A stretch of DNA of 64,000 nucleotides from Ectopseudomonas chengduensis (GTDB lineage Bacteria; Pseudomonadota; Gammaproteobacteria; Pseudomonadales; Pseudomonadaceae), in NCBI RefSeq assembly GCF_900102635.1, contig NZ_FMZQ01000002.1:248001-312000 (forward strand), given 5' to 3'. This document shows, in pieces, positions 1-64,000 of this stretch. Made by a program: the position numbers and the translations under genes. Numbering within the stretch: the stretch's first letter is position 1; the number at the start of each line of letters is the position of its first letter. The notes under the pieces were generated by a model, which was not told the origin of the DNA, searched no databases, and saw only the letters and a program-made list of their open reading frames with translations.

Positions 1-59
1 GTTTCGGACTGAATGGGCCATCGCTGGCAGGATCAATACCGAGCATTCAGGGAGGAAAG

Positions 60-1106
60 ATGACGTCACTCAATGCTGACCCCAAGTTGCAACCTCTGCT
101 CACCGAACTGGCTGAGCTGATCCGCCAGGCCCGGCAGCAGGCCGTGCGTGCGGTGGATGCGATTCAGGTGCAAACCTGCTGGGAAATCGGCCGGCATATC
201 GTTGAATTCGAGCAGGGTGGGCAGGCGCGTGCCGCCTACGGCAAGAAGCTGCTGCCGACGCTGGCCAGTGAGCTGACGGCTGAGTTCGGTAAGGGCTTCG
301 ATGCCTCTAACCTGCGCTACATGCGTCTGTTCTACCAAGCTTTTCCGATTCGTGACGCACTGCGTCACGAATTGAGCTGGACGCACTATCGCACCTTGCT
401 CAGAGTGGACAGCGACAGTGCACGGCAGTGGTACATGAACGAGGCCGCTACGCAGAACTGGAGTACCCGTGCGCTGGAGCGGCAGATCGGCACGTTGTAT
501 TACGAGCGTCTGCTGGCCAGCCAGGATCGCGCGGCGGTCGAGCAGGAGGCGGCGAGCAAGCTGCAGGCCCTGGGCAAGAGCCCGCGTGAGTTTGTGCGCG
601 ATCCGGTGCTGCTGGAGTTCCTCGGCCTGCCCAATGCTGGCACCATGTTGGAGGGCGAGCTGGAGCAGGCGCTGATCGACCAGTTGCAGATCTTTCTGCT
701 GGAACTGGGCAAGGGTTTCGCCTTCGTCGGCCGGCAGCAGCGCATCAGCACCGAGAGCAAGGATTTCTACATCGACCTGGTGTTCTACAACTACCTGCTC
801 AAGTGCTTCGTCATTTTTGACCTCAAGCGCGGCGAGTTGACCCATCAGGATATCGGCCAGATGGACATGTACGTGCGCATGTTCGATGACCTCAGGCGTG
901 GCCCGGAAGATGGCCCGACCGTGGGCATCATCCTCTGTGCGCAGAAGGATGCGTCCGTGGTGCGTTATTCGGTGCTGCAGGACAGCGAGCAACTGTTCGC
1001 CAGCAAATACAGGCTGGTGTTACCCAGTGAAGAAGAGCTACGAGCCGAGCTGGATCGGGAGCGAGCGCGGCTGGCCGAGCAACGTGGGCTGTACTGGGTT
1101 CACTGA
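60..1106 (+). CDS. YhcG/DUF1016-family PDDEXK nuclease
   Basis: 348 aa. The N-terminal DUF1016 half (about residues 10-150) is followed by a PDDEXK-type nuclease half (about 170-330). The candidate metal-site residues are D239 in FYIDLVFYN and D254-x-K256 in IFDLKRG, the usual arrangement for this family. A strong GGAGGA ribosome site lies just ahead of the ATG. Members are found alone or beside restriction-modification and other defence genes; none is visible downstream here, and the upstream flank is outside the window. The family assignment is secure, but the biological target of the nuclease is not known from sequence. Confidence 0.9.
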   Translation: MTSLNADPKLQPLLTELAELIRQARQQAVRAVDAIQVQTCWEIGRHIVEFEQGGQARAAYGKKLLPTLASELTAEFGKGFDASNLRYMRLFYQAFPIRDALRHELSWTHYRTLLRVDSDSARQWYMNEAATQNWSTRALERQIGTLYYERLLASQDRAAVEQEAASKLQALGKSPREFVRDPVLLEFLGLPNAGTMLEGELEQALIDQLQIFLLELGKGFAFVGRQQRISTESKDFYIDLVFYNYLLKCFVIFDLKRGELTHQDIGQMDMYVRMFDDLRRGPEDGPTVGIILCAQKDASVVRYSVLQDSEQLFASKYRLVLPSEEELRAELDRERARLAEQRGLYWVH

Positions 1107-1172
1107 GCTGGGAGGGGGTTGTGCATCAGGGCACCGAGCGGCTGGTAGGCTCGGCCCCGGGCCTGAGGATAT

Positions 1173-1571
1173 TCAGCCGACCTGCGCAATCCAGTCATTG
1201 AGGTTGTAGTAGTTGCTGATGCGCGCGACCTTGCCATTCTTGATCTCGAAGAAGGCGCCGGCCGGCAGCACATAGGTCTGGCCATTGGCTGGCGGCAGGC
1301 CTTCGTCGTCGGCCAGGTATTCGCCGTGCACCACGAACTCGGCGGCGGCGCGGTCGCCAGCGGCGTTCTGCATGACCACGATATCGGCCAGGCGCTCGCG
1401 GTAGCAGCGGTTCATCTTGTCCATGAAGGCGGCGAAGGTGGCCTTGCCAACCTGACGCTCGCCCTGGTTGATGTCGTGCACCACGTCGTCGGCCAGCAGA
1501 TCGAGAAAGGCGGGCATGTCGCCGGCATTGAAGGCGGCGTAGTAGGCCTGAACCAGTTCGGTGGCGGTCAT
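1173..1571 (-). CDS. SnoaL/NTF2-like ketosteroid isomerase-related protein
   Basis: 132 aa single-domain protein of the NTF2-like fold. It opens with an N-terminal helix (ELVQAYYAAFNAGDMPAFLDL) followed by strands around a small hydrophobic pocket (D-V-V-H-D-I-N-Q-G near residues 29-37). Proteins of this type isomerise, dehydrate or hydrolyse small ligands, or simply bind them; the substrate cannot be read from the sequence. The start is supported by AAGGAA seven bases upstream. It converges on the nuclease gene and is divergent from the GNAT gene. Confidence 0.8.
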   Translation of the reverse strand: MTATELVQAYYAAFNAGDMPAFLDLLADDVVHDINQGERQVGKATFAAFMDKMNRCYRERLADIVVMQNAAGDRAAAEFVVHGEYLADDEGLPPANGQTYVLPAGAFFEIKNGKVARISNYYNLNDWIAQVG

Positions 1572-1682
1572 GGCTAAGTTCCTTTCGTAGCGTGGTTAGT
1601 GGTTGGTTGGCCCGCATGATAAGTTCGCCGTTTACCGCTGGTATAGCTACTGGCGTCACCCTGTTGCTGGCGAGCGACTGCA

Positions 1683-2273
1683 ATGGATATCCGACTGTTG
1701 CGGGGAGCGGAGATCGAACCCCATATCGACGACCTCGCGCGTCTGCGCATCCAGGTGTTCCGCGAGTTTCCCTACCTCTATGACGGCAACCTCGACTATG
1801 AGGCCGAGTACCTGGCCACCTATGTGCGCAGTGCCGATAGCCTGTGCGTGCTGGTACTCGACGCCGGTCAGGTAGTAGGCGCTTCCACCGCGCTGCCGCT
1901 GCAGGATGAAACCGAGGAATTCCAGCAGCCGTTCGTTGCCGCGGGCTGGAACCCGGCGCGGATCTTCTACTGCGCCGAGTCGGTGGTGTTGCCGGCCTGG
2001 CGCGGGCGCGGCCTGGGGGTGCGTTTCTTTGCCGAGCGCGAGGCCCATGCGCATACGCTGGATCGCTTCGACTGGTGCGCGTTCTGCGCCGTGCAGCGCG
2101 CGGCCGACCACCCGCGGCGGCCCGCCGATTACCAGCCGCTGGATGCCTTCTGGGCACGCCGCGGCTACCGTCATCACCCCGAGTTGCATACCCAGTACCA
2201 CTGGCGCGACCTGGACGAAGCCGAAGAATCAGCCAAGCCCATGTCGTTCTGGTTGAAGGAGCTTGCCCCATGA
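1683..2273 (+). CDS. GNAT family N-acetyltransferase
   Basis: 196 aa. The acetyl-CoA pyrophosphate loop is recognisable as RGRGLGVRF near residues 107-115, preceded by the beta-4 strand ESVVLPAW. The acceptor is unknown. Its stop overlaps the ATG of the downstream nitrilase-like gene (ATGA), and that gene overlaps zapE, so the three are translationally coupled. Conserved pairing with a carbon-nitrogen hydrolase suggests the two act on a related amide or amine compound, which is inference. The ribosome site at the chosen ATG is weak. Confidence 0.85.
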   Translation: MDIRLLRGAEIEPHIDDLARLRIQVFREFPYLYDGNLDYEAEYLATYVRSADSLCVLVLDAGQVVGASTALPLQDETEEFQQPFVAAGWNPARIFYCAESVVLPAWRGRGLGVRFFAEREAHAHTLDRFDWCAFCAVQRAADHPRRPADYQPLDAFWARRGYRHHPELHTQYHWRDLDEAEESAKPMSFWLKELAP

Positions 2274-3154
2274 TCAAGGTTGCCGCCTGCCAGTACCACA
2301 TCGAGCTGTTCACCACCTGGGAGGCCTTCGCCGAGCACCTCACCACCCTGTGCGAGGAAGCGGCCGGGCAGGGCGCTGAACTGTTGCTGCTGCCGGAATA
2401 TGCCGGCCTGGTGCTGACCGGCCAGTTGCCGGAAGCCGAGCGTGGCGACCTGCACGGCTCCATCGCCGGCATCCAGCCGCTGCTGCCAGGCTGGCTGGCG
2501 TTGTGCGAGAGCCTGGCGCGGCGCTTGAATCTCTACCTGCAACCCGGTTCCGTAGCCGTGCTGGATGACGACGGCATCTACCGCAACCGCGCCTGGCTGT
2601 TCGGCCCGGACGGCTGCCTGGGCACTCAGGACAAGCTGATCATGACCCGCTTCGAGCTGGAGCAGTGGCATATCGCGGCGGGTAGCGGGCTGAAGGTGTT
2701 CGATACCGCGCTGGGCAAGCTGGGCATCCTGATCTGCTACGACAACGAATTCCCCTTGCTGGCGCACACCCTGGCCGAGGCTGGCGTTGATCTGATTCTG
2801 GCGCCCAGTTGCACCGACACCGTGGCCGGCTTTCACCGCGTACGCATCGGCGCCCAGGCCCGTGCGCTGGAGAACCAGATCGCCGTGCTGCATTCGCCTA
2901 CCGTGGGCCTGGCGCCCTGGTCGCCGTCGCTCGACGAAGGCTACGGCCGCGCTTCGCTTTACGTGCCGTCGGACTACGGCATGCCGGCCAGCGGCATCGT
3001 CGCCGAGAGCAAGGAGCTGTGCCCCACGCGTAGCCACTGGCTGATCTGCGACCTGGATCTGGCTGAAGTGCGCCGCGTGCGCGAGCAGGGCCAGGTGTTC
3101 ACCCGCCGCGACTGGCCGCGGCAGTTCGACGACGGCCGGCTGGTGCTGCGTTGA
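2270..3154 (+). CDS. carbon-nitrogen hydrolase (nitrilase superfamily)
   Basis: 294 aa from the ATG that overlaps the GNAT stop. The Glu-Lys-Cys triad of the nitrilase superfamily is visible: E in LLLPEYAG (about residue 44), K in TQDKLIMTRFE (about 123) and C in ILICYDNEFP (about 157). These cytoplasmic enzymes hydrolyse amides or nitriles; the motifs fit an aliphatic amidase-like branch but do not give the substrate. The reading frame stays open further upstream, but the coupled ATG begins exactly at the conserved first strand (MIKVAACQY). Second gene of a three-gene overlapping operon. Confidence 0.88.
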   Translation: MIKVAACQYHIELFTTWEAFAEHLTTLCEEAAGQGAELLLLPEYAGLVLTGQLPEAERGDLHGSIAGIQPLLPGWLALCESLARRLNLYLQPGSVAVLDDDGIYRNRAWLFGPDGCLGTQDKLIMTRFELEQWHIAAGSGLKVFDTALGKLGILICYDNEFPLLAHTLAEAGVDLILAPSCTDTVAGFHRVRIGAQARALENQIAVLHSPTVGLAPWSPSLDEGYGRASLYVPSDYGMPASGIVAESKELCPTRSHWLICDLDLAEVRRVREQGQVFTRRDWPRQFDDGRLVLR

Positions 3155-4287
3155 GCGGCTTCGAGCGGGGAGCGCCGGACTCGCCGCTGGCCGCTTATCG
3201 CCGTGCACTAGCGGGCGGTTTTGTCGCCGATGTTGCGCAGCACCGTGCGGTCGAGGCGCTGCAGCACTGTCATGAGGCTGTGCATCGCGGCGAGCGCCCG
3301 CTCGGCGTGTACCTTTGGGGGCCGGTCGGGCGCGGCAAGACCTGGCTGATGGACAGCTTCTACAACGCCTTGCGGGTGCCGGCGCGGCGACAGCATTTCC
3401 ATCACTTCATGCAGTGGGTGCATCGCCGCCAGTTCCAGTTGACCGGCAATGCCGACCCGCTGCGCCTGCTGGCCGAGGAGCTGGGGCGCGAGGTGCGTGT
3501 GCTGTGCTTCGACGAGCTGTTCGTCAGCGACATCGGCGATGCCATGCTGCTCGGTCGGCTGCTCAGCCTGGTGGTGGCGCAGGGGGTGGTACTGGTGGCA
3601 ACCTCCAATCAGCCGCCGGATCAGCTGTATGCCGATGGCTACAACCGTGAGCGTTTCCTGCCGGCCATCGCTGCGCTCGAGGCACACATGCAGGTGGTGA
3701 CCGTGGACGGCGAGCAGGATCATCGTCTGCATCCCGGTACCGAGGTGCAACGCTACTGGGTGCAGCAGCCGCAGGTGCTGGGTGAGCTTTTCGCTCGTCT
3801 GAGTGAGGGGCAAACCATTAGTCGCGAGCCGGTCGAACTCAGCCATCGCCGTATCGAAACCCTCGGTCATAGCTCAGCAGCGCTCTGGTGCCGCTTCCGG
3901 GATCTGTGTGAACAGCCATTGGCGGCTCCCGACTTCATGGAACTGTGCGAGCGCTTCTCGACCATCCTGCTCGGTGAAGTGGCGCGCCTGGGCGGTGAGC
4001 AGCGCGAGGGGCGCATCGCCCGTGGCACCGAGGACGGTGCCGAGCGGGTCGATGCCGGTGACCGGAAACTACCGGCGCTGTCGCGCAACGACGATGCGGT
4101 ACGCCGCTTCATTGCCCTGGTCGACGAGTGCTACGACCGCCGTGTGCCGCTGTATATCGAAGCCGAGGTGGCGCTGGACGAGCTGTACACCCAGGGCTAC
4201 CTCGACTTTGCCTTCCGCCGCACCTTGAGTCGTCTGCGTGAGATGCAACTGGAGCGTTTCGGGCCCCCTGTTGGCCGGCAGGCCTAG
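3151..4287 (+). CDS. zapE: cell division protein ZapE (AFG1-like ATPase)
   Basis: 378 aa. Walker A is GPVGRGKT at residues 57-64 and Walker B is LCFDE at 118-122, followed by the family signature ELFVSDIGDAMLLGRLL. ZapE is an FtsZ-associated ATPase that modulates Z-ring constriction in E. coli; the family is also related to mitochondrial AFG1/LACE1. The start is TTG at 3151, overlapping the nitrilase stop (TTGA), so translation is probably coupled. The start context makes the exact N-terminus slightly uncertain. The 3' end overlaps the convergent DUF1028 gene by four bases. Pseudomonas has paralogues of this ATPase, so this may be a second copy rather than the only one. Confidence 0.85.
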   Translation: MSGFERGAPDSPLAAYRRALAGGFVADVAQHRAVEALQHCHEAVHRGERPLGVYLWGPVGRGKTWLMDSFYNALRVPARRQHFHHFMQWVHRRQFQLTGNADPLRLLAEELGREVRVLCFDELFVSDIGDAMLLGRLLSLVVAQGVVLVATSNQPPDQLYADGYNRERFLPAIAALEAHMQVVTVDGEQDHRLHPGTEVQRYWVQQPQVLGELFARLSEGQTISREPVELSHRRIETLGHSSAALWCRFRDLCEQPLAAPDFMELCERFSTILLGEVARLGGEQREGRIARGTEDGAERVDAGDRKLPALSRNDDAVRRFIALVDECYDRRVPLYIEAEVALDELYTQGYLDFAFRRTLSRLREMQLERFGPPVGRQA

Positions 4288-4958
4288 ACCGAATCCTCCG
4301 CTGCCAGGCCCGCCGGATTGTCACGTGTCGGCATCGCGAGGATCTCTGGCAGCACCTCGCGAGCGAATACCTTATGTAGGCGGCGTAGCTCGGCCACCGG
4401 GTCGAGGTGATGGTCGACGCGGATGTCCCACAGCGGATACTCCTCCTGATCGACCACGTAGATCACTGCGGACGACTCGCCGTGACGGTCGCCGCCGCAG
4501 CGGTCGCCAGCGGCCAGGGCTTCGATCAGGCGTTCGATCAGCGGTCGCTTTTCAGCGTGGCGGAAGGCTTCGGCTACTGCATCCAGTACCTGTGGGCCGA
4601 CCAGGCGATTGCCCTGTACGGAGAACTGCTCGCCTGCCAGCGAACCGGCCCAGGGAATGCACTTTTCGCCGGTCCAGCAGAGGCTGTCGCCCTGGGCGTC
4701 GATCAACGCACACTGACGCAGTTCCATGCAGGGATCGGTGGCTTTGAGGCGCTCCAGCACTTGTCGGGCCGAAAGTCCTTGACGCAGCAGCGCCAGGCCA
4801 TCCAGCCCCAGATAGGGGTTGACCTGCGCCTGGGTCGCCACCGCCCCCGCACCAGCGGCAGCGTGGCTGAGCAGTTTGCCGACGGCGGGCATCGCAGTGG
4901 CCGCCGCGACGCCGAACTGTCCAGTACGTGGGCAGCGCGCAACGATGGAAAAGGTCAT
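4284..4958 (-). CDS. DUF1028 domain protein (Ntn-hydrolase-like)
   Basis: 224 aa, nearly all one DUF1028 domain. The N-terminus MTFSIVARCPRTGQFGVA is diagnostic, as are the GAGAVATQAQVNP and GNRLVG(P)QVL segments. The fold resembles Ntn-hydrolases, but no function has been established for the family; a role in peptide or amide hydrolysis is only a guess. AAGGAG stands six bases before the ATG. It is convergent with zapE and divergent from dsdA. Confidence 0.88.
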   Translation of the reverse strand: MTFSIVARCPRTGQFGVAAATAMPAVGKLLSHAAAGAGAVATQAQVNPYLGLDGLALLRQGLSARQVLERLKATDPCMELRQCALIDAQGDSLCWTGEKCIPWAGSLAGEQFSVQGNRLVGPQVLDAVAEAFRHAEKRPLIERLIEALAAGDRCGGDRHGESSAVIYVVDQEEYPLWDIRVDHHLDPVAELRRLHKVFAREVLPEILAMPTRDNPAGLAAEDSV

Positions 4959-5097
4959 GGCAACTCCTTGGCAATTTCCGCGTTAGGCCTCGTCTGGGTG
5001 GGTATCGTTCCGCTTGACTGCTTGTCGCGGCCTTTGCCAGATGGCCACGGGCATCATCTAATGGGCGCCGTTAACTGCCTGTAATGAGGAACGCCGC

Positions 5098-6462
5098 ATG
5101 ATTCTTGGCCAGTCGCTCGCTCAGTGGCGCGCGCAATATCCGTTGCTCGATGAGCTGATCGCCCTGCAAGAAACCAGCTGGTTCAACCCAGCTGTGGCAC
5201 CTGTTAGCGAGGCGTTGGGGGATGTGGGTTTGAGCGCCGCGGATGTGGCCGATGCCAGCGCGCGCCTCGCGCGCTTCGCGCCCTACCTGGCCCGGGTGTT
5301 CCCGCAGACGGCCGTCAGTGGCGGGATCATCGAGTCGGACATCCTGCCTCTGCCGAAGATGCAGGCGCTGCTCAGTGAGGCGGCCCAGGCAGAAGGCGAG
5401 ATCGGCGCGCTGTGGCTCAAGCGCGACAGCCACCTGCCCATCTCCGGTTCGATCAAGGCCCGTGGCGGCATCTACGAGGTGCTCAAGCATGCCGAGGACC
5501 TGGCACTGGCTGCCGGGCTGCTCAGCCTCGAGGACGATTACGCCTGCCTCGACAGCGACGCGATGCGCGCCTTCTTCGGTGGCTATCAGGTAGCCGTCGG
5601 CTCTACCGGCAATCTTGGCCTGTCCATCGGCATCATCAGTGCGCGTCTGGGCTTTCAGGCCACGGTGCATATGTCCGCCGATGCGCGCCAATGGAAGAAG
5701 GACAAGCTGCGTGCCCATGGCGTGACCGTGGTCGAGTACGCCAGCGATTACAGCGTTGCCGTGGAGCAGGGGCGGCGTCAGGCCGAGGCTGATCCGCGCT
5801 GCCATTTCGTCGATGACGAGAATTCCAGGCACCTGTTCCTCGGCTATGCGGTGGCCGGCGAGCGTCTCAAGCAGCAACTGGCGGCAGCCAGCGTTGTGGT
5901 CGATGCCGAGCATCCGCTGTTCGTCTATCTGCCTTGTGGCGTGGGCGGCGGGCCGGGTGGTGTGGCGTTCGGCCTGAAGCTGGCGTTCGGCGACGCGGTG
6001 CACTGTCTGTTCGCCGAACCGACGCATTCACCGTGCATGTTGCTCGGCGTTCACACCGGTCGGCATGAGGAGCTGGCGGTGCAGGATTTCGGCATCGACA
6101 ACCGCACGGCTGCCGACGGGCTTGCCGTGGGGCGGCCATCCGGTTTCGTCGGCCGCGCCATGCAGCGCCTGATCGATGGTTATTACACGGTCAGCGATGA
6201 ACAGATGTTCCGCTACCTGGCGTTGCTGGAGCAGACCGAGGGCCAGCGCCTGGAACCTTCGGCTCTGGCCGGCATGCCGGGTGTGCTGCGCGTGCTTGGC
6301 GAGCAGCAGGGCTATCGCCAGCGCATGGGCTTTACGCCGCAGCGCATGGCGCAGGCGACCCATCTGGTCTGGGCGACCGGCGGCAGCATGGTGCCGCAGG
6401 CGGAGATGGACAGCTACCTGGCGCGTGGCCGGCAACTGTTGCAGGGTTCGGGCGAGGATTGA
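5098..6462 (+). CDS. dsdA: D-serine ammonia-lyase (D-serine dehydratase)
   Basis: 454 aa, close to the roughly 440 aa of E. coli DsdA. PLP is expected on K120 in SGSIKARGG, and the phosphate-binding glycine loop is CGVGGGPGG near residue 281. The enzyme converts D-serine to pyruvate and ammonia, detoxifying D-serine and using it as a carbon and nitrogen source. Neither a dsdC-type regulator nor a dsdX-type permease adjoins it, so the gene looks autonomous. The start is supported by GAGGAA. Transcription probably ends at the hairpin at 6576-6606. Confidence 0.93.
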
Positions 6463-6471
6463 CGCAAGTCT

Positions 6472-6545
6472 GTAGGAGCACCGTCCCGGGGCGAAGCTTC
6501 TCTGCCGTTTGCACGGGCCAATTCGCCGCGGGGCGCGGCTCCTAC
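6472..6545. repeat. REP doublet (inverted pair)
   Basis: Two oppositely oriented copies begin with GTAGGAGC (6472-6479) and end with GCTCCTAC (6538-6545). Their inner parts are related (GGGGCGAA against TTCGCC). The same GTAGGAGC start recurs in the doublets at 44430-44490 and 55242-55306. This is the typical Pseudomonas REP arrangement, placed just after dsdA. Confidence 0.75.
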
Positions 6546-6575
6546 CCAGGAGCAATACGCGTCGCGCCTGAAAAC

Positions 6576-6609
6576 GCAGAAGCCCGGCACTTGGCCGGGC
6601 TTCTGCTTT
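6576..6609. terminator. bidirectional terminator, dsdA / fumarase
   Basis: A 13-bp perfect stem (GCAGAAGCCCGGC, five-base loop, GCCGGGCTTCTGC) is followed by TTT on the + strand. It has an A-rich flank (GAAAAC) on the other side, so it can serve both the + strand dsdA and the - strand fumarase. Confidence 0.8.
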
Positions 6610-6622
6610 GCAGCGTTGACGC

Positions 6623-8146
6623 TTACTTCACTTCTACCGCCAGGCTTTCGGCGATCTTCTTGTTCCAGATCGCAGGGCCGGTGATGTGCACGGACTCACC
6701 TTTGGTGTCGACGGCCACGGTCACCGGCATGTCTTTGACTTCGAACTCGTAGATGGCTTCCATACCGAGCTCTTCGAAGGCCAGCACCTTGGACTTCTTG
6801 ATCGCCTGGGCCACCAGGTAGGCGGCGCCGCCGACGGCCATCAGGTACACGGCCTTGTTGTCCTTGATTGCCTCGATGGCGATCGGGCCGCGCTCGGACT
6901 TGCCGATCATGCCGAGCAGGCCAGTCTGCTCGAGAATCTGACGGGTGAACTTGTCCATACGGGTGGCGGTAGTCGGGCCAGCCGGACCAACCACTTCGTC
7001 ACCGACCGGATCAACCGGGCCGACGTAATAGATGAAGCGACCCTTGAGGTCCACCGGCAGTTGCTCGCCCTTGTTCAGCATGTCGACCATGCGCTTGTGC
7101 GCAGCGTCGCGGCCGGTGAGCATCTTGCCGTTGAGCAGCACGGTCTCGCCCGGCTTCCAGCTCTGCACGTCTTCCGGGGTCAGGGTATCGAGGTTGACGC
7201 GACGCGCGCTCGGGCCTGCTTCCCAGACGATTTCCGGGTAGGCGTCCAGATCCGGGGCTTCCAGCGAGGCCGGGCCGGAGCCGTCGAGCACGAAGTGGGC
7301 GTGACGGGTGGCGGCGCAGTTGGGGATCATGCACACCGGCAGGCTCGCGGCGTGGGTCGGGTAATCCATGATCTTCACGTCGAGCACGGTGGTCAGGCCG
7401 CCCAGGCCCTGGGCGCCGATGCCTAACTGGTTGACCTTCTCGAACAGCTCCAGGCGCAGCTCTTCGATACGGTTTTGCGGGCCGCGAGCCTGCAGCTCGT
7501 GGATGTCGATGTGCTCCATGAGCACTTCCTTGGCCATCACTGCCGCTTTTTCGGCAGTACCGCCGATGCCGATGCCGAGCATGCCCGGCGGGCACCAGCC
7601 GGCGCCCATGGTCGGCACGGTCTTGAGTACCCAGTCGACGATCGAGTCGGACGGGTTGAGCATGGCCATCTTCGACTTGTTCTCGGAGCCGCCGCCCTTG
7701 GCCGCGACGTCCACTTCCACCTTGTCACCGGGAACGATGGAGTAGTGGATCACCGCCGGGGTGTTGTCCTTGGTGTTCTTGCGGGCACCGGCCGGGTCGG
7801 CCAGGATCGAGGCGCGCAGGACGTTTTCCGGCAGGTTGTAGGCGCGACGCACGCCCTCGTTGATCATGTCGTCGACGCTCATGGTGGCGCCGTCCCAGCG
7901 CACGTCCATACCGACCTTGATGAACACGGTGACGATGCCGGTGTCCTGGCAGATCGGGCGGTGGCCGGTGGCGCACATGCGCGAGTTGATCAGAATCTGC
8001 GCCATGGAGTCCTTGGCGGCCGGCGACTCTTCCTTCAGGTAGGCCTCGTGCATCGCCTGGATGAAGTCGACGGGGTGGTAATAGGAGATGAACTGCAGTG
8101 CGTCGGCGACGCTCTGAATCAGGTCGTCCTGCTTGATCACGGTCAT
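6623..8146 (-). CDS. fumA: class I fumarate hydratase (iron-sulfur)
   Basis: 507 aa, the length of two-domain class I (FumA/FumB-type) fumarases. The motif RPICQDTGIV (C66) supplies one ligand of the [4Fe-4S] cluster. The C-terminal beta domain with GPTTATRMDKF is complete. It converts fumarate to malate in the TCA cycle and is oxygen- and iron-sensitive, unlike FumC. In P. aeruginosa the gene likewise lies next to the sadC-type cyclase. A TATACT -10 candidate sits at 8272-8277 on the - strand, giving a leader of about 120 nt. Confidence 0.95.
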   Translation of the reverse strand: MTVIKQDDLIQSVADALQFISYYHPVDFIQAMHEAYLKEESPAAKDSMAQILINSRMCATGHRPICQDTGIVTVFIKVGMDVRWDGATMSVDDMINEGVRRAYNLPENVLRASILADPAGARKNTKDNTPAVIHYSIVPGDKVEVDVAAKGGGSENKSKMAMLNPSDSIVDWVLKTVPTMGAGWCPPGMLGIGIGGTAEKAAVMAKEVLMEHIDIHELQARGPQNRIEELRLELFEKVNQLGIGAQGLGGLTTVLDVKIMDYPTHAASLPVCMIPNCAATRHAHFVLDGSGPASLEAPDLDAYPEIVWEAGPSARRVNLDTLTPEDVQSWKPGETVLLNGKMLTGRDAAHKRMVDMLNKGEQLPVDLKGRFIYYVGPVDPVGDEVVGPAGPTTATRMDKFTRQILEQTGLLGMIGKSERGPIAIEAIKDNKAVYLMAVGGAAYLVAQAIKKSKVLAFEELGMEAIYEFEVKDMPVTVAVDTKGESVHITGPAIWNKKIAESLAVEVK

Positions 8147-8611
8147 TGGGGCGCTCCTCTATCAGGGAACATCAACAAGGAAGCGCCGGACAACGACCCG
8201 GCGCAACGGCGGAAGGGCAGCTCTGGGAATCACCTTGACGATATCTTCAGAGCCGCCCAAAAAGGCGCGGCAGTATACCGCACCCGCTCGCGTCGGGCAC
8301 AGCAGCCGAAGGTCGATGGCAAGTGCAGTGGGCGGTTATCGGGCGCCGGCAAAGCGACCTCGGCTTTGGCTTGTTGCGTCGCTCTACCTCCTGCATCCAT
8401 GCAGTCGTGCATTGCCATCGCTAGGTTAAAACAGGCGGAACGCCAGCCTGGTCGAATGCTCATTTGCCGCTAGTAACCTCGGGCGCGACTGCGATCGTTT
8501 TCGCCTGTTCTTTCCCGCGCTGACTGGCTCGCCTGATTTTCAGCGGTTTCCTACTGCGGCCTAGGTTTTTTGTGATCACAGGGGTAGAGTACGGCCAGAT
8601 GCCAGTATGGG
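8147..8611. other. 465-bp intergenic region, divergent promoters
   Basis: No convincing gene is present. The left part should hold the fumarase promoter (TATACT at 8272-8277 on the - strand, no clear -35). The right end carries the 10-bp palindrome TGTGATCACA at 8571-8580, about 30 bases before the cyclase start and immediately ahead of a possible TAGAGT -10. It could be a regulator site, but it is too short to assign. Confidence 0.5.
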
Positions 8612-9748
8612 ATGGAGCCCATGAGCTCAACGACTCGCCGGGGAACCCAACGCAGCCTGCAGAGCCTCCTGCTCAAACGCTTCGCCATGGCCTTCGCTAC
8701 CTACGCGATGATGGCGCTTGTCTGCTGGTTCGCCGTGTTCAATGGCCTTTTCCTCGGTTCCATCAGCACCGCCGCCTGGCTGACCCTGGGCGTGTTCGGC
8801 AGTCAATTGGTGTTCCTCTGGCTGTTCCTTTCCGGGCGTAACCTGCGTTGTGACGATCCCAGCCTGACCGAAGCCCAGGTGCTGGTGGCACTGGCCTGGC
8901 AGCCGCCGGTGCTGGCGCTGTTTGACAGCGCGCGCGGCGTGATGATGGTGTTCTATGTACTGATTCTGCTGTTCGGCGTGTTCCAGCTGCCGCCGCGGGT
9001 GTTCGTGCGCTGCGCCGCCTTCGCCTTCTTCGGCTTCACTGCCATGGTGCTGATCGAAGCCTACCGCATGCAGTTGGTGGACCCGAGCATGGCCTGGCTG
9101 CAGGTGTGGGTGCTGTTCATCCTGCTGGTCTGGCTGTGTCTGTTCTCCAGCTACGTGCAAGCCATGCGCAAGCGCATGCGCCAACGCCGCTTCGCCCTGC
9201 AGGCGCACCAGGACACCCTGCGCGGGATGATGCGCCAGCTCGAGGACCTGGTCGCCACTGATGAGCTCACCGGGTTGTTCAACCGTCGCCATTTCCTGCG
9301 TCTGGCCACCCGCGAACTGGAGCATCTGGACCACGGGCGACATCACGGCCTGGCGCTGATCGATCTGGACCATTTCAAACGAATCAACGATGCTCATGGC
9401 CATGCTGCTGGCGACCGGGTGCTACAAACCTTCGCCGCGGTTGCCCGTGCCTGTCTGCGTGACGGCGACATCATTGCCCGCTACGGCGGTGAGGAATTCG
9501 TCCTGCTATTGCCCAATACCGATGCCGACCAGTTCACCGCCTGCTGCGAGCGCCTGCGCGAAGCCTTTGCCAGGGCCGAGCCGGTGGGTGTGAAGGTGGA
9601 CAATCTCAGTCTCTCCGCCGGCATGACTCTACTGGTTGCCGGTGACGATCTCGATGAAGCCCTGCAGCGTGCCGATCAGGCGCTGTACCAGGCCAAGCGC
9701 GGCGGACGCAATCGTTGCGATGCCAGCTGGGAGAACGCGGGTGCCTGA
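8612..9748 (+). CDS. sadC: membrane diguanylate cyclase, SadC-like
   Basis: 378 aa. About six hydrophobic segments fill residues 20-190, followed by a basic linker (AMRKRMRQRR) and a GGDEF domain. The signature is RYGGEEF near residue 293, and an intact inhibitory I-site RDGD lies exactly five residues before it, so it should make c-di-GMP and be feedback-inhibited. Neighbours (fumarase, ferredoxin reductase, enoyl-CoA hydratase, pyruvate kinase, usp) match the sadC region of P. aeruginosa as I know it. However, the protein is clearly shorter than PAO1 SadC (about 487 aa), so orthology rests on position. A second ATG at 8621 is equally possible; neither has a good ribosome site. Confidence 0.85.
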   Translation: MEPMSSTTRRGTQRSLQSLLLKRFAMAFATYAMMALVCWFAVFNGLFLGSISTAAWLTLGVFGSQLVFLWLFLSGRNLRCDDPSLTEAQVLVALAWQPPVLALFDSARGVMMVFYVLILLFGVFQLPPRVFVRCAAFAFFGFTAMVLIEAYRMQLVDPSMAWLQVWVLFILLVWLCLFSSYVQAMRKRMRQRRFALQAHQDTLRGMMRQLEDLVATDELTGLFNRRHFLRLATRELEHLDHGRHHGLALIDLDHFKRINDAHGHAAGDRVLQTFAAVARACLRDGDIIARYGGEEFVLLLPNTDADQFTACCERLREAFARAEPVGVKVDNLSLSAGMTLLVAGDDLDEALQRADQALYQAKRGGRNRCDASWENAGA

Positions 9749-10679
9749 ACTGCGTGTGGGTGCCCTGCAGTTGCAGGTCGCCCAACAAACCAACTTGCTC
9801 GATGCCTTGCTCGGCGGCGGTGTGGCGGTGCCCTACAGCTGTCGCGCCGGCAGTTGTCACGCCTGTCTGGTGCGCTGCGTCGCCGGCGAGCCGCTGGATA
9901 GTCAGCCCGAGGCACTGGCGGCCGACAAGCGTGCCGAGGGCTGGCGCCTGGCCTGTCAGTGCCAGGTGATTGGGGACCTGCAGGTCGAACCCTTCGACCC
10001 TCAGCGTGATGGCCTGGCAGCCAAGGTGGCCGCGCTGGACTGGCCCAGCCCGCAGGTTTTACGCCTGCGCTTGCAGCCGGCCAGGCCGTTGCGTTATCGC
10101 CCCGGCCAGCATCTGCTGCTGTGGAGCGATCAGGCTGTGGCGCGCCCCTATTCGCTGGCCAGCGTGCCGAGCGAGGACGACTGCCTGGAGTTTCATATCG
10201 ATTGTCGTATGCCCGGCGCATTCTGCGATGCCGCGCGGCGCCTGCAGGTTGGCGACACGCTGCGCCTCGGCGAGCTGCGCGGTGGGGCCCTGCATTACGA
10301 TGCTGATTGGCAGGCGCGACCGCTCTGGTTGCTGGCCGCCGGTACCGGTCTGGCGCCGCTCTACGGGGTGTTGCGTGAAGCATTGCGTCAGGAGCACCAA
10401 GGCGCCATTCGCCTGCTGCACGTGGCGCATGAGCCGGCCGAGCACTACCTGGCGAGCGAACTTCAGGCACTGGCGGCGCAGCACGCCAACCTGCAGGTGG
10501 AGCTGGTAACGGCGGCGCAGTTGCCGGCTGCTTTGGCCGAACTGCGCCTTGTTTCGCGGCAGACCCTCGCCTTACTCTGCGGCCATCCCGTGACCGTCGA
10601 CAGCTTCGCGCGGCGCCTCTACATGGCCGGTTTGCCGCGCAGCCAGATGCTCGCCGACGTCTTTCTCACTCGCGCTTAG
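9741..10679 (+). CDS. 2Fe-2S ferredoxin reductase-like protein
   Basis: 312 aa from a GTG overlapping the cyclase gene by eight bases. The N-terminal plant-type ferredoxin domain has C34-x4-C39-x2-C42 and C72. It is followed by FAD-binding (about 90-190; RPYSLAS is the flavin motif) and NAD-binding (about 195-310; AAGTGLAPLYG) domains of the FNR family. The order Fd-FAD-NAD is that of oxygenase electron-transfer components, yet no oxygenase is nearby. An upstream in-frame ATG at 9636 is rejected because it would lie deep inside the GGDEF domain and precede the conserved start. Electron acceptor unknown. Confidence 0.87.
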   Translation: MPELRVGALQLQVAQQTNLLDALLGGGVAVPYSCRAGSCHACLVRCVAGEPLDSQPEALAADKRAEGWRLACQCQVIGDLQVEPFDPQRDGLAAKVAALDWPSPQVLRLRLQPARPLRYRPGQHLLLWSDQAVARPYSLASVPSEDDCLEFHIDCRMPGAFCDAARRLQVGDTLRLGELRGGALHYDADWQARPLWLLAAGTGLAPLYGVLREALRQEHQGAIRLLHVAHEPAEHYLASELQALAAQHANLQVELVTAAQLPAALAELRLVSRQTLALLCGHPVTVDSFARRLYMAGLPRSQMLADVFLTRA

Positions 10680-10739
10680 ACTGTGCGTGGCCGGCCAGGC
10701 CCGATGCCGGTGCGTACGACGTATCCACTGGAGCCTTGC

Positions 10740-11513
10740 ATGAGCGAACACCTGCATATCGAACGCGACGGCGGTCTGTTGACCCTGCGCATGCACCGCC
10801 TGGACAAGAAGAATGCACTGACCCGAGCGATGTACGCCGGTATGGCCGAAGTGTTGGATGAGGCCGAGCGCGACCCCAGCGTGCGCGTGGTGCTACTCAC
10901 TGGTGGCGAGACGTGCTTTACCAGCGGCAATGACGTCGCCGACTTCATCCAGGCGCCGCCCAGCGGCTTGAACAGCGAAGTGTTCCAGTTCATGCGCGCG
11001 CTGTTCGAGTTCAGCAAACCGGTGGTCGCCGCAGTGGCTGGCCCGGCGGTGGGGATCGGTACCACCTTGTTGCTGCACTGCGACCTGGTCTACGTCAGCC
11101 GCGATGCGCAGTTGAAAATGCCCTTCGTCAATCTTGGTCTGTGCCCCGAATATGGCTCCAGCCTGATTCTGCCGCGTCTGCTGGGCCACGCACGCGCCGC
11201 GGAGCTGCTGTTGCTCGGTCAGTCCTTCACGGGTGAGCAGGCCGCGACCTGGGGCATCGCCAACCAGGCGCTGGAGGATGGCGCGGCGACGTTGAACAAG
11301 GCACGCGAGATGGCACAGCGTTTTCTCGAGCTGGCGCCATCAGCGGTCGCCGACAGCAAACGCCTGATGCGCGCGCCGGATCGCGAGCAGCTGCGCAAGG
11401 TGATCGAGGAGGAGGGTGCTTTGTTCGGCCAACGCCTGCGTTCGCCAGAGGCCATCGAGGCGTTGACGGCCTTCATGCAGCGCAGAGAGCCGGACTTCTC
11501 TCGTTTTTCCTGA
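10740..11513 (+). CDS. enoyl-CoA hydratase/isomerase family protein
   Basis: 257 aa crotonase-fold protein. The oxyanion-hole segments are GNDVADF (about residues 62-68) and the GPAVGIGTTLLLHCDLVY helix. A Glu in LGLCPEYGSS occupies the usual catalytic position. The start has GGAG at six-base spacing; ATG codons further upstream lack this. It probably acts in fatty-acyl or branched-chain CoA catabolism; the substrate cannot be fixed. It follows the ferredoxin reductase by 60 bp on the same strand. Confidence 0.88.
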   Translation: MSEHLHIERDGGLLTLRMHRLDKKNALTRAMYAGMAEVLDEAERDPSVRVVLLTGGETCFTSGNDVADFIQAPPSGLNSEVFQFMRALFEFSKPVVAAVAGPAVGIGTTLLLHCDLVYVSRDAQLKMPFVNLGLCPEYGSSLILPRLLGHARAAELLLLGQSFTGEQAATWGIANQALEDGAATLNKAREMAQRFLELAPSAVADSKRLMRAPDREQLRKVIEEEGALFGQRLRSPEAIEALTAFMQRREPDFSRFS

Positions 11514-11514
11514 T

Positions 11515-12423
11515 CTATTCCCAAGGCGGTTCGAGCAGGCGCTGCTGGAGAAACTCGCAAAGCGCCACGACCTTGCGTGACGCCCGCCGGGAGCGCGGGT
11601 ACATGGCATAGATGGAGTAAGGCTTGGGCCGCGCCTGAGGCAGAATCTCGACCAGCGAGCCGTCTTTCAGATGCTGGTGGACCAGGAAGCTTGGCAGCAG
11701 CGCCAGGCCCTGGCCGGCCAGCACCAGTTCGCGCATGACTTCGCCGTTGTTGCTGGAAAACCGTCCGCGTGGTGCCACGTTCGCCAGTTCGCCTTGCTCA
11801 TCGTCGTTTTCGAAGGACCAGAATTGCCGTGAGGCGAAGTTGCTGTAGCCGATGCAGTCGTGTTCACGCAGCGCTTCGACATGTTCCGGCGTGCCTTGCC
11901 TTTGCAGGTATTCCGGGCTGGCGCAGAGTATCCGGGCGCTGCTGGCGAGCCTGCGGGCGATCAGCGCGCTATCGCCGATGCGTGAGATCCGTATGCAGAG
12001 GTCATAGCCTTCGCGCTCGAAATCGCTGATGCGATCTTCGAGGTATAGGCTGACCTCCAGCTGTGGATGCAGACGCATGAATTCGGCGATCAGCGGTGCC
12101 AGCCAGAGCGTGCCGAAACTCATCGGCGCCAGCATGTTCAGGCGCCCGCATAGTCCACTGTCATTGAAGGCTGCCGCCTCGGCCGCTTCGCTCAGTTCCA
12201 GCAGTGCCTGCTTGGCCTGCTGGTAGAAAGCCAGGCCGGTGTCGGTCGGTGTGACCTTGCGCGTCGAGCGGTGCAGCAGTTTGCTACCGAGACGTTGTTC
12301 CAGATCGCTCAAACGCTTGCTGATCACCGACTTGGATAGCGCCAGATCTTCTGCTGTCCGGCTTACGCCACCCAGTTCCACCACCCGCAGATAGGTTTCG
12401 ATTTCCTGCAGATCAAGCTTCAT
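11515..12423 (-). CDS. LysR-family transcriptional regulator
   Basis: 302 aa. The N-terminal winged HTH (residues 1-60, with SRTAEDLALSKSVISKRLSDLE as recognition region) is followed by a periplasmic-binding-like effector domain. It is divergent from the ycaC-type hydrolase, with 191 bp between the starts, the classic LysR arrangement, so control of that gene and autorepression are likely. Its end abuts the convergent enoyl-CoA hydratase gene. Confidence 0.9.
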   Translation of the reverse strand: MKLDLQEIETYLRVVELGGVSRTAEDLALSKSVISKRLSDLEQRLGSKLLHRSTRKVTPTDTGLAFYQQAKQALLELSEAAEAAAFNDSGLCGRLNMLAPMSFGTLWLAPLIAEFMRLHPQLEVSLYLEDRISDFEREGYDLCIRISRIGDSALIARRLASSARILCASPEYLQRQGTPEHVEALREHDCIGYSNFASRQFWSFENDDEQGELANVAPRGRFSSNNGEVMRELVLAGQGLALLPSFLVHQHLKDGSLVEILPQARPKPYSIYAMYPRSRRASRKVVALCEFLQQRLLEPPWE

Positions 12424-12614
12424 GTGCGGGATTCTCCCCCCGATTCGATTGGATGAGGGTAATGCCTTCGTCGAGGATTTTTGTTCGGTTTTTTCGAAAA
12501 GCTATTTTCCCTCTGCGCGGTCGATTGCCTGCGGCCTTGGCCACTAGGCTGAGCGTCCTTCGAGATCGCAATGGTCTCGAGGTTCAGCCTCATCACCCGT
12601 ACAGGAGTTTTCCC

Positions 12615-13229
12615 ATGGCTTTCACTTACAAGCGTTTGGACAAGGACGATGCCGTCGTATTGTTGATCGATCATCAGGCGGGTCTGCTCTCGCTGGTGCG
12701 TGACTATTCGCCCGACGAGTTCAAGAACAACGTCATGGCGCTGGCGGATATCGCCAAGTTCTTCAAGCTACCGACCATCCTTACCACCAGCTTCGAGACG
12801 GGCCCCAATGGGCCGATCGTGCCGGAACTCAAGGCCATGTTTCCCGACGCGCCCTACATCGCTCGCCCGGGGCAGATCAACGCCTGGGATAACGAGGACT
12901 TCGTCAACGCGATCAAAGCCACAGGGCGCAAGCAACTGATCATCGCAGGTGTAGTCACCGACGTTTGCGTGGCATTTCCCACACTCTCGGCACTGGAGGC
13001 CGGTTATGACGTCTTCGTGGTGACGGACGCTTCCGGCACCTTCAACACTGCTGTGCGCGATGCCGCCTTGGCACGCATGGCCCATGCCGGCGCCCAACTG
13101 GTCAACTGGTTCAGCGTCGGTGGTGAGCTGCACCGTGACTGGCGTAACGATGTCGAAGGGTTCGGCGGCATTCTTGGCGGCCACCTGCCGGCTTACGCCA
13201 ACCTGATTCAGAGCTACAACCAGAAATGA
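12615..13229 (+). CDS. ycaC: YcaC-type isochorismatase-family hydrolase
   Basis: 204 aa, full length for YcaC. The cysteine-hydrolase residues are in place: D19 (LLIDHQ) and nucleophile C118 (GVVTDVCVAFP), with a cis-peptide region just before it. E. coli YcaC is an octameric-ring enzyme whose substrate is still unknown. The ATG at 12615 has AGGAG at nine-base spacing; the in-frame upstream ATG at 12453 would add a tail unlike the family. Divergent LysR control is likely. Transcription ends at the hairpin 13247-13277. Confidence 0.9.
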   Translation: MAFTYKRLDKDDAVVLLIDHQAGLLSLVRDYSPDEFKNNVMALADIAKFFKLPTILTTSFETGPNGPIVPELKAMFPDAPYIARPGQINAWDNEDFVNAIKATGRKQLIIAGVVTDVCVAFPTLSALEAGYDVFVVTDASGTFNTAVRDAALARMAHAGAQLVNWFSVGGELHRDWRNDVEGFGGILGGHLPAYANLIQSYNQK

Positions 13230-13246
13230 AGCGAGACCGCTGAAAC

Positions 13247-13280
13247 GCAAAAGGCCGCTCGATGAGCGGCCTTTTGCATT
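13247..13280. terminator. bidirectional terminator, ycaC / pyk
   Basis: A 14-bp perfect stem (GCAAAAGGCCGCTC, loop GAT, GAGCGGCCTTTTGC) has T-rich flank on the + side and A-rich flank on the - side. It lies between two convergent genes. Confidence 0.85.
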
Positions 13281-13290
13281 CAAGGGTGAA

Positions 13291-14742
13291 TCACACCATC
13301 TGATCGCCGACGTGGAGGATCTTCATGGTGTTGGTGCCGCCGGTGCCATGGTAGCTGTCGCCCTTGGTCAGGATTACCCAGTCGCCCGGCTCGACCACGC
13401 CGCGCTTGAGCAGCTCGTCCACCGCCGCCTGGCTGACCTTGTTGGCCGGCAGCGAGGCCGGGTCGAACGGCACGGTGTAGACGCCACGGAACAGCGCCAC
13501 GCGGGCCTGGGCTTCGCGGTGCGGGGTAAAGGCGAAGATCGGGATCGACGAGCGGATGCGTGACATGATCAGCGGGCTATAGCCACTCTCGGTGAGGCTG
13601 ATGATGGCCTTGACGCCGGGGAAGTGGTTGGCGGTGTACATGGTTGCCAGGGCCACGCTCTCGTCGCAACGCTGGAACTGGCGACCGATGCGGTGGCTGG
13701 ACTGCTTGCTGGTCGGGTGTTTCTCGGCACCCAGGCACACGCGAGCCATGGCCTGCACGGCTTCGACCGGGTATTCGCCGGCGGCGCTTTCGGCCGACAG
13801 CATCACCGCGTCGGTGTAGTCCAGCGCGGCGTTGGCCACGTCGGAGACTTCGGCGCGGGTCGGCATCGGGCTGTGGATCATCGACTCCATCATCTGGGTG
13901 GCGGTGATCACCGCTTTGTTCAGGCGACGGGCGTGGGCGATGATCTTCTTCTGGATACCGACCAGCTCGGCGTCGCCGATTTCCACGGCCAGGTCGCCGC
14001 GGGCGACCATCACCGCGTCACTGGCGCGGATCAGGCCGTCCAGCGTTTCGTCATCGGCCACGGCTTCGGCGCGTTCGATCTTGGCCACCAGCCAGGCAGT
14101 ACCGCCGGCTTCGGTGAGCAGGCGACGGGCGTAGTCCATGTCGGCGGCATCACGTGGGAAGGACACGGCCAGGTAGTCCAGGTCCATCTCGGCGGCGACC
14201 TTGATGTCGGCCTTGTCTTTTTCGGTCAGCGCTGGCGCAGTCAGGCCGCCGCCGCGGCGGTTGATGCCCTTGTTGTCCGACAGCGGGCCGCCGATCAGTA
14301 CGCGGCAGTGCAGCTCGTCCGCGCCCTTGAGTTCGACGCGCATGACCACGCGGCCGTCGTCGAGCAGCAGTTCGTCACCGACATCGCAGTCCTGGATCAG
14401 CGCCGGGTAGTCGATACCGACCACTTCCTGAGTGCCGGCCGTACGCGAGTGGCTGGAGGAGAGGCGGAACAGATCGCCGTCCTTGAGCTCGATACGCTTG
14501 TTCTCGAATTTGGCGATACGGATTTTCGGGCCTTGCAGGTCGCCGAGCAGGGCAACATGACGGCCATGCTTGGCGGCCAGCTCGCGAACCAGGGCGGCGC
14601 GCGCCTTGTGGTCGTCCGGCGTGCCGTGGGAGAAGTTCAGACGGGCCACGTCGAGACCGGCGAGGATCAGTTGCTCCAGCACTTCCGGCGAGCTGCTGGC
14701 CGGGCCCAGGGTGGCGACGATTTTGGTGCGGCGAAAGGTCAT
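13291..14742 (-). CDS. pykA: pyruvate kinase
   Basis: 483 aa, matching the PykA-length enzyme of P. aeruginosa. The start MTFRRTKIVATLGPASSS gives the substrate strand; MVARGDLAVEIG and ITATQMMESM are the catalytic and metal-binding segments. The C-terminal allosteric domain is complete. It converts phosphoenolpyruvate and ADP to pyruvate and ATP in lower glycolysis / Entner-Doudoroff. It is followed downstream by the universal stress gene on the same strand, as in P. aeruginosa near fumarase and sadC. Confidence 0.95.
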   Translation of the reverse strand: MTFRRTKIVATLGPASSSPEVLEQLILAGLDVARLNFSHGTPDDHKARAALVRELAAKHGRHVALLGDLQGPKIRIAKFENKRIELKDGDLFRLSSSHSRTAGTQEVVGIDYPALIQDCDVGDELLLDDGRVVMRVELKGADELHCRVLIGGPLSDNKGINRRGGGLTAPALTEKDKADIKVAAEMDLDYLAVSFPRDAADMDYARRLLTEAGGTAWLVAKIERAEAVADDETLDGLIRASDAVMVARGDLAVEIGDAELVGIQKKIIAHARRLNKAVITATQMMESMIHSPMPTRAEVSDVANAALDYTDAVMLSAESAAGEYPVEAVQAMARVCLGAEKHPTSKQSSHRIGRQFQRCDESVALATMYTANHFPGVKAIISLTESGYSPLIMSRIRSSIPIFAFTPHREAQARVALFRGVYTVPFDPASLPANKVSQAAVDELLKRGVVEPGDWVILTKGDSYHGTGGTNTMKILHVGDQMV

Positions 14743-14813
14743 GCACGAACTCCCTAGTGAACTATGACCGGGAGGCTACTACGGCGCCGGGCTGTAGTCA
14801 TTGTTCCTGTGCA

Positions 14814-15722
14814 CTACCCTTTGCCGTGCGGTTTTATCACCAGCAGATCGCACTCGACACGTTCCAGCACCCGTTCTGCGGTGTGGCCGATCAGCAGGCT
14901 GTCCAGATGGCCGCGGGCGATGGCGCCCATCACCAGCAGGCCGATATTGTGCTCACGCACGAAACGCGGGATGACTTCCTCGGCAAAACCGTTCAGCAGG
15001 TGGGCCTGTGCTCTATCGATGGCATGCTGGGCGATCAACTTGTCGAAGGCCTCACGGTGCTCGCGGCTGCACTGGGTCACGTAGTCTTCATATTCCTGCG
15101 CTACCTCGGCGTCGAACAGCAGCGACCGCGGCAGCGGCGCCTGCGCGTGCAGGTATTCTGTCTGCAAGCCGAGCTCGGCCTGCAGGGTCTGGCTGGTATC
15201 AATCAACTGATGATCGAGGGCGGCAGGTTTGTCCGCGCTGTGCAGTGGGTCGAGCGCGGCGCACAGGCTCTGACCATGGGGTTCGGCGTCGTGTACCAGC
15301 CACAGCGGCACTGGGCTGCGACGAATCAGCTGCCAACTGGTATCACTGATCAACAGGCGGCGCAGCGCACTGCTGGGATGGGTCGACTTGAACAGAATGT
15401 CCGGTTGCAGCACCGCGACGCGGGAAAGGATCTCTTCGTGGCGGCGCTTGCCCCAGCGCACGTCCACTTCGATCTTGAATCCTTCATCACTCAGGTGAGC
15501 GACGCTGGCACGCAGGGCCTCGTGGTTTTGTCGCAGGATGGTTTCACGGGCGCGGTTGAGCAGATGGCTGTCCAGCAGGCCGCCTTCCAGGCTTGGATGA
15601 TATTCGATCTGCAACAGGTGCAATTCGGCGCCGGTCTTGCGTGCCACATCGGCTGCGCGTTGCAGGGCGGGTTGTTGCTGGTGTTCGGCGTCGATGACGA
15701 CCAACAGTCGTTGCAGTTTCAT
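14814..15722 (-). CDS. tandem universal stress protein
   Basis: 302 aa made of two Usp domains. The first begins MKLQRLLVVIDAE; the second ends with the ATP-binding-type signature GAIARGHLDSLLIGHTAERVL. Start: ATG with AGGA eight bases upstream; an in-frame extension to 15782 is not needed. The P. aeruginosa homologue next to pykA (PA4328) belongs to a set of Usp proteins reported to support anaerobic survival under Anr control. An Anr-like site at 15782-15795 here agrees. Confidence 0.88.
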   Translation of the reverse strand: MKLQRLLVVIDAEHQQQPALQRAADVARKTGAELHLLQIEYHPSLEGGLLDSHLLNRARETILRQNHEALRASVAHLSDEGFKIEVDVRWGKRRHEEILSRVAVLQPDILFKSTHPSSALRRLLISDTSWQLIRRSPVPLWLVHDAEPHGQSLCAALDPLHSADKPAALDHQLIDTSQTLQAELGLQTEYLHAQAPLPRSLLFDAEVAQEYEDYVTQCSREHREAFDKLIAQHAIDRAQAHLLNGFAEEVIPRFVREHNIGLLVMGAIARGHLDSLLIGHTAERVLERVECDLLVIKPHGKG

Positions 15723-15753
15723 GGCAGCGTCCTCGCCTGGAGTCTGTATTTGC

Positions 15754-15795
15754 ATTACACACCCTGATGTACTGAACGGCATTGATATGGGTCAG
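15754..15795 (-). promoter_or_regulatory. candidate Anr box and -10 of the usp gene
   Basis: Read on the + strand, TTGAT-ATGG-GTCAG (15782-15795, N4 spacing) matches 8 of 10 positions of the Anr/FNR box TTGAT-N4-ATCAA. A TGTAAT -10 lies at 15759-15754 on the - strand, which places the box centre near -41.5, the activating position. Not experimentally supported here. Confidence 0.5.
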
Positions 15796-15968
15796 CGCAG
15801 ACAGGGATTTAGCGTCGGTTCGAGAGGACGGGCGGTCGTGGCGCTGGCGCTGATAAAATGAGAGGCAGTGGCCTCATGCCAAGGCGCAGCCAGAAAAACC
15901 GTCGTTGGCTTGCCGCTGTTCAGTTTTTGCCTGGGCTGTCGATACACTGCTCATTGGAGGAATTGCCC

Positions 15969-16343
15969 ATGCGTACCCTGATCATTCTGGCCGTGGCCCT
16001 GGTTGCCGCGGGTTGCACCCGTGTCTCGCTCGACCATCATCTGAACAACGCCTATCGCGCCTACAACGAAGGCGATTGTGCCCGTGTCGCGCTGGAGCTG
16101 TCGCAGGCCGAGCGCAAGAGCCGCTCACGCAATTACCTGCAGCCGGAGATTTCCCTGCTACGCGGTCAATGCCTGGAGCGCGAGAGCCTGTTCGTCGATG
16201 CCGCGCAGACCTACCAGTTCATCATCACGCGCTATCCGGCCAGCGAGTACGCCTACCGCGCCCGCGCGCGTCTGCAGACGCTGGAGCAGCTGGGGCATCA
16301 CAGTCCGGCGCCGGCGGCCAAGGTCAGTCCGGCCACACTCTGA
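15969..16343 (+). CDS. small tetratricopeptide-like lipoprotein
   Basis: 124 aa. A lipoprotein signal with lipobox VAAGC (C17) is followed by helical repeats resembling TPR units (EGDCARVALELSQAE, FVDAAQTYQFIITRYP). It should be a lipid-anchored envelope protein; TPR lipoproteins commonly act in outer-membrane assembly or peptidoglycan maintenance, but this one has no known role. Strong GGAGG precedes the ATG. Confidence 0.8.
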   Translation: MRTLIILAVALVAAGCTRVSLDHHLNNAYRAYNEGDCARVALELSQAERKSRSRNYLQPEISLLRGQCLERESLFVDAAQTYQFIITRYPASEYAYRARARLQTLEQLGHHSPAPAAKVSPATL

Positions 16344-16417
16344 GCCTTCGGTCGTCCGGCGTTCCTCGGCGACGCGGTGCGGTATAAGCTGGCGTATGTC
16401 TCTCACGGAGGATGAAC

Positions 16418-16840
16418 ATGCGTCACTGGTTGTTGATCGCTGTACTACTGCCCACGCTGGCGACGGCGGAAATCTATCGCTGGACAGACGAGCAGGGGCG
16501 GGTGCATTTCGGCCAAAGGCCCGTTGCCGGAGCTGAAACCGTGCAGGTCAGGCCGCAGGTGATCGAGCGCGACGAACATACGCGTGAGCGTGAAGAGCGC
16601 CGTCAGCGTTTCTACAATGCCCGGCGTGAAGAGCAACAGCAGGCTGCAGCGACAGCAGCTGCGCAGCGCGAAGAGCGGGCCAGTGAATGTCGTGATCTGC
16701 GCCGACACCTGGCGCAGATGCCGGAGGGCTTTCGCTACTATCGCGAAGGCGCCGGCGGCGAGCGCATCTACTACAGTGATGAAGAAACCGACACCGCTCG
16801 TCGCCAGCTGCGCGAGCGGATAGCCCAACGCTGTTCTTGA
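16418..16840 (+). CDS. DUF4124 domain exported protein
   Basis: 140 aa. A signal peptide (MRHWLLIAVLLPTLATA) leads into the DUF4124 motif EIYRWTDEQGRVHFGQRP. A charged coiled-coil stretch rich in Glu, Arg and Gln follows (about residues 50-90). Periplasmic; function unknown. The second ATG at 16418 is preferred because GGAGG lies six bases before it, whereas the ATG at 16412 directly abuts that site. Confidence 0.82.
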   Translation: MRHWLLIAVLLPTLATAEIYRWTDEQGRVHFGQRPVAGAETVQVRPQVIERDEHTREREERRQRFYNARREEQQQAAATAAAQREERASECRDLRRHLAQMPEGFRYYREGAGGERIYYSDEETDTARRQLRERIAQRCS

Positions 16841-16899
16841 GGGTGGTTAAGTGGCCGTAGTAGGGCCATACTCAAGTCCCTTTGTAGCGATTTGCCACT

Positions 16900-17256
16900 A
16901 TGCGTAGCCAGCGCCGAATCGAACGCCATCATTTGCCCTACTACCTGAAGGTGTTCAATCGCATCACCGACAAACCGATGGGTTCCATCGGCAATGTCTC
17001 TCTCGACGGTCTGATGCTGATCAGTCAGTTGCCGATGCTGGTGGGCGCACGTTTCGACATGCGCCTGAAGATTCCAGGCCAGCATGGCATGCACTTCATC
17101 GACTTCTCCGCCAACTGCCAGTGGTGCCGTGAAGATGTCACGCCTGGCATCTACGACTCCGGGTTCGCTCTGGTCGCGCCGCCTGCCGATTACGTCGAGA
17201 TGATCGACGCGCTGCGTTACTACTTCAGTTTCCACAGCCTGGCGGCGTCTGCCTGA
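16900..17256 (+). CDS. PilZ domain protein (c-di-GMP receptor type)
   Basis: 118 aa. The N-terminal QRRIERHHLPYYLKV corresponds to the RxxxR c-di-GMP-binding segment, and SLDGLMLIS to the D/N-x-S-x-x-G part in relaxed form, so the protein is PilZ-like and may bind c-di-GMP. No ribosome site is obvious. Three diguanylate cyclases lie elsewhere in the window, which fits a signalling role but does not link them. Confidence 0.8.
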   Translation: MRSQRRIERHHLPYYLKVFNRITDKPMGSIGNVSLDGLMLISQLPMLVGARFDMRLKIPGQHGMHFIDFSANCQWCREDVTPGIYDSGFALVAPPADYVEMIDALRYYFSFHSLAASA

Positions 17257-17290
17257 TATCTCGCTCGTCCGAGTCGCCTGATCTGCAGCG

Positions 17291-18094
17291 TCAATGCATC
17301 GCTGGTGCACGTGCCAGGCTGCGCAAGCGCTGGCTCAACTGCAGGCGCAGACCCTCGTCCTCACAGAACAGCAGCGCGTGCTCAAGGTCATAGCGTTCAC
17401 CCTGTGGGCAATCCAGTTGCCGATAGACATCCGCGCGAGCCAGGTGATCGACCAGATTCGGCGGACCGAGTTGCAGGACACGCTCGGCATCTTTGAGGGC
17501 TGCGTCCGGGGCATCGTGCTGCATATGCAGCAGGCGCAGATTGCGCGACAGGCGTCGTAGCATGTCGGTAGCGTCGGCTGTCTGCAGGTGCACGGCGCTG
17601 AGTTCGACATCCGGGCCCAGTTGGCGATAGAGCTGGTCGCGGCAGTCGCGGGTGTACAGGCGGCGCCCACCGCAAGGATCAAGCAGGTGATCGGCGCCAG
17701 GTACACGGAGCATGAAATGACCAGGGAAGTTCACGCCCTGTAGTGGAATATCCAGGCGGCGTGCCACTTCCAGCGCAATCAATGCCAGGGTCAGCGGCTG
17801 GCCGCGTCGGCGGCGTAGCACTTCATGCGGCAGGGCATGGCGCGGTCGCGTCACGCCTTCGTCGTCTTCTTGATAATCGAGCTCGGCCAGTCGGCGCAGC
17901 AGCGGCTGGGCCAGTTCGCGAGCGGGCAGGGCGGGTAGTCCAGCGCTGACCTGCAGTAACAGGCTGTGCAGATCGCTCATGATCTGCGCGGGCTGGAGCT
18001 GATCATCGTGTTCGGCGGCGATCCACAGCGCCGCCTCGAACAGGGCGGGTGGATCGCGTTGCAGGCACTGCAGGCAGGCTTGGCGTGGGTTCAT
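17291..18094 (-). CDS. SirB1-type transglutaminase-like/TPR protein
   Basis: 267 aa. The central transglutaminase-like core has LPHEVLRRRRGQPLTLALIALEVARR and GVNFPGHFMLR, the SirB1 signature; the C-terminus has TPR-like helices (VDHLARADVYRQL). Family members are widespread in proteobacteria without a settled role. The ATG at 18094 with GGAG at six-base spacing is preferred to the GTG four codons upstream. Confidence 0.82.
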   Translation of the reverse strand: MNPRQACLQCLQRDPPALFEAALWIAAEHDDQLQPAQIMSDLHSLLLQVSAGLPALPARELAQPLLRRLAELDYQEDDEGVTRPRHALPHEVLRRRRGQPLTLALIALEVARRLDIPLQGVNFPGHFMLRVPGADHLLDPCGGRRLYTRDCRDQLYRQLGPDVELSAVHLQTADATDMLRRLSRNLRLLHMQHDAPDAALKDAERVLQLGPPNLVDHLARADVYRQLDCPQGERYDLEHALLFCEDEGLRLQLSQRLRSLARAPAMH

Positions 18095-18194
18095 CGCATT
18101 CTCCACTGGATTGTGCTTTTGTAGCCCCTGACAAGGTCGTCGTCCAGTGTGGCTCTCCTATACTGAGGCCTGAAGTCCGATCGGGAGCTCGCCC

Positions 18195-19217
18195 ATGTTC
18201 AGCATGATGGAAGCCGCCCGCCTCGAGGCCCTGCACCTGGCCGAGGATCCGGCCAGCGGTCTCAAGGCCGTTATCGCCATTCACAACACCCGCTTCGGGC
18301 CAGCACTCGGCGGCTGTCGTTACCTGCCCTATGCCGATGAACAGAGCGCCATTGGCGACGCCATCCGTCTGGCTCAGGGCATGAGTTACAAGGCAGCGCT
18401 GGCCGGTATCGACCACGGCGGCGGCAAGGCGGTGATCATCCGTCCGCCGCATCTGCAGAGTCGGGCCGCGCTGTTCGAGGCCTTCGGGCGTTTTATCGAA
18501 ACCCTCAATGGACGCTACATCACCGCCATCGACAGCGGCACCTCCAGTGCCGATATGGACTGCATCGCCCAGTACACCAATCATGCAACCAGCACGACCA
18601 GCGAGGGTTATCCGTCGCCGCACACCGCCTTGGGGGTATTCGCGGGCATTCGCGCCACCGCCCAGGCGCGCCTTGGCAGCGACGATCTGGAAGGGCTGCG
18701 GGTCGCCATTCAGGGCCTGGGCAATGTCGGCTTCGCCCTGGCCGAAGCGCTGCATGCCGCTGGCGTCGAACTGCTGGTCAGCGACCTGGATGCCGGGCGT
18801 GTGCAACTGGCCGTCGAGCAACTGGGGGCGCACCCGATTGCCAGCGATGCGCTGCTCACCACGCCCTGCGACATTCTCGCGCCCTGCGGCCTGGGTGGTG
18901 TGCTGAATGCACAGACGGTCGCTCATCTGCGCTGCGCAGCGGTGGCAGGGGCTGCCAACAATCAGCTGGCCAGCCCCGAAGTGGCCGACCAGCTGGAAGC
19001 TCGCGGGATTCTCTACGCGCCGGATTACGTGCTCAATGCCGGAGGGCTGATCTACGTGGCACTGCGTCATCGTGGTGAGGAGTTGCCGGCGATCACCGCA
19101 CATCTGGCGCAGATCAGCCGGCGTCTGACCGAGGTCTACGCCCATGCTCAGGCTGAAAAACGTTCCCCGGCGCGAGTCGCCGACTATCTGGCGGAGAGCC
19201 TGCTCTATCGCACTTAG
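18195..19217 (+). CDS. ldh: leucine/branched-chain amino acid dehydrogenase
   Basis: 340 aa, the length of the Glu/Leu/Phe/Val dehydrogenase family. Catalytic lysines are K66 (GMSYKAALAG) and K78 (HGGGKAVI); the NAD fold has GLGNVGFALAE. It deaminates branched-chain amino acids to 2-oxoacids with NAD+. Residues alone do not fully discriminate leucine from valine or phenylalanine. GGGAG precedes the ATG. In P. aeruginosa a leucine dehydrogenase gene (PA3418) lies near yebG, as here. Confidence 0.88.
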   Translation: MFSMMEAARLEALHLAEDPASGLKAVIAIHNTRFGPALGGCRYLPYADEQSAIGDAIRLAQGMSYKAALAGIDHGGGKAVIIRPPHLQSRAALFEAFGRFIETLNGRYITAIDSGTSSADMDCIAQYTNHATSTTSEGYPSPHTALGVFAGIRATAQARLGSDDLEGLRVAIQGLGNVGFALAEALHAAGVELLVSDLDAGRVQLAVEQLGAHPIASDALLTTPCDILAPCGLGGVLNAQTVAHLRCAAVAGAANNQLASPEVADQLEARGILYAPDYVLNAGGLIYVALRHRGEELPAITAHLAQISRRLTEVYAHAQAEKRSPARVADYLAESLLYRT

Positions 19218-19282
19218 CTGCTATCCGACCCGTTCCGGGGGGCTGAGCCTGGCCAGACAGCATCGCGGCGACGTCAGTGCGG

Positions 19283-19687
19283 TCAATTGCCGTCGAATTC
19301 GCCCTGGTAGCACACCGGTGAACTGGGCGAATCGTATCGCTGCAGCTCCTCTTCGAGGAACTCCGCCAGAACTCGCGCGTTGTTGTGCTCCTCATCGCGT
19401 GCGGCGTAAAGCAGCGTCAACGTGCCGCCCGCCGCCCAGTGCAGCAGTCGCTGCCAATGTTCGGGGTGACCCGCCAGCTCACGGCGATAGGCCGCACTGA
19501 AGTCATCGAAGGCTTCGACGCGGTGAGAGAAGGCCTTGCGCAGTTCGGTAGATGGCGCGACTTCGGGTAGCCATTCATCGAACGCCAAGGCGTCCCTGGA
19601 CAGGCCCCTTGGCCATAGTCGGTCGACCAGTATGCGTTGGCCGTCGCCGGCCTGGGCATCGAGATAAACCCGCTTGCAACGGATCAT
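19283..19687 (-). CDS. DUF488 family protein (YeaO-like)
   Basis: 134 aa. The start motif IRCKRVYLDA and ILVDRLWPRGLSRDAL mark the DUF488/YeaO family, as does LTLLYAARDEEHNNA. The function is unknown. The start at 19687 has GGAGG at seven-base spacing; the longer frame upstream would run through the promoter of the divergent gene. Confidence 0.85.
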   Translation of the reverse strand: MIRCKRVYLDAQAGDGQRILVDRLWPRGLSRDALAFDEWLPEVAPSTELRKAFSHRVEAFDDFSAAYRRELAGHPEHWQRLLHWAAGGTLTLLYAARDEEHNNARVLAEFLEEELQRYDSPSSPVCYQGEFDGN

Positions 19688-19769
19688 CGAGTGGCCTCCA
19701 TAGTCTGCGACAATGCCGCACTTGGCGCTGCGTATGGGCTCGATTAGCGTGGTGAAAGGAGGGTTCACC

Positions 19770-20012
19770 ATGGACTATTTCATTATCGTCGTCACCACCG
19801 CTGCCGGCCTGTATTTTCACTGGTGGCTGTTTCGCCGTATTCGCCAATGGAGTGATCGCGATCTGGCGCTTTCATTTGCCGAGAGCGATGAGCGCAAACG
19901 TCAATACATGCTTGAACAGCTGGGCCGTGCGCAGCGCGAGGGTGTCAAACGACGAGATTTGCCAGCCTGGCTGGAGCAGGCTGCGGGGCATTATCCAATC
20001 AACAACGGATGA
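19770..20012 (+). CDS. small membrane protein, unknown function
   Basis: 80 aa with one N-terminal transmembrane segment (YFIIVVTTAAGLYFHWWLF) and a charged cytoplasmic tail. Strong AGGAGGG ribosome site. It is divergent from the DUF488 gene with 82 bp between. No family recognised; the strong start signal and normal codon use make it a real gene. Confidence 0.7.
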   Translation: MDYFIIVVTTAAGLYFHWWLFRRIRQWSDRDLALSFAESDERKRQYMLEQLGRAQREGVKRRDLPAWLEQAAGHYPINNG

Positions 20013-20034
20013 TGCGCCTGGCGCTCACTGGGTA

Positions 20035-20059
20035 GGCCCCGTGCGAGCAACACGGGGCC
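20035..20059. terminator. hairpin between convergent genes
   Basis: GGCCCCGTG, a seven-base loop and CACGGGGCC form a 9-bp perfect stem between the 80-aa gene and yebG. No strong T-run follows, so it may be a weak or Rho-assisted terminator. Confidence 0.5.
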
Positions 20060-20070
20060 CATGTACTCGA

Positions 20071-20334
20071 TCACTCGCTGGCTGCGTCGACCTCGAGTTC
20101 GTCGAGGGCATCGGGCTGGCTCTTGAACGCTTTGGCAAACACGTCGCGATTCTTGGCCATGAAGATACCCAGTTCCTCGCCCTGTTCCTCGCTCAAGGAC
20201 GGCACGGCCTTGTGCAGAACCTCGCTCAGGCGCTCGGCCAGCTCCAGCATCTTGTCGTAACGATCGGCTTCGGCCTTATCCATAAACAAGCGCTCCGGAT
20301 CGCGACTGCTGCGATACACCACTTCGACGGCCAT
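20071..20334 (-). CDS. yebG: DNA damage-inducible protein YebG
   Basis: 87 aa. The start MAVEVVYRSSRDPERLFMDK and following helices match YebG, a small LexA-regulated SOS protein of unsettled function. GAGGTG directly precedes the ATG. A LexA-type site lies 43 bases upstream. The acidic C-terminal tail is usual for Pseudomonas homologues. Confidence 0.9.
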   Translation of the reverse strand: MAVEVVYRSSRDPERLFMDKAEADRYDKMLELAERLSEVLHKAVPSLSEEQGEELGIFMAKNRDVFAKAFKSQPDALDELEVDAASE

Positions 20335-20376
20335 TCATCACCTCGTCTGCCTTCATGCGTGTTGATCAGTAATTAA

Positions 20377-20392
20377 CTGGTTTTTTGTACAG
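20377..20392 (-). promoter_or_regulatory. LexA (SOS) box of yebG
   Basis: In the direction of yebG the sequence reads CTGT-ACAAAAAA-CCAG, one mismatch from CTGT-N8-ACAG, with the AT-rich centre typical of gamma-proteobacterial LexA sites. It overlaps the likely promoter. Confidence 0.75.
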
Positions 20393-20532
20393 TGGTGGCG
20401 AGAATAAAGGACTCGCTTCTCTTTTGCCAGCATTGGGCTTGATGGGCAGCTTAGATGACTCGATTTGCGCCTGCATTCAGCGGGTGGCGGCGTTTGGGTG
20501 TAGGTATCGCCAACGGCAGAATCAGGTACGTT

Positions 20533-20549
20533 TGTACAATTATTGTATA
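20533..20549. promoter_or_regulatory. 17-bp inverted repeat, candidate operator
   Basis: TGTACAAT-T-ATTGTATA is an almost perfect dyad (one mismatched pair in eight). It sits in the 347-bp gap between yebG and the CHASE3-GGDEF gene, about 130 bases before the latter. It looks like a repressor or activator site; the regulator is not known. Confidence 0.45.
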
Positions 20550-20681
20550 TGTTGAGTCGGCATCGGATTCTTTATCAAACGTTTTCCGGGACGGCGCTTG
20601 TGTTGCTGTTTAGTGGGCATCTATAGTCATTCCAGGCGTATGTGCTTCGCCTTTGCAGTGCCCAATCATGAGGTGTTCACC

Positions 20682-21857
20682 TTGAACTCAGTCGGTCGTG
20701 TAGAGCGCAAGTTGCTCGCGCTGGTGGCACTGTTTTACCTGAGCCTGATGCTACTCATTGGGGCAATCTGGGGAAGTCAGACCAGCCTCTCCAGTGGTCG
20801 TGATGTACAAGATCTGTATCGTTCCCTTTACCGGCTGTCTTCGCTGCTTTCTATCCTGCAGGACGCCGAGATCGGTCAGCGCGGCTATTTGCTGACAGGC
20901 AACGAGCAGTACCTCGCGCCCTACGAACGAGCCATCGGGCAACTGGATGAGCAACTGTTGCTACTTGTCGAAACCCCAATGCTCAGGGCTTACAAGCCTG
21001 ATATTGATGCGATTGCCGGACTCAGCCAGCTCAAGCGCAACGAGCTGGCACAGACCATCGTCGTGCGTAGGGAGCAGGGGCAGAACGCTGCACAGCGTAT
21101 TCTGGCCGAGGACGTCGGTAAGCTCTACATGGATGAAATGCGTGTACGCATCGGCAATATCGTACGAGGCGTCACGGCGTCCCTTGAAGAACAGAAGGCG
21201 GATCTTGAATGGCGCTCGAATCTGGCGCTATGGGGGGGCGGCGGTGGTGCGTTGATGATGCTCGGGTTGCTCACGCTGCTGTTTATCGATTTGCGTCGTG
21301 ACCTCAGTGAGCGCGCCGAGTTGCTCGAGCGCCTGGCCTTCGAGTCGAAGCATGACAGTCTCACCCAAATACCCAATCGACGAGCCTTCAACGAAACGCT
21401 GGATCAGGCATTGGCGCTCGCCAGGCGGGGAGAGCGTCAGGTGGCGTTGCTCTATCTCGATCTTGATGGCTTCAAACCGATTAACGATCAGCATGGCCAC
21501 GCTGTCGGAGACGCGACGCTCAAGGCAGTGGTTGCACGGTGGCAGGGTTTGATGCGTGAAGGTGAGGTGTTGGCGCGGCTTGGCGGGGACGAGTTCGCTA
21601 TCATCGCGGCAGGTGATGCCGACGCTGTCGAACGCCTGGCGCGGCGTCTGATCGAGGCGCTTGACGCGCCGCTGCTGGAGCAGTTTCCCGACGTGCGGGT
21701 GGGTGTCAGCGTTGGTCTGGCGCGTTATGCCGAACATGGCGAAGATCGTCGCCGGCTTATCGCGGCGGCCGATATGGCCATGTATCGCGCCAAGGAAGCA
21801 GGCAAGCACTGCTTCGCCTGGCCTGAATCACGTCAGCCGGTACTCGCTGTAGTCTGA
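20682..21857 (+). CDS. diguanylate cyclase with CHASE3 sensor
   Basis: 391 aa from TTG at 20682, which has a perfect GAGGTG site at six-base spacing and is followed directly by a basic tail and TM1. The CHASE3 periplasmic domain (about residues 33-165) contains DAEIGQRGYLLTGNEQYL. TM2 is at about 185-205, and the GGDEF domain has RLGGDEFAI. The I-site position reads REGE instead of RxxD, so feedback inhibition may be lost. An ATG at 20640 would add 14 residues. The stimulus is unknown. Confidence 0.88.
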   Translation: MNSVGRVERKLLALVALFYLSLMLLIGAIWGSQTSLSSGRDVQDLYRSLYRLSSLLSILQDAEIGQRGYLLTGNEQYLAPYERAIGQLDEQLLLLVETPMLRAYKPDIDAIAGLSQLKRNELAQTIVVRREQGQNAAQRILAEDVGKLYMDEMRVRIGNIVRGVTASLEEQKADLEWRSNLALWGGGGGALMMLGLLTLLFIDLRRDLSERAELLERLAFESKHDSLTQIPNRRAFNETLDQALALARRGERQVALLYLDLDGFKPINDQHGHAVGDATLKAVVARWQGLMREGEVLARLGGDEFAIIAAGDADAVERLARRLIEALDAPLLEQFPDVRVGVSVGLARYAEHGEDRRRLIAAADMAMYRAKEAGKHCFAWPESRQPVLAVV

Positions 21858-21981
21858 ACGGCCTGTGTCTTTCCGTCACATCCCAGCATCATCCTCAAGC
21901 TGGTGTTTTTCCTGCATGCTCGTCGGCGTGCATCCATGTCGGATGCACGGGCCGCATGTCTGGTTGGGGAGAAGTGACACG

Positions 21982-22476
21982 ATGAATTGGGCGGAACGTC
22001 TGCGTACGGGCATGCATGGCCTGGCGGAATCCTTGGGTAATCTGCTGATGGAGGCCTTCCATTACCTGGCGCTGTTCGCCATCGGGGCGATCACGGCCTG
22101 GGCGGGGGTGATGACCTTCATCGGCATGCTGGAAAAGGGACACATCACGGTCGATGACATTCTGTTGCTGTTCATCTACCTGGAATTGGCGGCAATGGTG
22201 GGCATCTACTTCAAGACCAACCACATGCCGATTCGCTTCATGATCTATGTAGCGATCACCGCGTTGACCCGTTTGCTGATTTCCGACATTTCTCACACCC
22301 ACAAACCGACTTGGGGCGTGGTGATGGTGTCGGGAGCGATCCTGCTGCTGGCCCTGGCGATTCTGGTGGTGCGCTACGCCTCGTCGCGTTTTCCGGCGGT
22401 GGCTGGCCCGCACCCGCGCAGCAAAGCGCGCAACCGCGAGGACGCCGAGTCCGAGCGCGACGATGCGTCTGACTGA
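21982..22476 (+). CDS. PsiE family membrane protein
   Basis: 164 aa with four hydrophobic segments (from AFHYLALFAIGAITAW to LLLALAILVV) and the conserved LEKGHITVDDILLLFIYLELAAM segment of phosphate-starvation-inducible PsiE proteins. An inner-membrane protein of unknown function; no Pho box was found upstream. The N-terminal amphipathic and C-terminal charged tails are cytoplasmic. GGGAGAAG precedes the ATG. Confidence 0.82.
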   Translation: MNWAERLRTGMHGLAESLGNLLMEAFHYLALFAIGAITAWAGVMTFIGMLEKGHITVDDILLLFIYLELAAMVGIYFKTNHMPIRFMIYVAITALTRLLISDISHTHKPTWGVVMVSGAILLLALAILVVRYASSRFPAVAGPHPRSKARNREDAESERDDASD

Positions 22477-22551
22477 AATGTAGGGTGGATCGGGGCGCGT
22501 AGATGACGCTCTTTTCATCCACCACTGCGGGTGTCATGGTGGAGCGGGGCG

Positions 22552-25182
<2,631 letters not shown>

Positions 25183-25327
25183 CAACGAAGCCCCGTGGCG
25201 AAAAGGAATGGGCGCATGACTGGGCCGTGGCAATGCAAAGCCACAGATTTTCGCATAGCCGCGTGACGATTAGCAGGCGTGGCGCCGAGATTGCCGACGG
25301 TAGGGTGGGCGGCGGGTTGTTTTCGTC

Positions 25328-26200
25328 CTACAGGAATGCAGCGCGGTACTGCCCCGGTGTGGCGCCCAGTGCCTGGCGAAAACGATTGCTGAAATGGCTG
25401 GCGCTGGCGAAGCCGCAGGCCAGCGCCACCTCGCTCAGAGCAGGGGCTGGCTGACGTAGCATCTGACAGGCACGTGCCAGGCGCCGGGCCAACACATAGC
25501 GATGAGGCGGCAGGCCGAAGCTGCTCTGGAACATGCGCGCGAAGTGGTATTCCGACAGGGCACAAAGCGCGGCCAACTGGCTCAGCGGCAGTGGCGTCTC
25601 CAGATGCTGCTCGATGAACTCGCGCACACGCCTGCGTTGCAGCGGTGCCAGGCCACCCTTGAGGCGCAGGCCCTGGCGCAGGCCAACCTGGTTGAGTAGC
25701 GCATGGTCGAGCAACTGGTGAGCCAGGCTGCTGGCCAGCAGGCGTTCGCCCGGTTCCTGCCAGTCGAGGGTGCACAGCTGGCGGAAGCGCGCGGACTGTT
25801 CGGCGTCTTCGAGAAAGGTCGCTTCTTCCAGTTGCAGGCTGCGCGGTTCGCGATCGAGCAGGGCGACCGCGCCAAGGGCGAACTGCTCCTGCTCTATATA
25901 GAGGTGGGCAAGCTGAATCTCGCCATTGATGATCCAGGCCGACTGGTGTTCGGCCGGCAGGATGCACAGTTTGTCTGGAGCGCCCTTGTTGCCGGGTTGC
26001 TCACGGCGAAAGGTGCCAGTGCCGCCACTGAGGTAGCACGACAGCGTGTGGTGGCTGGGGGCAAGGTAGTCACGCGCATCATGGGCGTTGCTCCAGCGTG
26101 CCACGGCCATGCCGTTGCCCAGTTCGGCCATGGCGTGCAGCCGCGCGTTAGGCGAGCGGCTCATGCTCTGGAATACCTGCAGATGTTCGAATTGCGCCAT
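25328..26200 (-). CDS. AraC-family transcriptional regulator
   Basis: 290 aa. The N-terminal half is a cupin-like sensing domain; the C-terminal ~100 residues form the two-HTH AraC domain (LSQLAALCALSEYHFARMF and SEVALACGFASASHFSNRF). The ATG at 26200 has GGAG at six-base spacing, better than the one two codons earlier. It is divergent from bglX, with 217 bp between starts; control of bglX is possible but not shown. Confidence 0.87.
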   Translation of the reverse strand: MAQFEHLQVFQSMSRSPNARLHAMAELGNGMAVARWSNAHDARDYLAPSHHTLSCYLSGGTGTFRREQPGNKGAPDKLCILPAEHQSAWIINGEIQLAHLYIEQEQFALGAVALLDREPRSLQLEEATFLEDAEQSARFRQLCTLDWQEPGERLLASSLAHQLLDHALLNQVGLRQGLRLKGGLAPLQRRRVREFIEQHLETPLPLSQLAALCALSEYHFARMFQSSFGLPPHRYVLARRLARACQMLRQPAPALSEVALACGFASASHFSNRFRQALGATPGQYRAAFL

Positions 26201-26417
26201 CACCATCTCCCGAATGCGGCCATGCTACGCCTGCCGACAGGCAAAACCAGAGGCGAAGAAAAAAATGCGCAAGTTTGTGAAAGTCTGGGGTCGTAATTGC
26301 TGGAACGCCTTTGAATGGTGCTTAAGTTTTTTTGCACCAACCCGCGGCGCGGCGCGAGGACTCGGAGTATCGTGGCGGCCATTCAAACAATGATTCGCAT
26401 CCCGGATGCCGCTCTCG

Positions 26418-28712
26418 ATGAAATACCTGCACCACTTCGCTCTTGCCTCTGCCTTGATCCTCCCCAACCTGCTGGCTGCCGCGCCTTCGGTCGATGACAA
26501 ATCGGCCTTCATCGCCGATCTGGTCGGGCGCATGACCCTGGAGGAAAAGGTCGGCCAACTGCGTCTGATCAGCATTGGCGGCGACATGCCGCGTGAGCGC
26601 ATCCGCGAAGAGATGGCCGCGGGGCGTATCGGCGCCACCTTCAACTCGGTGGTACGTCCAGAGAATCGCCCGATGCAGGAGGCGGCGCTGCGCAGTCGCC
26701 TGGGTATCCCGGTGTTCTTCGCCTACGACATCATCCATGGCCATCGCACTACTTTTCCGATTGGGCTGGGGCTGGCCTCGAGCTGGGACATTCCTGCCAT
26801 CGAGAACAGCGCGCGGGTCGCGGCCTTCGAGGCCAGCGCCGATGGCCTGGACATGACCTTCGCGCCGACCGTCGACATTTCCCGCGATCCGCGTTGGGGC
26901 CGCACGTCCGAAGGTTTCGGCGAGGACCCCTACCTGGTTTCGCGCATTGCCGCCGCGATGGTTCACGGTTATCAGGGTAAGGATCCCAGCGACCCGCAGC
27001 GCATCATGGCCAGCGTCAAGCACTTCGCCCTGTACGGCGCGGTGGAGGGCGGGCGCGACTACAACGTGGTCGACATGAGCCCGATGCGCATGTACCAGGA
27101 TTACCTGCCGCCTTATCGCGCGGCCATCGATGCCGGCGCCGGCGGGGTAATGGTGGCGCTGAACGCGATCAATGGCGTGCCAGCTTCGGCCAATACCTGG
27201 CTGCTGCGTGATCTGCTGCGTCGCGACTGGGGCTTCAAGGGCGTGGCGCTCAGCGACCATGGTGCGATCACCGAACTGCTGCGCCATGGTGTGGCCGCCG
27301 ATGGCCGTGAGGCTGCAAAACTGGCCGTCACGGCAGGAGTCGGCATGAGCATGGCCGACACGCTCTACGATCAGGAACTGCTTGCTTTGGTGCGCAGCGG
27401 CGCGGTGCCGCAGAGCGTGCTGGATGAAGCCGTCACCCATGTACTGAACACCAAGTACGACCTTGGCCTGTTCCACGATCCGTTCCGCCGCATCGGCCGC
27501 GCCGAAGACGACCCGGCCGACGTCAATGCCGAAAGCCGCCTGCACCGCGCCGATGCGCGGGCCATGGCACGCGACTCCCTGGTGCTGCTGGAAAACCATG
27601 GCGACACCCTGCCGCTGAGCAAGAAGACCACTGTCGCGTTGATTGGCCCGCTCGCCGATTCGCCCGTGGACATGCTCGGCAGCTGGTCGGCGGTCGGTGT
27701 GGCCGAGCAGGCAGTGACCCTGCGCAAGGGCATGGAGGCGGCCCTGCAAGGCCAGGGCAAGCTGCTCTACGCCGTCGGCGCCAACGTCACCGACGATGCC
27801 CATGTGATCAATTACCTCAACCAACTCAATTGGGACCGCCCTGAAGTCGTGCTGGACAAGCGCACGCCGCAGGCGATGCTGGAGGAGGCTGTGCGTGTGG
27901 CCAACCAGGCCGACGTCATCGTTGCGGCGGTGGGGGAGGCGCGCGGCATGTCCCACGAGTCGTCCAGCCGCACCCGCCTGGATCTGCCTGACAGCCAGCA
28001 GGCGCTGCTGCGCGCGCTCAAGGCCACCGGCAAGCCGCTGGTGCTGGTGCTGATGAACGGCCGGCCGCTGGCGCTCAGCTGGGAGAAGGAAAACGCCGAT
28101 GCGATGCTGGAGACCTGGTACAGCGGTATCGAGGGCGGCAACGCCATCGCCGACGTGCTGTTCGGAGAGCACAACCCTTCGGGCAAGCTACCGATCACCT
28201 TCCCGCGTTCGGTCGGGCAGATTCCCACCTACTACAATCATCTGCGCCTGGGCCGTCCGTACACGCCCGGCACGCCTGGCAACTACACCTCGCAGTATTT
28301 CGAGGAGCCCAACGGCCCGCTCTATCCGTTTGGCTACGGTCTGAGCTACAGCGACTTCCTGCTGTCGGCACCGAAGCTGTCCGCCGAGCGCATGACACCG
28401 GATGAGAAGATTCGCGTCAGCGTCACGCTGAAAAACACCGGGTCACGGGCTGGCGCGACCGTGGTGCAGTTGTATCTGCACGATGAGGCCGCTTCGGTGA
28501 TCCGTCCGGTGAAGGAACTCAAGGATTTTCGCAGGGTCAAGCTTGAAGCAGGTGAGGCGCGCGAGCTGAGTTTCGAGATCGACGAAACCATGCTGCGTTT
28601 CTACAACGCCAGCCTGCAGCATGTCAGCGAGCCAGGTGCCTTCCGTGCCCAGTTGGGGCTGGATTCGGAGATCGTGCAGGAGGCGCGTTTCGAACTGTTG
28701 CCACGCCAATGA
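26418..28712 (+). CDS. bglX: periplasmic beta-glucosidase, GH3
   Basis: 764 aa. The signal peptide MKYLHHFALASALILPNLLA directs it to the periplasm. GH3 N-terminal TIM barrel (to about residue 360) carries the nucleophile Asp in VALSDHGA; the alpha/beta sandwich and C-terminal fibronectin-III-like domain (from GAT VVQLYLHD) complete the BglX architecture. It cleaves beta-glucosides. Only 236 bp separate it from opgGH, which make periplasmic beta-glucans, suggesting a possible turnover role. ATG at 26406 is an alternative start, but the signal peptide fits 26418. Confidence 0.9.
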   Translation: MKYLHHFALASALILPNLLAAAPSVDDKSAFIADLVGRMTLEEKVGQLRLISIGGDMPRERIREEMAAGRIGATFNSVVRPENRPMQEAALRSRLGIPVFFAYDIIHGHRTTFPIGLGLASSWDIPAIENSARVAAFEASADGLDMTFAPTVDISRDPRWGRTSEGFGEDPYLVSRIAAAMVHGYQGKDPSDPQRIMASVKHFALYGAVEGGRDYNVVDMSPMRMYQDYLPPYRAAIDAGAGGVMVALNAINGVPASANTWLLRDLLRRDWGFKGVALSDHGAITELLRHGVAADGREAAKLAVTAGVGMSMADTLYDQELLALVRSGAVPQSVLDEAVTHVLNTKYDLGLFHDPFRRIGRAEDDPADVNAESRLHRADARAMARDSLVLLENHGDTLPLSKKTTVALIGPLADSPVDMLGSWSAVGVAEQAVTLRKGMEAALQGQGKLLYAVGANVTDDAHVINYLNQLNWDRPEVVLDKRTPQAMLEEAVRVANQADVIVAAVGEARGMSHESSSRTRLDLPDSQQALLRALKATGKPLVLVLMNGRPLALSWEKENADAMLETWYSGIEGGNAIADVLFGEHNPSGKLPITFPRSVGQIPTYYNHLRLGRPYTPGTPGNYTSQYFEEPNGPLYPFGYGLSYSDFLLSAPKLSAERMTPDEKIRVSVTLKNTGSRAGATVVQLYLHDEAASVIRPVKELKDFRRVKLEAGEARELSFEIDETMLRFYNASLQHVSEPGAFRAQLGLDSEIVQEARFELLPRQ

Positions 28713-28948
28713 GGGCGTGGCCCAAGGAGGCGAAAAATATACTCGCGCGAGCACCTGTGCCGGACTTCACGATCTGGTAATAATGCGCAGAAAGAATCCG
28801 CGCATGCGGAGACGTCACCGTTCGGTTGGCTGTCTGCATCGTGCTCGCGTTGTGTTTGTACCATTCGCCCGTTTTCAACTCCCTGCAGCGGTCGCCCCTG
28901 GGCTTGCCGCTGCTTGTCAGTACGTGTTGCCCTGGAGGCTGTGTGTCG

Positions 28949-30508
28949 ATGAGTCGTTGTTCTGGAGCCCATATGGGCAAGGCTGGCAAGCTGGCCCTCT
29001 GTGCGCTCCCTCTGTTGTTCGCTGCCCAGAGCTGGGCCTTTGATCTGGATGATGTGGCGGTCAAGGCCAAGGCGCTTGCCGCCGAAGGCTACAGCGCGCC
29101 GCAAAGCAATCTGCCGGCTGCGCTGCGCGAATTGCCGTTCGCTGGCTATCAGAAGGTGCGCTTCCTTGAGGAAAAAGCACACTGGGCTGATGGCAAGACG
29201 CCGTTCCGGCTGTACTTCTTCCACCAGGGCATGCACTTCGATGTACCGGTGAAGATCAACGAAGTGACCGCCGAAGGTACCCGGGAAATCAAGTACGACC
29301 CGTCGATGTTCGACTTCGGCGATCTCAACCTGAACCCGGATGACCTCAAGGATCTGGGCTTCGCCGGCTTCAAGGTGATCAACGAGATCAATGCCAAAGG
29401 TACGCACGACGAAGTGATGAGTGTGCTGGGGGCCAGCTACTTCCGCATCGTCGGCAAGGGCCAGGTGTTCGGCCTCTCCGCGCGTGGCCTGGCCATCGAC
29501 ACCGCACTGCCATCGGGCGAAGAGTTCCCGCGTTTCAGCGAATTCTGGATCGAGAAGCCGCAGCCCGATCGCCGCAGCCTGGTGATCTACGCACTGCTCG
29601 ACTCGCCGCGTGCCACCGGCGCTTACCGCATGGAAATCAAACCGGGGCGCGACAGCGTGCTCGACGTGCAATCGAAGGTCTACCTGCGTGAGAACGTCGA
29701 AAAGCTCGGCATCGCGCCGCTGACCAGCATGTACCTGTTCGGTGCCAACCAGCCCTGGCCGCGCCCGAATTACCGCCCGCAGCTGCATGACTCCGATGGT
29801 CTGGCCATCCATGCCGGCAATGGCGAGTGGATCTGGCGCCCGCTGAACAACCCGCAGCGCCTCAACGTCAGCAGCTATCGTATCGACAACCCACGTGGCT
29901 TCGGCCTGATGCAGCGTGGTCGCGACTTCAATCAGTATCAGGATCTCGACGACCGCTACGAGCTGCGCCCGAGCGGCTGGGTGGAAACAGTCGGCGATTG
30001 GGGCGCTGGTCATGTCGAACTGGTGGAGATCCCCACGCCGGACGAAACCAACGACAACATCGTCGCCCTGTGGCGCCCCGAGAAGCTGCCGGCACCGGGT
30101 GAGTCGTTGGATGTGGCCTATCGCCTACACTTCAGCCGTGACGATGCCAAGCTGCATGACCCGCAACTGGCCATGGTCAGCCAGACCCGGCTGTCGGAGG
30201 GTGATATCAAGCAGGCCAACCTGATTCGTCAGGCTGATGGCAGTACTGCGCTGGTGGTCGATTTCGTCGGTGAGGAGCTGGCCAAGCGTTCGCCTGACGC
30301 GGCGCCGACCGTTCAGGTCAGCGTCGACGGCAACGCCGAGTTGCTGGAAGACAGCCTGCGTTACAACCCGGTCAGCAAAGGCTGGCGCCTGATGCTGCGC
30401 ATCAAGGTCAAGAACCCGGCGCAGCCGGTGGAGATGCGTGCTGCCCTGGTCGAGGACGGCAAGCCCTTGTCGGAAACCTGGAGCTATCAGCTGCCTGCCC
30501 ATGAATAA
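28949..30508 (+). CDS. opgG: periplasmic glucan biosynthesis protein OpgG (MdoG)
   Basis: 519 aa with an N-terminal export signal ([16 protein letters not shown]) and mature start [14 protein letters not shown]. The family segments [36 protein letters not shown] and GEEFPRF are intact. OpgG acts in the periplasm to shape or release the linear beta-1,2-linked backbone of osmoregulated periplasmic glucans. Starts at 28949 (GGAGG ten bases away) and 28973 (GGAG five bases away) are both plausible. The last eight bases overlap opgH (ATGAATAA). Confidence 0.93.
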
Positions 30509-33041
30509 CACTCTAGACCCTACGCAAATCCAGGAGTATCTGGGAGAACTGCCGCTCGATCATGAGCGGCAGCAGGCTCTGGCTCATCGCCTGGAAGAGG
30601 AGGGCGGGGATCTCGCGACCTTGCATCGTGCCCTGCACGAGGAAGATCTCGTAGCCGCCGAGCCTTTGGAAGAAACCCGCGAGATGCTCGACTCGGTGCC
30701 AGCCCGCCTGGCACTGGGCTGGCCGGATGCGCTCGAGCGCGGCTGCCGCATCGTGCAGGATCACCAGGGTCGGCCCACCATCGATTCGACCCCTCCGATC
30801 AGACGCACGCGTATGGTGCCGGAGCCCTGGCAGACCAATATCCTGGATCGCGGCTGGCGCCGTCTGAAGGGCGAGAAACCCGCCCCGCGACCTCGTACAC
30901 GCGAGAGCGAAGACTTCGCCGAAGAGCGTTGGCGGCATGTCGCGGCGGTGCGTCGTGCCGCGCTGCTAGTATTGATGATCACGCAGACCGTGGTCGCCAC
31001 CTGGTACATGAAGTCGGTGCTGCCCTATCAGGGCTGGTCGCTGGTCGATCTGGGCCTGGTGTTCGAGCAGCCCTGGCAGGAGTCGGCGCGGCAGATCCTG
31101 CCCTATGTGGTGCAGACCAGCATCCTGGCGCTGTTCGCCCTGCTGTTCTGCTGGGTGTCGATGGGCTTCTGGACCGCGCTGATGGGCTTCTTCCAGCTGC
31201 TCAAGGGGCATGATCGCTACAGCATCTCGGCCACCAGCTGCGGTGATGAGCCGATTTCGCCACGGGCGCGTACGGCACTGGTGATGCCGATCGCCAACGA
31301 GCACGTGCCGCGCGTGTTCGCCGGTCTGCGCGCGACGTTCGAGTCGCTCAAGGCTACTGGGCAGCTCGATCACTTCGACTTCTTCGTTCTCAGCGACAGC
31401 AACGACCCGGATATCTGCGTGGCCGAACAACAGGCCTGGATGGAGCTGTGCCGCGAGGTGGAAGGCTTCGGCCATATCTTCTATCGCCGCCGTCGGCGTC
31501 GGGTGAAGCGCAAGAGCGGCAACATCGACGACTTCTGCCGGCGCTGGGGCAGCAACTACCGCTACATGGTGGTGCTCGATGCCGACAGCGTGATGAGCGG
31601 CGAATGCCTGACCCGCCTGGTACGCCTGATGGAGGCCAACCCGGGTGCCGGCATCATCCAGACCGCGCCCAAGGCGTCCGGGATGGACACCCTTTATGCG
31701 CGGCTGCAACAGTTCGCCACCAGCGTCTACGGGCCGCTGTTCACGGCTGGCCTCAACTTCTGGCAGCTGGGTGAGTCGCACTACTGGGGCCACAACGCGA
31801 TCATTCGGGTCAAACCCTTCATCGAGCACTGCGCCCTGGCGCCGCTGCCGGGCACCGGTTCCTTCGCTGGCGCGATCCTCTCCCACGATTTCGTCGAAGC
31901 CGCGCTGATGCGCCGCGCTGGTTGGGGCGTATGGATCGCCTACGACCTGCCGGGCAGCTATGAAGAGTTGCCGCCGAACCTGCTCGACGAGCTCAAGCGT
32001 GACCGTCGCTGGTGCCATGGCAACCTGATGAACTTCCGCCTGTTCCTGGTGCGTGGCATGCACGCGGTCCACCGCGTGGTGTTTCTTACCGGGGTCATGT
32101 CCTACCTGTCCGCGCCGCTGTGGCTGTTGTTCCTGGTGCTCTCGACCTGCCTGCTGGCGATTCATACGCTGATGGTGCCGGAGTACTTCCTGCAGCCCAA
32201 CCAGCTCTATCCGCTGTGGCCGCGCTGGCAGCCACACGAGGCCATCGCCCTGTTCTCGGCGACCATGACCCTGCTGTTCCTGCCCAAGTTGCTCAGCGTG
32301 CTGCTGATCTGGATCAAGGGCGCGGAGGCCTACGGTGGGCGTACGCGGGTGCTGTTGTCGATGCTGTTGGAGGCGTCCTGCTCGGTGCTGCTGGCGCCGG
32401 TGCGCATGCTGTTCCACAGCCTGTTCGTCACCGCTGCCTTCCTCGGTTGGTCGGTGCAATGGAACTCGCCGCAGCGCGTGGATGACTCGACCCCCTGGAG
32501 CGAAGCCTTCCGCCGTCATGGCACCCAGGTACTGATCGGTATCAGCTGGACGGCGCTGGTGGCCTGGCTCAACCCGGACTTCCTCTGGTGGCTGGCACCC
32601 ATCGTCATTTCACTGGTGCTGTCGCCAGTGGTCTCGGTGCTGACCAGCCGCACGGCACCGGGCTTGGCAGCACGGCGCAGCAAGCTGTTCCTGATTCCGG
32701 AAGAACACAAGGTGCCGGTGGAGCTGAGCAACACCGCCGAGTACGAGCAACTGAACAGCTCACGGGCTCTGCGTAAGGGCTTCCTGCGTGCAGTGGTCGA
32801 CCCGCTGTACAACGCCCTGGTCTGCGCCATGGCCCGTGCCCGCCACGCCAAGGTGGTGCCTGCTGCCGAAGCGCTGCGCAACGAGCGTATCGATGAGATC
32901 CTCAGCGCCGGACCTGAGGGTAAGGTCGAGGCGACCCGCTGGCGTCTGCTCAACGATCCTGACGGCATGGCGCGCCTGCACGCGCGCATCTGGCAGGAGC
33001 CGCAATATCACGCCTGGCGCGAAGCCCTGCGCGACGCCTGA
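30501..33041 (+). CDS. opgH: glucan glucosyltransferase OpgH (MdoH)
   Basis: 846 aa inner-membrane GT2 glucosyltransferase. The catalytic domain has [10 protein letters not shown] and the product-binding motif RDRRWCHGN. Two TM helices precede it (about residues 155-235) and several follow (about 510-720). It polymerises UDP-glucose into the OPG backbone and exports it. The start overlaps the opgG stop, so the pair is coupled. A cytoplasmic N-terminal extension of about 150 residues is normal. In E. coli OpgH also acts as a nutrient-dependent division inhibitor. Confidence 0.95.
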
Positions 33042-33046
33042 TCATC

Positions 33047-33077
33047 CGTCACGCCCCCGCCTGCCGGGGGCGTGACG
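33047..33077 (+). terminator. strong hairpin after opgH
   Basis: CGTCACGCCCCCG, a five-base loop and CGGGGGCGTGACG form a 13-bp perfect GC-rich stem five bases after the opgH stop. The T-run is lacking, so it may protect the mRNA end or act as a weak terminator. Confidence 0.6.
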
Positions 33078-33232
33078 TGATGCCCTTCTGACATACCCGC
33101 TAACATCTATAGGCGCATCAACGTTCTGCTGCACGGCACCATTGCGTCTGGGGCGGGTCTTTGCCTCGGATGGGGCATTCGGCCGTCTGGCCCGAACACC
33201 GTTTTCGTACATGACATTGGAGAGGAACCACG

Positions 33233-33766
33233 ATGTCGAATCTGCATGATTCCGCGCAGCGCTATGGTGCGGTTACACGCTGGCTGCACTGGGGTATGGC
33301 CGTTTTGCTGGGGTGGCAATTCTTGACCGTACTGGCGCATGCCCTGATGGAAGACAGCGCGCTGGATAAATTCCTCTGGGGGACGCACAAGGCGACCGGG
33401 CTGTTGCTCATGGTGCTGGTGGTGATTCGCCTGCTCTGGGCGCTGTACAACAGCAGCCGCCGGCCGGCGCCTGTCAGCACACTGGCACGCGTCGGCCATC
33501 TGGCGTTGTATGGCCTGCTGTTCGTGATTCCCTTTGTCGCGCTGCTACGCCAGTACGGCTCGGGCCGCGAGTTCGTCGCCTTCGGCATGACCATCATGCC
33601 CGGCTTCAGCGACGCCAAGATCGAATGGATGATCGCGCCCGCCAGCCTGCTGCACGGCAACCTCGGCTGGCTGCTGCTGTTCATGGTCATCGGCCACGCG
33701 GCTATGGCGTTCGTTCATCGCCGCCAGGGCGGCGAGGACGTGCTGGCGCGAATGATCGGGCGCTGA
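33233..33766 (+). CDS. cytochrome b561 family protein
   Basis: 177 aa with four TM helices. Paired histidines suited to two b hemes are seen in RWLHWGMAVLLGW, GTHKATGLLLM, HGNLGWLLLF and GHAAMAFVH. Proteins of this type pass electrons in the inner membrane, for instance from quinol to superoxide (CybB). The start has GAGAGGAA. It is followed by the first small RNA gene. Confidence 0.88.
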   Translation: MSNLHDSAQRYGAVTRWLHWGMAVLLGWQFLTVLAHALMEDSALDKFLWGTHKATGLLLMVLVVIRLLWALYNSSRRPAPVSTLARVGHLALYGLLFVIPFVALLRQYGSGREFVAFGMTIMPGFSDAKIEWMIAPASLLHGNLGWLLLFMVIGHAAMAFVHRRQGGEDVLARMIGR

Positions 33767-33776
33767 CTCTGTGTGG

Positions 33777-33844
33777 TATGGCAAAAGGCTTACACGGCCT
33801 GGCGGCAACCACCACTGTTGCCATTGCGAGCCGATCTCTAATCT
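33777..33844 (+). promoter_or_regulatory. promoter and GacA-like upstream element, RNA copy 1
   Basis: TATGGC-N6-CTTACA (33777-33794) keeps the right half of the GacA upstream sequence TGTAAG-N6-CTTACA; the left half is poor. TAATCT (33839-33844) is the -10, exactly 50 bases after CTTACA, with a weak TTGCCA at 33818. The same spacing recurs in copy 2 although the DNA between has diverged, which argues for selection on these two boxes. Confidence 0.55.
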
Positions 33845-33849
33845 ACACA

Positions 33850-33959
33850 CATCCCCTGCAGCGACTGATCGCTGAGGATCAAGGACGATGACCAAGCCAG
33901 GAATGGCTACCGACAGGATGTCGGATGGTTGGGAAGAAACCCGCTTCGGCGGGTTTTTT
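33850..33959 (+). ncRNA. RsmX/CsrB-type small RNA candidate, copy 1
   Basis: About 110 nt from a start just after the TAATCT -10 to an intrinsic terminator. It carries six GGA motifs. Two are displayed in hairpin loops: AGCCA-GGAA-TGGCT (33895-33908) and CCGAC-AGGAT-GTCGG (33910-33924), the geometry preferred by RsmA/CsrA. No coding frame is plausible. The size, GGA density, terminator and upstream CTTACA box are those of RsmX/Y/Z RNAs, which titrate RsmA and are switched on by GacS/GacA. Copy 2 lies 1517 bp away. Family membership is inferred; exact ends are estimated. Confidence 0.7.
33937..33959 (+). terminator. intrinsic terminator of RNA copy 1
   Basis: AAACCCGC-TTCG-GCGGGTTT with six Ts following the GC part: an 8-bp stem with a stable UUCG tetraloop. 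Confidence 0.9.
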
Positions 33960-34047
33960 GTTGCCTGCGATTTTTGGCAACAAGCGCTCGGGCCTCGTAA
34001 GCGACGTCAAAAATTGTTCCCGACGGTTCCTGGTTGTCCACAAATGC

Positions 34048-35235
34048 TCAGCCCAATGTCAGGTGATTGCGACCGGCCTGTTTGGCCTGATAGAGCAAGT
34101 CGTCGACTTGGCGATACAGCTCTTCGCTGCTTTCGCCGTCCATGGCCAGGCGTGCGCCCATGCTGACGGTGAGGTGGTCGGCCGTCGGTGAGGCGGCGTG
34201 GGCAATGTTCAGGGTGGCCAAACCGCTACGTAGCGCCTCTCCGAGTGTTTGCAGCTGTTCAGCATCGCAGCCATACAGCAGCAGGGCGAACTCTTCTCCG
34301 CCTAAACGTACTGCCATGTCCATGGGGCGACGAGCGAAATTTTGCAGCAGTCGACCTACCCGGCGCAGAGCATCGTCGCCGGCCTGATGTCCGTAGTGAT
34401 CGTTGAAACGCTTGAAATGATCGATGTCGAGCATCAGTAGCGCAACCTTGGCTGACTCGCGGTTACCCTGGCGCAGAACGAGATCCAGATGCTGAGTGAA
34501 GCTGCGGCGGTTGTGCAGAGCGGTCAGCGGATCGTGGTTGGCTTGCCAGTCCAGCAATTGCAGCAGCAGAAATTGCTCGCGCTGAGTGTGATCCCTGACA
34601 TAGGCACCCATTGCACAGATCAGCAGTGCCAAGCTGAAAATGAAGCACAAGCGCAGGTGATCGACGTGTTGCGTCTCCGATAACAGCCACAGCCCAGGCG
34701 CCACGACCAGCGGCAGGCTGGCCGCCGCCAGCAGCAGATTGCCGCGAAACGACAGACCGAGCGGGAAGAACAGTGTGATGGCCATCAGTAACAGCACGCT
34801 GTTGGAGATTGGGACGCTCAGATTCTGGTAAAAAATGATCGTCAGCGTGGTGCCCAGCACCAGGCTCAGCAGGGTGACGGTGACCACCTGCGGGCCATAG
34901 TGCTTACGGCTGCCGTTGAGCAGTAACAGGGCGAGCAGGCAGAGCGTGAAGATGATCGAGCCGCGCACCAATAGCAGGCCCCAGAGCGCTGCTGGATAGT
35001 CTGGGAAGCGTTGCCACAGATCCAGGCGCAGTGCATCGACAAGGCTGAAAATCATCCATATGCCGAGCCCCAGGAGCACGGCGATTTTCTGATAGCGCGC
35101 CTGTACCTTGCTGATGTACTGGTGATATTCCTGTTCCAGCGGCTGGCTGAAACGCAAGAAACGAAAACCGCGGCGTAACTGTTCGGCGTAGCGGTTTTCC
35201 GGGATTGCACGGAGAGCTTCCGGGGCTGAATGCAT
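34048..35235 (-). CDS. membrane diguanylate cyclase between two small RNAs
   Basis: 395 aa. The N-terminal region has about six TM helices (residues 40-220), followed by a GGDEF domain with RLGGEEFALLLYG near residue 325. An intact I-site RPMD lies five residues before the signature, so it should be active and feedback-inhibited. The start (AAGGAG, five-base spacing) is 59 bp from the upstream box of RNA copy 2, which is transcribed away from it. The GGA in its ribosome site could itself be an RsmA target, which is speculation. Confidence 0.88.
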   Translation of the reverse strand: MHSAPEALRAIPENRYAEQLRRGFRFLRFSQPLEQEYHQYISKVQARYQKIAVLLGLGIWMIFSLVDALRLDLWQRFPDYPAALWGLLLVRGSIIFTLCLLALLLLNGSRKHYGPQVVTVTLLSLVLGTTLTIIFYQNLSVPISNSVLLLMAITLFFPLGLSFRGNLLLAAASLPLVVAPGLWLLSETQHVDHLRLCFIFSLALLICAMGAYVRDHTQREQFLLLQLLDWQANHDPLTALHNRRSFTQHLDLVLRQGNRESAKVALLMLDIDHFKRFNDHYGHQAGDDALRRVGRLLQNFARRPMDMAVRLGGEEFALLLYGCDAEQLQTLGEALRSGLATLNIAHAASPTADHLTVSMGARLAMDGESSEELYRQVDDLLYQAKQAGRNHLTLG

Positions 35236-35293
35236 GACGACTCCTTGTTTCACTGAGCATAAGGTGCCCGGCGGGATCGTCAATCAATAACGC

Positions 35294-35361
35294 TATGGCA
35301 AATGTCTTACACGCTCTGGAGCCAACCGCTGCTATTGCTACTCAGGCACGATCATTAATCT
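35294..35361 (+). promoter_or_regulatory. promoter and GacA-like upstream element, RNA copy 2
   Basis: TATGGC-N6-CTTACA (35294-35311) and TAATCT (35356-35361) repeat the layout of copy 1, with the identical 50-base offset and a TTGCTA at 35335. The divergent cyclase gene starts 59 bp away, so the same site might influence it. Confidence 0.55.
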
Positions 35362-35366
35362 AGACA

Positions 35367-35476
35367 CATCCCCTGCAGCGACGGATCGCTGAGGATCAAG
35401 GACGATGACCAAGCCAGGATTGGCTACCGACAGGATGTCGGATGGTTGGGAAGAAACCCGCTTAGGCGGGTTTTTT
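35367..35476 (+). ncRNA. RsmX/CsrB-type small RNA candidate, copy 2
   Basis: Aligned without gaps to copy 1 at an offset of 1517 bp. From ACACATCCCC through the terminator and the next 15 or so bases there are only three differences. One creates an extra GGA (seven in total), one changes the first hairpin loop from GGAA to GGAT while keeping its stem, and one lies in the terminator loop. Hairpins AGCCA-GGAT-TGGCT (35412-35425) and CCGAC-AGGAT-GTCGG (35427-35441) are kept. A recent duplication of an RsmA-sequestering RNA is the simplest reading. Confidence 0.7.
35454..35476 (+). terminator. intrinsic terminator of RNA copy 2
   Basis: AAACCCGC-TTAG-GCGGGTTT followed by Ts, the same stem as copy 1 with one loop substitution. 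Confidence 0.9.
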
Positions 35477-35509
35477 GTTGCCTGCGATTTTTATACTGCG
35501 CCGGCGCCT

Positions 35510-36697
35510 TCACCTCTCCTTGCCAATGAATGCCAGCAGTGCCAGCAGCGGCAACCCGGCGGCCAGTAGCGCCGTGCCTGACCAGCCGAAGCGCTCGTAG
35601 ACCGGGCTGGCCAGTGCCGAGCCGATGGCGCCACCAACGAAGATGCTGGTCATGTACAGCGCATTGAGCCGGGCGCGGCTCTGCGGCTCCAGTGCGTAGA
35701 TGCTGCGCTGACCCAGCACCATGCTCATCTGCACGGCGAAATCCAGCACGATGGCAGTGACGACCAGGCCGATCCAGCCCAGTCCGGCGCTCAACAGGTT
35801 GGGAGCGAAGGCCAGTGGTGCCAGGATCAGCGCCACCAGGCTGGCGCACCAGGTATGGCCGGCATCGGCCAGACGCCCGGCGATAGGCGCCGCGACTGCG
35901 CCGATGGCGCCGGCAAGGGCGAACAGGGCGATGTCCTGCTGGCTCAATCCCAGGTGGCGCGACAGTTCCAGCGGCGCGACCGTCCAGAACAGACTGAAAC
36001 TGGCGAACATCAGGCCCTGATAAAGCGCACGGCGGCGCAGTGTCGGGTAGCGGCGCAGCAGGTGAACGAGCGAGGCCAGCAGTTGCCCGTAGCTGGCGCG
36101 GTGGCTGGGGGCGTGACGCGGGATGGTGGTGGCGATCACCAGGGTGATCAGCAGCATCAGTCCGGCTGCCATCAGGTACACCGCGCGCCAGCCGAATTCA
36201 CCGGCTACCAGACTCGCCAGCGGCCGCGCGAGCAGGATACCCAGCAGCAGGCCGCTCATGATGTTGCCCACCACACGGCCACGGCTGGCCTCCGGCGCCA
36301 GGTTGGCGGCCAGGGGGATCAGCATCTGTACCGAAACCGAGCTGAGGCCGATCAGCAGTGCCAGGCCAAGAAACACATCCGGCTGATTCGCGAAGGCCGC
36401 CGCCAGCAGGCAGAGCAGGGCGGCTGCGGTGGTGATCAGCATCAGTCGGCGGCTTTCCAGCAGGTCGGCCAGCGGCACCAGGAACAGCAGGCCGAGGGCA
36501 TAGCCGATCTGCGTCAGCGAAACGATCAGGCTGGCGCGCTCGGCGCTGAGGCCGACATCCGGGGCGATCAGCTCGATGATCGGCTGGGCGTAGTAGAGGT
36601 TGGCGACGATGGCGCCGCAGCACAGGGCGAACAGCAGCACCAGTGCCTGCGGCAGGGCTGGCGACTCGCTCGTGAGTGAGGAGGTCTGGCTAGTCAT
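35510..36697 (-). CDS. MFS transporter (drug/small-molecule exporter type)
   Basis: 395 aa with twelve hydrophobic segments. The loop 2-3 motif appears as LADLLESRRLML, and loop regions PEASRGRVVG follow. Close to the DHA1 / YbjJ-like exporters; the substrate is unknown. A LysR gene lies 107 bp upstream on the same strand, a plausible regulator. Its 3' end approaches RNA copy 2. Confidence 0.88.
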   Translation of the reverse strand: MTSQTSSLTSESPALPQALVLLFALCCGAIVANLYYAQPIIELIAPDVGLSAERASLIVSLTQIGYALGLLFLVPLADLLESRRLMLITTAAALLCLLAAAFANQPDVFLGLALLIGLSSVSVQMLIPLAANLAPEASRGRVVGNIMSGLLLGILLARPLASLVAGEFGWRAVYLMAAGLMLLITLVIATTIPRHAPSHRASYGQLLASLVHLLRRYPTLRRRALYQGLMFASFSLFWTVAPLELSRHLGLSQQDIALFALAGAIGAVAAPIAGRLADAGHTWCASLVALILAPLAFAPNLLSAGLGWIGLVVTAIVLDFAVQMSMVLGQRSIYALEPQSRARLNALYMTSIFVGGAIGSALASPVYERFGWSGTALLAAGLPLLALLAFIGKER

Positions 36698-36804
36698 GAT
36701 GGGATCTCGGTGAGAGGGAACGACAGGCGCAAGGTTAGGCAGGCGACGTCAGGCGGAGAAGCCGTCGAATCGGCAACAGTGCGTTGCGCACTGTGCAAAG
36801 GCAT

Positions 36805-37704
36805 TCAGCGCTGCAGCAGCGCCTGAAGGAACTCACTGAACGCGGCGATGCGCTTCGACCCCCGGTGATTGGGCAGGTACAGCAGATGAATAGTGCCTTC
36901 GTGCGGGCCAGGGGCAACTTCGTAGTCGGGCAGCAGGCGCTGCAGCTTGCCACTGTCCACATCATCGCGTACCAGCCAGTCCGACAGCAGTGCCACGCCC
37001 TGACCGGCCACGGCTGCCTGACGCAGGATATCGGCGTTGTTGCTGCGCAGGCTCCCCGTGACCGGCACCTGCAAGGTCGTTCCGTCCTGCTCGAAGCGCC
37101 AGTAGTGCGCCGGGCTGCCGTAGTCGTACTGCAGGCAGGTGTGCGCCTGGAGTGCATCCGGATGTTCGATGGGCGAGGTGCGTGCCAGATACTGCGGACT
37201 CGCCACCAGCCAGCGCGTGAAACTGCCGACGCGCTGGCTGACCACGTCGTCGCTGACGATGGAAGAGCCCAGGCGCAGCGCCAGATCGACCCGTTCGCTG
37301 AGCAGGTCGACCACCTCGTCGGTCACGCGCAGGGTCAACTCCAGCTGCGGGTGTCGCTCCAGCAGTTCGCCGAGGTGCGGGGCGATGATGCGCCGAGCGA
37401 ACTCCACCGGCACGCTTACCGCCAGGCGACCACGCACCTCTTCGCCGTTGTCGGTCACGGCGGCATCGGCTTCGTCCAGGGCGTCGAGGATGGCCAGGGC
37501 GCGCTCGAAGTAGTCGCGTCCGGCCTCGCTGACGCTGATCTGCCGCGTGTTGCGGTTGAGCAGTACGCAGCCCAATTCCTGTTCAAGAGCGTTGACCGCA
37601 CGGGTCACCGACGAGGTGGCCAGGCCCAGCTGCCGCGCCGCAGTGGAAAAACCACCGCAGCGAACGGTGGCGACGAAGGTGCGCAGAGCCAGCAGTTTGT
37701 CCAT
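36805..37704 (-). CDS. LysR-family transcriptional regulator
   Basis: 299 aa. The start MDKLLALRTFVATVRCGGF is typical; HTH at residues 18-45 (FSTAARQLGLATSSVTRAV). The frame is open far upstream through the neighbouring helicase end, but the first 139 codons of that frame are unlike any LysR protein and are rejected. Upstream of the MFS gene in the same direction. Confidence 0.88.
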   Translation of the reverse strand: MDKLLALRTFVATVRCGGFSTAARQLGLATSSVTRAVNALEQELGCVLLNRNTRQISVSEAGRDYFERALAILDALDEADAAVTDNGEEVRGRLAVSVPVEFARRIIAPHLGELLERHPQLELTLRVTDEVVDLLSERVDLALRLGSSIVSDDVVSQRVGSFTRWLVASPQYLARTSPIEHPDALQAHTCLQYDYGSPAHYWRFEQDGTTLQVPVTGSLRSNNADILRQAAVAGQGVALLSDWLVRDDVDSGKLQRLLPDYEVAPGPHEGTIHLLYLPNHRGSKRIAAFSEFLQALLQR

Positions 37705-37724
37705 GGAAACGCCCGAAATACCGA

Positions 37725-39638
37725 TCAGCCTGAAGCTTGCGCGATTGGCCGGCTCGCTGCCAAGCATTGCGTGGCGCCCTGGGCCTTGCGTGTGTACCAC
37801 AGCACCCGGCTTACGCCACGGGTGATGGCCACATAGGCCAGGCGCCGGGCTTCGTCCTGCATGGCCTGGTCGTAGCTGCCGGCGAAGAAGCCGCAGTGGG
37901 CGTAGAGCGCGTTGCGCAGCGGGTGCTTCTCCACCGGCAGGCAGTCGTCGAGGATGATCGCCACTTCGGCCTGCAGGCCCTTGGCGCGGTGGATGGTCAT
38001 GGCTCTGACCGGCAGCGCCTTGTCCAGTTGCGCGCGCACCTGTTGCAGTGGCTCGTTGCGCCGGCTGAGCAGCAGCACGGCGGTACGATCCGCATTGGCG
38101 CGCTGGCTGACGTGTTGGCACTGCGCGGTGATTTCCTGGAGCAGCGCCGGCAGGCCGCTGGCCAGGTCGAAGCGCTGGATCAGCCTGACGCCATGGTCGC
38201 CCGGTTGCATCGCCTTGGCCGCGACGCAGGTCTTGGCCTGCTTGTTCTGGACCTCGGCCAGCACCTTTTCACCATCGCGGATCACCGGCTCGATGCTGCG
38301 GTAGTTGGTGCCCAGCAGCAGGGTGGTGCTCTTGCTGCGGCCACGGCTGGGGAAGTGCCGGTCGAAATCGATGAACAGTTCCGGCGAGCTGCCGCGCCAG
38401 CCGTAGATCGATTGCCAGTCGTCGCCGATGGCCATCAGGCTGATGCGCTCGCCCGCCGCGTGCAGGCGGCGATGCACGGCCTGCAGCCACAGCACGATCT
38501 GCGGCGAGATGTCCTGGAATTCGTCGATCAGCAGGTGGCTCAGGGCGAGCAGGGCCGGGCCGGGTTTGCCGTCGTCGCTGCTCAGCCGCTCGCTCAGTTG
38601 CGCGAAGGCACCGTTGAAGCTGATCAGCCCCTGATGCTTCAGCAGGTTGTTGAAGTGCTGGTGGAAGCGCTGCATCGCCTCGATGAAGTCACGCTCGCGT
38701 GCTGCGCAGCCCAGGGTTTTCACCTCCAGACGGTCGAGGCGAATCCCCAGGCTCTCGGCGAAGTCGATCTGCCCGTGCAACAGCTCGAACAAGGGCAGTG
38801 CAGTGAATTCACCGGGCAGTTTGCAGGCGTCCAGTGGCGCCTTGGCCTTGCCCTGTGGCGGCTCCTCGGGCGCCGGCAGCTTGAGCAGGCGGTGAGTCAG
38901 GACGCGAAAGCGCGCGTCCTCGGCGTAGGCGTTCTGGTAGGCCTGCTTGAGCAGGCGCTGCTGCGCGGGGCGCAGGCGCCCCCCGGTGAGCGGGTTGTCT
39001 GGTTCGTCGCCGGGTTCGTCCAGTTGCTCGAACCAGCGCGGGTTGCCCAGGTGTTCCTTGGCCAGTGTGGCCATGGCCGCATGGAAGGTGCGCACGCACT
39101 GGCGCGCATCGTGCGGGTAGTGCCAGAAGTCGAGCAGACGTTGCAGGCGCTCGCGCAACTCGCTGCAGGAGGCGTTGGTGAAGGAAATCACCGTCAGGCG
39201 CTTGGGATCGACCTCCAGGTGGCAGAGCAGGAACACCACGCGCAGTACCAGCGTGCTCGATTTACCGGAGCCGGCGCCAGCGAAGATGCGTGCCAGCGGC
39301 GCACGGCAGAGGATCATCGCCCATTGTTCGGCCGACGGTGCGCCGATCAGCCTGGCGTTCACCGCCTGCGCCACGCGTTCGCGCATCGCCTGTACCTGAG
39401 CATCTTCAACCTTCAGCCGGGTGCCGGGGTAAATCCCTGCAGGGCCGGGTTTACCGCTGTCAGTCTTGCGACCGCTGGCTTTCTTGTTGCCAGTGGACTT
39501 CTTCTTGCTTTGCTTGCGCGCAGGTTTACGTGGCTGCGCGGCTTCGCGCTCGGCACGCAGGTAGGCGGTGGTGTGAGGGAAGTAGCGGGCGAGGGCGCTG
39601 GACAGCAATTGTTTGTAGCGCGCGACTGCAGAAAGCAT
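37725..39638 (-). CDS. UvrD/Rep-family superfamily 1 helicase
   Basis: 637 aa. Walker A is IFAGAGSGKSSTL (about residues 116-128); motif II is LLIDEFQDIS; motif III GDDWQSIYGWRGS; motif VI near YVAITRGVSRVLW. A very Lys-rich stretch (about residues 36-62) near the N-terminus probably binds nucleic acid. It is shorter than UvrD (~720 aa). The role in DNA repair or unwinding is inferred from family only. It ends just before the LysR start. Confidence 0.88.
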   Translation of the reverse strand: MLSAVARYKQLLSSALARYFPHTTAYLRAEREAAQPRKPARKQSKKKSTGNKKASGRKTDSGKPGPAGIYPGTRLKVEDAQVQAMRERVAQAVNARLIGAPSAEQWAMILCRAPLARIFAGAGSGKSSTLVLRVVFLLCHLEVDPKRLTVISFTNASCSELRERLQRLLDFWHYPHDARQCVRTFHAAMATLAKEHLGNPRWFEQLDEPGDEPDNPLTGGRLRPAQQRLLKQAYQNAYAEDARFRVLTHRLLKLPAPEEPPQGKAKAPLDACKLPGEFTALPLFELLHGQIDFAESLGIRLDRLEVKTLGCAARERDFIEAMQRFHQHFNNLLKHQGLISFNGAFAQLSERLSSDDGKPGPALLALSHLLIDEFQDISPQIVLWLQAVHRRLHAAGERISLMAIGDDWQSIYGWRGSSPELFIDFDRHFPSRGRSKSTTLLLGTNYRSIEPVIRDGEKVLAEVQNKQAKTCVAAKAMQPGDHGVRLIQRFDLASGLPALLQEITAQCQHVSQRANADRTAVLLLSRRNEPLQQVRAQLDKALPVRAMTIHRAKGLQAEVAIILDDCLPVEKHPLRNALYAHCGFFAGSYDQAMQDEARRLAYVAITRGVSRVLWYTRKAQGATQCLAASRPIAQASG

Positions 39639-39787
39639 GCGTTGAGAATGACCTGACGGATAAAACCCGCATGATAAAGCCTGCAGCGCGATGGCAGGCA
39701 GTGATGGCGCAGCGATAAATGCGCAACTTTGTGCAAGCGCCTGGCGCCTATCGCTTCCAGACTGTGCTCAGTCTTGGGAGATACTCG

Positions 39788-40681
39788 ATGAACCTGTCGC
39801 TTTACCTGCTTACCGTACTGATCTGGGGTACGACCTGGATCGCCATCAAATTGCAGATGGGCGAGGTGGCCGTTGCCGCTTCCATCGCCTATCGCTTCGC
39901 GCTGGCATCGCTGGTGCTATTCGCCATGCTCTGGTTCAGCGGCCGCCTGCAGCCGCTGGATCGCCGTGGTCAGGGCATCTGCCTGGTGCAGGGGTTGTGC
40001 CTGTTCTGCCTCAACTTCCTGTGTTTCTACACCGCCAGCCAGTGGATACCCAGTGGCCTGATCGCGGTGATCTTCTCCACCGCCACCCTGTGGAACGCGA
40101 TCAATGCAAGGCTGTTTTTCAAGCAGCGCATCGCCGCCAACGTGCTGCTCGGTGGTGCGTTGGGGCTGGTCGGTCTGGGCTTACTGTTCTGGCCGGAGCT
40201 GGCTGGGCACCAAGCCAGCCGCGAAAGCCTGCTGGGCATCGGCCTGGCGCTGCTCGGCACGCTGTTCTTCTCTGCTGGCAACATGCTCTCCAGCCTGCAG
40301 CAGAAGGCCGGGCTCAAGCCGCTGACCACCAACGCCTGGGGCATGCTCTACGGCGCGCTGATGCTGGTGGGCATCTGCCTGGTCAGCGGTACGCCGTTCG
40401 CCTTCGAGTGGAACGCGCGCTACGTCGGCTCGCTGCTGTACCTGGCGATTCCGGGCTCGGTGATCGGCTTTACCGCCTACCTGACCCTGGTCGGGCGCAT
40501 GGGGCCGGAGCGCGCGGCCTACTGCACGGTGCTGTTCCCGGTGGTGGCGCTGAATATCTCGGTGTTCCTGGAGGGTTACCAATGGACGGCCCCGGCGCTG
40601 CTCGGCCTGGGCCTGGTAATGCTGGGCAACGTGCTGGTGTTTCGCAAGCCGAAGCCGGTACTGACCGAGGCGAGGGTATAG
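39788..40681 (+). CDS. EamA/DMT-family transporter
   Basis: 297 aa with ten hydrophobic segments made of two EamA repeats (LTVLIWGTTWIAIKLQMG and the second from LLGIGLALLGTLFFSAGN). Drug/metabolite transporters of this kind export amino acids or metabolites; the substrate cannot be assigned. ATG at 39788 has GGGAG at nine-base spacing. Divergent from the helicase gene. Confidence 0.87.
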   Translation: MNLSLYLLTVLIWGTTWIAIKLQMGEVAVAASIAYRFALASLVLFAMLWFSGRLQPLDRRGQGICLVQGLCLFCLNFLCFYTASQWIPSGLIAVIFSTATLWNAINARLFFKQRIAANVLLGGALGLVGLGLLFWPELAGHQASRESLLGIGLALLGTLFFSAGNMLSSLQQKAGLKPLTTNAWGMLYGALMLVGICLVSGTPFAFEWNARYVGSLLYLAIPGSVIGFTAYLTLVGRMGPERAAYCTVLFPVVALNISVFLEGYQWTAPALLGLGLVMLGNVLVFRKPKPVLTEARV

Positions 40682-40794
40682 GGTCGATCGAAATGCTGGT
40701 TGCTCATCGTAGAGCGGACTCATCAGGAGCGCCAGCGAACAGTCCGCCGGTTCATGCCGAGCCTGGTACCGAAACGCTCCATTGAAACTTAAAC

Positions 40795-40818
40795 GGCGTA
40801 CTGCTACGCGAGTACGCC
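40795..40818. other. small hairpin in eamA-mnmC gap
   Basis: GGCGTACT, an eight-base loop and AGTACGCC form an 8-bp inverted repeat between the two convergent genes. It is probably a repetitive-element fragment or weak terminator. A second, looser inverted repeat (GCGGACT ... AGTCCGC) lies just before it. Confidence 0.4.
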
Positions 40819-40838
40819 CTACATCACTGCCTGGGTGA

Positions 40839-42800
40839 TCAACTCCCGCGAATCAACTTGCGCAGCATGAAGCGATTGGGGTGGCAGGCCTCGGCCACCT
40901 CACGTGGCAGCGGCAGGGGCTCGTTCTCCAGCCAGGCAGCGATCAGCTCGCCGGCAAGCGGCGCCGTGATCAGCCCGCGCGAGCCGTGGCCGCTGTTGAT
41001 GTACAGGCCGTGCAGCCAGGGGCAGGGCGCGTCCGGCACCTGGCGGGCGTCCTTGGCCAGTACCGCATAGGTCTCGGTGAAGGTTTCGGCATCGGCCAGC
41101 GGCCCGACTATCGGCAGGTAGTCCGGGCTGGTGCAGCGGAACGCGGCGCGGCCTTCCAGCGTCGCCGGGTCGAGTGTCTGTGCGTCCAGGCGTTCGGCGA
41201 GATCCGTGGAAATTTCCCGTAGCAGCTCCAGGTTGCCGGTATGCTCGGCCACGCTGGGCGTGAGGTCGTCGCTGTGGAAGTCGAAGCTGGCGCCCAGGGT
41301 GTGCTCACCGTCGCGTGGCGGCGCGACATAGCCTTCGGCGCAGACCACGGTACGTAATTGACTGCTGAGCGCGTTGGCCGGCAGACGGCTGATCTGCCCA
41401 CGGATGCGCTTGAGCGGCAGGTTCGCATGCGGCAACAGGCGGCCGATCTCGGCGGCGCAGGCCAGTACCAGCACCGGTGCCTCGACCAGCGTGCCGCTAG
41501 GCCCGTCGACGCGCCAGCGGTCATCCTGCCGGCTCAGACTCAGCGCCTCCTGGTAGGGGCGCAGTTCGATCAATGGGTGTTGCACCAGTTGCCGGCACAG
41601 CGCCGGTGGGTGTACCCAGCCGGCGTCGGGGTAGAACAGACCGCCAGTCGGCAGACCAATACCCGCCAGCGCTTCGGCCTGCTCGCGCCCCACGGAATGC
41701 AGCAGATCTGCAGGGAAGGCGGCGGCCAGCTTGGCCTGGCGCGCGGCTTCCTTGTCATCGAAGGCCAGCTGCAGCACGCCGCAAGCGTCCCAGTCGGCAC
41801 CGCGCTGCAGGCGTTCGAGCAGCCGACGAGTATGACCGAAGCCAGCGACGATCAACTGCGACAACGCGGTGCCATGGGCCGAGAGCTTGAGGTAGAGCAC
41901 GCCCTGCGGGTTGCCCGAGGCCTCGCAGGCAACCGCCGCGTGGCGCTCCAGCAGGCTCACTCGCCAGCCGCGAGCGGCCAGGCTGGCGGCAGTGGCGCAG
42001 CCGGCCAGACCAGCGCCGATCACCACCGCGTGTTTTTCCTGCGTGGGGCGAGCGGGGCGGGCGAACCAGGGCTTGCCGACGCTTTGCGGCCCACCGATGA
42101 ACAGCCCTTTAGCCACCTCCCATTTTTTGCCCAGACCGGGCACGCGTTTCATCTTGAAGCCGGCTTCATTCAGTGCGCGCCGTACCCGGCCGGCGCTGGA
42201 AAATGTGCCGATGGTTGTGCCGGGGGCCGACAGGCGCGCCAGTTCGGCGAACAGCTCGGGCGTCCACATCTCGGGATTCTTCGCCGGGTTGAAGCCGTCG
42301 AGAAACCAGGCGTCGATGCGCGCATCCAACTGCGGCAATTGCTCCATCGCGTCGCCGATCAACAATGTCAGCACCACCCGACCACCCGCCAACAACAGGC
42401 GCTGGAACCCGGGGTGAATGGCGCGGTACTGCGCTAGCAGTTCTGTGCTGAACGGTGCCAGCTCCGGCCACAGGGCCAGGGCGCGCTGCAGGTCGTCGTG
42501 ATGCAGCGGATATTTTTCGACACTGACGAAGTGCAGACGCGCGCCAGCGGGTGCCTGTTGCTCGAACAACTGCCAGGCGCAGAGGAAATTCAGCCCGGTG
42601 CCGAAACCCGTTTCGCCGATGTTCAGGCATTCACCGTCGGCGAGAGCGGCGAAGCGCGCCGCCAGATCGTTGTTGGCGAGGAAGACGTAGCGTGTCTCTG
42701 CCAGGCCGTTTTCCTGGGAGAAATAGATGTCGCCGTAGCTGCGCGACAGAGGTTGGCCGCGCTCGTCCCAGTCGAGCTGGGCGTGATGGGTGTCTGACAT
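40839..42800 (-). CDS. mnmC: bifunctional tRNA mnm5s2U34 enzyme MnmC
   Basis: 653 aa fusion. The N-terminal MnmD methyltransferase half (about residues 1-235) has the SAM motif LNIGETGFGTGLNFL; the C-terminal FAD oxidoreductase half has the dinucleotide motif VVIGAGLAGCATAASLAARG (about residue 257). Together they complete the 5-methylaminomethyl-2-thiouridine modification at the tRNA wobble position, after MnmE-MnmG. Full length for the fused gamma-proteobacterial enzyme. Divergent from pap. Confidence 0.95.
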   Translation of the reverse strand: MSDTHHAQLDWDERGQPLSRSYGDIYFSQENGLAETRYVFLANNDLAARFAALADGECLNIGETGFGTGLNFLCAWQLFEQQAPAGARLHFVSVEKYPLHHDDLQRALALWPELAPFSTELLAQYRAIHPGFQRLLLAGGRVVLTLLIGDAMEQLPQLDARIDAWFLDGFNPAKNPEMWTPELFAELARLSAPGTTIGTFSSAGRVRRALNEAGFKMKRVPGLGKKWEVAKGLFIGGPQSVGKPWFARPARPTQEKHAVVIGAGLAGCATAASLAARGWRVSLLERHAAVACEASGNPQGVLYLKLSAHGTALSQLIVAGFGHTRRLLERLQRGADWDACGVLQLAFDDKEAARQAKLAAAFPADLLHSVGREQAEALAGIGLPTGGLFYPDAGWVHPPALCRQLVQHPLIELRPYQEALSLSRQDDRWRVDGPSGTLVEAPVLVLACAAEIGRLLPHANLPLKRIRGQISRLPANALSSQLRTVVCAEGYVAPPRDGEHTLGASFDFHSDDLTPSVAEHTGNLELLREISTDLAERLDAQTLDPATLEGRAAFRCTSPDYLPIVGPLADAETFTETYAVLAKDARQVPDAPCPWLHGLYINSGHGSRGLITAPLAGELIAAWLENEPLPLPREVAEACHPNRFMLRKLIRGS

Positions 42801-42934
42801 GGCTGGGTTCCGCTGGATCGTGCGGCGATTCTACCGTGCACAGGTGTCGCGGCGCTGGAACAAGGCAGCGTGTCAGCGGGCAAAGCGTTGGATGTTCCGT
42901 TAGGCTGTGAGGATGACTCCAGGGAGGTTGCTTT

Positions 42935-44422
42935 ATGTTCGAGTCCGCCGAAATCGGCCGCAGTATCGACAAGGCCACGTTCGAGGCCGAAGAGCCGGCG
43001 CTGCGCGAGGCGCTGCTGGAAGCGCAGTACGAGCTCAAGCAGCAGGCGCGTTTTCCGGTGATCGTATTGATCAACGGCGTCGAGGGCGCCGGCAAGGGCG
43101 AGACGGTGAAACTGCTCAATGAGTGGATGGACCCACGGCTGATCCAGGTCAGCACCTTCGATATACAGACCGACGAAGAGCTGGCGCGGCCGCCGGCCTG
43201 GCGCTACTGGCGCCAACTGCCGCCCAAGGGGCGCATGGGCGTGTTCTTCGGCAACTGGTACAGCCAGATGTTGCAGGGGCGGGTGCACGGCAAGTTCAAG
43301 GACGCGGTGCTGGACCAGGCCATCGACGGTGCCGAGCGCCTGGAGCGCATGCTCTGCGATGAAGGCGCGCTGATCTTCAAGTTCTGGTTTCACCTGTCCA
43401 AGCAGCACATGAAGGCGCGACTGGAGGCGCTCAAGGACGACCCGCTGCACAGCTGGCGCATCAGCCCGCTGGACTGGCAGCAATCGAAGACCTACGACAA
43501 GTTCGTGCGCTACGGCGAGCGTGTGCTGCGCCGCACCAGCCGTGACTATGCGCCCTGGTATGTGGTCGAGGGCGTCGATCACTATTACCGCAGCCTCACC
43601 GTCGGGCGCATCCTGCTCGAAGGCTTGCAGGCGGCGTTGGCCAGTCCGCAGCGTACCCAGCTGCAACCGCATGCTGCGCCGCTTGTTTCCAGTCTGGACA
43701 ATCGCGGTTTGCTGGCCAGCCTGGACATGACCCAGGCACTGAGCAAGGACGACTACAAGGAGCAGCTGGCCACCGAGCAGGCGCGCCTGTCCGGCCTGAT
43801 GCGCGACAAGCGCATGCGCAAGCACGCCCTGATCGCGGCATTCGAGGGTAACGATGCCGCCGGCAAGGGTGGCGCCATCCGTCGCGTCACCGGCGCCCTC
43901 GATCCGCGCCAGTACCGCATCGTGCCGGTGGCTGCGCCGACCGAGGAAGAACGTGCCCAGCCCTATCTGTGGCGCTTCTGGCGACACATCCCGGCGCGCG
44001 GCAAGTTCACCATCTTCGACCGCAGCTGGTATGGCCGTGTGCTGGTGGAGCGGGTCGAGGGGTTCTGCAGCCAGGCCGATTGGCTGCGCGCCTATGGCGA
44101 GATCAACGATTTCGAAGAGCAACTGGCCAATGCCGGAGTGATCCTGGTGAAGTTCTGGCTGGTCATCGACCAGCAGACGCAGCTGGAGCGCTTCAAGGAG
44201 CGCGAGCAGATCCCGTTCAAGCGCTTCAAGATCACCGAAGAGGATTGGCGCAACCGCGACAAGTGGGACGACTACGGCGATGCGGTGGGTGACATGGTCG
44301 ACCGCACCAGCACCGAGATCGCGCCCTGGACGCTGATCGAGGCCAATGACAAGCGCTTCGCCCGGGTCAAGGTGCTGCGCACCATCAACGAGGCCATCGA
44401 GGCGGCGTTCGCCAAGGATTGA
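42935..44422 (+). CDS. pap: polyphosphate:AMP phosphotransferase
   Basis: 495 aa made of two PPK2 domains, the Pap layout. The Walker A motifs are GVEGAGKGETVK (about residue 47) and GNDAAGKGGAIRR (about residue 304); the second domain normally carries the activity. It phosphorylates AMP to ADP using polyphosphate. In P. aeruginosa pap (PA3455) is followed by a thiolase gene (PA3454); a truncated thiolase follows here too. Confidence 0.93.
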   Translation: MFESAEIGRSIDKATFEAEEPALREALLEAQYELKQQARFPVIVLINGVEGAGKGETVKLLNEWMDPRLIQVSTFDIQTDEELARPPAWRYWRQLPPKGRMGVFFGNWYSQMLQGRVHGKFKDAVLDQAIDGAERLERMLCDEGALIFKFWFHLSKQHMKARLEALKDDPLHSWRISPLDWQQSKTYDKFVRYGERVLRRTSRDYAPWYVVEGVDHYYRSLTVGRILLEGLQAALASPQRTQLQPHAAPLVSSLDNRGLLASLDMTQALSKDDYKEQLATEQARLSGLMRDKRMRKHALIAAFEGNDAAGKGGAIRRVTGALDPRQYRIVPVAAPTEEERAQPYLWRFWRHIPARGKFTIFDRSWYGRVLVERVEGFCSQADWLRAYGEINDFEEQLANAGVILVKFWLVIDQQTQLERFKEREQIPFKRFKITEEDWRNRDKWDDYGDAVGDMVDRTSTEIAPWTLIEANDKRFARVKVLRTINEAIEAAFAKD

Positions 44423-44429
44423 AGCGTTA

Positions 44430-44490
44430 ATCGCGGCTAAAGCCGCTCCTACGGTATTCACTGCACTGTAGGAGCGGCTTCAGCCGCGAT
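44430..44490. repeat. REP doublet (inverted pair)
   Basis: Two 23-bp arms (44430-44452 and 44468-44490) are inverted copies with one mismatch, separated by 15 bases. Each contains GTAGGAGCGGCTT or its complement. The same family as the doublets after dsdA and after the acetoacetate decarboxylase-like gene. Confidence 0.85.
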
Positions 44491-44641
44491 GCTTTTGTGT
44501 CGATCCCAAAGCCCCGGATTGCATCCGGGCTACGCCCCTGGCCCGATCTCCCCGTATACGCCAGATCAATGATGCTCGCGCCCAGGGATGGGCTGGATTT
44601 ATCTTCATGCCATTCGCCATCCAATAACAACGAGGTGCGTC

Positions 44642-45328
44642 ATGCGTGAAGTGGTGATCGTCGACAGCGTCCGGACCGGCCTGGCCAAGTCCTTCCGCGG
44701 CAAGTTCAATATGACCCGGCCGGACGACATGGCCGCCCATTGCGTCGATGCGTTGCTGGTGCGCAACGGCATCGACCCGAAGCTGGTCGATGATTGCATC
44801 GTCGGTGCCGGTTCCAACGAGGGTGCGCAGGGCATGAACATCGGCCGCAACGTCGCCGTGCTCTCACGCCTGGGTAATCCGGTGGCGGGCATGACCCTCA
44901 ACCGCTTCTGCTCCTCAGGCCTGCAGGCCATCGCCATCGCTGCCAACCAGGTGGCGTCCGGCTGCAGCGACATCATCGTCGCCGGCGGCGTCGAGTCCAT
45001 CACCATGACCCTGAAAAGCATGAACATGGACAACCTGTTCAACCCGCTGCTGCAGCAGGACAACCCCGGCATCTACTACCCCATGGGCAAGACCGCCGAG
45101 ATCGTCGCCAACCGCTACGGCATCAGCCGCGAGGCCCAGGACGCCTACGCCCTGCAGAGCCAGCAGCGCACCGCGCGGGCCCAGGCCGAAGGCCTGTTCG
45201 CCGACGAAATCGTGCCGATGGCGGTCAAGTACCAGATCGAGGACAAGGCCACCGGCGAGAAGAAGATCGTCGACGGCGCTGAGTCCTGGCGCCGCTTCTG
45301 CTTGGGTTACTCTGTGTCTATGCAATAG
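44642..45328 (+). pseudogene. truncated acetyl-CoA C-acyltransferase (thiolase)
   Basis: 228 codons, where thiolases have about 395. The first 213 residues are normal: nucleophile Cys in NRFCSSGLQA, GGVESIT and GISREAQDAYAL. After KKIVDG the sequence switches to ESWRRFCLGYSVSMQ and stops. The C-terminal half with the catalytic His and second Cys (CxGxG) is absent from the window, so no thiolase activity is expected. Position after pap matches P. aeruginosa PA3454, so this is the remains of an ancestral gene cut by a rearrangement near 45280. A good ribosome site and promoter may still drive it. Confidence 0.82.
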
Positions 45329-45455
45329 AAAAGGCTATGTCTGCGTTAGCTGTTGCCAAGCGGTTCTAGGAAGGCTCTGAGCCTTGTAGGGTGGGCTTTT
45401 GTACCAACGCCCAACACTTAACGCAGGTATAGCCATAGAAAGCCAGGCGGTGACG

Positions 45456-46379
45456 ATGGATCGGTTTCAGGAAATGAGGGTGTTGCTGGCGGTGACCGAG
45501 GGCGAGAGCTTCGCCGGAGGCGCCAAGCTGCTGGGCATTTCGCCGCCCAGCGTCACTCGCGCCATCGCCGCGCTGGAGGCACGTCTCGGTACGCTCTTGC
45601 TGGCCCGTAGCACGCGCAGCCTGCGCCTGACCGAGGCTGGCCAGCGTTATGTCGAGGACTGTCGGCGCATCCTGCTGGAGCTCGAGGAGGCCGAGGAGCT
45701 GGCCGCCGGTGGCAGTGTGCGCCCGCGTGGACGACTCACCGTGACCGCGCCGGTGATGTTCGGCGAGCTGTTCCTGATTCCGCGCATCGCCCAGTACCTC
45801 GACACCCACCCGGACGTGGAGGTCAATGCGCTGCTGGTCGACCGCGTGGTGAACATGATGGAGGAGGGCATCGACGTGGCCGTGCGCATCGGCTCGCTGC
45901 CGGAGGGCGATCATCCGGCGTTGCAGGTCGGGCAGATCCGCCCGGTGGTGTGCGCCTCGCCAGATTTTCTCGACCGCGTCGGGCGCCCACGCCACCCGGA
46001 TGAGTTGCGCGATGCGCCCATCGTCATGTCCAGCGCCAGCACGCTGCTGTCGCACTGGCAGTTCGTCGGCACGGACGGCCCGTTCGGCTTCATGCCGCAA
46101 CCGCGCTTCACCGTCAGCTCCAACCAGGCGGCGATCAGCGTGGCGCGCCTGGGCTGGGGCTATACCCGCGTGCTGTCCTACCAGGTGGCTGCCGCGGTGG
46201 CGCGCGGCGAGATCGAGCTGGTGCTCGAGGCGTTCGAACCGCCGGCCTTGCCGGTGCATATCATTCATCAGGGCGGTCGCCAGATTTCGGCCAAGGTGCG
46301 CACCTTCGTTGACCACTGCGCTGCCAGTTTTCGTGCCGACCCAGCCCTGCGCGCGGCTGGTGCAGCGCCTGTTTCATGA
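45456..46379 (+). CDS. LysR-family transcriptional regulator (first of two)
   Basis: 307 aa from MDRFQEMRVLLAVTEGESF. HTH GGAKLLGISPPSVTRAIAALE at residues 19-39; the effector domain follows. Its stop overlaps the ATG of the next LysR gene (ATGA), so the two are translationally coupled, unusual for LysR genes. The frame extends to 45399 but the conserved start is used here. Lies just past the thiolase junction. Confidence 0.88.
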   Translation: MDRFQEMRVLLAVTEGESFAGGAKLLGISPPSVTRAIAALEARLGTLLLARSTRSLRLTEAGQRYVEDCRRILLELEEAEELAAGGSVRPRGRLTVTAPVMFGELFLIPRIAQYLDTHPDVEVNALLVDRVVNMMEEGIDVAVRIGSLPEGDHPALQVGQIRPVVCASPDFLDRVGRPRHPDELRDAPIVMSSASTLLSHWQFVGTDGPFGFMPQPRFTVSSNQAAISVARLGWGYTRVLSYQVAAAVARGEIELVLEAFEPPALPVHIIHQGGRQISAKVRTFVDHCAASFRADPALRAAGAAPVS

Positions 46380-47266
46380 ACGCTCATCGCGAGATGCAGG
46401 TGTTTCTCGTCGTGGCCCAGGCGGGCAGCCTGGCCGCTGCTGCTCGGCAGTTGCAGCTGTCGCAGGCCACGGTAATGCGCATCGTGGCTGGGCTGGAGAG
46501 TCGTCTGGACAGCACCCTGCTTCTGCGCGGGCCGCGCGGTGTGAGCCTGAGCGCGGCGGGTACCGCTTTCGCCGAGAGTTGCCAGCGCATCCTGCAGCGG
46601 GTGAAGGAGGCCGAGCGCTCCGTGACCGGCCTGCACGCCAACCCCGTCGGACAACTGACCCTGGCCCTGCCGCTATTGATGACGCATCAGGTGCTAACCC
46701 CCATCGCGGTCGACTACCTGGCGGAATTTCCCGAGGTGAGCCTGGCCACCCTGGCGCGCGAGGAGCCGCCCAGGTTGCTGGAGGAGGGCATCGACCTGGC
46801 CGTGGTGGTCGGCCATCTGCCCAGTTCGTCCGGTTTCGCCGTGCCGTTGGGATGGGCGCGACCGTTGGTCTGTGCGGCACCAGCCTATCTGCAGCGCTGG
46901 GGCTGGCCCGCCAACCCGCAGGCGTTGCACGCGCACCGCATCATCGCTCGTTCTTCGACCGGCCATGCGGGGGAATGGGGCTTTGTGGACGGCGCGGTGA
47001 AGCTCGCGCCGCGGCTGACTTGTAGCACGCCGCAGGCCGCGATCCGCGCGGCGCTCGCCGGTTTTGGCCTGACCCGCTGCCTGAGCTACGAGGCCTATCA
47101 GGAGTTGCAGAGTGGGCAGTTGCAGGCGGTGCTGGAAAACTTCGCCGCAGCGCCTTTGCCGGTGCAGCTGTATTACCGCGAAGGGCGCCGGGCGGCGGGA
47201 CGGGTACGTAGCTTCCTCGACTTTGCCGTGCCGCGCCTGCGTGCTCATCCGGCGTTTCAGGCCTGA
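46376..47266 (+). CDS. LysR-family transcriptional regulator (second of two)
   Basis: 296 aa. HTH from LAAAARQLQLSQATVMRIVAGLE (residues 18-40). It is a diverged paralogue of the preceding regulator: both share the LLEEGIDLAVVVG / MMEEGIDVAVRIG segment and the C-terminal layout (RVRSFLDFAVPRLRAHP). The two may form hetero-oligomers or act on the downstream GST and fusion-reductase genes, which run in the same direction 147 bp later; this is inference. Confidence 0.88.
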   Translation: MNAHREMQVFLVVAQAGSLAAAARQLQLSQATVMRIVAGLESRLDSTLLLRGPRGVSLSAAGTAFAESCQRILQRVKEAERSVTGLHANPVGQLTLALPLLMTHQVLTPIAVDYLAEFPEVSLATLAREEPPRLLEEGIDLAVVVGHLPSSSGFAVPLGWARPLVCAAPAYLQRWGWPANPQALHAHRIIARSSTGHAGEWGFVDGAVKLAPRLTCSTPQAAIRAALAGFGLTRCLSYEAYQELQSGQLQAVLENFAAAPLPVQLYYREGRRAAGRVRSFLDFAVPRLRAHPAFQA

Positions 47267-47413
47267 CGTGAGAAAATTGCAGAAATTGAAATAGTGGATT
47301 GTTCTTTGTGGTGATTCTTATCCGAGTTGGATAGGGCGAACATGGCCCCATCGTCGCGAAGGCCAGTCGTCTCGCGGTGACCTTATCCAATCACGCTCGA
47401 AGGAGTCATCGTC

Positions 47414-48040
47414 ATGTCCCGTCCCGCCATCAAGCTGTACAACTTCCCTCGTTCCGGCCACGCTCACCGCGCCGAGCTGATGCTCTCGCTGCTGCAATTA
47501 CCCACCGAGCTGATCTTCGTCGATCTGGCCAAGGGCGAGCACAAGACGCCGGAGTTCCTGGCTATCAACCCCTTCGGCCAGGTACCGGCGATCGATGACA
47601 GCGGCACCATCATCAGCGACTCCAACGCCATCCTCGTCTACTTGGCCAAGCGCTACGGCAATGACGACTGGCTACCGCAGGAGCCCGCTGCCGCTGCCCG
47701 TGTGCAGCGCTGGTTGTCGGTGGCTGCTGGCCTGGTCGCGTTCGGCCCTGCTGCCGCGCGCCTGGTTACCGTATTCGGCTACTCGTTCAACACCGAAGAA
47801 GTGATCAATCGCGCCCATGCGCTGTTCACCGTGATGGAAGGCGAGCTGGGCGAAACCCCATTCCTCACCGGCGACAAGCCGAGCATCGCCGATGTCGCCA
47901 ACTACTCCTACATTGCCCACGCGCCAGAGGGTAACGTCTCGCTGGAACCCTATCCGAACATCCGCGCCTGGCTGGCACGCATCGAGGCACTGCCGGGTTT
48001 CGTACCGATGCCGCGTACCGCCGCCGGCTTGCAAGCCTGA
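47414..48040 (+). CDS. glutathione S-transferase family protein
   Basis: 208 aa. N-terminal thioredoxin-like domain (about residues 4-80) with [19 protein letters not shown], the cis-Pro region FGQVPAIDD and [15 protein letters not shown] for glutathione contact; C-terminal all-helical domain. The Ser in PRSGHAHR is the probable catalytic residue. AAGGAG precedes the ATG. It is 53 bp ahead of the large oxidoreductase fusion and likely co-transcribed. Confidence 0.9.
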
Positions 48041-48093
48041 GTCGCCGATAGCTGCCGGGATCACTCGGCAGCTTCTTGCGTGGAGGACAGAAC

Positions 48094-50139
48094 ATGCAAC
48101 AGCTCCCCAGCCATCGGCACTCGCCCTGGCATGCCGGTGAAAAGCAACTGCAGGAAAAGGTCGGCGTCGGCGAACGCATGGAAGTGCTCGGACAGAAGGT
48201 GATCCGCGACTACATGCCGGATCAGCACCGCGAGTTCTACCAGCAACTGCCGTTCATGATCGCCGGTGCTGTGGATGGTACAGGCCAGCCCTGGGCCACC
48301 TTGATCGAAGGCGAAGAGGGCTTCGTCACCTCGCCCGATGCACATCACCTGTCGTTCGACCTCGCCGCCATGGCGCTCGACCCGCTCGACCCGGCCACTC
48401 CCGGTCTGGACAGCGGCGAGGCCATCGGCCTGCTTGGCATCGAGCTGCATTCGCGGCGGCGCAATCGCATCAACGGGCATATTCATCAGGCGTCGGCACA
48501 GCGTCTGGACATCACCGTGGAGCATTCCTTCGGCAACTGCCCGCAGTACATCCAGCTGCGCCATTACCGCCGCGTACCCGAGCGGGGCGTCGAACGCCTG
48601 GAAGCGACCGAACTGGATGCGCGTACTGCCGAGATGATCCGTAGCGCCGATACCTTCTTCGTTGCCAGTTACGTCGAGCATGACGATGGCCGCCGTTCGG
48701 TGGATGTCTCGCACCGTGGTGGGCGCTCCGGCTTCGTGCGGGTAGAGGGCAATCGCCTGACCATCCCCGACTACGCCGGCAACCTGTTCTTCAACACCTT
48801 GGGCAACCTCAGCGTCAATCCGCGCGCGGGCCTGCTGTTCGTCGACTTCACCACGGGCGACGTGCTGCAACTGGGCGGACGCGCCGAAATACTCCTCGAC
48901 AGTCCGCTGATAAACGTCTTCGAGGGGGCCGAACGGCTGTGGACACTCGACGTCGAGCAGGTGGTGCTGCGCCCGGCCGCGACTTCATTGCGCTGGGCCT
49001 TCGAGGAGTATGCGCCGACCAGCCTGATGACCGGCACCTGGGCAGAAAGCGATGCGCGCCTGCGCGAACGTGAGCAGCGCAACCAGTGGCAGCGCTGGCG
49101 TGTGCTCAGCCTGCAGCAGGAGAGCAGCGATATTCGCTCGTTCGTGCTCGCGCCGGAGCAGGGCGCTGCGCCGTTTTTTGCGGCTGGGCAACACCTGCCG
49201 ATTCGCATCACCACCGCCACGGGCGACACCCTGCTGCGCACCTACAGCCTGTCCAGCGCGCCGTCCGACGGTCAACTGCGTATCAGCGTCAAGGCGCAGG
49301 GCCTGGTCTCGCGCCACCTGCACGAACAGGTTCAGGTCGGCGATGTGCTGGAAGTACGTCCGCCGCTAGGGAGCTTCACCCTTAATCGCGACACCAACCG
49401 GCCGCTGGTGCTGATCGGTGCCGGTGTCGGTATCACGCCGTTGCTGTCGATGCTGCGCGAGCAGGTGGCGCTGGGGCAGGGCAAACGCATCCATTTCTTC
49501 CAGAGCGCGCGGACGCTGGGCGACCTGCCGTTCCAGACCGAGTTGCACGAGCTGGTGCAGCGCGCGGGTGGTTTGCTAACGATTCACCGTGCCCTCAGCG
49601 CGCCCGAGACGGACGCTGTGCTGGGGCGCGACTACGAGCAGCAGGGACGTCTCGATCTGGCGCAGATCAAGGCGGCGCTGTCGTTCGACGACTACGACTT
49701 CTACCTGTGCGGCCCGGCCGCCTTTACCCAGGCGATCTACGACGGCCTGCGCGACCTGAACGTCGCCGACGCACGCATCCACGCCGAGGCGTTCGGCCCC
49801 TCGACACTGACGCGTCGCACGGACGGTCAGACCGACGCCTTTGTGCAGCCGCCAGCGGCAACCGAGCCGGTACCCGTTTACTTCACCACTTCAGCCAAGG
49901 AAGCACGCTGGCTGCCGGAGGGTGGCAGCCTGCTGGAGCTGGCAGAAAGTCGTGGCCTGACGCCCGAATTCAGCTGCCGTGGCGGTTCCTGCGGCACCTG
50001 CAAGACGCGCCTGGTCAGCGGCCAGGTGCATTACCCGAACCCGCCAGCCGAGCTGCCGGAAGGCGATAGTGTGCTGATCTGCTGCGCGGTGCCGGCACAG
50101 GGTGAGGATGGCGTGCAGCCCCTGGTGCTTGATCTGTAA
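48094..50139 (+). CDS. PNPOx-like / FNR-like / 2Fe-2S ferredoxin fusion protein
   Basis: 681 aa with three parts. Residues about 1-320 form a PNPOx-like split-barrel flavin region (LPFMIAGAVDGTGQPWATLIEG; FFNTLGNLSVNPRAGLLFVDF). About 330-590 is a ferredoxin-reductase unit (RTYSLSSAPS flavin motif, GAGVGITPLLSML for NAD(P)H). The last ~85 residues are a plant-type ferredoxin with CRGGSCGTCKTR plus a distal Cys in LICCAVP. This should be a self-contained NAD(P)H-to-FeS electron chain ending in a flavin/heme-type catalytic domain. The reaction is unknown; it follows a GST, suggesting stress or xenobiotic handling. GGAGG fixes the ATG at 48094 over an upstream TTG. Confidence 0.85.
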   Translation: MQQLPSHRHSPWHAGEKQLQEKVGVGERMEVLGQKVIRDYMPDQHREFYQQLPFMIAGAVDGTGQPWATLIEGEEGFVTSPDAHHLSFDLAAMALDPLDPATPGLDSGEAIGLLGIELHSRRRNRINGHIHQASAQRLDITVEHSFGNCPQYIQLRHYRRVPERGVERLEATELDARTAEMIRSADTFFVASYVEHDDGRRSVDVSHRGGRSGFVRVEGNRLTIPDYAGNLFFNTLGNLSVNPRAGLLFVDFTTGDVLQLGGRAEILLDSPLINVFEGAERLWTLDVEQVVLRPAATSLRWAFEEYAPTSLMTGTWAESDARLREREQRNQWQRWRVLSLQQESSDIRSFVLAPEQGAAPFFAAGQHLPIRITTATGDTLLRTYSLSSAPSDGQLRISVKAQGLVSRHLHEQVQVGDVLEVRPPLGSFTLNRDTNRPLVLIGAGVGITPLLSMLREQVALGQGKRIHFFQSARTLGDLPFQTELHELVQRAGGLLTIHRALSAPETDAVLGRDYEQQGRLDLAQIKAALSFDDYDFYLCGPAAFTQAIYDGLRDLNVADARIHAEAFGPSTLTRRTDGQTDAFVQPPAATEPVPVYFTTSAKEARWLPEGGSLLELAESRGLTPEFSCRGGSCGTCKTRLVSGQVHYPNPPAELPEGDSVLICCAVPAQGEDGVQPLVLDL

Positions 50140-50153
50140 GAGGGCCGAACTGA

Positions 50154-50437
50154 TGAGCATTCGATCTGAACGTCGTTACGTCTGGGCTGATGTTGAAGCA
50201 GGCGATGCGCATAGCTCGCCTGGAAGTTACGAGCACGGCGAAATGGAGGTCGGCTATCTGGCATCGCAGTTGTTACTGCCGCGCGAGTTGCCGAGGTACG
50301 CACCTGAACGCTCGAGGGTCTGGCAGCAGGTGGTGCGGTGCCTGCGTTATTGGCCGTCGAGAGATTGTCGGGGCTTGCGGGCTGTTGGCGGGGTAGCGTC
50401 GGTGGCTCGGTTGAGGGCGCAGGGTGCGTTGGGCTGA
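50154..50437 (+). CDS. possible small protein, weak evidence
   Basis: 93 codons from ATG after GAGGGCCG. The first ~60 residues look protein-like (EVGYLASQLLLPRELPRY), but codon use is atypical: many third positions are A or T, and several rare codons occur. No family recognised. It may be a decayed gene or chance open frame in the 349-bp gap. Other frames in the gap are equally open. Confidence 0.25.
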
Positions 50438-50450
50438 GCGCTTGTCTGAA

Positions 50451-50482
50451 GCTGTTGCCGTTTCGATCGAAACGGCAACAGC
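50451..50482. repeat. 32-bp perfect palindrome
   Basis: GCTGTTGCCGTTTCGA is followed directly by its exact reverse complement, with no spacer. It stands seven bases past the stop of the convergent 57-aa gene. No T-run follows on either side. It could be a bidirectional hairpin terminator, a protein-binding site or a mobile-element scar. Confidence 0.8.
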
Positions 50483-50488
50483 CTCTGC

Positions 50489-50662
50489 TTATCCTTGCGG
50501 CTGCGCGTCTTCCAGCGCCTTGCGGTAGGCATCGGCTTCGTCCTGGGATGGGAAGATACCGACCAGCTCTCCATTCTGAATCACATCCCAGATCACCATC
50601 CCCATGGCACGGGCTTCACGGGAAAGATGTTCGCTGTCACGTTCGTGCACGATCACGTTCAT
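50489..50662 (-). CDS. small conserved-type protein, 57 aa
   Basis: 57 aa beginning MNVIVHERDSEHLSREARAMG and ending EDAQPQG. It reads as a compact alpha/beta protein (VIWDVIQNGELVGIFPSQDEADAYRKALE) similar in style to DUF2188-like domains, but I cannot name it. A strong GAGGAGA ribosome site lies before the ATG and codon use is typical of the genome, so it is a real gene despite its size. Confidence 0.7.
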   Translation of the reverse strand: MNVIVHERDSEHLSREARAMGMVIWDVIQNGELVGIFPSQDEADAYRKALEDAQPQG

Positions 50663-50689
50663 GCTTGTCTCCTCGTAATACGAATGCGG

Positions 50690-50888
50690 CTAAATGTAGC
50701 AGTTCGTTTATACGCCTCGTTAGCAAGCTTATTAAACCGGGGATTTGGCAAAGGACTGTTCTTTTAATGCAACGAACAATGGAATTTTAGTTTGGTCGTT
50801 TCCTGCTTGGGACGTTTTGAAGCATCTTGAAATATTCAGTGGTGAGGATTGGCAGGAAACCCCGTTTCAAATCTCTGTGTATTACTGA
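50690..50888. other. AT-rich patch with a possible 47-aa frame
   Basis: About 190 bp of visibly lower GC than everything around it. One + strand frame (TTG at 50745 to TGA at 50888) encodes 47 residues of globular-looking sequence (ILVWSFPAWDVLKHLEIF). It is probably a remnant of a foreign gene, or the upstream leader of something lost. It overlaps the end of the GlxA-type regulator gene by seven bases. Confidence 0.35.
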
Positions 50889-51838
50889 CGCCCGTACTGC
50901 TGGCGATATTGCGCAGGGGTCAACCCAGTCAGCGCCTTGAACATACGCCGCAGGTTGGCCGGGCTGCTGAAACCCAGTTCAGCGCTCAGGGTACTTAGCG
51001 GCGACGAGGTCATGGCCAGACGTTCGCTGAGTTGGTAGAGCTTGATGCGCCGCGCGTAGCTCGCCACCGGCTCACCGGTTTGCGCGCTTACCTTGCGCGC
51101 CAGGGTACGTTCGGACATCGCCAGTTGGTCCGCCAGCATCTGCACCGTCAGTTGCTCGGCAGGCGTTTTTTCGATCAGGGCATGCAGGCGGCGCAACAGA
51201 CCCACGGGCTGCTGCATCAGGCTGGCGCTCTGGAACGCACTGTGCGGGACGGCTGGGCGGGGCAGCACCATCAGCTGACTGATGTCTCTGAAGGCCTGTT
51301 CGCTGAGGTGTCGCTCGATCACCCCCTGAGCGATGGGCAGGTAGCCGTTCACCCCGGATGCAGTGGCTACGCCCAGATCGAACACGCAGCTGCTCTCGCT
51401 CTGCCAGCGCACCCGGCCGAAGCTTTCACGCATCGCATCCGCCAGCCACCAGGTCACCGTTGCCGCCTGGCCGTTCAAACGGCCGCTGGCTGCAAGCAGG
51501 CCGACGCCGGTGCAATAACTCCATAGCTGGACGCGCTTACCGATTGACGCCAGCGCTCTGATCAGTGCGGCATTGCCGCTCAGCACTGCCTCTGCCTGCT
51601 CCGCCGACTCGGCCCAGAAGCCTGGAATCAGCAGGGCATCGAGTTCGCGTGGATCGAGAGCCGCGCCTGCCTGCAGACTCATCCCATGGGCGCATGGCAC
51701 GGGCCCGGCGTGCTGGGCGACATAGATAGCCTCGAACAGTTGCCGTCCACTTCGGCGATTGGCAGCGTGCAGCAGATCGCCGAAGGCGAACAGCCCGGCA
51801 GGCATGCAATCGGGATACAGCAGCAAACCAATGCGCAT
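50882..51838 (-). CDS. GlxA-type AraC regulator (DJ-1/PfpI + HTH)
   Basis: 318 aa. N-terminal DJ-1/PfpI-like amidotransferase fold (MRIGLLLYPDCMPAGLFAFGD; LWSYCTGVGLLAASGRLNG with the nucleophile-elbow Cys) and a C-terminal AraC HTH (MLADQLAMSERTLARKV; STLSAELGFSSPANLRRMF). The frame is open further upstream, but the ATG at 51838 starts the conserved fold. Divergent from the metallo-hydrolase gene; regulation of that gene is plausible. Confidence 0.88.
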   Translation of the reverse strand: MRIGLLLYPDCMPAGLFAFGDLLHAANRRSGRQLFEAIYVAQHAGPVPCAHGMSLQAGAALDPRELDALLIPGFWAESAEQAEAVLSGNAALIRALASIGKRVQLWSYCTGVGLLAASGRLNGQAATVTWWLADAMRESFGRVRWQSESSCVFDLGVATASGVNGYLPIAQGVIERHLSEQAFRDISQLMVLPRPAVPHSAFQSASLMQQPVGLLRRLHALIEKTPAEQLTVQMLADQLAMSERTLARKVSAQTGEPVASYARRIKLYQLSERLAMTSSPLSTLSAELGFSSPANLRRMFKALTGLTPAQYRQQYGRQ

Positions 51839-51937
51839 GAGTGGGTGGCCTGAAATGAATCGAAGATGTCCAATACTGCCATTATTGCCCTGACGCCGGA
51901 TAGGCAGCATGGAGCCCTCAGACCCCGAGGGCTTTTC

Positions 51938-52705
51938 ATGAAGATTCAGCAGCTGCGCAACGCCACCATCATCATCGAGTTCGGCCAGCACCGCGTTCTG
52001 GTCGATCCCATGCTGGCCCGCCAAGGCGCCTTGCCACCGCTGCGATTGTTCGGTGCCCGTCAGCGCAATCCACTGGTCGAGTTGCCAGTCAGTGCTCGCG
52101 CCGCGCTGGAATCGGTCACCCACTGCCTGATCACTCATTGCCAGAAAGGCCATTTCGATCACCTGGATCGTGCCGGCGTGCGGTGGCTGCGCGAACGCAA
52201 GATTCCGGTGATCTGTACGCCACATGATGTGGACTACCTGGCGCAGCGCGGCCTGAACGTCCGGCCGCTATTGTCGGAACACGAATTTCCCGGCCCGTTT
52301 CTCGGTGGGCTTATCCGCACCATCCGCTGCACCCATGGCCGGGGACTGGTGGGGCGCCTGATGGAGCACGGCGTAGGTTTTCTGATCGAAATACCAGGCG
52401 AGCCGAGCCTTTATCTGGCCGGCGATACCCTGCTCACCGACGAGGTGCGCGCCTGTGTACGCGAGCACCGTCCAGCCATCAGCGTGGTGCCGGCAGGCGG
52501 GGCGCGTTTCGACCTGGGCGGCGACATCATCATGGGCATCGACGAGGTGATCGAGTTCGCCCAGTTGAGTGGCGCGGCAGTGGTTGCCAATCACCTCGAG
52601 GCGATCAGCCACTGCCCGGTCAGCCGCTTGGCGTTGGCCGAGGCTGCTAGCCACGCGCAAGTCGAGCTACTGATTCCGCAGGATGGCGAGGTGCTGGAAT
52701 TCTGA
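51938..52705 (+). CDS. MBL-fold metallo-hydrolase (UlaG-like)
   Basis: 255 aa. Metal-binding motif THCQKGHFDHLD (about residues 68-79; a variant of HxHxDH, with Cys, Gln in place of the usual residues), then H in TIRCTHGRG and a Asp in LYLAGDTLL. The UlaG/ComA-like MBL fold is clear; substrate unknown. The first His pair is imperfect, so activity should not be assumed. Start at 51938 with GAGG at eight bases. Confidence 0.8.
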   Translation: MKIQQLRNATIIIEFGQHRVLVDPMLARQGALPPLRLFGARQRNPLVELPVSARAALESVTHCLITHCQKGHFDHLDRAGVRWLRERKIPVICTPHDVDYLAQRGLNVRPLLSEHEFPGPFLGGLIRTIRCTHGRGLVGRLMEHGVGFLIEIPGEPSLYLAGDTLLTDEVRACVREHRPAISVVPAGGARFDLGGDIIMGIDEVIEFAQLSGAAVVANHLEAISHCPVSRLALAEAASHAQVELLIPQDGEVLEF

Positions 52706-52719
52706 GTGGTGGGGCGTAG

Positions 52720-53955
52720 TCACCGCGCCTGTCGCCGCGCCATCCGACGGCGATATTGGCGAGTACGGAAGAGGTCTTTCACCTGCTGCGTCACCAGCGC
52801 CCACAAGGGGGATACGCCGGGCTGGGAGTCCCGGCCCTGGCTAAGCTGGTGCAGCTGGTACTTCACCACCGCCATGTTCGCCAGCGAGGCCAGCACCTTG
52901 TTGTTCCAGGTGATCGGCGGCAGCTGGGGAGCGCTGCAGAGGCCGAGCTGCCAGTCACGCGGCAGGTTCGGGTCGATGGCCAGGGCCGTGCCGATGCCGA
53001 CCATCTCGATGCCGCTATCCAGCACCTGTTGTGCAACCGGTGCACGGCGGATACCGCCGGTGACCATGACTGGCATGCTTGCCACGGCGCGAATCTCACG
53101 GGCGAATTCAAGGAAGTAGGCTTCGCGCGCCAGGGTGCGCCCATCGCGGGCCTGGCCCTGCATGGCCGGCGCTTCGTAGCTGCCACCGGACAGTTCGACC
53201 AGATCCACGCCCAGCCCGTCGAGCAGGCGCACCACCTGCTGCGCGTCCTCGGCGCTGAAGCCGCCGCGCTGGAAGTCTGCCGAGTTGAGCTTGACCGCCA
53301 CGGCGAAGCTCGGCGACACCACGGCACGCACCGCCTTGACGATCTCCAGCAGCAGGCGCGCGCGATTTTCCAGCGAGCCGCCCCATTGGTCGTTGCGCTG
53401 GTTGGTCAGTGGCGACAGGAACTGGCTGAGCAGATAGCCGTGCGCCGCGTGGATTTCCACGCCCGTGAAGCCGGCCTGCTCGCCCAACTGCGCGGTGCGG
53501 GTGAAGCGCTCGATCACCTCCTGAATCACCGCCGGGGTCATTTCCTGCGGCGTGGCGAAACGCTTGGACAGGTTGCCCAGCTCCAGCGCTACGGCCGAAG
53601 GCGCCCAGGTTGGCTGGCCCAGGTTGGACTGCATCTGCCGGCCGGGATGATTGATCTGCAACCAGAACTGCGCCCCTTTGCCGCGGCCGATGCGTGCCCA
53701 GCGCTCGAATCGGGCCAGGTGCGTGTCGTCTTCCAGCACCACGCCACCCGGCCCGGTCAAGGCGCGGCTGTCGACCATCACGTTACCGGAAATGAGCAGG
53801 CCGGCGCCGCCCTCGGCCCAGGCCTGATAGAGGCGCATCAGGTGCTCGGACGGTGCGTGGTCGGCATCCGCCATGTTCTCTTCCATCGCCGCCTTGGCGA
53901 TGCGGTTGGGCAGGGTCGAACCATTGGGCAGGACAAGGGGATCGAACAGGGTCAT
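52720..53955 (-). CDS. NADH:flavin oxidoreductase, old yellow enzyme family
   Basis: 411 aa TIM-barrel FMN enzyme. Markers: start LFDPLVLPNGSTLPNRIAKAAM, then LQINHPGRQ, EIHAAHGYLLSQFLSPLTNQR and WGGSLENR, all typical of the OYE/NADH oxidase class. Such enzymes reduce activated alkenes; the physiological substrate is unknown. Its promoter carries the MerR-type 19-bp spacer dyad, so it is the likely first target of the nearby MerR gene. The ATG at 53955 begins the conserved domain; upstream frame is rejected. Confidence 0.9.
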   Translation of the reverse strand: MTLFDPLVLPNGSTLPNRIAKAAMEENMADADHAPSEHLMRLYQAWAEGGAGLLISGNVMVDSRALTGPGGVVLEDDTHLARFERWARIGRGKGAQFWLQINHPGRQMQSNLGQPTWAPSAVALELGNLSKRFATPQEMTPAVIQEVIERFTRTAQLGEQAGFTGVEIHAAHGYLLSQFLSPLTNQRNDQWGGSLENRARLLLEIVKAVRAVVSPSFAVAVKLNSADFQRGGFSAEDAQQVVRLLDGLGVDLVELSGGSYEAPAMQGQARDGRTLAREAYFLEFAREIRAVASMPVMVTGGIRRAPVAQQVLDSGIEMVGIGTALAIDPNLPRDWQLGLCSAPQLPPITWNNKVLASLANMAVVKYQLHQLSQGRDSQPGVSPLWALVTQQVKDLFRTRQYRRRMARRQAR

Positions 53956-53983
53956 GGGTGCTTCCTCGGTTGAGCCAGAGGTG

Positions 53984-54014
53984 ACCTTAACTTTAAAGTT
54001 CACTTTAATGTCAA
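53984..54014 (-). promoter_or_regulatory. MerR-type promoter of the OYE gene
   Basis: On the - strand TTGACA (54014-54009) is separated by exactly 19 bases from TAAGGT (53989-53984). The spacer contains TTAAAGT-GA-ACTTTAA, a perfect inverted repeat. An over-long 19-bp spacer with an internal dyad is the hallmark of MerR-family activation. Confidence 0.7.
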
Positions 54015-54075
54015 TGGGTATCTGCGCCCGCTTCAACGCGTTACCGCTTTGAAACAATCTCATCGGTTTGGCTGC

Positions 54076-54106
54076 TTGACCTTAAAGTTCTGTTTAACCT
54101 TAGGGT
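54076..54106 (+). promoter_or_regulatory. MerR-type promoter of the decarboxylase-like gene
   Basis: TTGACC (54076-54081), 19-base spacer, TAGGGT (54101-54106) on the + strand. The spacer begins TTAAAGTTC and has a TTAAA / TTTAA dyad matching the divergent promoter 60 bp away. Two such promoters back to back point to one regulator for both genes. Confidence 0.65.
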
Positions 54107-54151
54107 TGCCGCGTCTGCTTCTCGGAGACCATTCCGGTGGGCAGGGAACTT

Positions 54152-55204
54152 ATGAATCTCTCAACGCGGATAACAACGATGAAGCAGTTTGCCGAGCTTA
54201 CGAAACGTCTGAAACGCCAGCGCACTGCGCTGCTGGTCGGCGTGATTCTCAACGCCGTCGCCATGCCCTCGTGGGCACAGGAGGCCGATGCGCCCGCTGC
54301 CACGGTCGATATTGCCGGCCATTCGGTGCCGGTGGAGGCGGGCGGGCTTTACCAGCGTTTTCACTCCAATCCGCCACTGTCGGTGATCGCAGAAGAGGCG
54401 CCGGATATCGATCTCAGCTGGTTCCGTGGTCTGCAGAAAACCAAGGTGGACATGGGCTTCGAGTCCTACTCACCGAACTTCTACTACCGCAACACCCGCG
54501 TCACCGCCGTCTTCACCGCTGACCTCGACAGGCTGCGCGAACTGATGCCGACAGAGGTACTGGAGCAAGTGCAGCCACTGCAGATCTGGCCGGGCAGGGG
54601 GCTGGTCGCTTTCACTGCCTACGCCTATCACTACTGCGATAACGACAGCTACAACGAGATCGCGCTGTCCATCGTCACCAACAAGCCTGGCAATGCCAAC
54701 CTGGGGCCCATCAGCCTGGTCGGGCAATCACTGTCCAAGGACTTCTGGGGTTACGTGCTCAAGCTGCCGGTCAACACCGAGCTGGCGCGTGTGCGTGGTG
54801 TGGTCGGTTACAACCTACCGAAGTGGCTGACGCCCATCGATTATCGCGAGACCGACAAGCGTCTCGTCTTCGAAATCGCCGACAGCGAAACCGGCAAGCT
54901 CGACGTTACCTTCGACGTAGAAAAACTTGCTGAGGTATCTAGCGAGCCTGAATGGGTGACCAATAGCTTCACCAATATTGGTCACGATGGTGAGCTTGCC
55001 TACGGCTACGCCGTTTCTCGGCAGATGAGTCACGCTTCCAACTCGAATGCGGATTCGGTGAACCTCAAACTTGGCGATGGCAGCCTCTCGACCTACATCG
55101 AGTCACTGAAGCTGGGCAAGATGCTGAAGTACGAATACGTGCCGGACTTCCAGAGCGCGCTCTATGCGCCGGAGCCGCTGGCGCAGATGCTCAGTCAGGA
55201 GTAA
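54152..55204 (+). CDS. exported acetoacetate decarboxylase-like protein
   Basis: 350 aa. An N-terminal basic and hydrophobic stretch ending in MPSWAQ looks like a signal peptide. The acetoacetate decarboxylase fold follows; GYNLPKWL (about residue 230) matches the region of the Schiff-base lysine, with supporting segments TELARVRGV and DKRLVFEIAD. The ADC superfamily includes decarboxylases and aldolase-dehydratases, so the reaction is uncertain, and export is unusual for this fold. ATG at 54152 is chosen (AGGGA nearby); MKQFAEL at 54179 would shorten the leader. Part of the putative MerR regulon. Confidence 0.8.
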   Translation: MNLSTRITTMKQFAELTKRLKRQRTALLVGVILNAVAMPSWAQEADAPAATVDIAGHSVPVEAGGLYQRFHSNPPLSVIAEEAPDIDLSWFRGLQKTKVDMGFESYSPNFYYRNTRVTAVFTADLDRLRELMPTEVLEQVQPLQIWPGRGLVAFTAYAYHYCDNDSYNEIALSIVTNKPGNANLGPISLVGQSLSKDFWGYVLKLPVNTELARVRGVVGYNLPKWLTPIDYRETDKRLVFEIADSETGKLDVTFDVEKLAEVSSEPEWVTNSFTNIGHDGELAYGYAVSRQMSHASNSNADSVNLKLGDGSLSTYIESLKLGKMLKYEYVPDFQSALYAPEPLAQMLSQE

Positions 55205-55241
55205 AGGCGCTTCCTTGTCGACTGCGGGACAAGTGCTTTTC

Positions 55242-55306
55242 GTAGGAGCCAGCTTGCTGGCGATGCTCTGTGCTTTCAGGCAGATCGCCAGCAAGCCGGC
55301 TCCTAC
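55242..55306. repeat. REP doublet (inverted pair)
   Basis: Two 23-bp arms (55242-55264 and 55284-55306), inverted with one mismatch, spacer 19 bases, sharing GTAGGAGCC and GCTTGCTGGCGAT. Lies between the decarboxylase-like gene and merR. Confidence 0.85.
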
Positions 55307-55325
55307 GGATGTAGCGAGCACTCGT

Positions 55326-55763
55326 TTATTTCTTCGCGCGCTTGGGTGTCTCGCTCGGCTCGCCCGGGTTCATTTTCGACAGCACCCGCTTGGCGTTGGT
55401 GGCACAGTCGATATCGTCCGGTTTGCTTTCAATCTCGTCGATCAGCGCCAGCAGGTGCGCCTTGCTCTGTGCCAGGCGCTGCTCCAGCGCTTCGATGTCC
55501 TTCACTTTTGCCTGCAGGGTATCGAGCAGCTTGCCGTGTTCCCACTGCGCCAGATCCTGCGGCAGCAGGGTGCGCAATTCGTCCAGGCTGAAGCCGGCCT
55601 GCTGTGCGGTGGTGATCAGGTTGAGCACCAGCACGGCCTGTTCCGGGTAACTGCGATAGCCGTTGGCCTGGCGCTCCACCAGCTTGAGCAGGCCAATGCT
55701 TTCGTAGAAGCGAATGCGCGAGGCCGCAAGGCCTGTGCGTTGCGCCAGTTCGCCGATCTTCAT
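55326..55763 (-). CDS. MerR-family transcriptional regulator
   Basis: 145 aa. Start MKIGELAQRTGLAASRIRFYESIGLL is the MerR winged helix; NGYRSYPEQAV the second DNA contact; a long dimerisation helix follows (residues about 80-120). The C-terminus has one Cys (DCATN) only and no metal-binding loop, so it is not a CueR/SoxR-type metal or cluster sensor; a small organic effector is more likely. The perfect dyad AAGGTTAA-CT-TTAACCTT at 55800-55817 in its own promoter indicates autoregulation. Likely controls the OYE and decarboxylase-like genes. Confidence 0.85.
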   Translation of the reverse strand: MKIGELAQRTGLAASRIRFYESIGLLKLVERQANGYRSYPEQAVLVLNLITTAQQAGFSLDELRTLLPQDLAQWEHGKLLDTLQAKVKDIEALEQRLAQSKAHLLALIDEIESKPDDIDCATNAKRVLSKMNPGEPSETPKRAKK

Positions 55764-55799
55764 CTGGGTAAATCTCCGTGGCAGGAGCGTTGTGAGCTC

Positions 55800-55817
55800 A
55801 AGGTTAACTTTAACCTT
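55800..55817. promoter_or_regulatory. MerR operator upstream of merR
   Basis: AAGGTTAA-CT-TTAACCTT, an 18-bp perfect inverted repeat 37 bases ahead of the merR ATG. It resembles the dyads in the OYE and decarboxylase promoters (TTAAAGT / ACTTTAA). Confidence 0.65.
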
Positions 55818-55920
55818 CGGCTTTGGCCATGAGGCTGCAACACTGGCATAACGTCTATGCTTGCCGAGCCCCCTGATCAGAGCCGCTCTTGAACTGCATC
55901 CCCTCCAGCAGGTACAGCCC

Positions 55921-56670
55921 GTGAAGCACTCGATACTCATCGCCGCGCTGCTCTGCCTGCTGATGGGTGCGCTTGCCAGAGCCGAGACGTATCAGCTCGT
56001 CACCGAAGAATGGGCACCCTACAACTACCGGGAGAACGAGCACATCACCGGCATGGCCACGGAGGTGGTGCGGGCCATCATGGCGCTGACCGGCGACGAC
56101 TTCGAGATCAGAATGAGGCCCAGCATGCGTGCCTCTCGTGTACTGCAGACTCAGCCCAGAACCATCATGTACTCGATGTTTCGCACGCCAGAGCGCGAGC
56201 CCTTGTTCAAGTGGGTCGGGCCCATCGCCGAGGAATCCATCTACCCCTACCAGTTGGCCATTGCAGCGCAGCCGATCCACACCCTGGAGCAGTTGCTGCA
56301 CACCCCACGTATAACCACCCGGCACGCCGGCCTGGTGCCAACGATGTTGGCTTCGATGGGGTTCGACAACCTCGACACGAGCGCAACGGAGAGTGAGCAG
56401 CTCTACCGCATGCTGTTGGCCGGGCGTACCGAGGTCATCATCGGCGACACCGACACCGGCGTGGCCTATTACAGTCGCCAGCTGGGTATCGCCCCGGGCT
56501 CTCTCAGGCGGGTGCCCATCGAGCTGTACCGCTCCTCGCTGTATATCGCCTTCAGCCGCGACAGCGACGATGCGCTGGTCGCGGCCTGGGCCGCTGCCCT
56601 GGCCAGGTTGCGCCGCTCGGGTGAGCTGGCGCGCATCCAGCGCCGCTACGAACGGCGCGACGATCAGTGA
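55921..56670 (+). CDS. periplasmic solute-binding protein, ABC amino-acid type
   Basis: 249 aa. GTG start at 55921, signal peptide KHSILIAALLCLLMGALARA, then a SBP_bac_3 fold (YQLVTEEWAPYNYRENEHITGMATEVVRAIM). No permease or ATPase gene is adjacent, so it may be a stand-alone sensor or orphan binding protein. A TTG at 55861 is possible but would bury the signal peptide. Its end overlaps the convergent SDR by seven bases. Confidence 0.82.
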   Translation: MKHSILIAALLCLLMGALARAETYQLVTEEWAPYNYRENEHITGMATEVVRAIMALTGDDFEIRMRPSMRASRVLQTQPRTIMYSMFRTPEREPLFKWVGPIAEESIYPYQLAIAAQPIHTLEQLLHTPRITTRHAGLVPTMLASMGFDNLDTSATESEQLYRMLLAGRTEVIIGDTDTGVAYYSRQLGIAPGSLRRVPIELYRSSLYIAFSRDSDDALVAAWAAALARLRRSGELARIQRRYERRDDQ

Positions 56671-57437
56671 CCGGCTGAAATGCCCTGATCGATGGCCAGG
56701 TCAGCACCGGTGATCGACCGCGCCCCAGGCTGGCAGAGGAAGAACGCCAGTTCCGCCACTTCTTCCGGCTGGATGAAACGCGCCTGATCTCCCTGTGGAT
56801 ATTTCCCCAGCAACTCCCGGTAGTAGGCGTCCGGATCGCCATTACCGTAGTGCTCGGCCTGGAACTTGAGCATCGGTGTCTCGATATCGCCAGGCGAGAC
56901 GGCGTTGCAACGCACGCCGTAAGGTGCCAGATCCAGCGCCAGTGCCTTGGTGAACATGCTCAGGCCGCCCTTGCTGGCGCAGTAGGCGGCCGCATTGGGG
57001 TTGCCCTGGCGTCCGGCGTCGCTGGAAATATTGACGATGGCGCCTCGCGTCTGGCGCAGGTGAACAATGGCCGCAGCGCACATGAAGAAGCTGGCCTTGA
57101 GGTTGACGTCCAATACCAGGTCGAAATCCTCCTCGCTGAAGGCTTCCACCGGCCCTTCGCGCCATACCCCTGCCGCGTTGATCAATGCATCCAGTCGGCC
57201 AGCTGCTTCGATCACTGCCGTCACCACTGCATTGCAGTTGGCAGGCTTGCGGATATCCGTCGCCAGGTTGCCTACCAGCGCATGGCGCTGGCCCAGCTCG
57301 GCCAGGCCGGTAGCGTTGGCGTCGGTGGCGAATACCGCCCAGCCACCGGCCACGAAGCGTGCCGCCAGCGCACTGCCCAAGCCGCCAGCCGCGCCGGTGA
57401 TCAGCACCACGGGGCTGATTTTTGGCTCGGTACTCAT
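56664..57437 (-). CDS. SDR-family oxidoreductase (first of a coupled pair)
   Basis: 257 aa. TGAAGGLG Rossmann loop (residues 15-22), NAAGVW, Ser in NISSDAG and the YCASKGG active site (Y-x3-K). The ATG overlaps the stop of the upstream SDR (ATGA). Substrate unknown. The 3' end runs into the binding-protein gene. Confidence 0.9.
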
Positions 57438-58210
57438 GGGGCCTTGTCCTCGATCAGGCAGTTGCCGCCGTCGACCACCAGCACCTCGCCGGTGATGTAG
57501 CTGGCTTCAGGGGAGGCGAGGAAGGCCACGGCTGATGCCACTTCCTCGGGGCGGCCGGCACGGCCTATCGGCACATAGGCCGCGGCGCGCTGTTCATGCG
57601 GCGTGCTCGAGCCCGTGGCGATCCAGCCCGGCGCCACGGTGTTGACCGTGATGCCCTGGCGTGCGACCTCCAACGCCAGGCCCATGTTCATGCCCACCAT
57701 ACCGGCCTTGGCGGCGCTGTAGGCCGCCTCGCCGGGATTGCCGCCACGCGTGCCGGTGGTGGAGCCGATGTTGACGATCCTCCCGTAGCTGCGCGCCTGC
57801 ATGCCGGGGAGCAGGGCGCGGGTGAGCAGGAAGGCACTGGTCAGGTTGCGGGCGAGCGAGAGATTCCAGACCTCCAGGCTCATGCTGGAAAGCTCCGCGA
57901 ACGGCTCGGGGCTGCCCTGCATCGCCATGCCGGCGTTGTTCACCAGAATATCGACGCGCCCCCACAGCTCTTCGGCCCAGGCGGCGAACGCCTGCACGCC
58001 GGCTTCGTCGGTAAGGTCGACTGCCCGGCCTTCGGCCTCGAAGCCTTCGGCGCGCAGCTCGGCGACGCGCTCGGCAATGCGCACACTGCTGGCGGTGACG
58101 ATCAGCTTCGCGCCAGCCGCGCCCAAGCGCCGGGCGATGGCCATGCCGATGCCGTGTTCGCTGCCGGCACCGCTGACCAGCGCAACCTGGTCTTTCCAGT
58201 CCTGTTTCAT
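57434..58210 (-). CDS. SDR-family oxidoreductase (upstream of the pair)
   Basis: 258 aa from [16 protein letters not shown]; active site YSAAKAG with [16 protein letters not shown]. The ATG has GGGAG at six-base spacing. A longer frame exists upstream but crosses the LysR gene's promoter. Forms an operon with the next SDR and is divergent from the LysR at 58302, which probably regulates both. Confidence 0.9.
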
Positions 58211-58301
58211 GCAAGGCTCCCATCGGGTTGTCGATGGCTGGAAGTTAGAGGGAGTAAGCTGATAAAAAAAGACGATAGTCATCAGGAAAATTGACAACAC
58301 C

Positions 58302-59189
58302 ATGGCATTCAACAGCGAAACCCTGCGCGTGTTCCTCGCGGTGCTGGACGGTGGTTCCTTTTCTTCCGCTGCACGCCAGCTTGGGCGCGTGCCTTCGGCG
58401 GTAAGCATGGCCATCGCCCAGCTTGAGGCGGAGCTGGATCTGGAGCTGTTCGACCGTAGTACGCGCAAGGCCCTGCCAACCCAGGCTGCGCGGGCATTGG
58501 AGCCCCAGGCACGTCAGGCGGCGCGCCAACTCAACCGGCTCGACGCCCAGGCCCTGCAGATGCACCAGGGCCTGGAACGGCGGCTGGTCATCGCCATGGC
58601 GCCGGAGTTGCAGAGCGGCATGTGGAGTCAGCCACTGATCGACCTGGCGAACGAATTCCCCCTGCTGGAGGTCGAGGTGCGCTCCGCCTCGCAGGCTGAA
58701 GCCGTGCGCCTGATGCACGAAGGCAGTGTCCACCTGGCGCTGGTGTTCGAGCGCCCCGGCATCGATGAGCGGGAAAACTTTCTCGAAGCCGGCAGCCAGC
58801 TACTGACGGCAGTAGCGGCACCGGACTACCTCAGGCAGATGGATGAGCAGGGGATGGTCGAGGCGCGGCAGATCATCGTCGCGGCCGGCTCACCGTCGGC
58901 GACCGACCCACAGATGATCCTGTCCCATCACCTGTGGCTCACCGACAGCGACCTGGCCACCCTCAACCTGGTGCAGGCCGGGCTCGGCTGGGCTTATCTG
59001 CCGCATCCGCTGGTTGCCGCCCTGATCGAGTCGGGCAACTTGCGGACGGTGGCCTTCGACAACATGGCCAACCAGTTGCGTCTGTGGGTGGATATCGTCT
59101 GGAGCAGCAGCCGGCCACTTGGGCTAGGCGCGCGGCGTTATCTGGAGCTGATCCGCCAGCGCATGGCTGGGCAGCCGGCGCGTGGCTAG
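58302..59189 (+). CDS. LysR-family transcriptional regulator
   Basis: 295 aa. [25 protein letters not shown] (residues 22-43), effector domain to the end ([13 protein letters not shown]). Divergent from the SDR pair with a 91-bp shared promoter gap. The start has only a weak ribosome site. Confidence 0.88.
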
Positions 59190-59202
59190 GGCGCGCGGAT
59201 AT

Positions 59203-59231
59203 CGCTGCGACCGGGTTGTCCGGTCGCAGCG
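59203..59231. terminator. bidirectional terminator, lysR / SDR
   Basis: CGCTGCGACCGG, loop GTTGT, CCGGTCGCAGCG: a 12-bp perfect stem between convergent genes. Confidence 0.7.
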
Positions 59232-59238
59232 GGGGCGA

Positions 59239-59994
59239 TCAGATCGCCTGACCGCCGGATACCTCGATGCGCTGGGCGTTGACCCAGCGATTCTGCTCGC
59301 CGAGCAGGCTGGCGATCATCGGGCCGATGTCGTCCGGCACGCCGACCCGACCCAGCGCCGTCATGTCCGCGAACACCTTGTTCAGGTCCGGCATGTCACG
59401 TACGGCTCCACCCAGGAAATCCGTTTCGATGGCACCGGGCGCCACTGTGTTGACTGCGATACCCCGGCTGCCCAGCTCCTTGGCCATGTACAGGCTCAGC
59501 ACTTCCACTGCGCCCTTTACCGCCGAGTAGGCGGAGAAACCGGGGTAGGACACACGGGTCAGCCCGGACGAGATATTGACGATACGACCGCCATCGGCCA
59601 TCAGTGGCAGCAAGGCCTGGGTGAGGAAGAACACCCCTTTGAAATGCACGTTCACCAGGGCATCGAATTGAGCTTCAGTAGTGTCGGCAATCGACGCCAT
59701 GTCGCCATGGCCGGCGTTGTTGATCAGGTGGTCGAAACTGTCGCGTTGCCAGGTCTCGTTCAGCGCCTGGCGCAGGCGTTGTACGAAGGCCGGAAAGGTG
59801 CTGACGTCGCCAGCGTCGAGCTGCAGAGCGACCGCCTTGCGTCCCAGGGCCTGGATATCGGCAACCACGGCCTGTGCGGTGTCGGCCTGGCTGTGATAAG
59901 TGACGACCACATCGATGCCCTGACGCGCGATGTTCAGCGCAGTGTTGCGGCCGAGACCACGGCTGGAGCCGGTTACGATGGCGATCTTGGTCAT
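59239..59994 (-). CDS. SDR-family oxidoreductase
   Basis: 251 aa. TGSSRGLGRNTA (residues 8-19), NNAGHGD, NISSGLT and YSAVKGA (Y-x3-K). The ending GEQNRWVNAQRIEVSGGQAI is usual for FabG-like members. Substrate unknown. AGGA precedes the ATG. It is divergent from the AraC gene, with 139 bp between starts, and is its likely target. Confidence 0.9.
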   Translation of the reverse strand: MTKIAIVTGSSRGLGRNTALNIARQGIDVVVTYHSQADTAQAVVADIQALGRKAVALQLDAGDVSTFPAFVQRLRQALNETWQRDSFDHLINNAGHGDMASIADTTEAQFDALVNVHFKGVFFLTQALLPLMADGGRIVNISSGLTRVSYPGFSAYSAVKGAVEVLSLYMAKELGSRGIAVNTVAPGAIETDFLGGAVRDMPDLNKVFADMTALGRVGVPDDIGPMIASLLGEQNRWVNAQRIEVSGGQAI

Positions 59995-60133
59995 GGTAAA
60001 AATCCTCTCATGGGTGAACGGGATTTCATTGTGTGGCTCGTGGCGCAACCCCGTCGTTACCGAAACCTCGACGCTTTTTGCCTATTTCTCCAAGAGGAAA
60101 AGACATGCTCTGGATCAGCATCAGGAGCCCACG

Positions 60134-61006
60134 ATGAGCGCAGCGCTGCTGGAGGTCGTCCGCGGTTATCTGGATCGACATGGCGAACCCGGCGGGCTTG
60201 CCCAAACCCCTATTCCCGGCTTGACCATCATTCGCACGTCAGAGCCCAGTGGGCTGGATTACGCCATCACCCGGCCTCTGGCCTGCCTGGTGTTGCAGGG
60301 CAGCAAGCGCGTCATGATGGGTACCCGGAGCTTCAACTTCAGCGCCGGTGATTCGCTGTTGATCACCGCCGACGTACCGACGGTCAGCCAGATCATCCAG
60401 GCGAGCCACGAGGTCCCGTACATCTCGCTGGTGATCGACCTCGATCCTGCACTGCTCACCGAATTGATGGAGGAGATGAAGGCCGTGCCGAGTGCGGAGC
60501 TGGAGCCCATCCGCATCGAACCGACCGATAGCGAAGTCGCCGAAGCGGCACTACGCCTGATGCGACTGCTCGAGCGCCCGGCTTCGGCGACGGTGCTGCA
60601 TGCTTCGCTTGTGCGCGAACTGCACTACTGGCTGCTGGCTGGCCGACATGGCCCGGCGATCAGTCGCCTGGGCTGGCCGGACGGCCATGCGCAGCGCATC
60701 GCCCGGGCGGTGAAGGTGCTGCGCACCGAATTCACCCGGCCGCTGCCGGTGGAGCACCTGGCGTCCGTGGCCGGTATGAGTCCGTCGTCTTTTCATCACC
60801 ACTTTCGCAACCAGACATCATTGACGCCGCTGCAATTTCAGAAACAGCTGCGACTGATCGAGGCGCGTCGCCTGATGACAGGGGAGGGCGCCACCGCCAG
60901 CAGTGCGGCGTTCGCGGTGGGTTACGAAAGTGTGTCGCAGTTCAGCCGGGAGTACCGCCGGCTGTTCGGCCTGCCGCCAGCGAGAGACGCCAGTGTCGCC
61001 TGCTGA
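60134..61006 (+). CDS. AraC-family transcriptional regulator
   Basis: 290 aa. N-terminal AraC_N-type domain (GLTIIRTSEPSGLDYAI; LVLQGSKRVMMG) and C-terminal HTH pair (HLASVAGMSPSSFHHHF; SAAFAVGYESVSQFSREY). AGGAG lies six bases before the ATG. Divergent from the SDR at 59239. Confidence 0.9.
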   Translation: MSAALLEVVRGYLDRHGEPGGLAQTPIPGLTIIRTSEPSGLDYAITRPLACLVLQGSKRVMMGTRSFNFSAGDSLLITADVPTVSQIIQASHEVPYISLVIDLDPALLTELMEEMKAVPSAELEPIRIEPTDSEVAEAALRLMRLLERPASATVLHASLVRELHYWLLAGRHGPAISRLGWPDGHAQRIARAVKVLRTEFTRPLPVEHLASVAGMSPSSFHHHFRNQTSLTPLQFQKQLRLIEARRLMTGEGATASSAAFAVGYESVSQFSREYRRLFGLPPARDASVAC

Positions 61007-61024
61007 CACAGGCAACCGCCTTGC

Positions 61025-61705
61025 TCACACCTGCCTCAAGGAAAAAACCGCAGGTTCGAAGCGTTCGCTCGCGTCCATGCGAATCCCCCGCAGGCTGCGC
61101 GTCTGCAGATAGGACGCGTACAGTGGCTCGGCGAAGTAGCTGATCAGGATCGAGCGGCGACGTGTGCCGAGCCGGTTCAGGCTGCCGGCGTGTATCAGGT
61201 CCACATCAAACACCAGGATGTCGCCGGCCGCACCCGCAAGCTGCACTGAGCGGGACTCGTCGTTGAAGTCGAAGGGGGGCTCGCTGGCAGGCGGACGGTG
61301 GCTGCTCGGGACGATACGGGTGGCTCCATTGTCTGGGCCGTAGTCGTCGAAGTAGACCATGGCATTGGCGATATCGCCCGGGCGCTGCGCCGACAGATCG
61401 CGATGCAGTTGCTGATGACCGCCACCAGGCAGTGGCTCACGACCCTCCACCTGGGCGAGGAAGAAACGTTCGCCGATCAGCTCGCCGACCACTGCCAGCA
61501 GCTGTGGCAGGCGGCACACGGCCTGAATCATGGCGTCGTCGTCCAGCAGCGAGTGATGCCAGTCTGCGCCACGCGGTACCGGCCACTGATCCGAGGGGGT
61601 AATGCCCGCATCGAACAGGGTGCGCAAGCCATCCAGCCACCCGACAGGAACCGCCTGGCGCAGCAACGCATAGCCGTCGTGGTGGAGTTGTTTACGGTCC
61701 GTCAT
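61025..61705 (-). CDS. phytanoyl-CoA dioxygenase-family oxygenase
   Basis: 226 aa. The Fe(II)/2-oxoglutarate site has the HxD pair in LHRDLSAQ, a distal His in DLIHAGSLN and a 2OG-binding Arg shortly after (TRRRSILISYF). Substrate unknown; such enzymes hydroxylate fatty acids or small metabolites. The ATG at 61705 has GGGAG at seven bases. Confidence 0.85.
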   Translation of the reverse strand: MTDRKQLHHDGYALLRQAVPVGWLDGLRTLFDAGITPSDQWPVPRGADWHHSLLDDDAMIQAVCRLPQLLAVVGELIGERFFLAQVEGREPLPGGGHQQLHRDLSAQRPGDIANAMVYFDDYGPDNGATRIVPSSHRPPASEPPFDFNDESRSVQLAGAAGDILVFDVDLIHAGSLNRLGTRRRSILISYFAEPLYASYLQTRSLRGIRMDASERFEPAVFSLRQV

Positions 61706-61887
61706 GGTCAGGCTCCCGTCATCCATGCATCCCGAAGAAAACAGGTGGAAGTCGAAGAGGCAAGCCCGTTCTTCAATGCATGACTCTCCGTCTGCAAATT
61801 CAGCCGCAGGCGATGACCAAGACTGAATACAATGGCGCCTGAACTTTCCGCGCCATGCACATGGCTGTACCGAACGAGGAACGCCCC

Positions 61888-62373
61888 ATGGCCTCCGCAG
61901 ACAAACAGAAGAAGCGCGCCCAACGGGCCAAGACCAAAGCCAGGCAGAACCGCATGGGCAAGCCCAAGGCGCTGGCCAATGTCGTCCATCCGATTCTCGC
62001 CAACCCGCTGATCAACGAGCCGTTCGATGACGTCGAGATCGACCTGAGCACCTTCGATTTCAAGGACATCGAAGAGAATGGCTTCGACCCCGCGCATTTC
62101 GATGACCTGTTCCAGGCGATGAAAGCCGGCGAAGGCATCAGCCTGCTCGCCCTGTGCCTGATATTCCTGCAGTACCCGGTGCTGGAGCTGGTGGTCGCCG
62201 AGGAATCGGAAGACGCCGCGACCGACTTCATGATGGGCCTGCTGATCGTCTACCGCGGCATCTTCCACGATGAAGACGAAGACGCCGCGATCATCTGGAT
62301 CGGCAGCGACGCCTTCCAGAGCGCCTATAACGAAGCATCGCTGATCCTGCAGAAGAAGAACGCCCGCGTCTGA
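61888..62373 (+). CDS. hypothetical protein, basic N-terminus
   Basis: 161 aa. A strongly basic N-terminal 35 residues (DKQKKRAQRAKTKARQNRMG) resembles a nucleic-acid-binding tail; the rest is acidic and amphipathic with ISLLALCLIFLQYPVLELVV. No family recognised. GAGGA lies seven bases before the ATG. Confidence 0.7.
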   Translation: MASADKQKKRAQRAKTKARQNRMGKPKALANVVHPILANPLINEPFDDVEIDLSTFDFKDIEENGFDPAHFDDLFQAMKAGEGISLLALCLIFLQYPVLELVVAEESEDAATDFMMGLLIVYRGIFHDEDEDAAIIWIGSDAFQSAYNEASLILQKKNARV

Positions 62374-62383
62374 TTCATCTCAG

Positions 62384-62863
62384 TCAGCCCTTCAGCGCAG
62401 CCTCGATTCTGGCGATGTCGATCTTGCTCATGGTCATCATCGCCTCGAAGGCGCGCCTGGCGGCTGCGCGATCAGGGCTGGCGATGGCGGCGCTGAGGAT
62501 GCGCGGGGTGATCTGCCAGGAGATGCCCCATTTGTCCTTGCACCAGCCGCATTCACTGGCCTGGCCGCCGTGGTCGATGATCGCGTGCCACAGGCGATCC
62601 GTCTCGGCCTGATCGTCGGTCGCCACCTGAAACGAGAACGCCTCGTTATGCTGGAACACCGGGCCGCCGTTGAGGCCCAGGCAGGGAATGCCCATCACGC
62701 TGAACTCCACCGTCAGCACGTCGCCCTGCTGGCCAGAAGGATAATCGCCGGGCGCATGGTGTACCGCCAGCACGGCGCTGTCGGGAAAGGTCTTGGCGTA
62801 GAAAGTCGCAGCCTCCAGCGCGTCGCGGTCGTACCAGAGGCAGATGGTGTTCTTGCTGGTCAT
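62384..62863 (-). CDS. VOC-family protein, PhnB-like
   Basis: 159 aa. Opening TSKNTICLWYDRDALEAATFYAKTF and GWCKDKWGISWQITPRIL identify the PhnB/3-demethylubiquinone-methyltransferase-like VOC family. Function unknown. GGGAG precedes the ATG. Confidence 0.85.
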   Translation of the reverse strand: MTSKNTICLWYDRDALEAATFYAKTFPDSAVLAVHHAPGDYPSGQQGDVLTVEFSVMGIPCLGLNGGPVFQHNEAFSFQVATDDQAETDRLWHAIIDHGGQASECGWCKDKWGISWQITPRILSAAIASPDRAAARRAFEAMMTMSKIDIARIEAALKG

Positions 62864-62941
62864 CCTGAGTCTCCCACCATGGTTTGAGAATCAGGAGTCT
62901 AGACGGCTGTGGGGCGCTGGCTTGTCCTTGCCTGTTCGTCG

Positions 62942-63742
62942 TTACGGCTGCGGCTCTCTCATCCAGAACGTCGGGAACTGATCGAACGGGTAGTGCTTGC
63001 CGTCGTAGCGGACGGTGGTGCTGACCTTGCGTAGCACGGGCTCCTGCCGGCCAGCACGAACATGAGCGGTTACCACCAGGTCGGCATAGCCATGAGCATG
63101 CTTGGGCCCAAGGCCCAGCGTCAGGTCGGCCTGCTCCGACTCGAAATCACCATCCAGTGCGCAGGCCATGCCCTTTACCGTCGTCCACGAGTACAGATAA
63201 GTGGCAAACACCGGCCTTAGCCGAGGCCCTTGCGGCACCACCAGCGTCAGCAGGTTATTGAAGCCGGCATCCGGACAACTTGCCCCACGCGCGACACTGC
63301 GCACCACCACACCGAAGGCGCGAACGTCCGGCGCCAGGTGATAACGCGCGGTATCCAACCACAGGCTACCGGCATCGATTTCCAGCGCAGCATCTTCGCC
63401 AAGGTAGTCGTCATAGCGCTCGCGCAATTGCCCGCTCTGCGCGTCCACCTTCGCCACCAGCCAGTTGAGATAGCGCTCGCCCGCTGGCGTGGTGTCCTCG
63501 GCGTCACGGTAAGCCAGGGTCACCACGGACAACGCCGGATCATCCGGCCAGGGCTTGCAGGCAGCCGCCACCAACGGCCCGTCACCACGCTCGTCAGGGG
63601 GCGTCCAGCCTTGTTGTCCCAGTTGGGTGGCCAGTGAGTCCAGCAATGCAGCGTTGCAGGGCTGAGGTTGGCGCGTGTCGGCGTGAGCGAGGGAGAGCAG
63701 GCAGAGCGCGAAGGCGGGGAGGGTGCTAGGTAAACGGTCCAT
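62942..63742 (-). CDS. exported hypothetical protein
   Basis: 266 aa with signal peptide MDRLPSTLPAFALCLLSLAHA. The mature part contains several Cys (PCN, AACK, ASCP, GMACA) suited to disulfides in the periplasm. No family recognised. AGGA before the ATG. Confidence 0.7.
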   Translation of the reverse strand: MDRLPSTLPAFALCLLSLAHADTRQPQPCNAALLDSLATQLGQQGWTPPDERGDGPLVAAACKPWPDDPALSVVTLAYRDAEDTTPAGERYLNWLVAKVDAQSGQLRERYDDYLGEDAALEIDAGSLWLDTARYHLAPDVRAFGVVVRSVARGASCPDAGFNNLLTLVVPQGPRLRPVFATYLYSWTTVKGMACALDGDFESEQADLTLGLGPKHAHGYADLVVTAHVRAGRQEPVLRKVSTTVRYDGKHYPFDQFPTFWMREPQP

Positions 63743-64000
63743 GTTGGTGAGTCCTTGTTCGACCCCATTCGTCTGAGCGGAAACCGCAGGTGTGTGGGGG
63801 CGACTTTACGCTGAAAGAGGGGAGAGGGTGGAGTAGCTGGACTATGTGGGGACTGCTATCGGCCAGAAGCGGACTGATCAGCCGCGACTTAGCTGGCCAT
63901 CCTTGATGGTTTGAGGATCTATGGGAAATCGGGCCTTGTCTCAAGCGAACTCAAGGGAAACTCAGACACCATCAAGGTATTGAGTCCCAGCTCATCAAAA
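63743..64000. other. window-edge intergenic region
   Basis: No gene supported. A 10-bp inverted repeat, CCTTGATGGT at 63901-63910 and ACCATCAAGG at 63968-63977, is 57 bases apart and may belong to a feature continuing past the edge. Confidence 0.35.

Follow-up and report, generated by a model that had tools for sequence, protein, structure and literature searches.

The rsmX RNAs are catalogued in Rfam as RF02144, a family reportedly traced back to Moll et al. 2010. Multiple rsmX genes per genome are known in Pseudomonas, namely in P. mendocina ymp, P. stutzeri A1501 and P. syringae (as cited by PMC4950607), and PMC7911923 describes tandem rsmX-1/rsmX-2 pairs in P. brassicacearum NFM421, P. 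fluorescens F113 and P. stutzeri A1501. The same sources give the GacA site of P. brassicacearum rsmX as TATAGCGAAACGCTTACA, with the left half TATAGC (PMC7911923), and place a TGTAAG-N6-CTTACA site at -75 and -196 of P. aeruginosa rsmY and rsmZ (PMC4950607). An earlier note on the DNA analysed here, a 64-kb stretch of the Ectopseudomonas chengduensis genome (the window), had compared it with P. aeruginosa PAO1, known for RsmY and RsmZ only. PAO1 is not the right reference: the genome belongs close to P. chengduensis and P. composti, and multiple or tandem rsmX genes, those of P. mendocina ymp included, had already been published.

Two rsmX copies and their control regions

The locus consists of two rsmX copies (a and b) on the plus strand, and the space between them is occupied by a minus-strand gene for a GGDEF protein:

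33777..33794, plus strand: GacA-type upstream activating sequence of copy a, TATGGC-AAAAGG-CTTACA
33839..33844, plus strand: -10-like TAATCT of copy a (sequence)
33851..33959, plus strand: rsmX copy a (RF02144, 78.9 bits; 6 GGA)
33938..33959, plus strand: predicted intrinsic terminator of copy a (sequence, fold and Rfam alignment, in silico)
34048..35235, minus strand: diguanylate cyclase gene, 395 aa, GGDEF domain with GGEEF motif (Pfam PF00990, 162.6 bits)
35256..35283, minus strand: promoter-like TTGACG-16-TATGCT 5' of the cyclase gene, divergent from copy b (consensus scan)
35294..35311, plus strand: GacA-type upstream activating sequence of copy b, TATGGC-AAATGT-CTTACA
35356..35361, plus strand: -10-like TAATCT of copy b (sequence)
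35368..35476, plus strand: rsmX copy b (RF02144, 79.0 bits; 7 GGA)
35455..35476, plus strand: predicted intrinsic terminator of copy b (sequence, fold and Rfam alignment, in silico)

The two units are almost certainly paralogous rsmX genes of the Gac/Rsm pathway. This reading is based on family membership, conserved structure, upstream sites and the presence of the partner genes, all of which were observed here. Both copies exceed the RF02144 cut-off of 56 bits (E of about 7e-13 for the window) and are the sole matches over an Rfam cut-off within the 64-kb window; their alignments cover the full model, positions 1-114, including the hairpins and the terminator. That the units are chance GGA-rich repeats or belong to another RNA family is exceedingly improbable: rsmX is the best model of the Rfam clan at both sites, and nothing was found in favour of this alternative. 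With the rsmY model, copy b reaches just 25 bits, where the cut-off is 57. The Rfam search proposed in the earlier note thus favoured its assignment.

The units, described previously as two gapless-aligned elements 1517 bp apart with three differences, are indeed 109 nt each, offset by 1517 bp, with three mismatches in an ungapped alignment (unit positions 16, T/G; 53, A/T; and 97, C/A). Their extent of about 110 nt likewise stands, with the starts on the plus strand corrected to 33851 and 35368 by the Rfam match, and a recount agrees with the 6 and 7 GGA motifs reported. At least six GGA occur in 0.23% and at least seven in 0.07% of all 109-nt plus-strand segments of the 64-kb window, the units themselves counted in. 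Identity between the copies runs on for 16 bases 3' of the unit and then ends; 5' of the units, the GacA-type site, the -10 region and some intervening bases are common to both, the remainder having diverged.

According to the Rfam consensus, each RNA would comprise a 5' hairpin, a small hairpin with the loop AAGGAC, a branched stem with two more GGA loops, and a terminator. Our manual reading of this structure gives three hairpin loops showing GGA in copy a and four in copy b, rather than the two per copy previously claimed. The 5' hairpin carries the loop ACGGAU in copy b and ACUGAU in copy a, and it is this change in copy a that accounts for 6 versus 7 GGA. The altered base lies at position 33866; the GGA of the 5' hairpin lost there is kept in the other 24 of 25 aligned rsmX genes (manual reading). 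The predicted folds are stable (-46.5 kcal/mol for copy a and -46.0 for copy b; z of -4.1 and -4.0), with none of 200 shuffles equally stable. The strong intrinsic terminators noticed earlier are seen in sequence, fold and Rfam alignment alike; a terminator scan gave other, overlapping stems, one at copy a and several at copy b. Both copies thereby combine, in silico, an RF02144 score over the cut-off, GGA in hairpin loops and a terminator ending the ~110-nt unit.

Pair counting lends modest support to a conserved structure. Among 24 distinct sequences from the rsmX alignment, 98.1% of 648 pair cells hold standard pairs, whereas sliding the partners by 1-3 columns leaves only 20.7-46.3% paired; the tested structure was taken from one of the aligned sequences, which gives it an advantage over the slid versions. 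Three pairs are changed on both sides (mean of 0.7 in shuffles, with 2 of 500 reaching 3), and a slide of +3 likewise yields three. The covariation score is 0.066 versus 0.053 in shuffles, none of the 500 reaching 0.066, and the nine further pair types show no excess over shuffles (mean 9.7; 500/500 with at least 9). Covariation is thin because the sequences are close.

The GacA-type site lies 56 nt ahead of the first Rfam-matched base in both copies. Its right half is perfect; the left half differs from TGTAAG and resembles that of the P. brassicacearum rsmX site. Elsewhere in the same genome, the rsmX next to gyrB has TGTGGC-N6-CTTACA and rsmY a perfect TGTAAG-N6-CTTACA; CTTACA is absent from the 110 nt upstream of rsmZ. 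The -10-like TAATCT is kept in 21 of 22 aligned rsmX rows of this locus, the exception (G369) reading TAGTCT. A simple sigma-70 consensus scan reported a promoter for neither rsmX copy.

The genome encodes the other components expected of a Gac/Rsm pathway. Three rsmX genes are above the cut-off, the pair and one adjoining gyrB, and with one rsmY and one rsmZ above their own Rfam cut-offs this makes five sponge-RNA genes in total. The partner genes are represented by a GacA/UvrY-family regulator (one over cut-off among 65 matches) and three CsrA-family proteins, two of which resemble ordinary RsmA/CsrA on manual reading. Together with the Rfam score, the GacA-type sites and the conserved structure, this complement bears out the earlier assignment to the RsmX class. 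The third CsrA-family protein (L171, C25:46474-46665) matches solved RsmN/RsmF with E of about 1e-8, and rsmN has been reported in P. mendocina too (PMC7366521). The third rsmX is located directly 3' of gyrB (C28:223067-223171; L003 1501-1605), and rsmX adjoins gyrB also in G063 and G028. A fourth rsmX-like match (C27:89380; 31.4 bits) is under the cut-off and poorly aligned in its middle, and is regarded as unproven. In P. composti LY1 (L078 8086-8151), we observed a match just over the cut-off to the TwoAYGGAY RNA (RF01731), which belongs to the Rfam clan of the Rsm RNAs.

By analogy with studied Pseudomonas, from which transcription, GacA dependence, protein binding and a dosage effect are extrapolated to this locus, phosphorylated GacA would bind TATGGC-N6-CTTACA and drive transcription of a 109-nt RNA ending at its own terminator. 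The GGA-bearing hairpins of this RNA would then bind RsmA/CsrA-family dimers, freeing target mRNAs from repression. It is plausible, as the earlier note suggested, that the tandem copies represent a dosage expansion of the Gac/Rsm switch.

The enclosed diguanylate cyclase gene

In a comparison of the cyclase at the protein level, P. chengduensis 402 (99%) and P. composti CCUG 59231 (89%) were the nearest named genomes; records very near the window's may be missing from that comparison. The consensus promoter scan of the region found two candidates, with 0.7 expected, and both promoter-like hexamers are readable in four of five cyclase leaders, the window's among them.

The position of the gene raises the question of whether the cyclase belongs to the same circuit, sharing the GacA-type site with the divergent copy b and being translated from an mRNA (leader CAAGGAG) that is an RsmA target relieved by RsmX. 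The GacA-type site of copy b is located shortly 5' of the promoter-like sequence of the cyclase, and CAAGGAG is found at the ribosome site of the cyclase leader in the window, G078 and L039, and as CAAGGAGC in G008. There is also a precedent, since Rsm proteins of P. putida repress translation of the CfcR cyclase via a CANGGANG site, according to PMC6849547. However, AGGAG is a common ribosome site, the L040 leader reads CTAGGAG and is without ANGGA, the G008 leader lacks the promoter-like hexamers, and in the folds of the leaders from five genomes we saw no convincing RsmA-type hairpin and no common hairpin with a GGA loop. We therefore consider such control of the cyclase quite improbable.

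The second copy in relatives

The locus was compared in 23 stretches from 19 genomes besides the window's record; among these, four (L164-L167) are other places of G000 (the window's genome), G113 and G078. These genomes were the best-ranked in a DNA search (398 genomes, 277 matching at 1e-10) and are not a random sample; a second search, of 293 relatives, gave 8 matches at 1e-60, the window's genome included, and gained no further genome. The order opgG-opgH-cytochrome b561-rsmX is found in the window and 17 of the 19 other genomes, and was not seen in the fetched stretches of L041 (P. fluvialis, cyclase 43%) and G381.

Three states of the locus can be distinguished. The rsmXa-cyclase-rsmXb arrangement is present in 4 of 18 loci (window, G078, L039 and L040), and one rsmX with no cyclase match in the stretch in 13 of 18 (G202, G063, G369, G248, G177, G303, G324, G327, G270, G064, G113, G012 and G255), among which the downstream genes (MFS, LysR) differ. 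At the G008 locus, a single rsmX is accompanied by a cyclase with 56% protein identity. Between this cyclase and the MFS gene, CTTACA precedes ATCCCC by 56 nt, a window-like spacing, and TAATCTACACACATCCCC is present as well. The G008 stretch (L157 4806-4999) retains an rsmX-like -10 stretch and site spacing, and its presumed transcribed part is without GGA. It gave no Rfam match up to E 0.5 and has no GGA past TAATCTACACACATCCCC, and its GacA site has a poor left half, GATGAT. The stretch resembles a second rsmX that has decayed, but may instead be a diverged RNA.

L040, a two-copy genome, is separate from the trio of the window, G078 and L039; a grouping of all four has a p-AU of 3.4e-40 on the joined gyrB and parE data. 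Its DNA identity to the window is 85.7% in the cyclase, 87.0% in cytochrome b561, 89.0% in MFS and 90.7% in opgH. The cyclase is thus somewhat more diverged than the neighbouring genes, a pattern more in keeping with old descent than with a recent transfer. Trees of cytochrome b561 and MFS have little resolution and carry no weight here.

The most informative relative is G202, a single-copy genome nearly identical to the window in gyrB and parE and its sister in the gyrB, parE and joined trees. In the gyrB and joined trees, L039 comes next and then G078, with weak support for the fork of G078 on gyrB alone (82/65); the parE tree does not resolve the order of L039 and G078. A grouping of the two-copy trio to the exclusion of G202 has a p-AU of 0.000107 on gyrB and 0.000297 on the joined data, and is rejected by both; on parE alone the value is 0.0543. 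Since the trio was chosen with the first gyrB tree already in view, these values are less strict than they seem. Given that G202 is nested among two-copy genomes, it most likely descended from a two-copy ancestor and probably lost the cyclase together with one rsmX copy.

Such a loss might have occurred by recombination between the rsmX copies acting as direct repeats, which would delete the cyclase and one rsmX and leave a single chimeric copy. This mechanism, which would add to the rsmX assignment rather than compete with it, is a serious possibility, although we judge it somewhat short of an even prospect. Besides the tree position of G202, it agrees with the G202 rsmX itself, which has the upstream flank of copy a, a body 1 of 109 bases off copy b, and the downstream flank of copy b, as expected if the two had recombined. 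The same flanks would, however, be seen with a single ancestral copy. Furthermore, G202 opgH is 94.5% like that of the window and groups elsewhere in the opgH tree, so that the cyclase might also have been lost when the region was replaced by that of a single-copy donor. G202 is the one clear case, and over the whole joined tree, where the fewest changes number three (G008 and G381 scored single-copy), the count does not separate older gains from losses.

Going further, the locus could be seen as a removable regulatory cassette, in which twin sponge-RNA repeats would couple loss of a cyclase, itself perhaps under the same GacA site and RsmA, to loss of one RsmX dose, with the decayed copy in G008 as another end state; we regard this as rather unlikely. 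With the pair taken as ordinary rsmX genes, what stands out is the cyclase gene between them, which a very close relative has apparently lost. The locus provides a clear added case of rsmX copy-number variation, and the window and G202 form a natural pair with nearly identical gyrB and parE that differs in rsmX dose and one cyclase gene. The effect of extra Rsm sponge copies is therefore testable by comparing close relatives.

Comparison with known rsmX systems

In a sample of the genus, 130 of 149 genomes have an rsmX match at E 0.001 and 89 of 149 have one over the cut-off; by hand count among the matches listed, at least 25 of 149, the window's included, carry a pair of rsmX genes over the cut-off on the same contig, within 10 kb of each other. 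Since several or tandem rsmX genes have been published and are frequent in this sample, the pair belongs to a known kind: several rsmX copies are ordinary for Pseudomonas, and the enclosed cyclase is the less ordinary part. The rsmX-cyclase-rsmX arrangement was not found in the literature searched, mostly at listing level, and a literature search on chengduensis and Gac returned nothing relevant.

As a member of RF02144, each copy shows the full-length match 1-114, the GGA hairpins, the terminator and the GacA-type site, but scores 79 bits, unlike the top genomes of the sample (110-126 bits), and copy a is without the GGA of the 5' loop. The presence of several rsmX genes in one genome is shared with P. 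mendocina ymp, P. stutzeri A1501 and P. syringae, according to citations in PMC4950607. The closest counterparts are the tandems of PMC7911923, which likewise consist of two rsmX with a GacA-type site. In those tandems, however, the copies are 75-81.5% identical and ~0.1 kb apart, whereas those described here are 97% identical and lie 1.4 kb apart around a cyclase gene.
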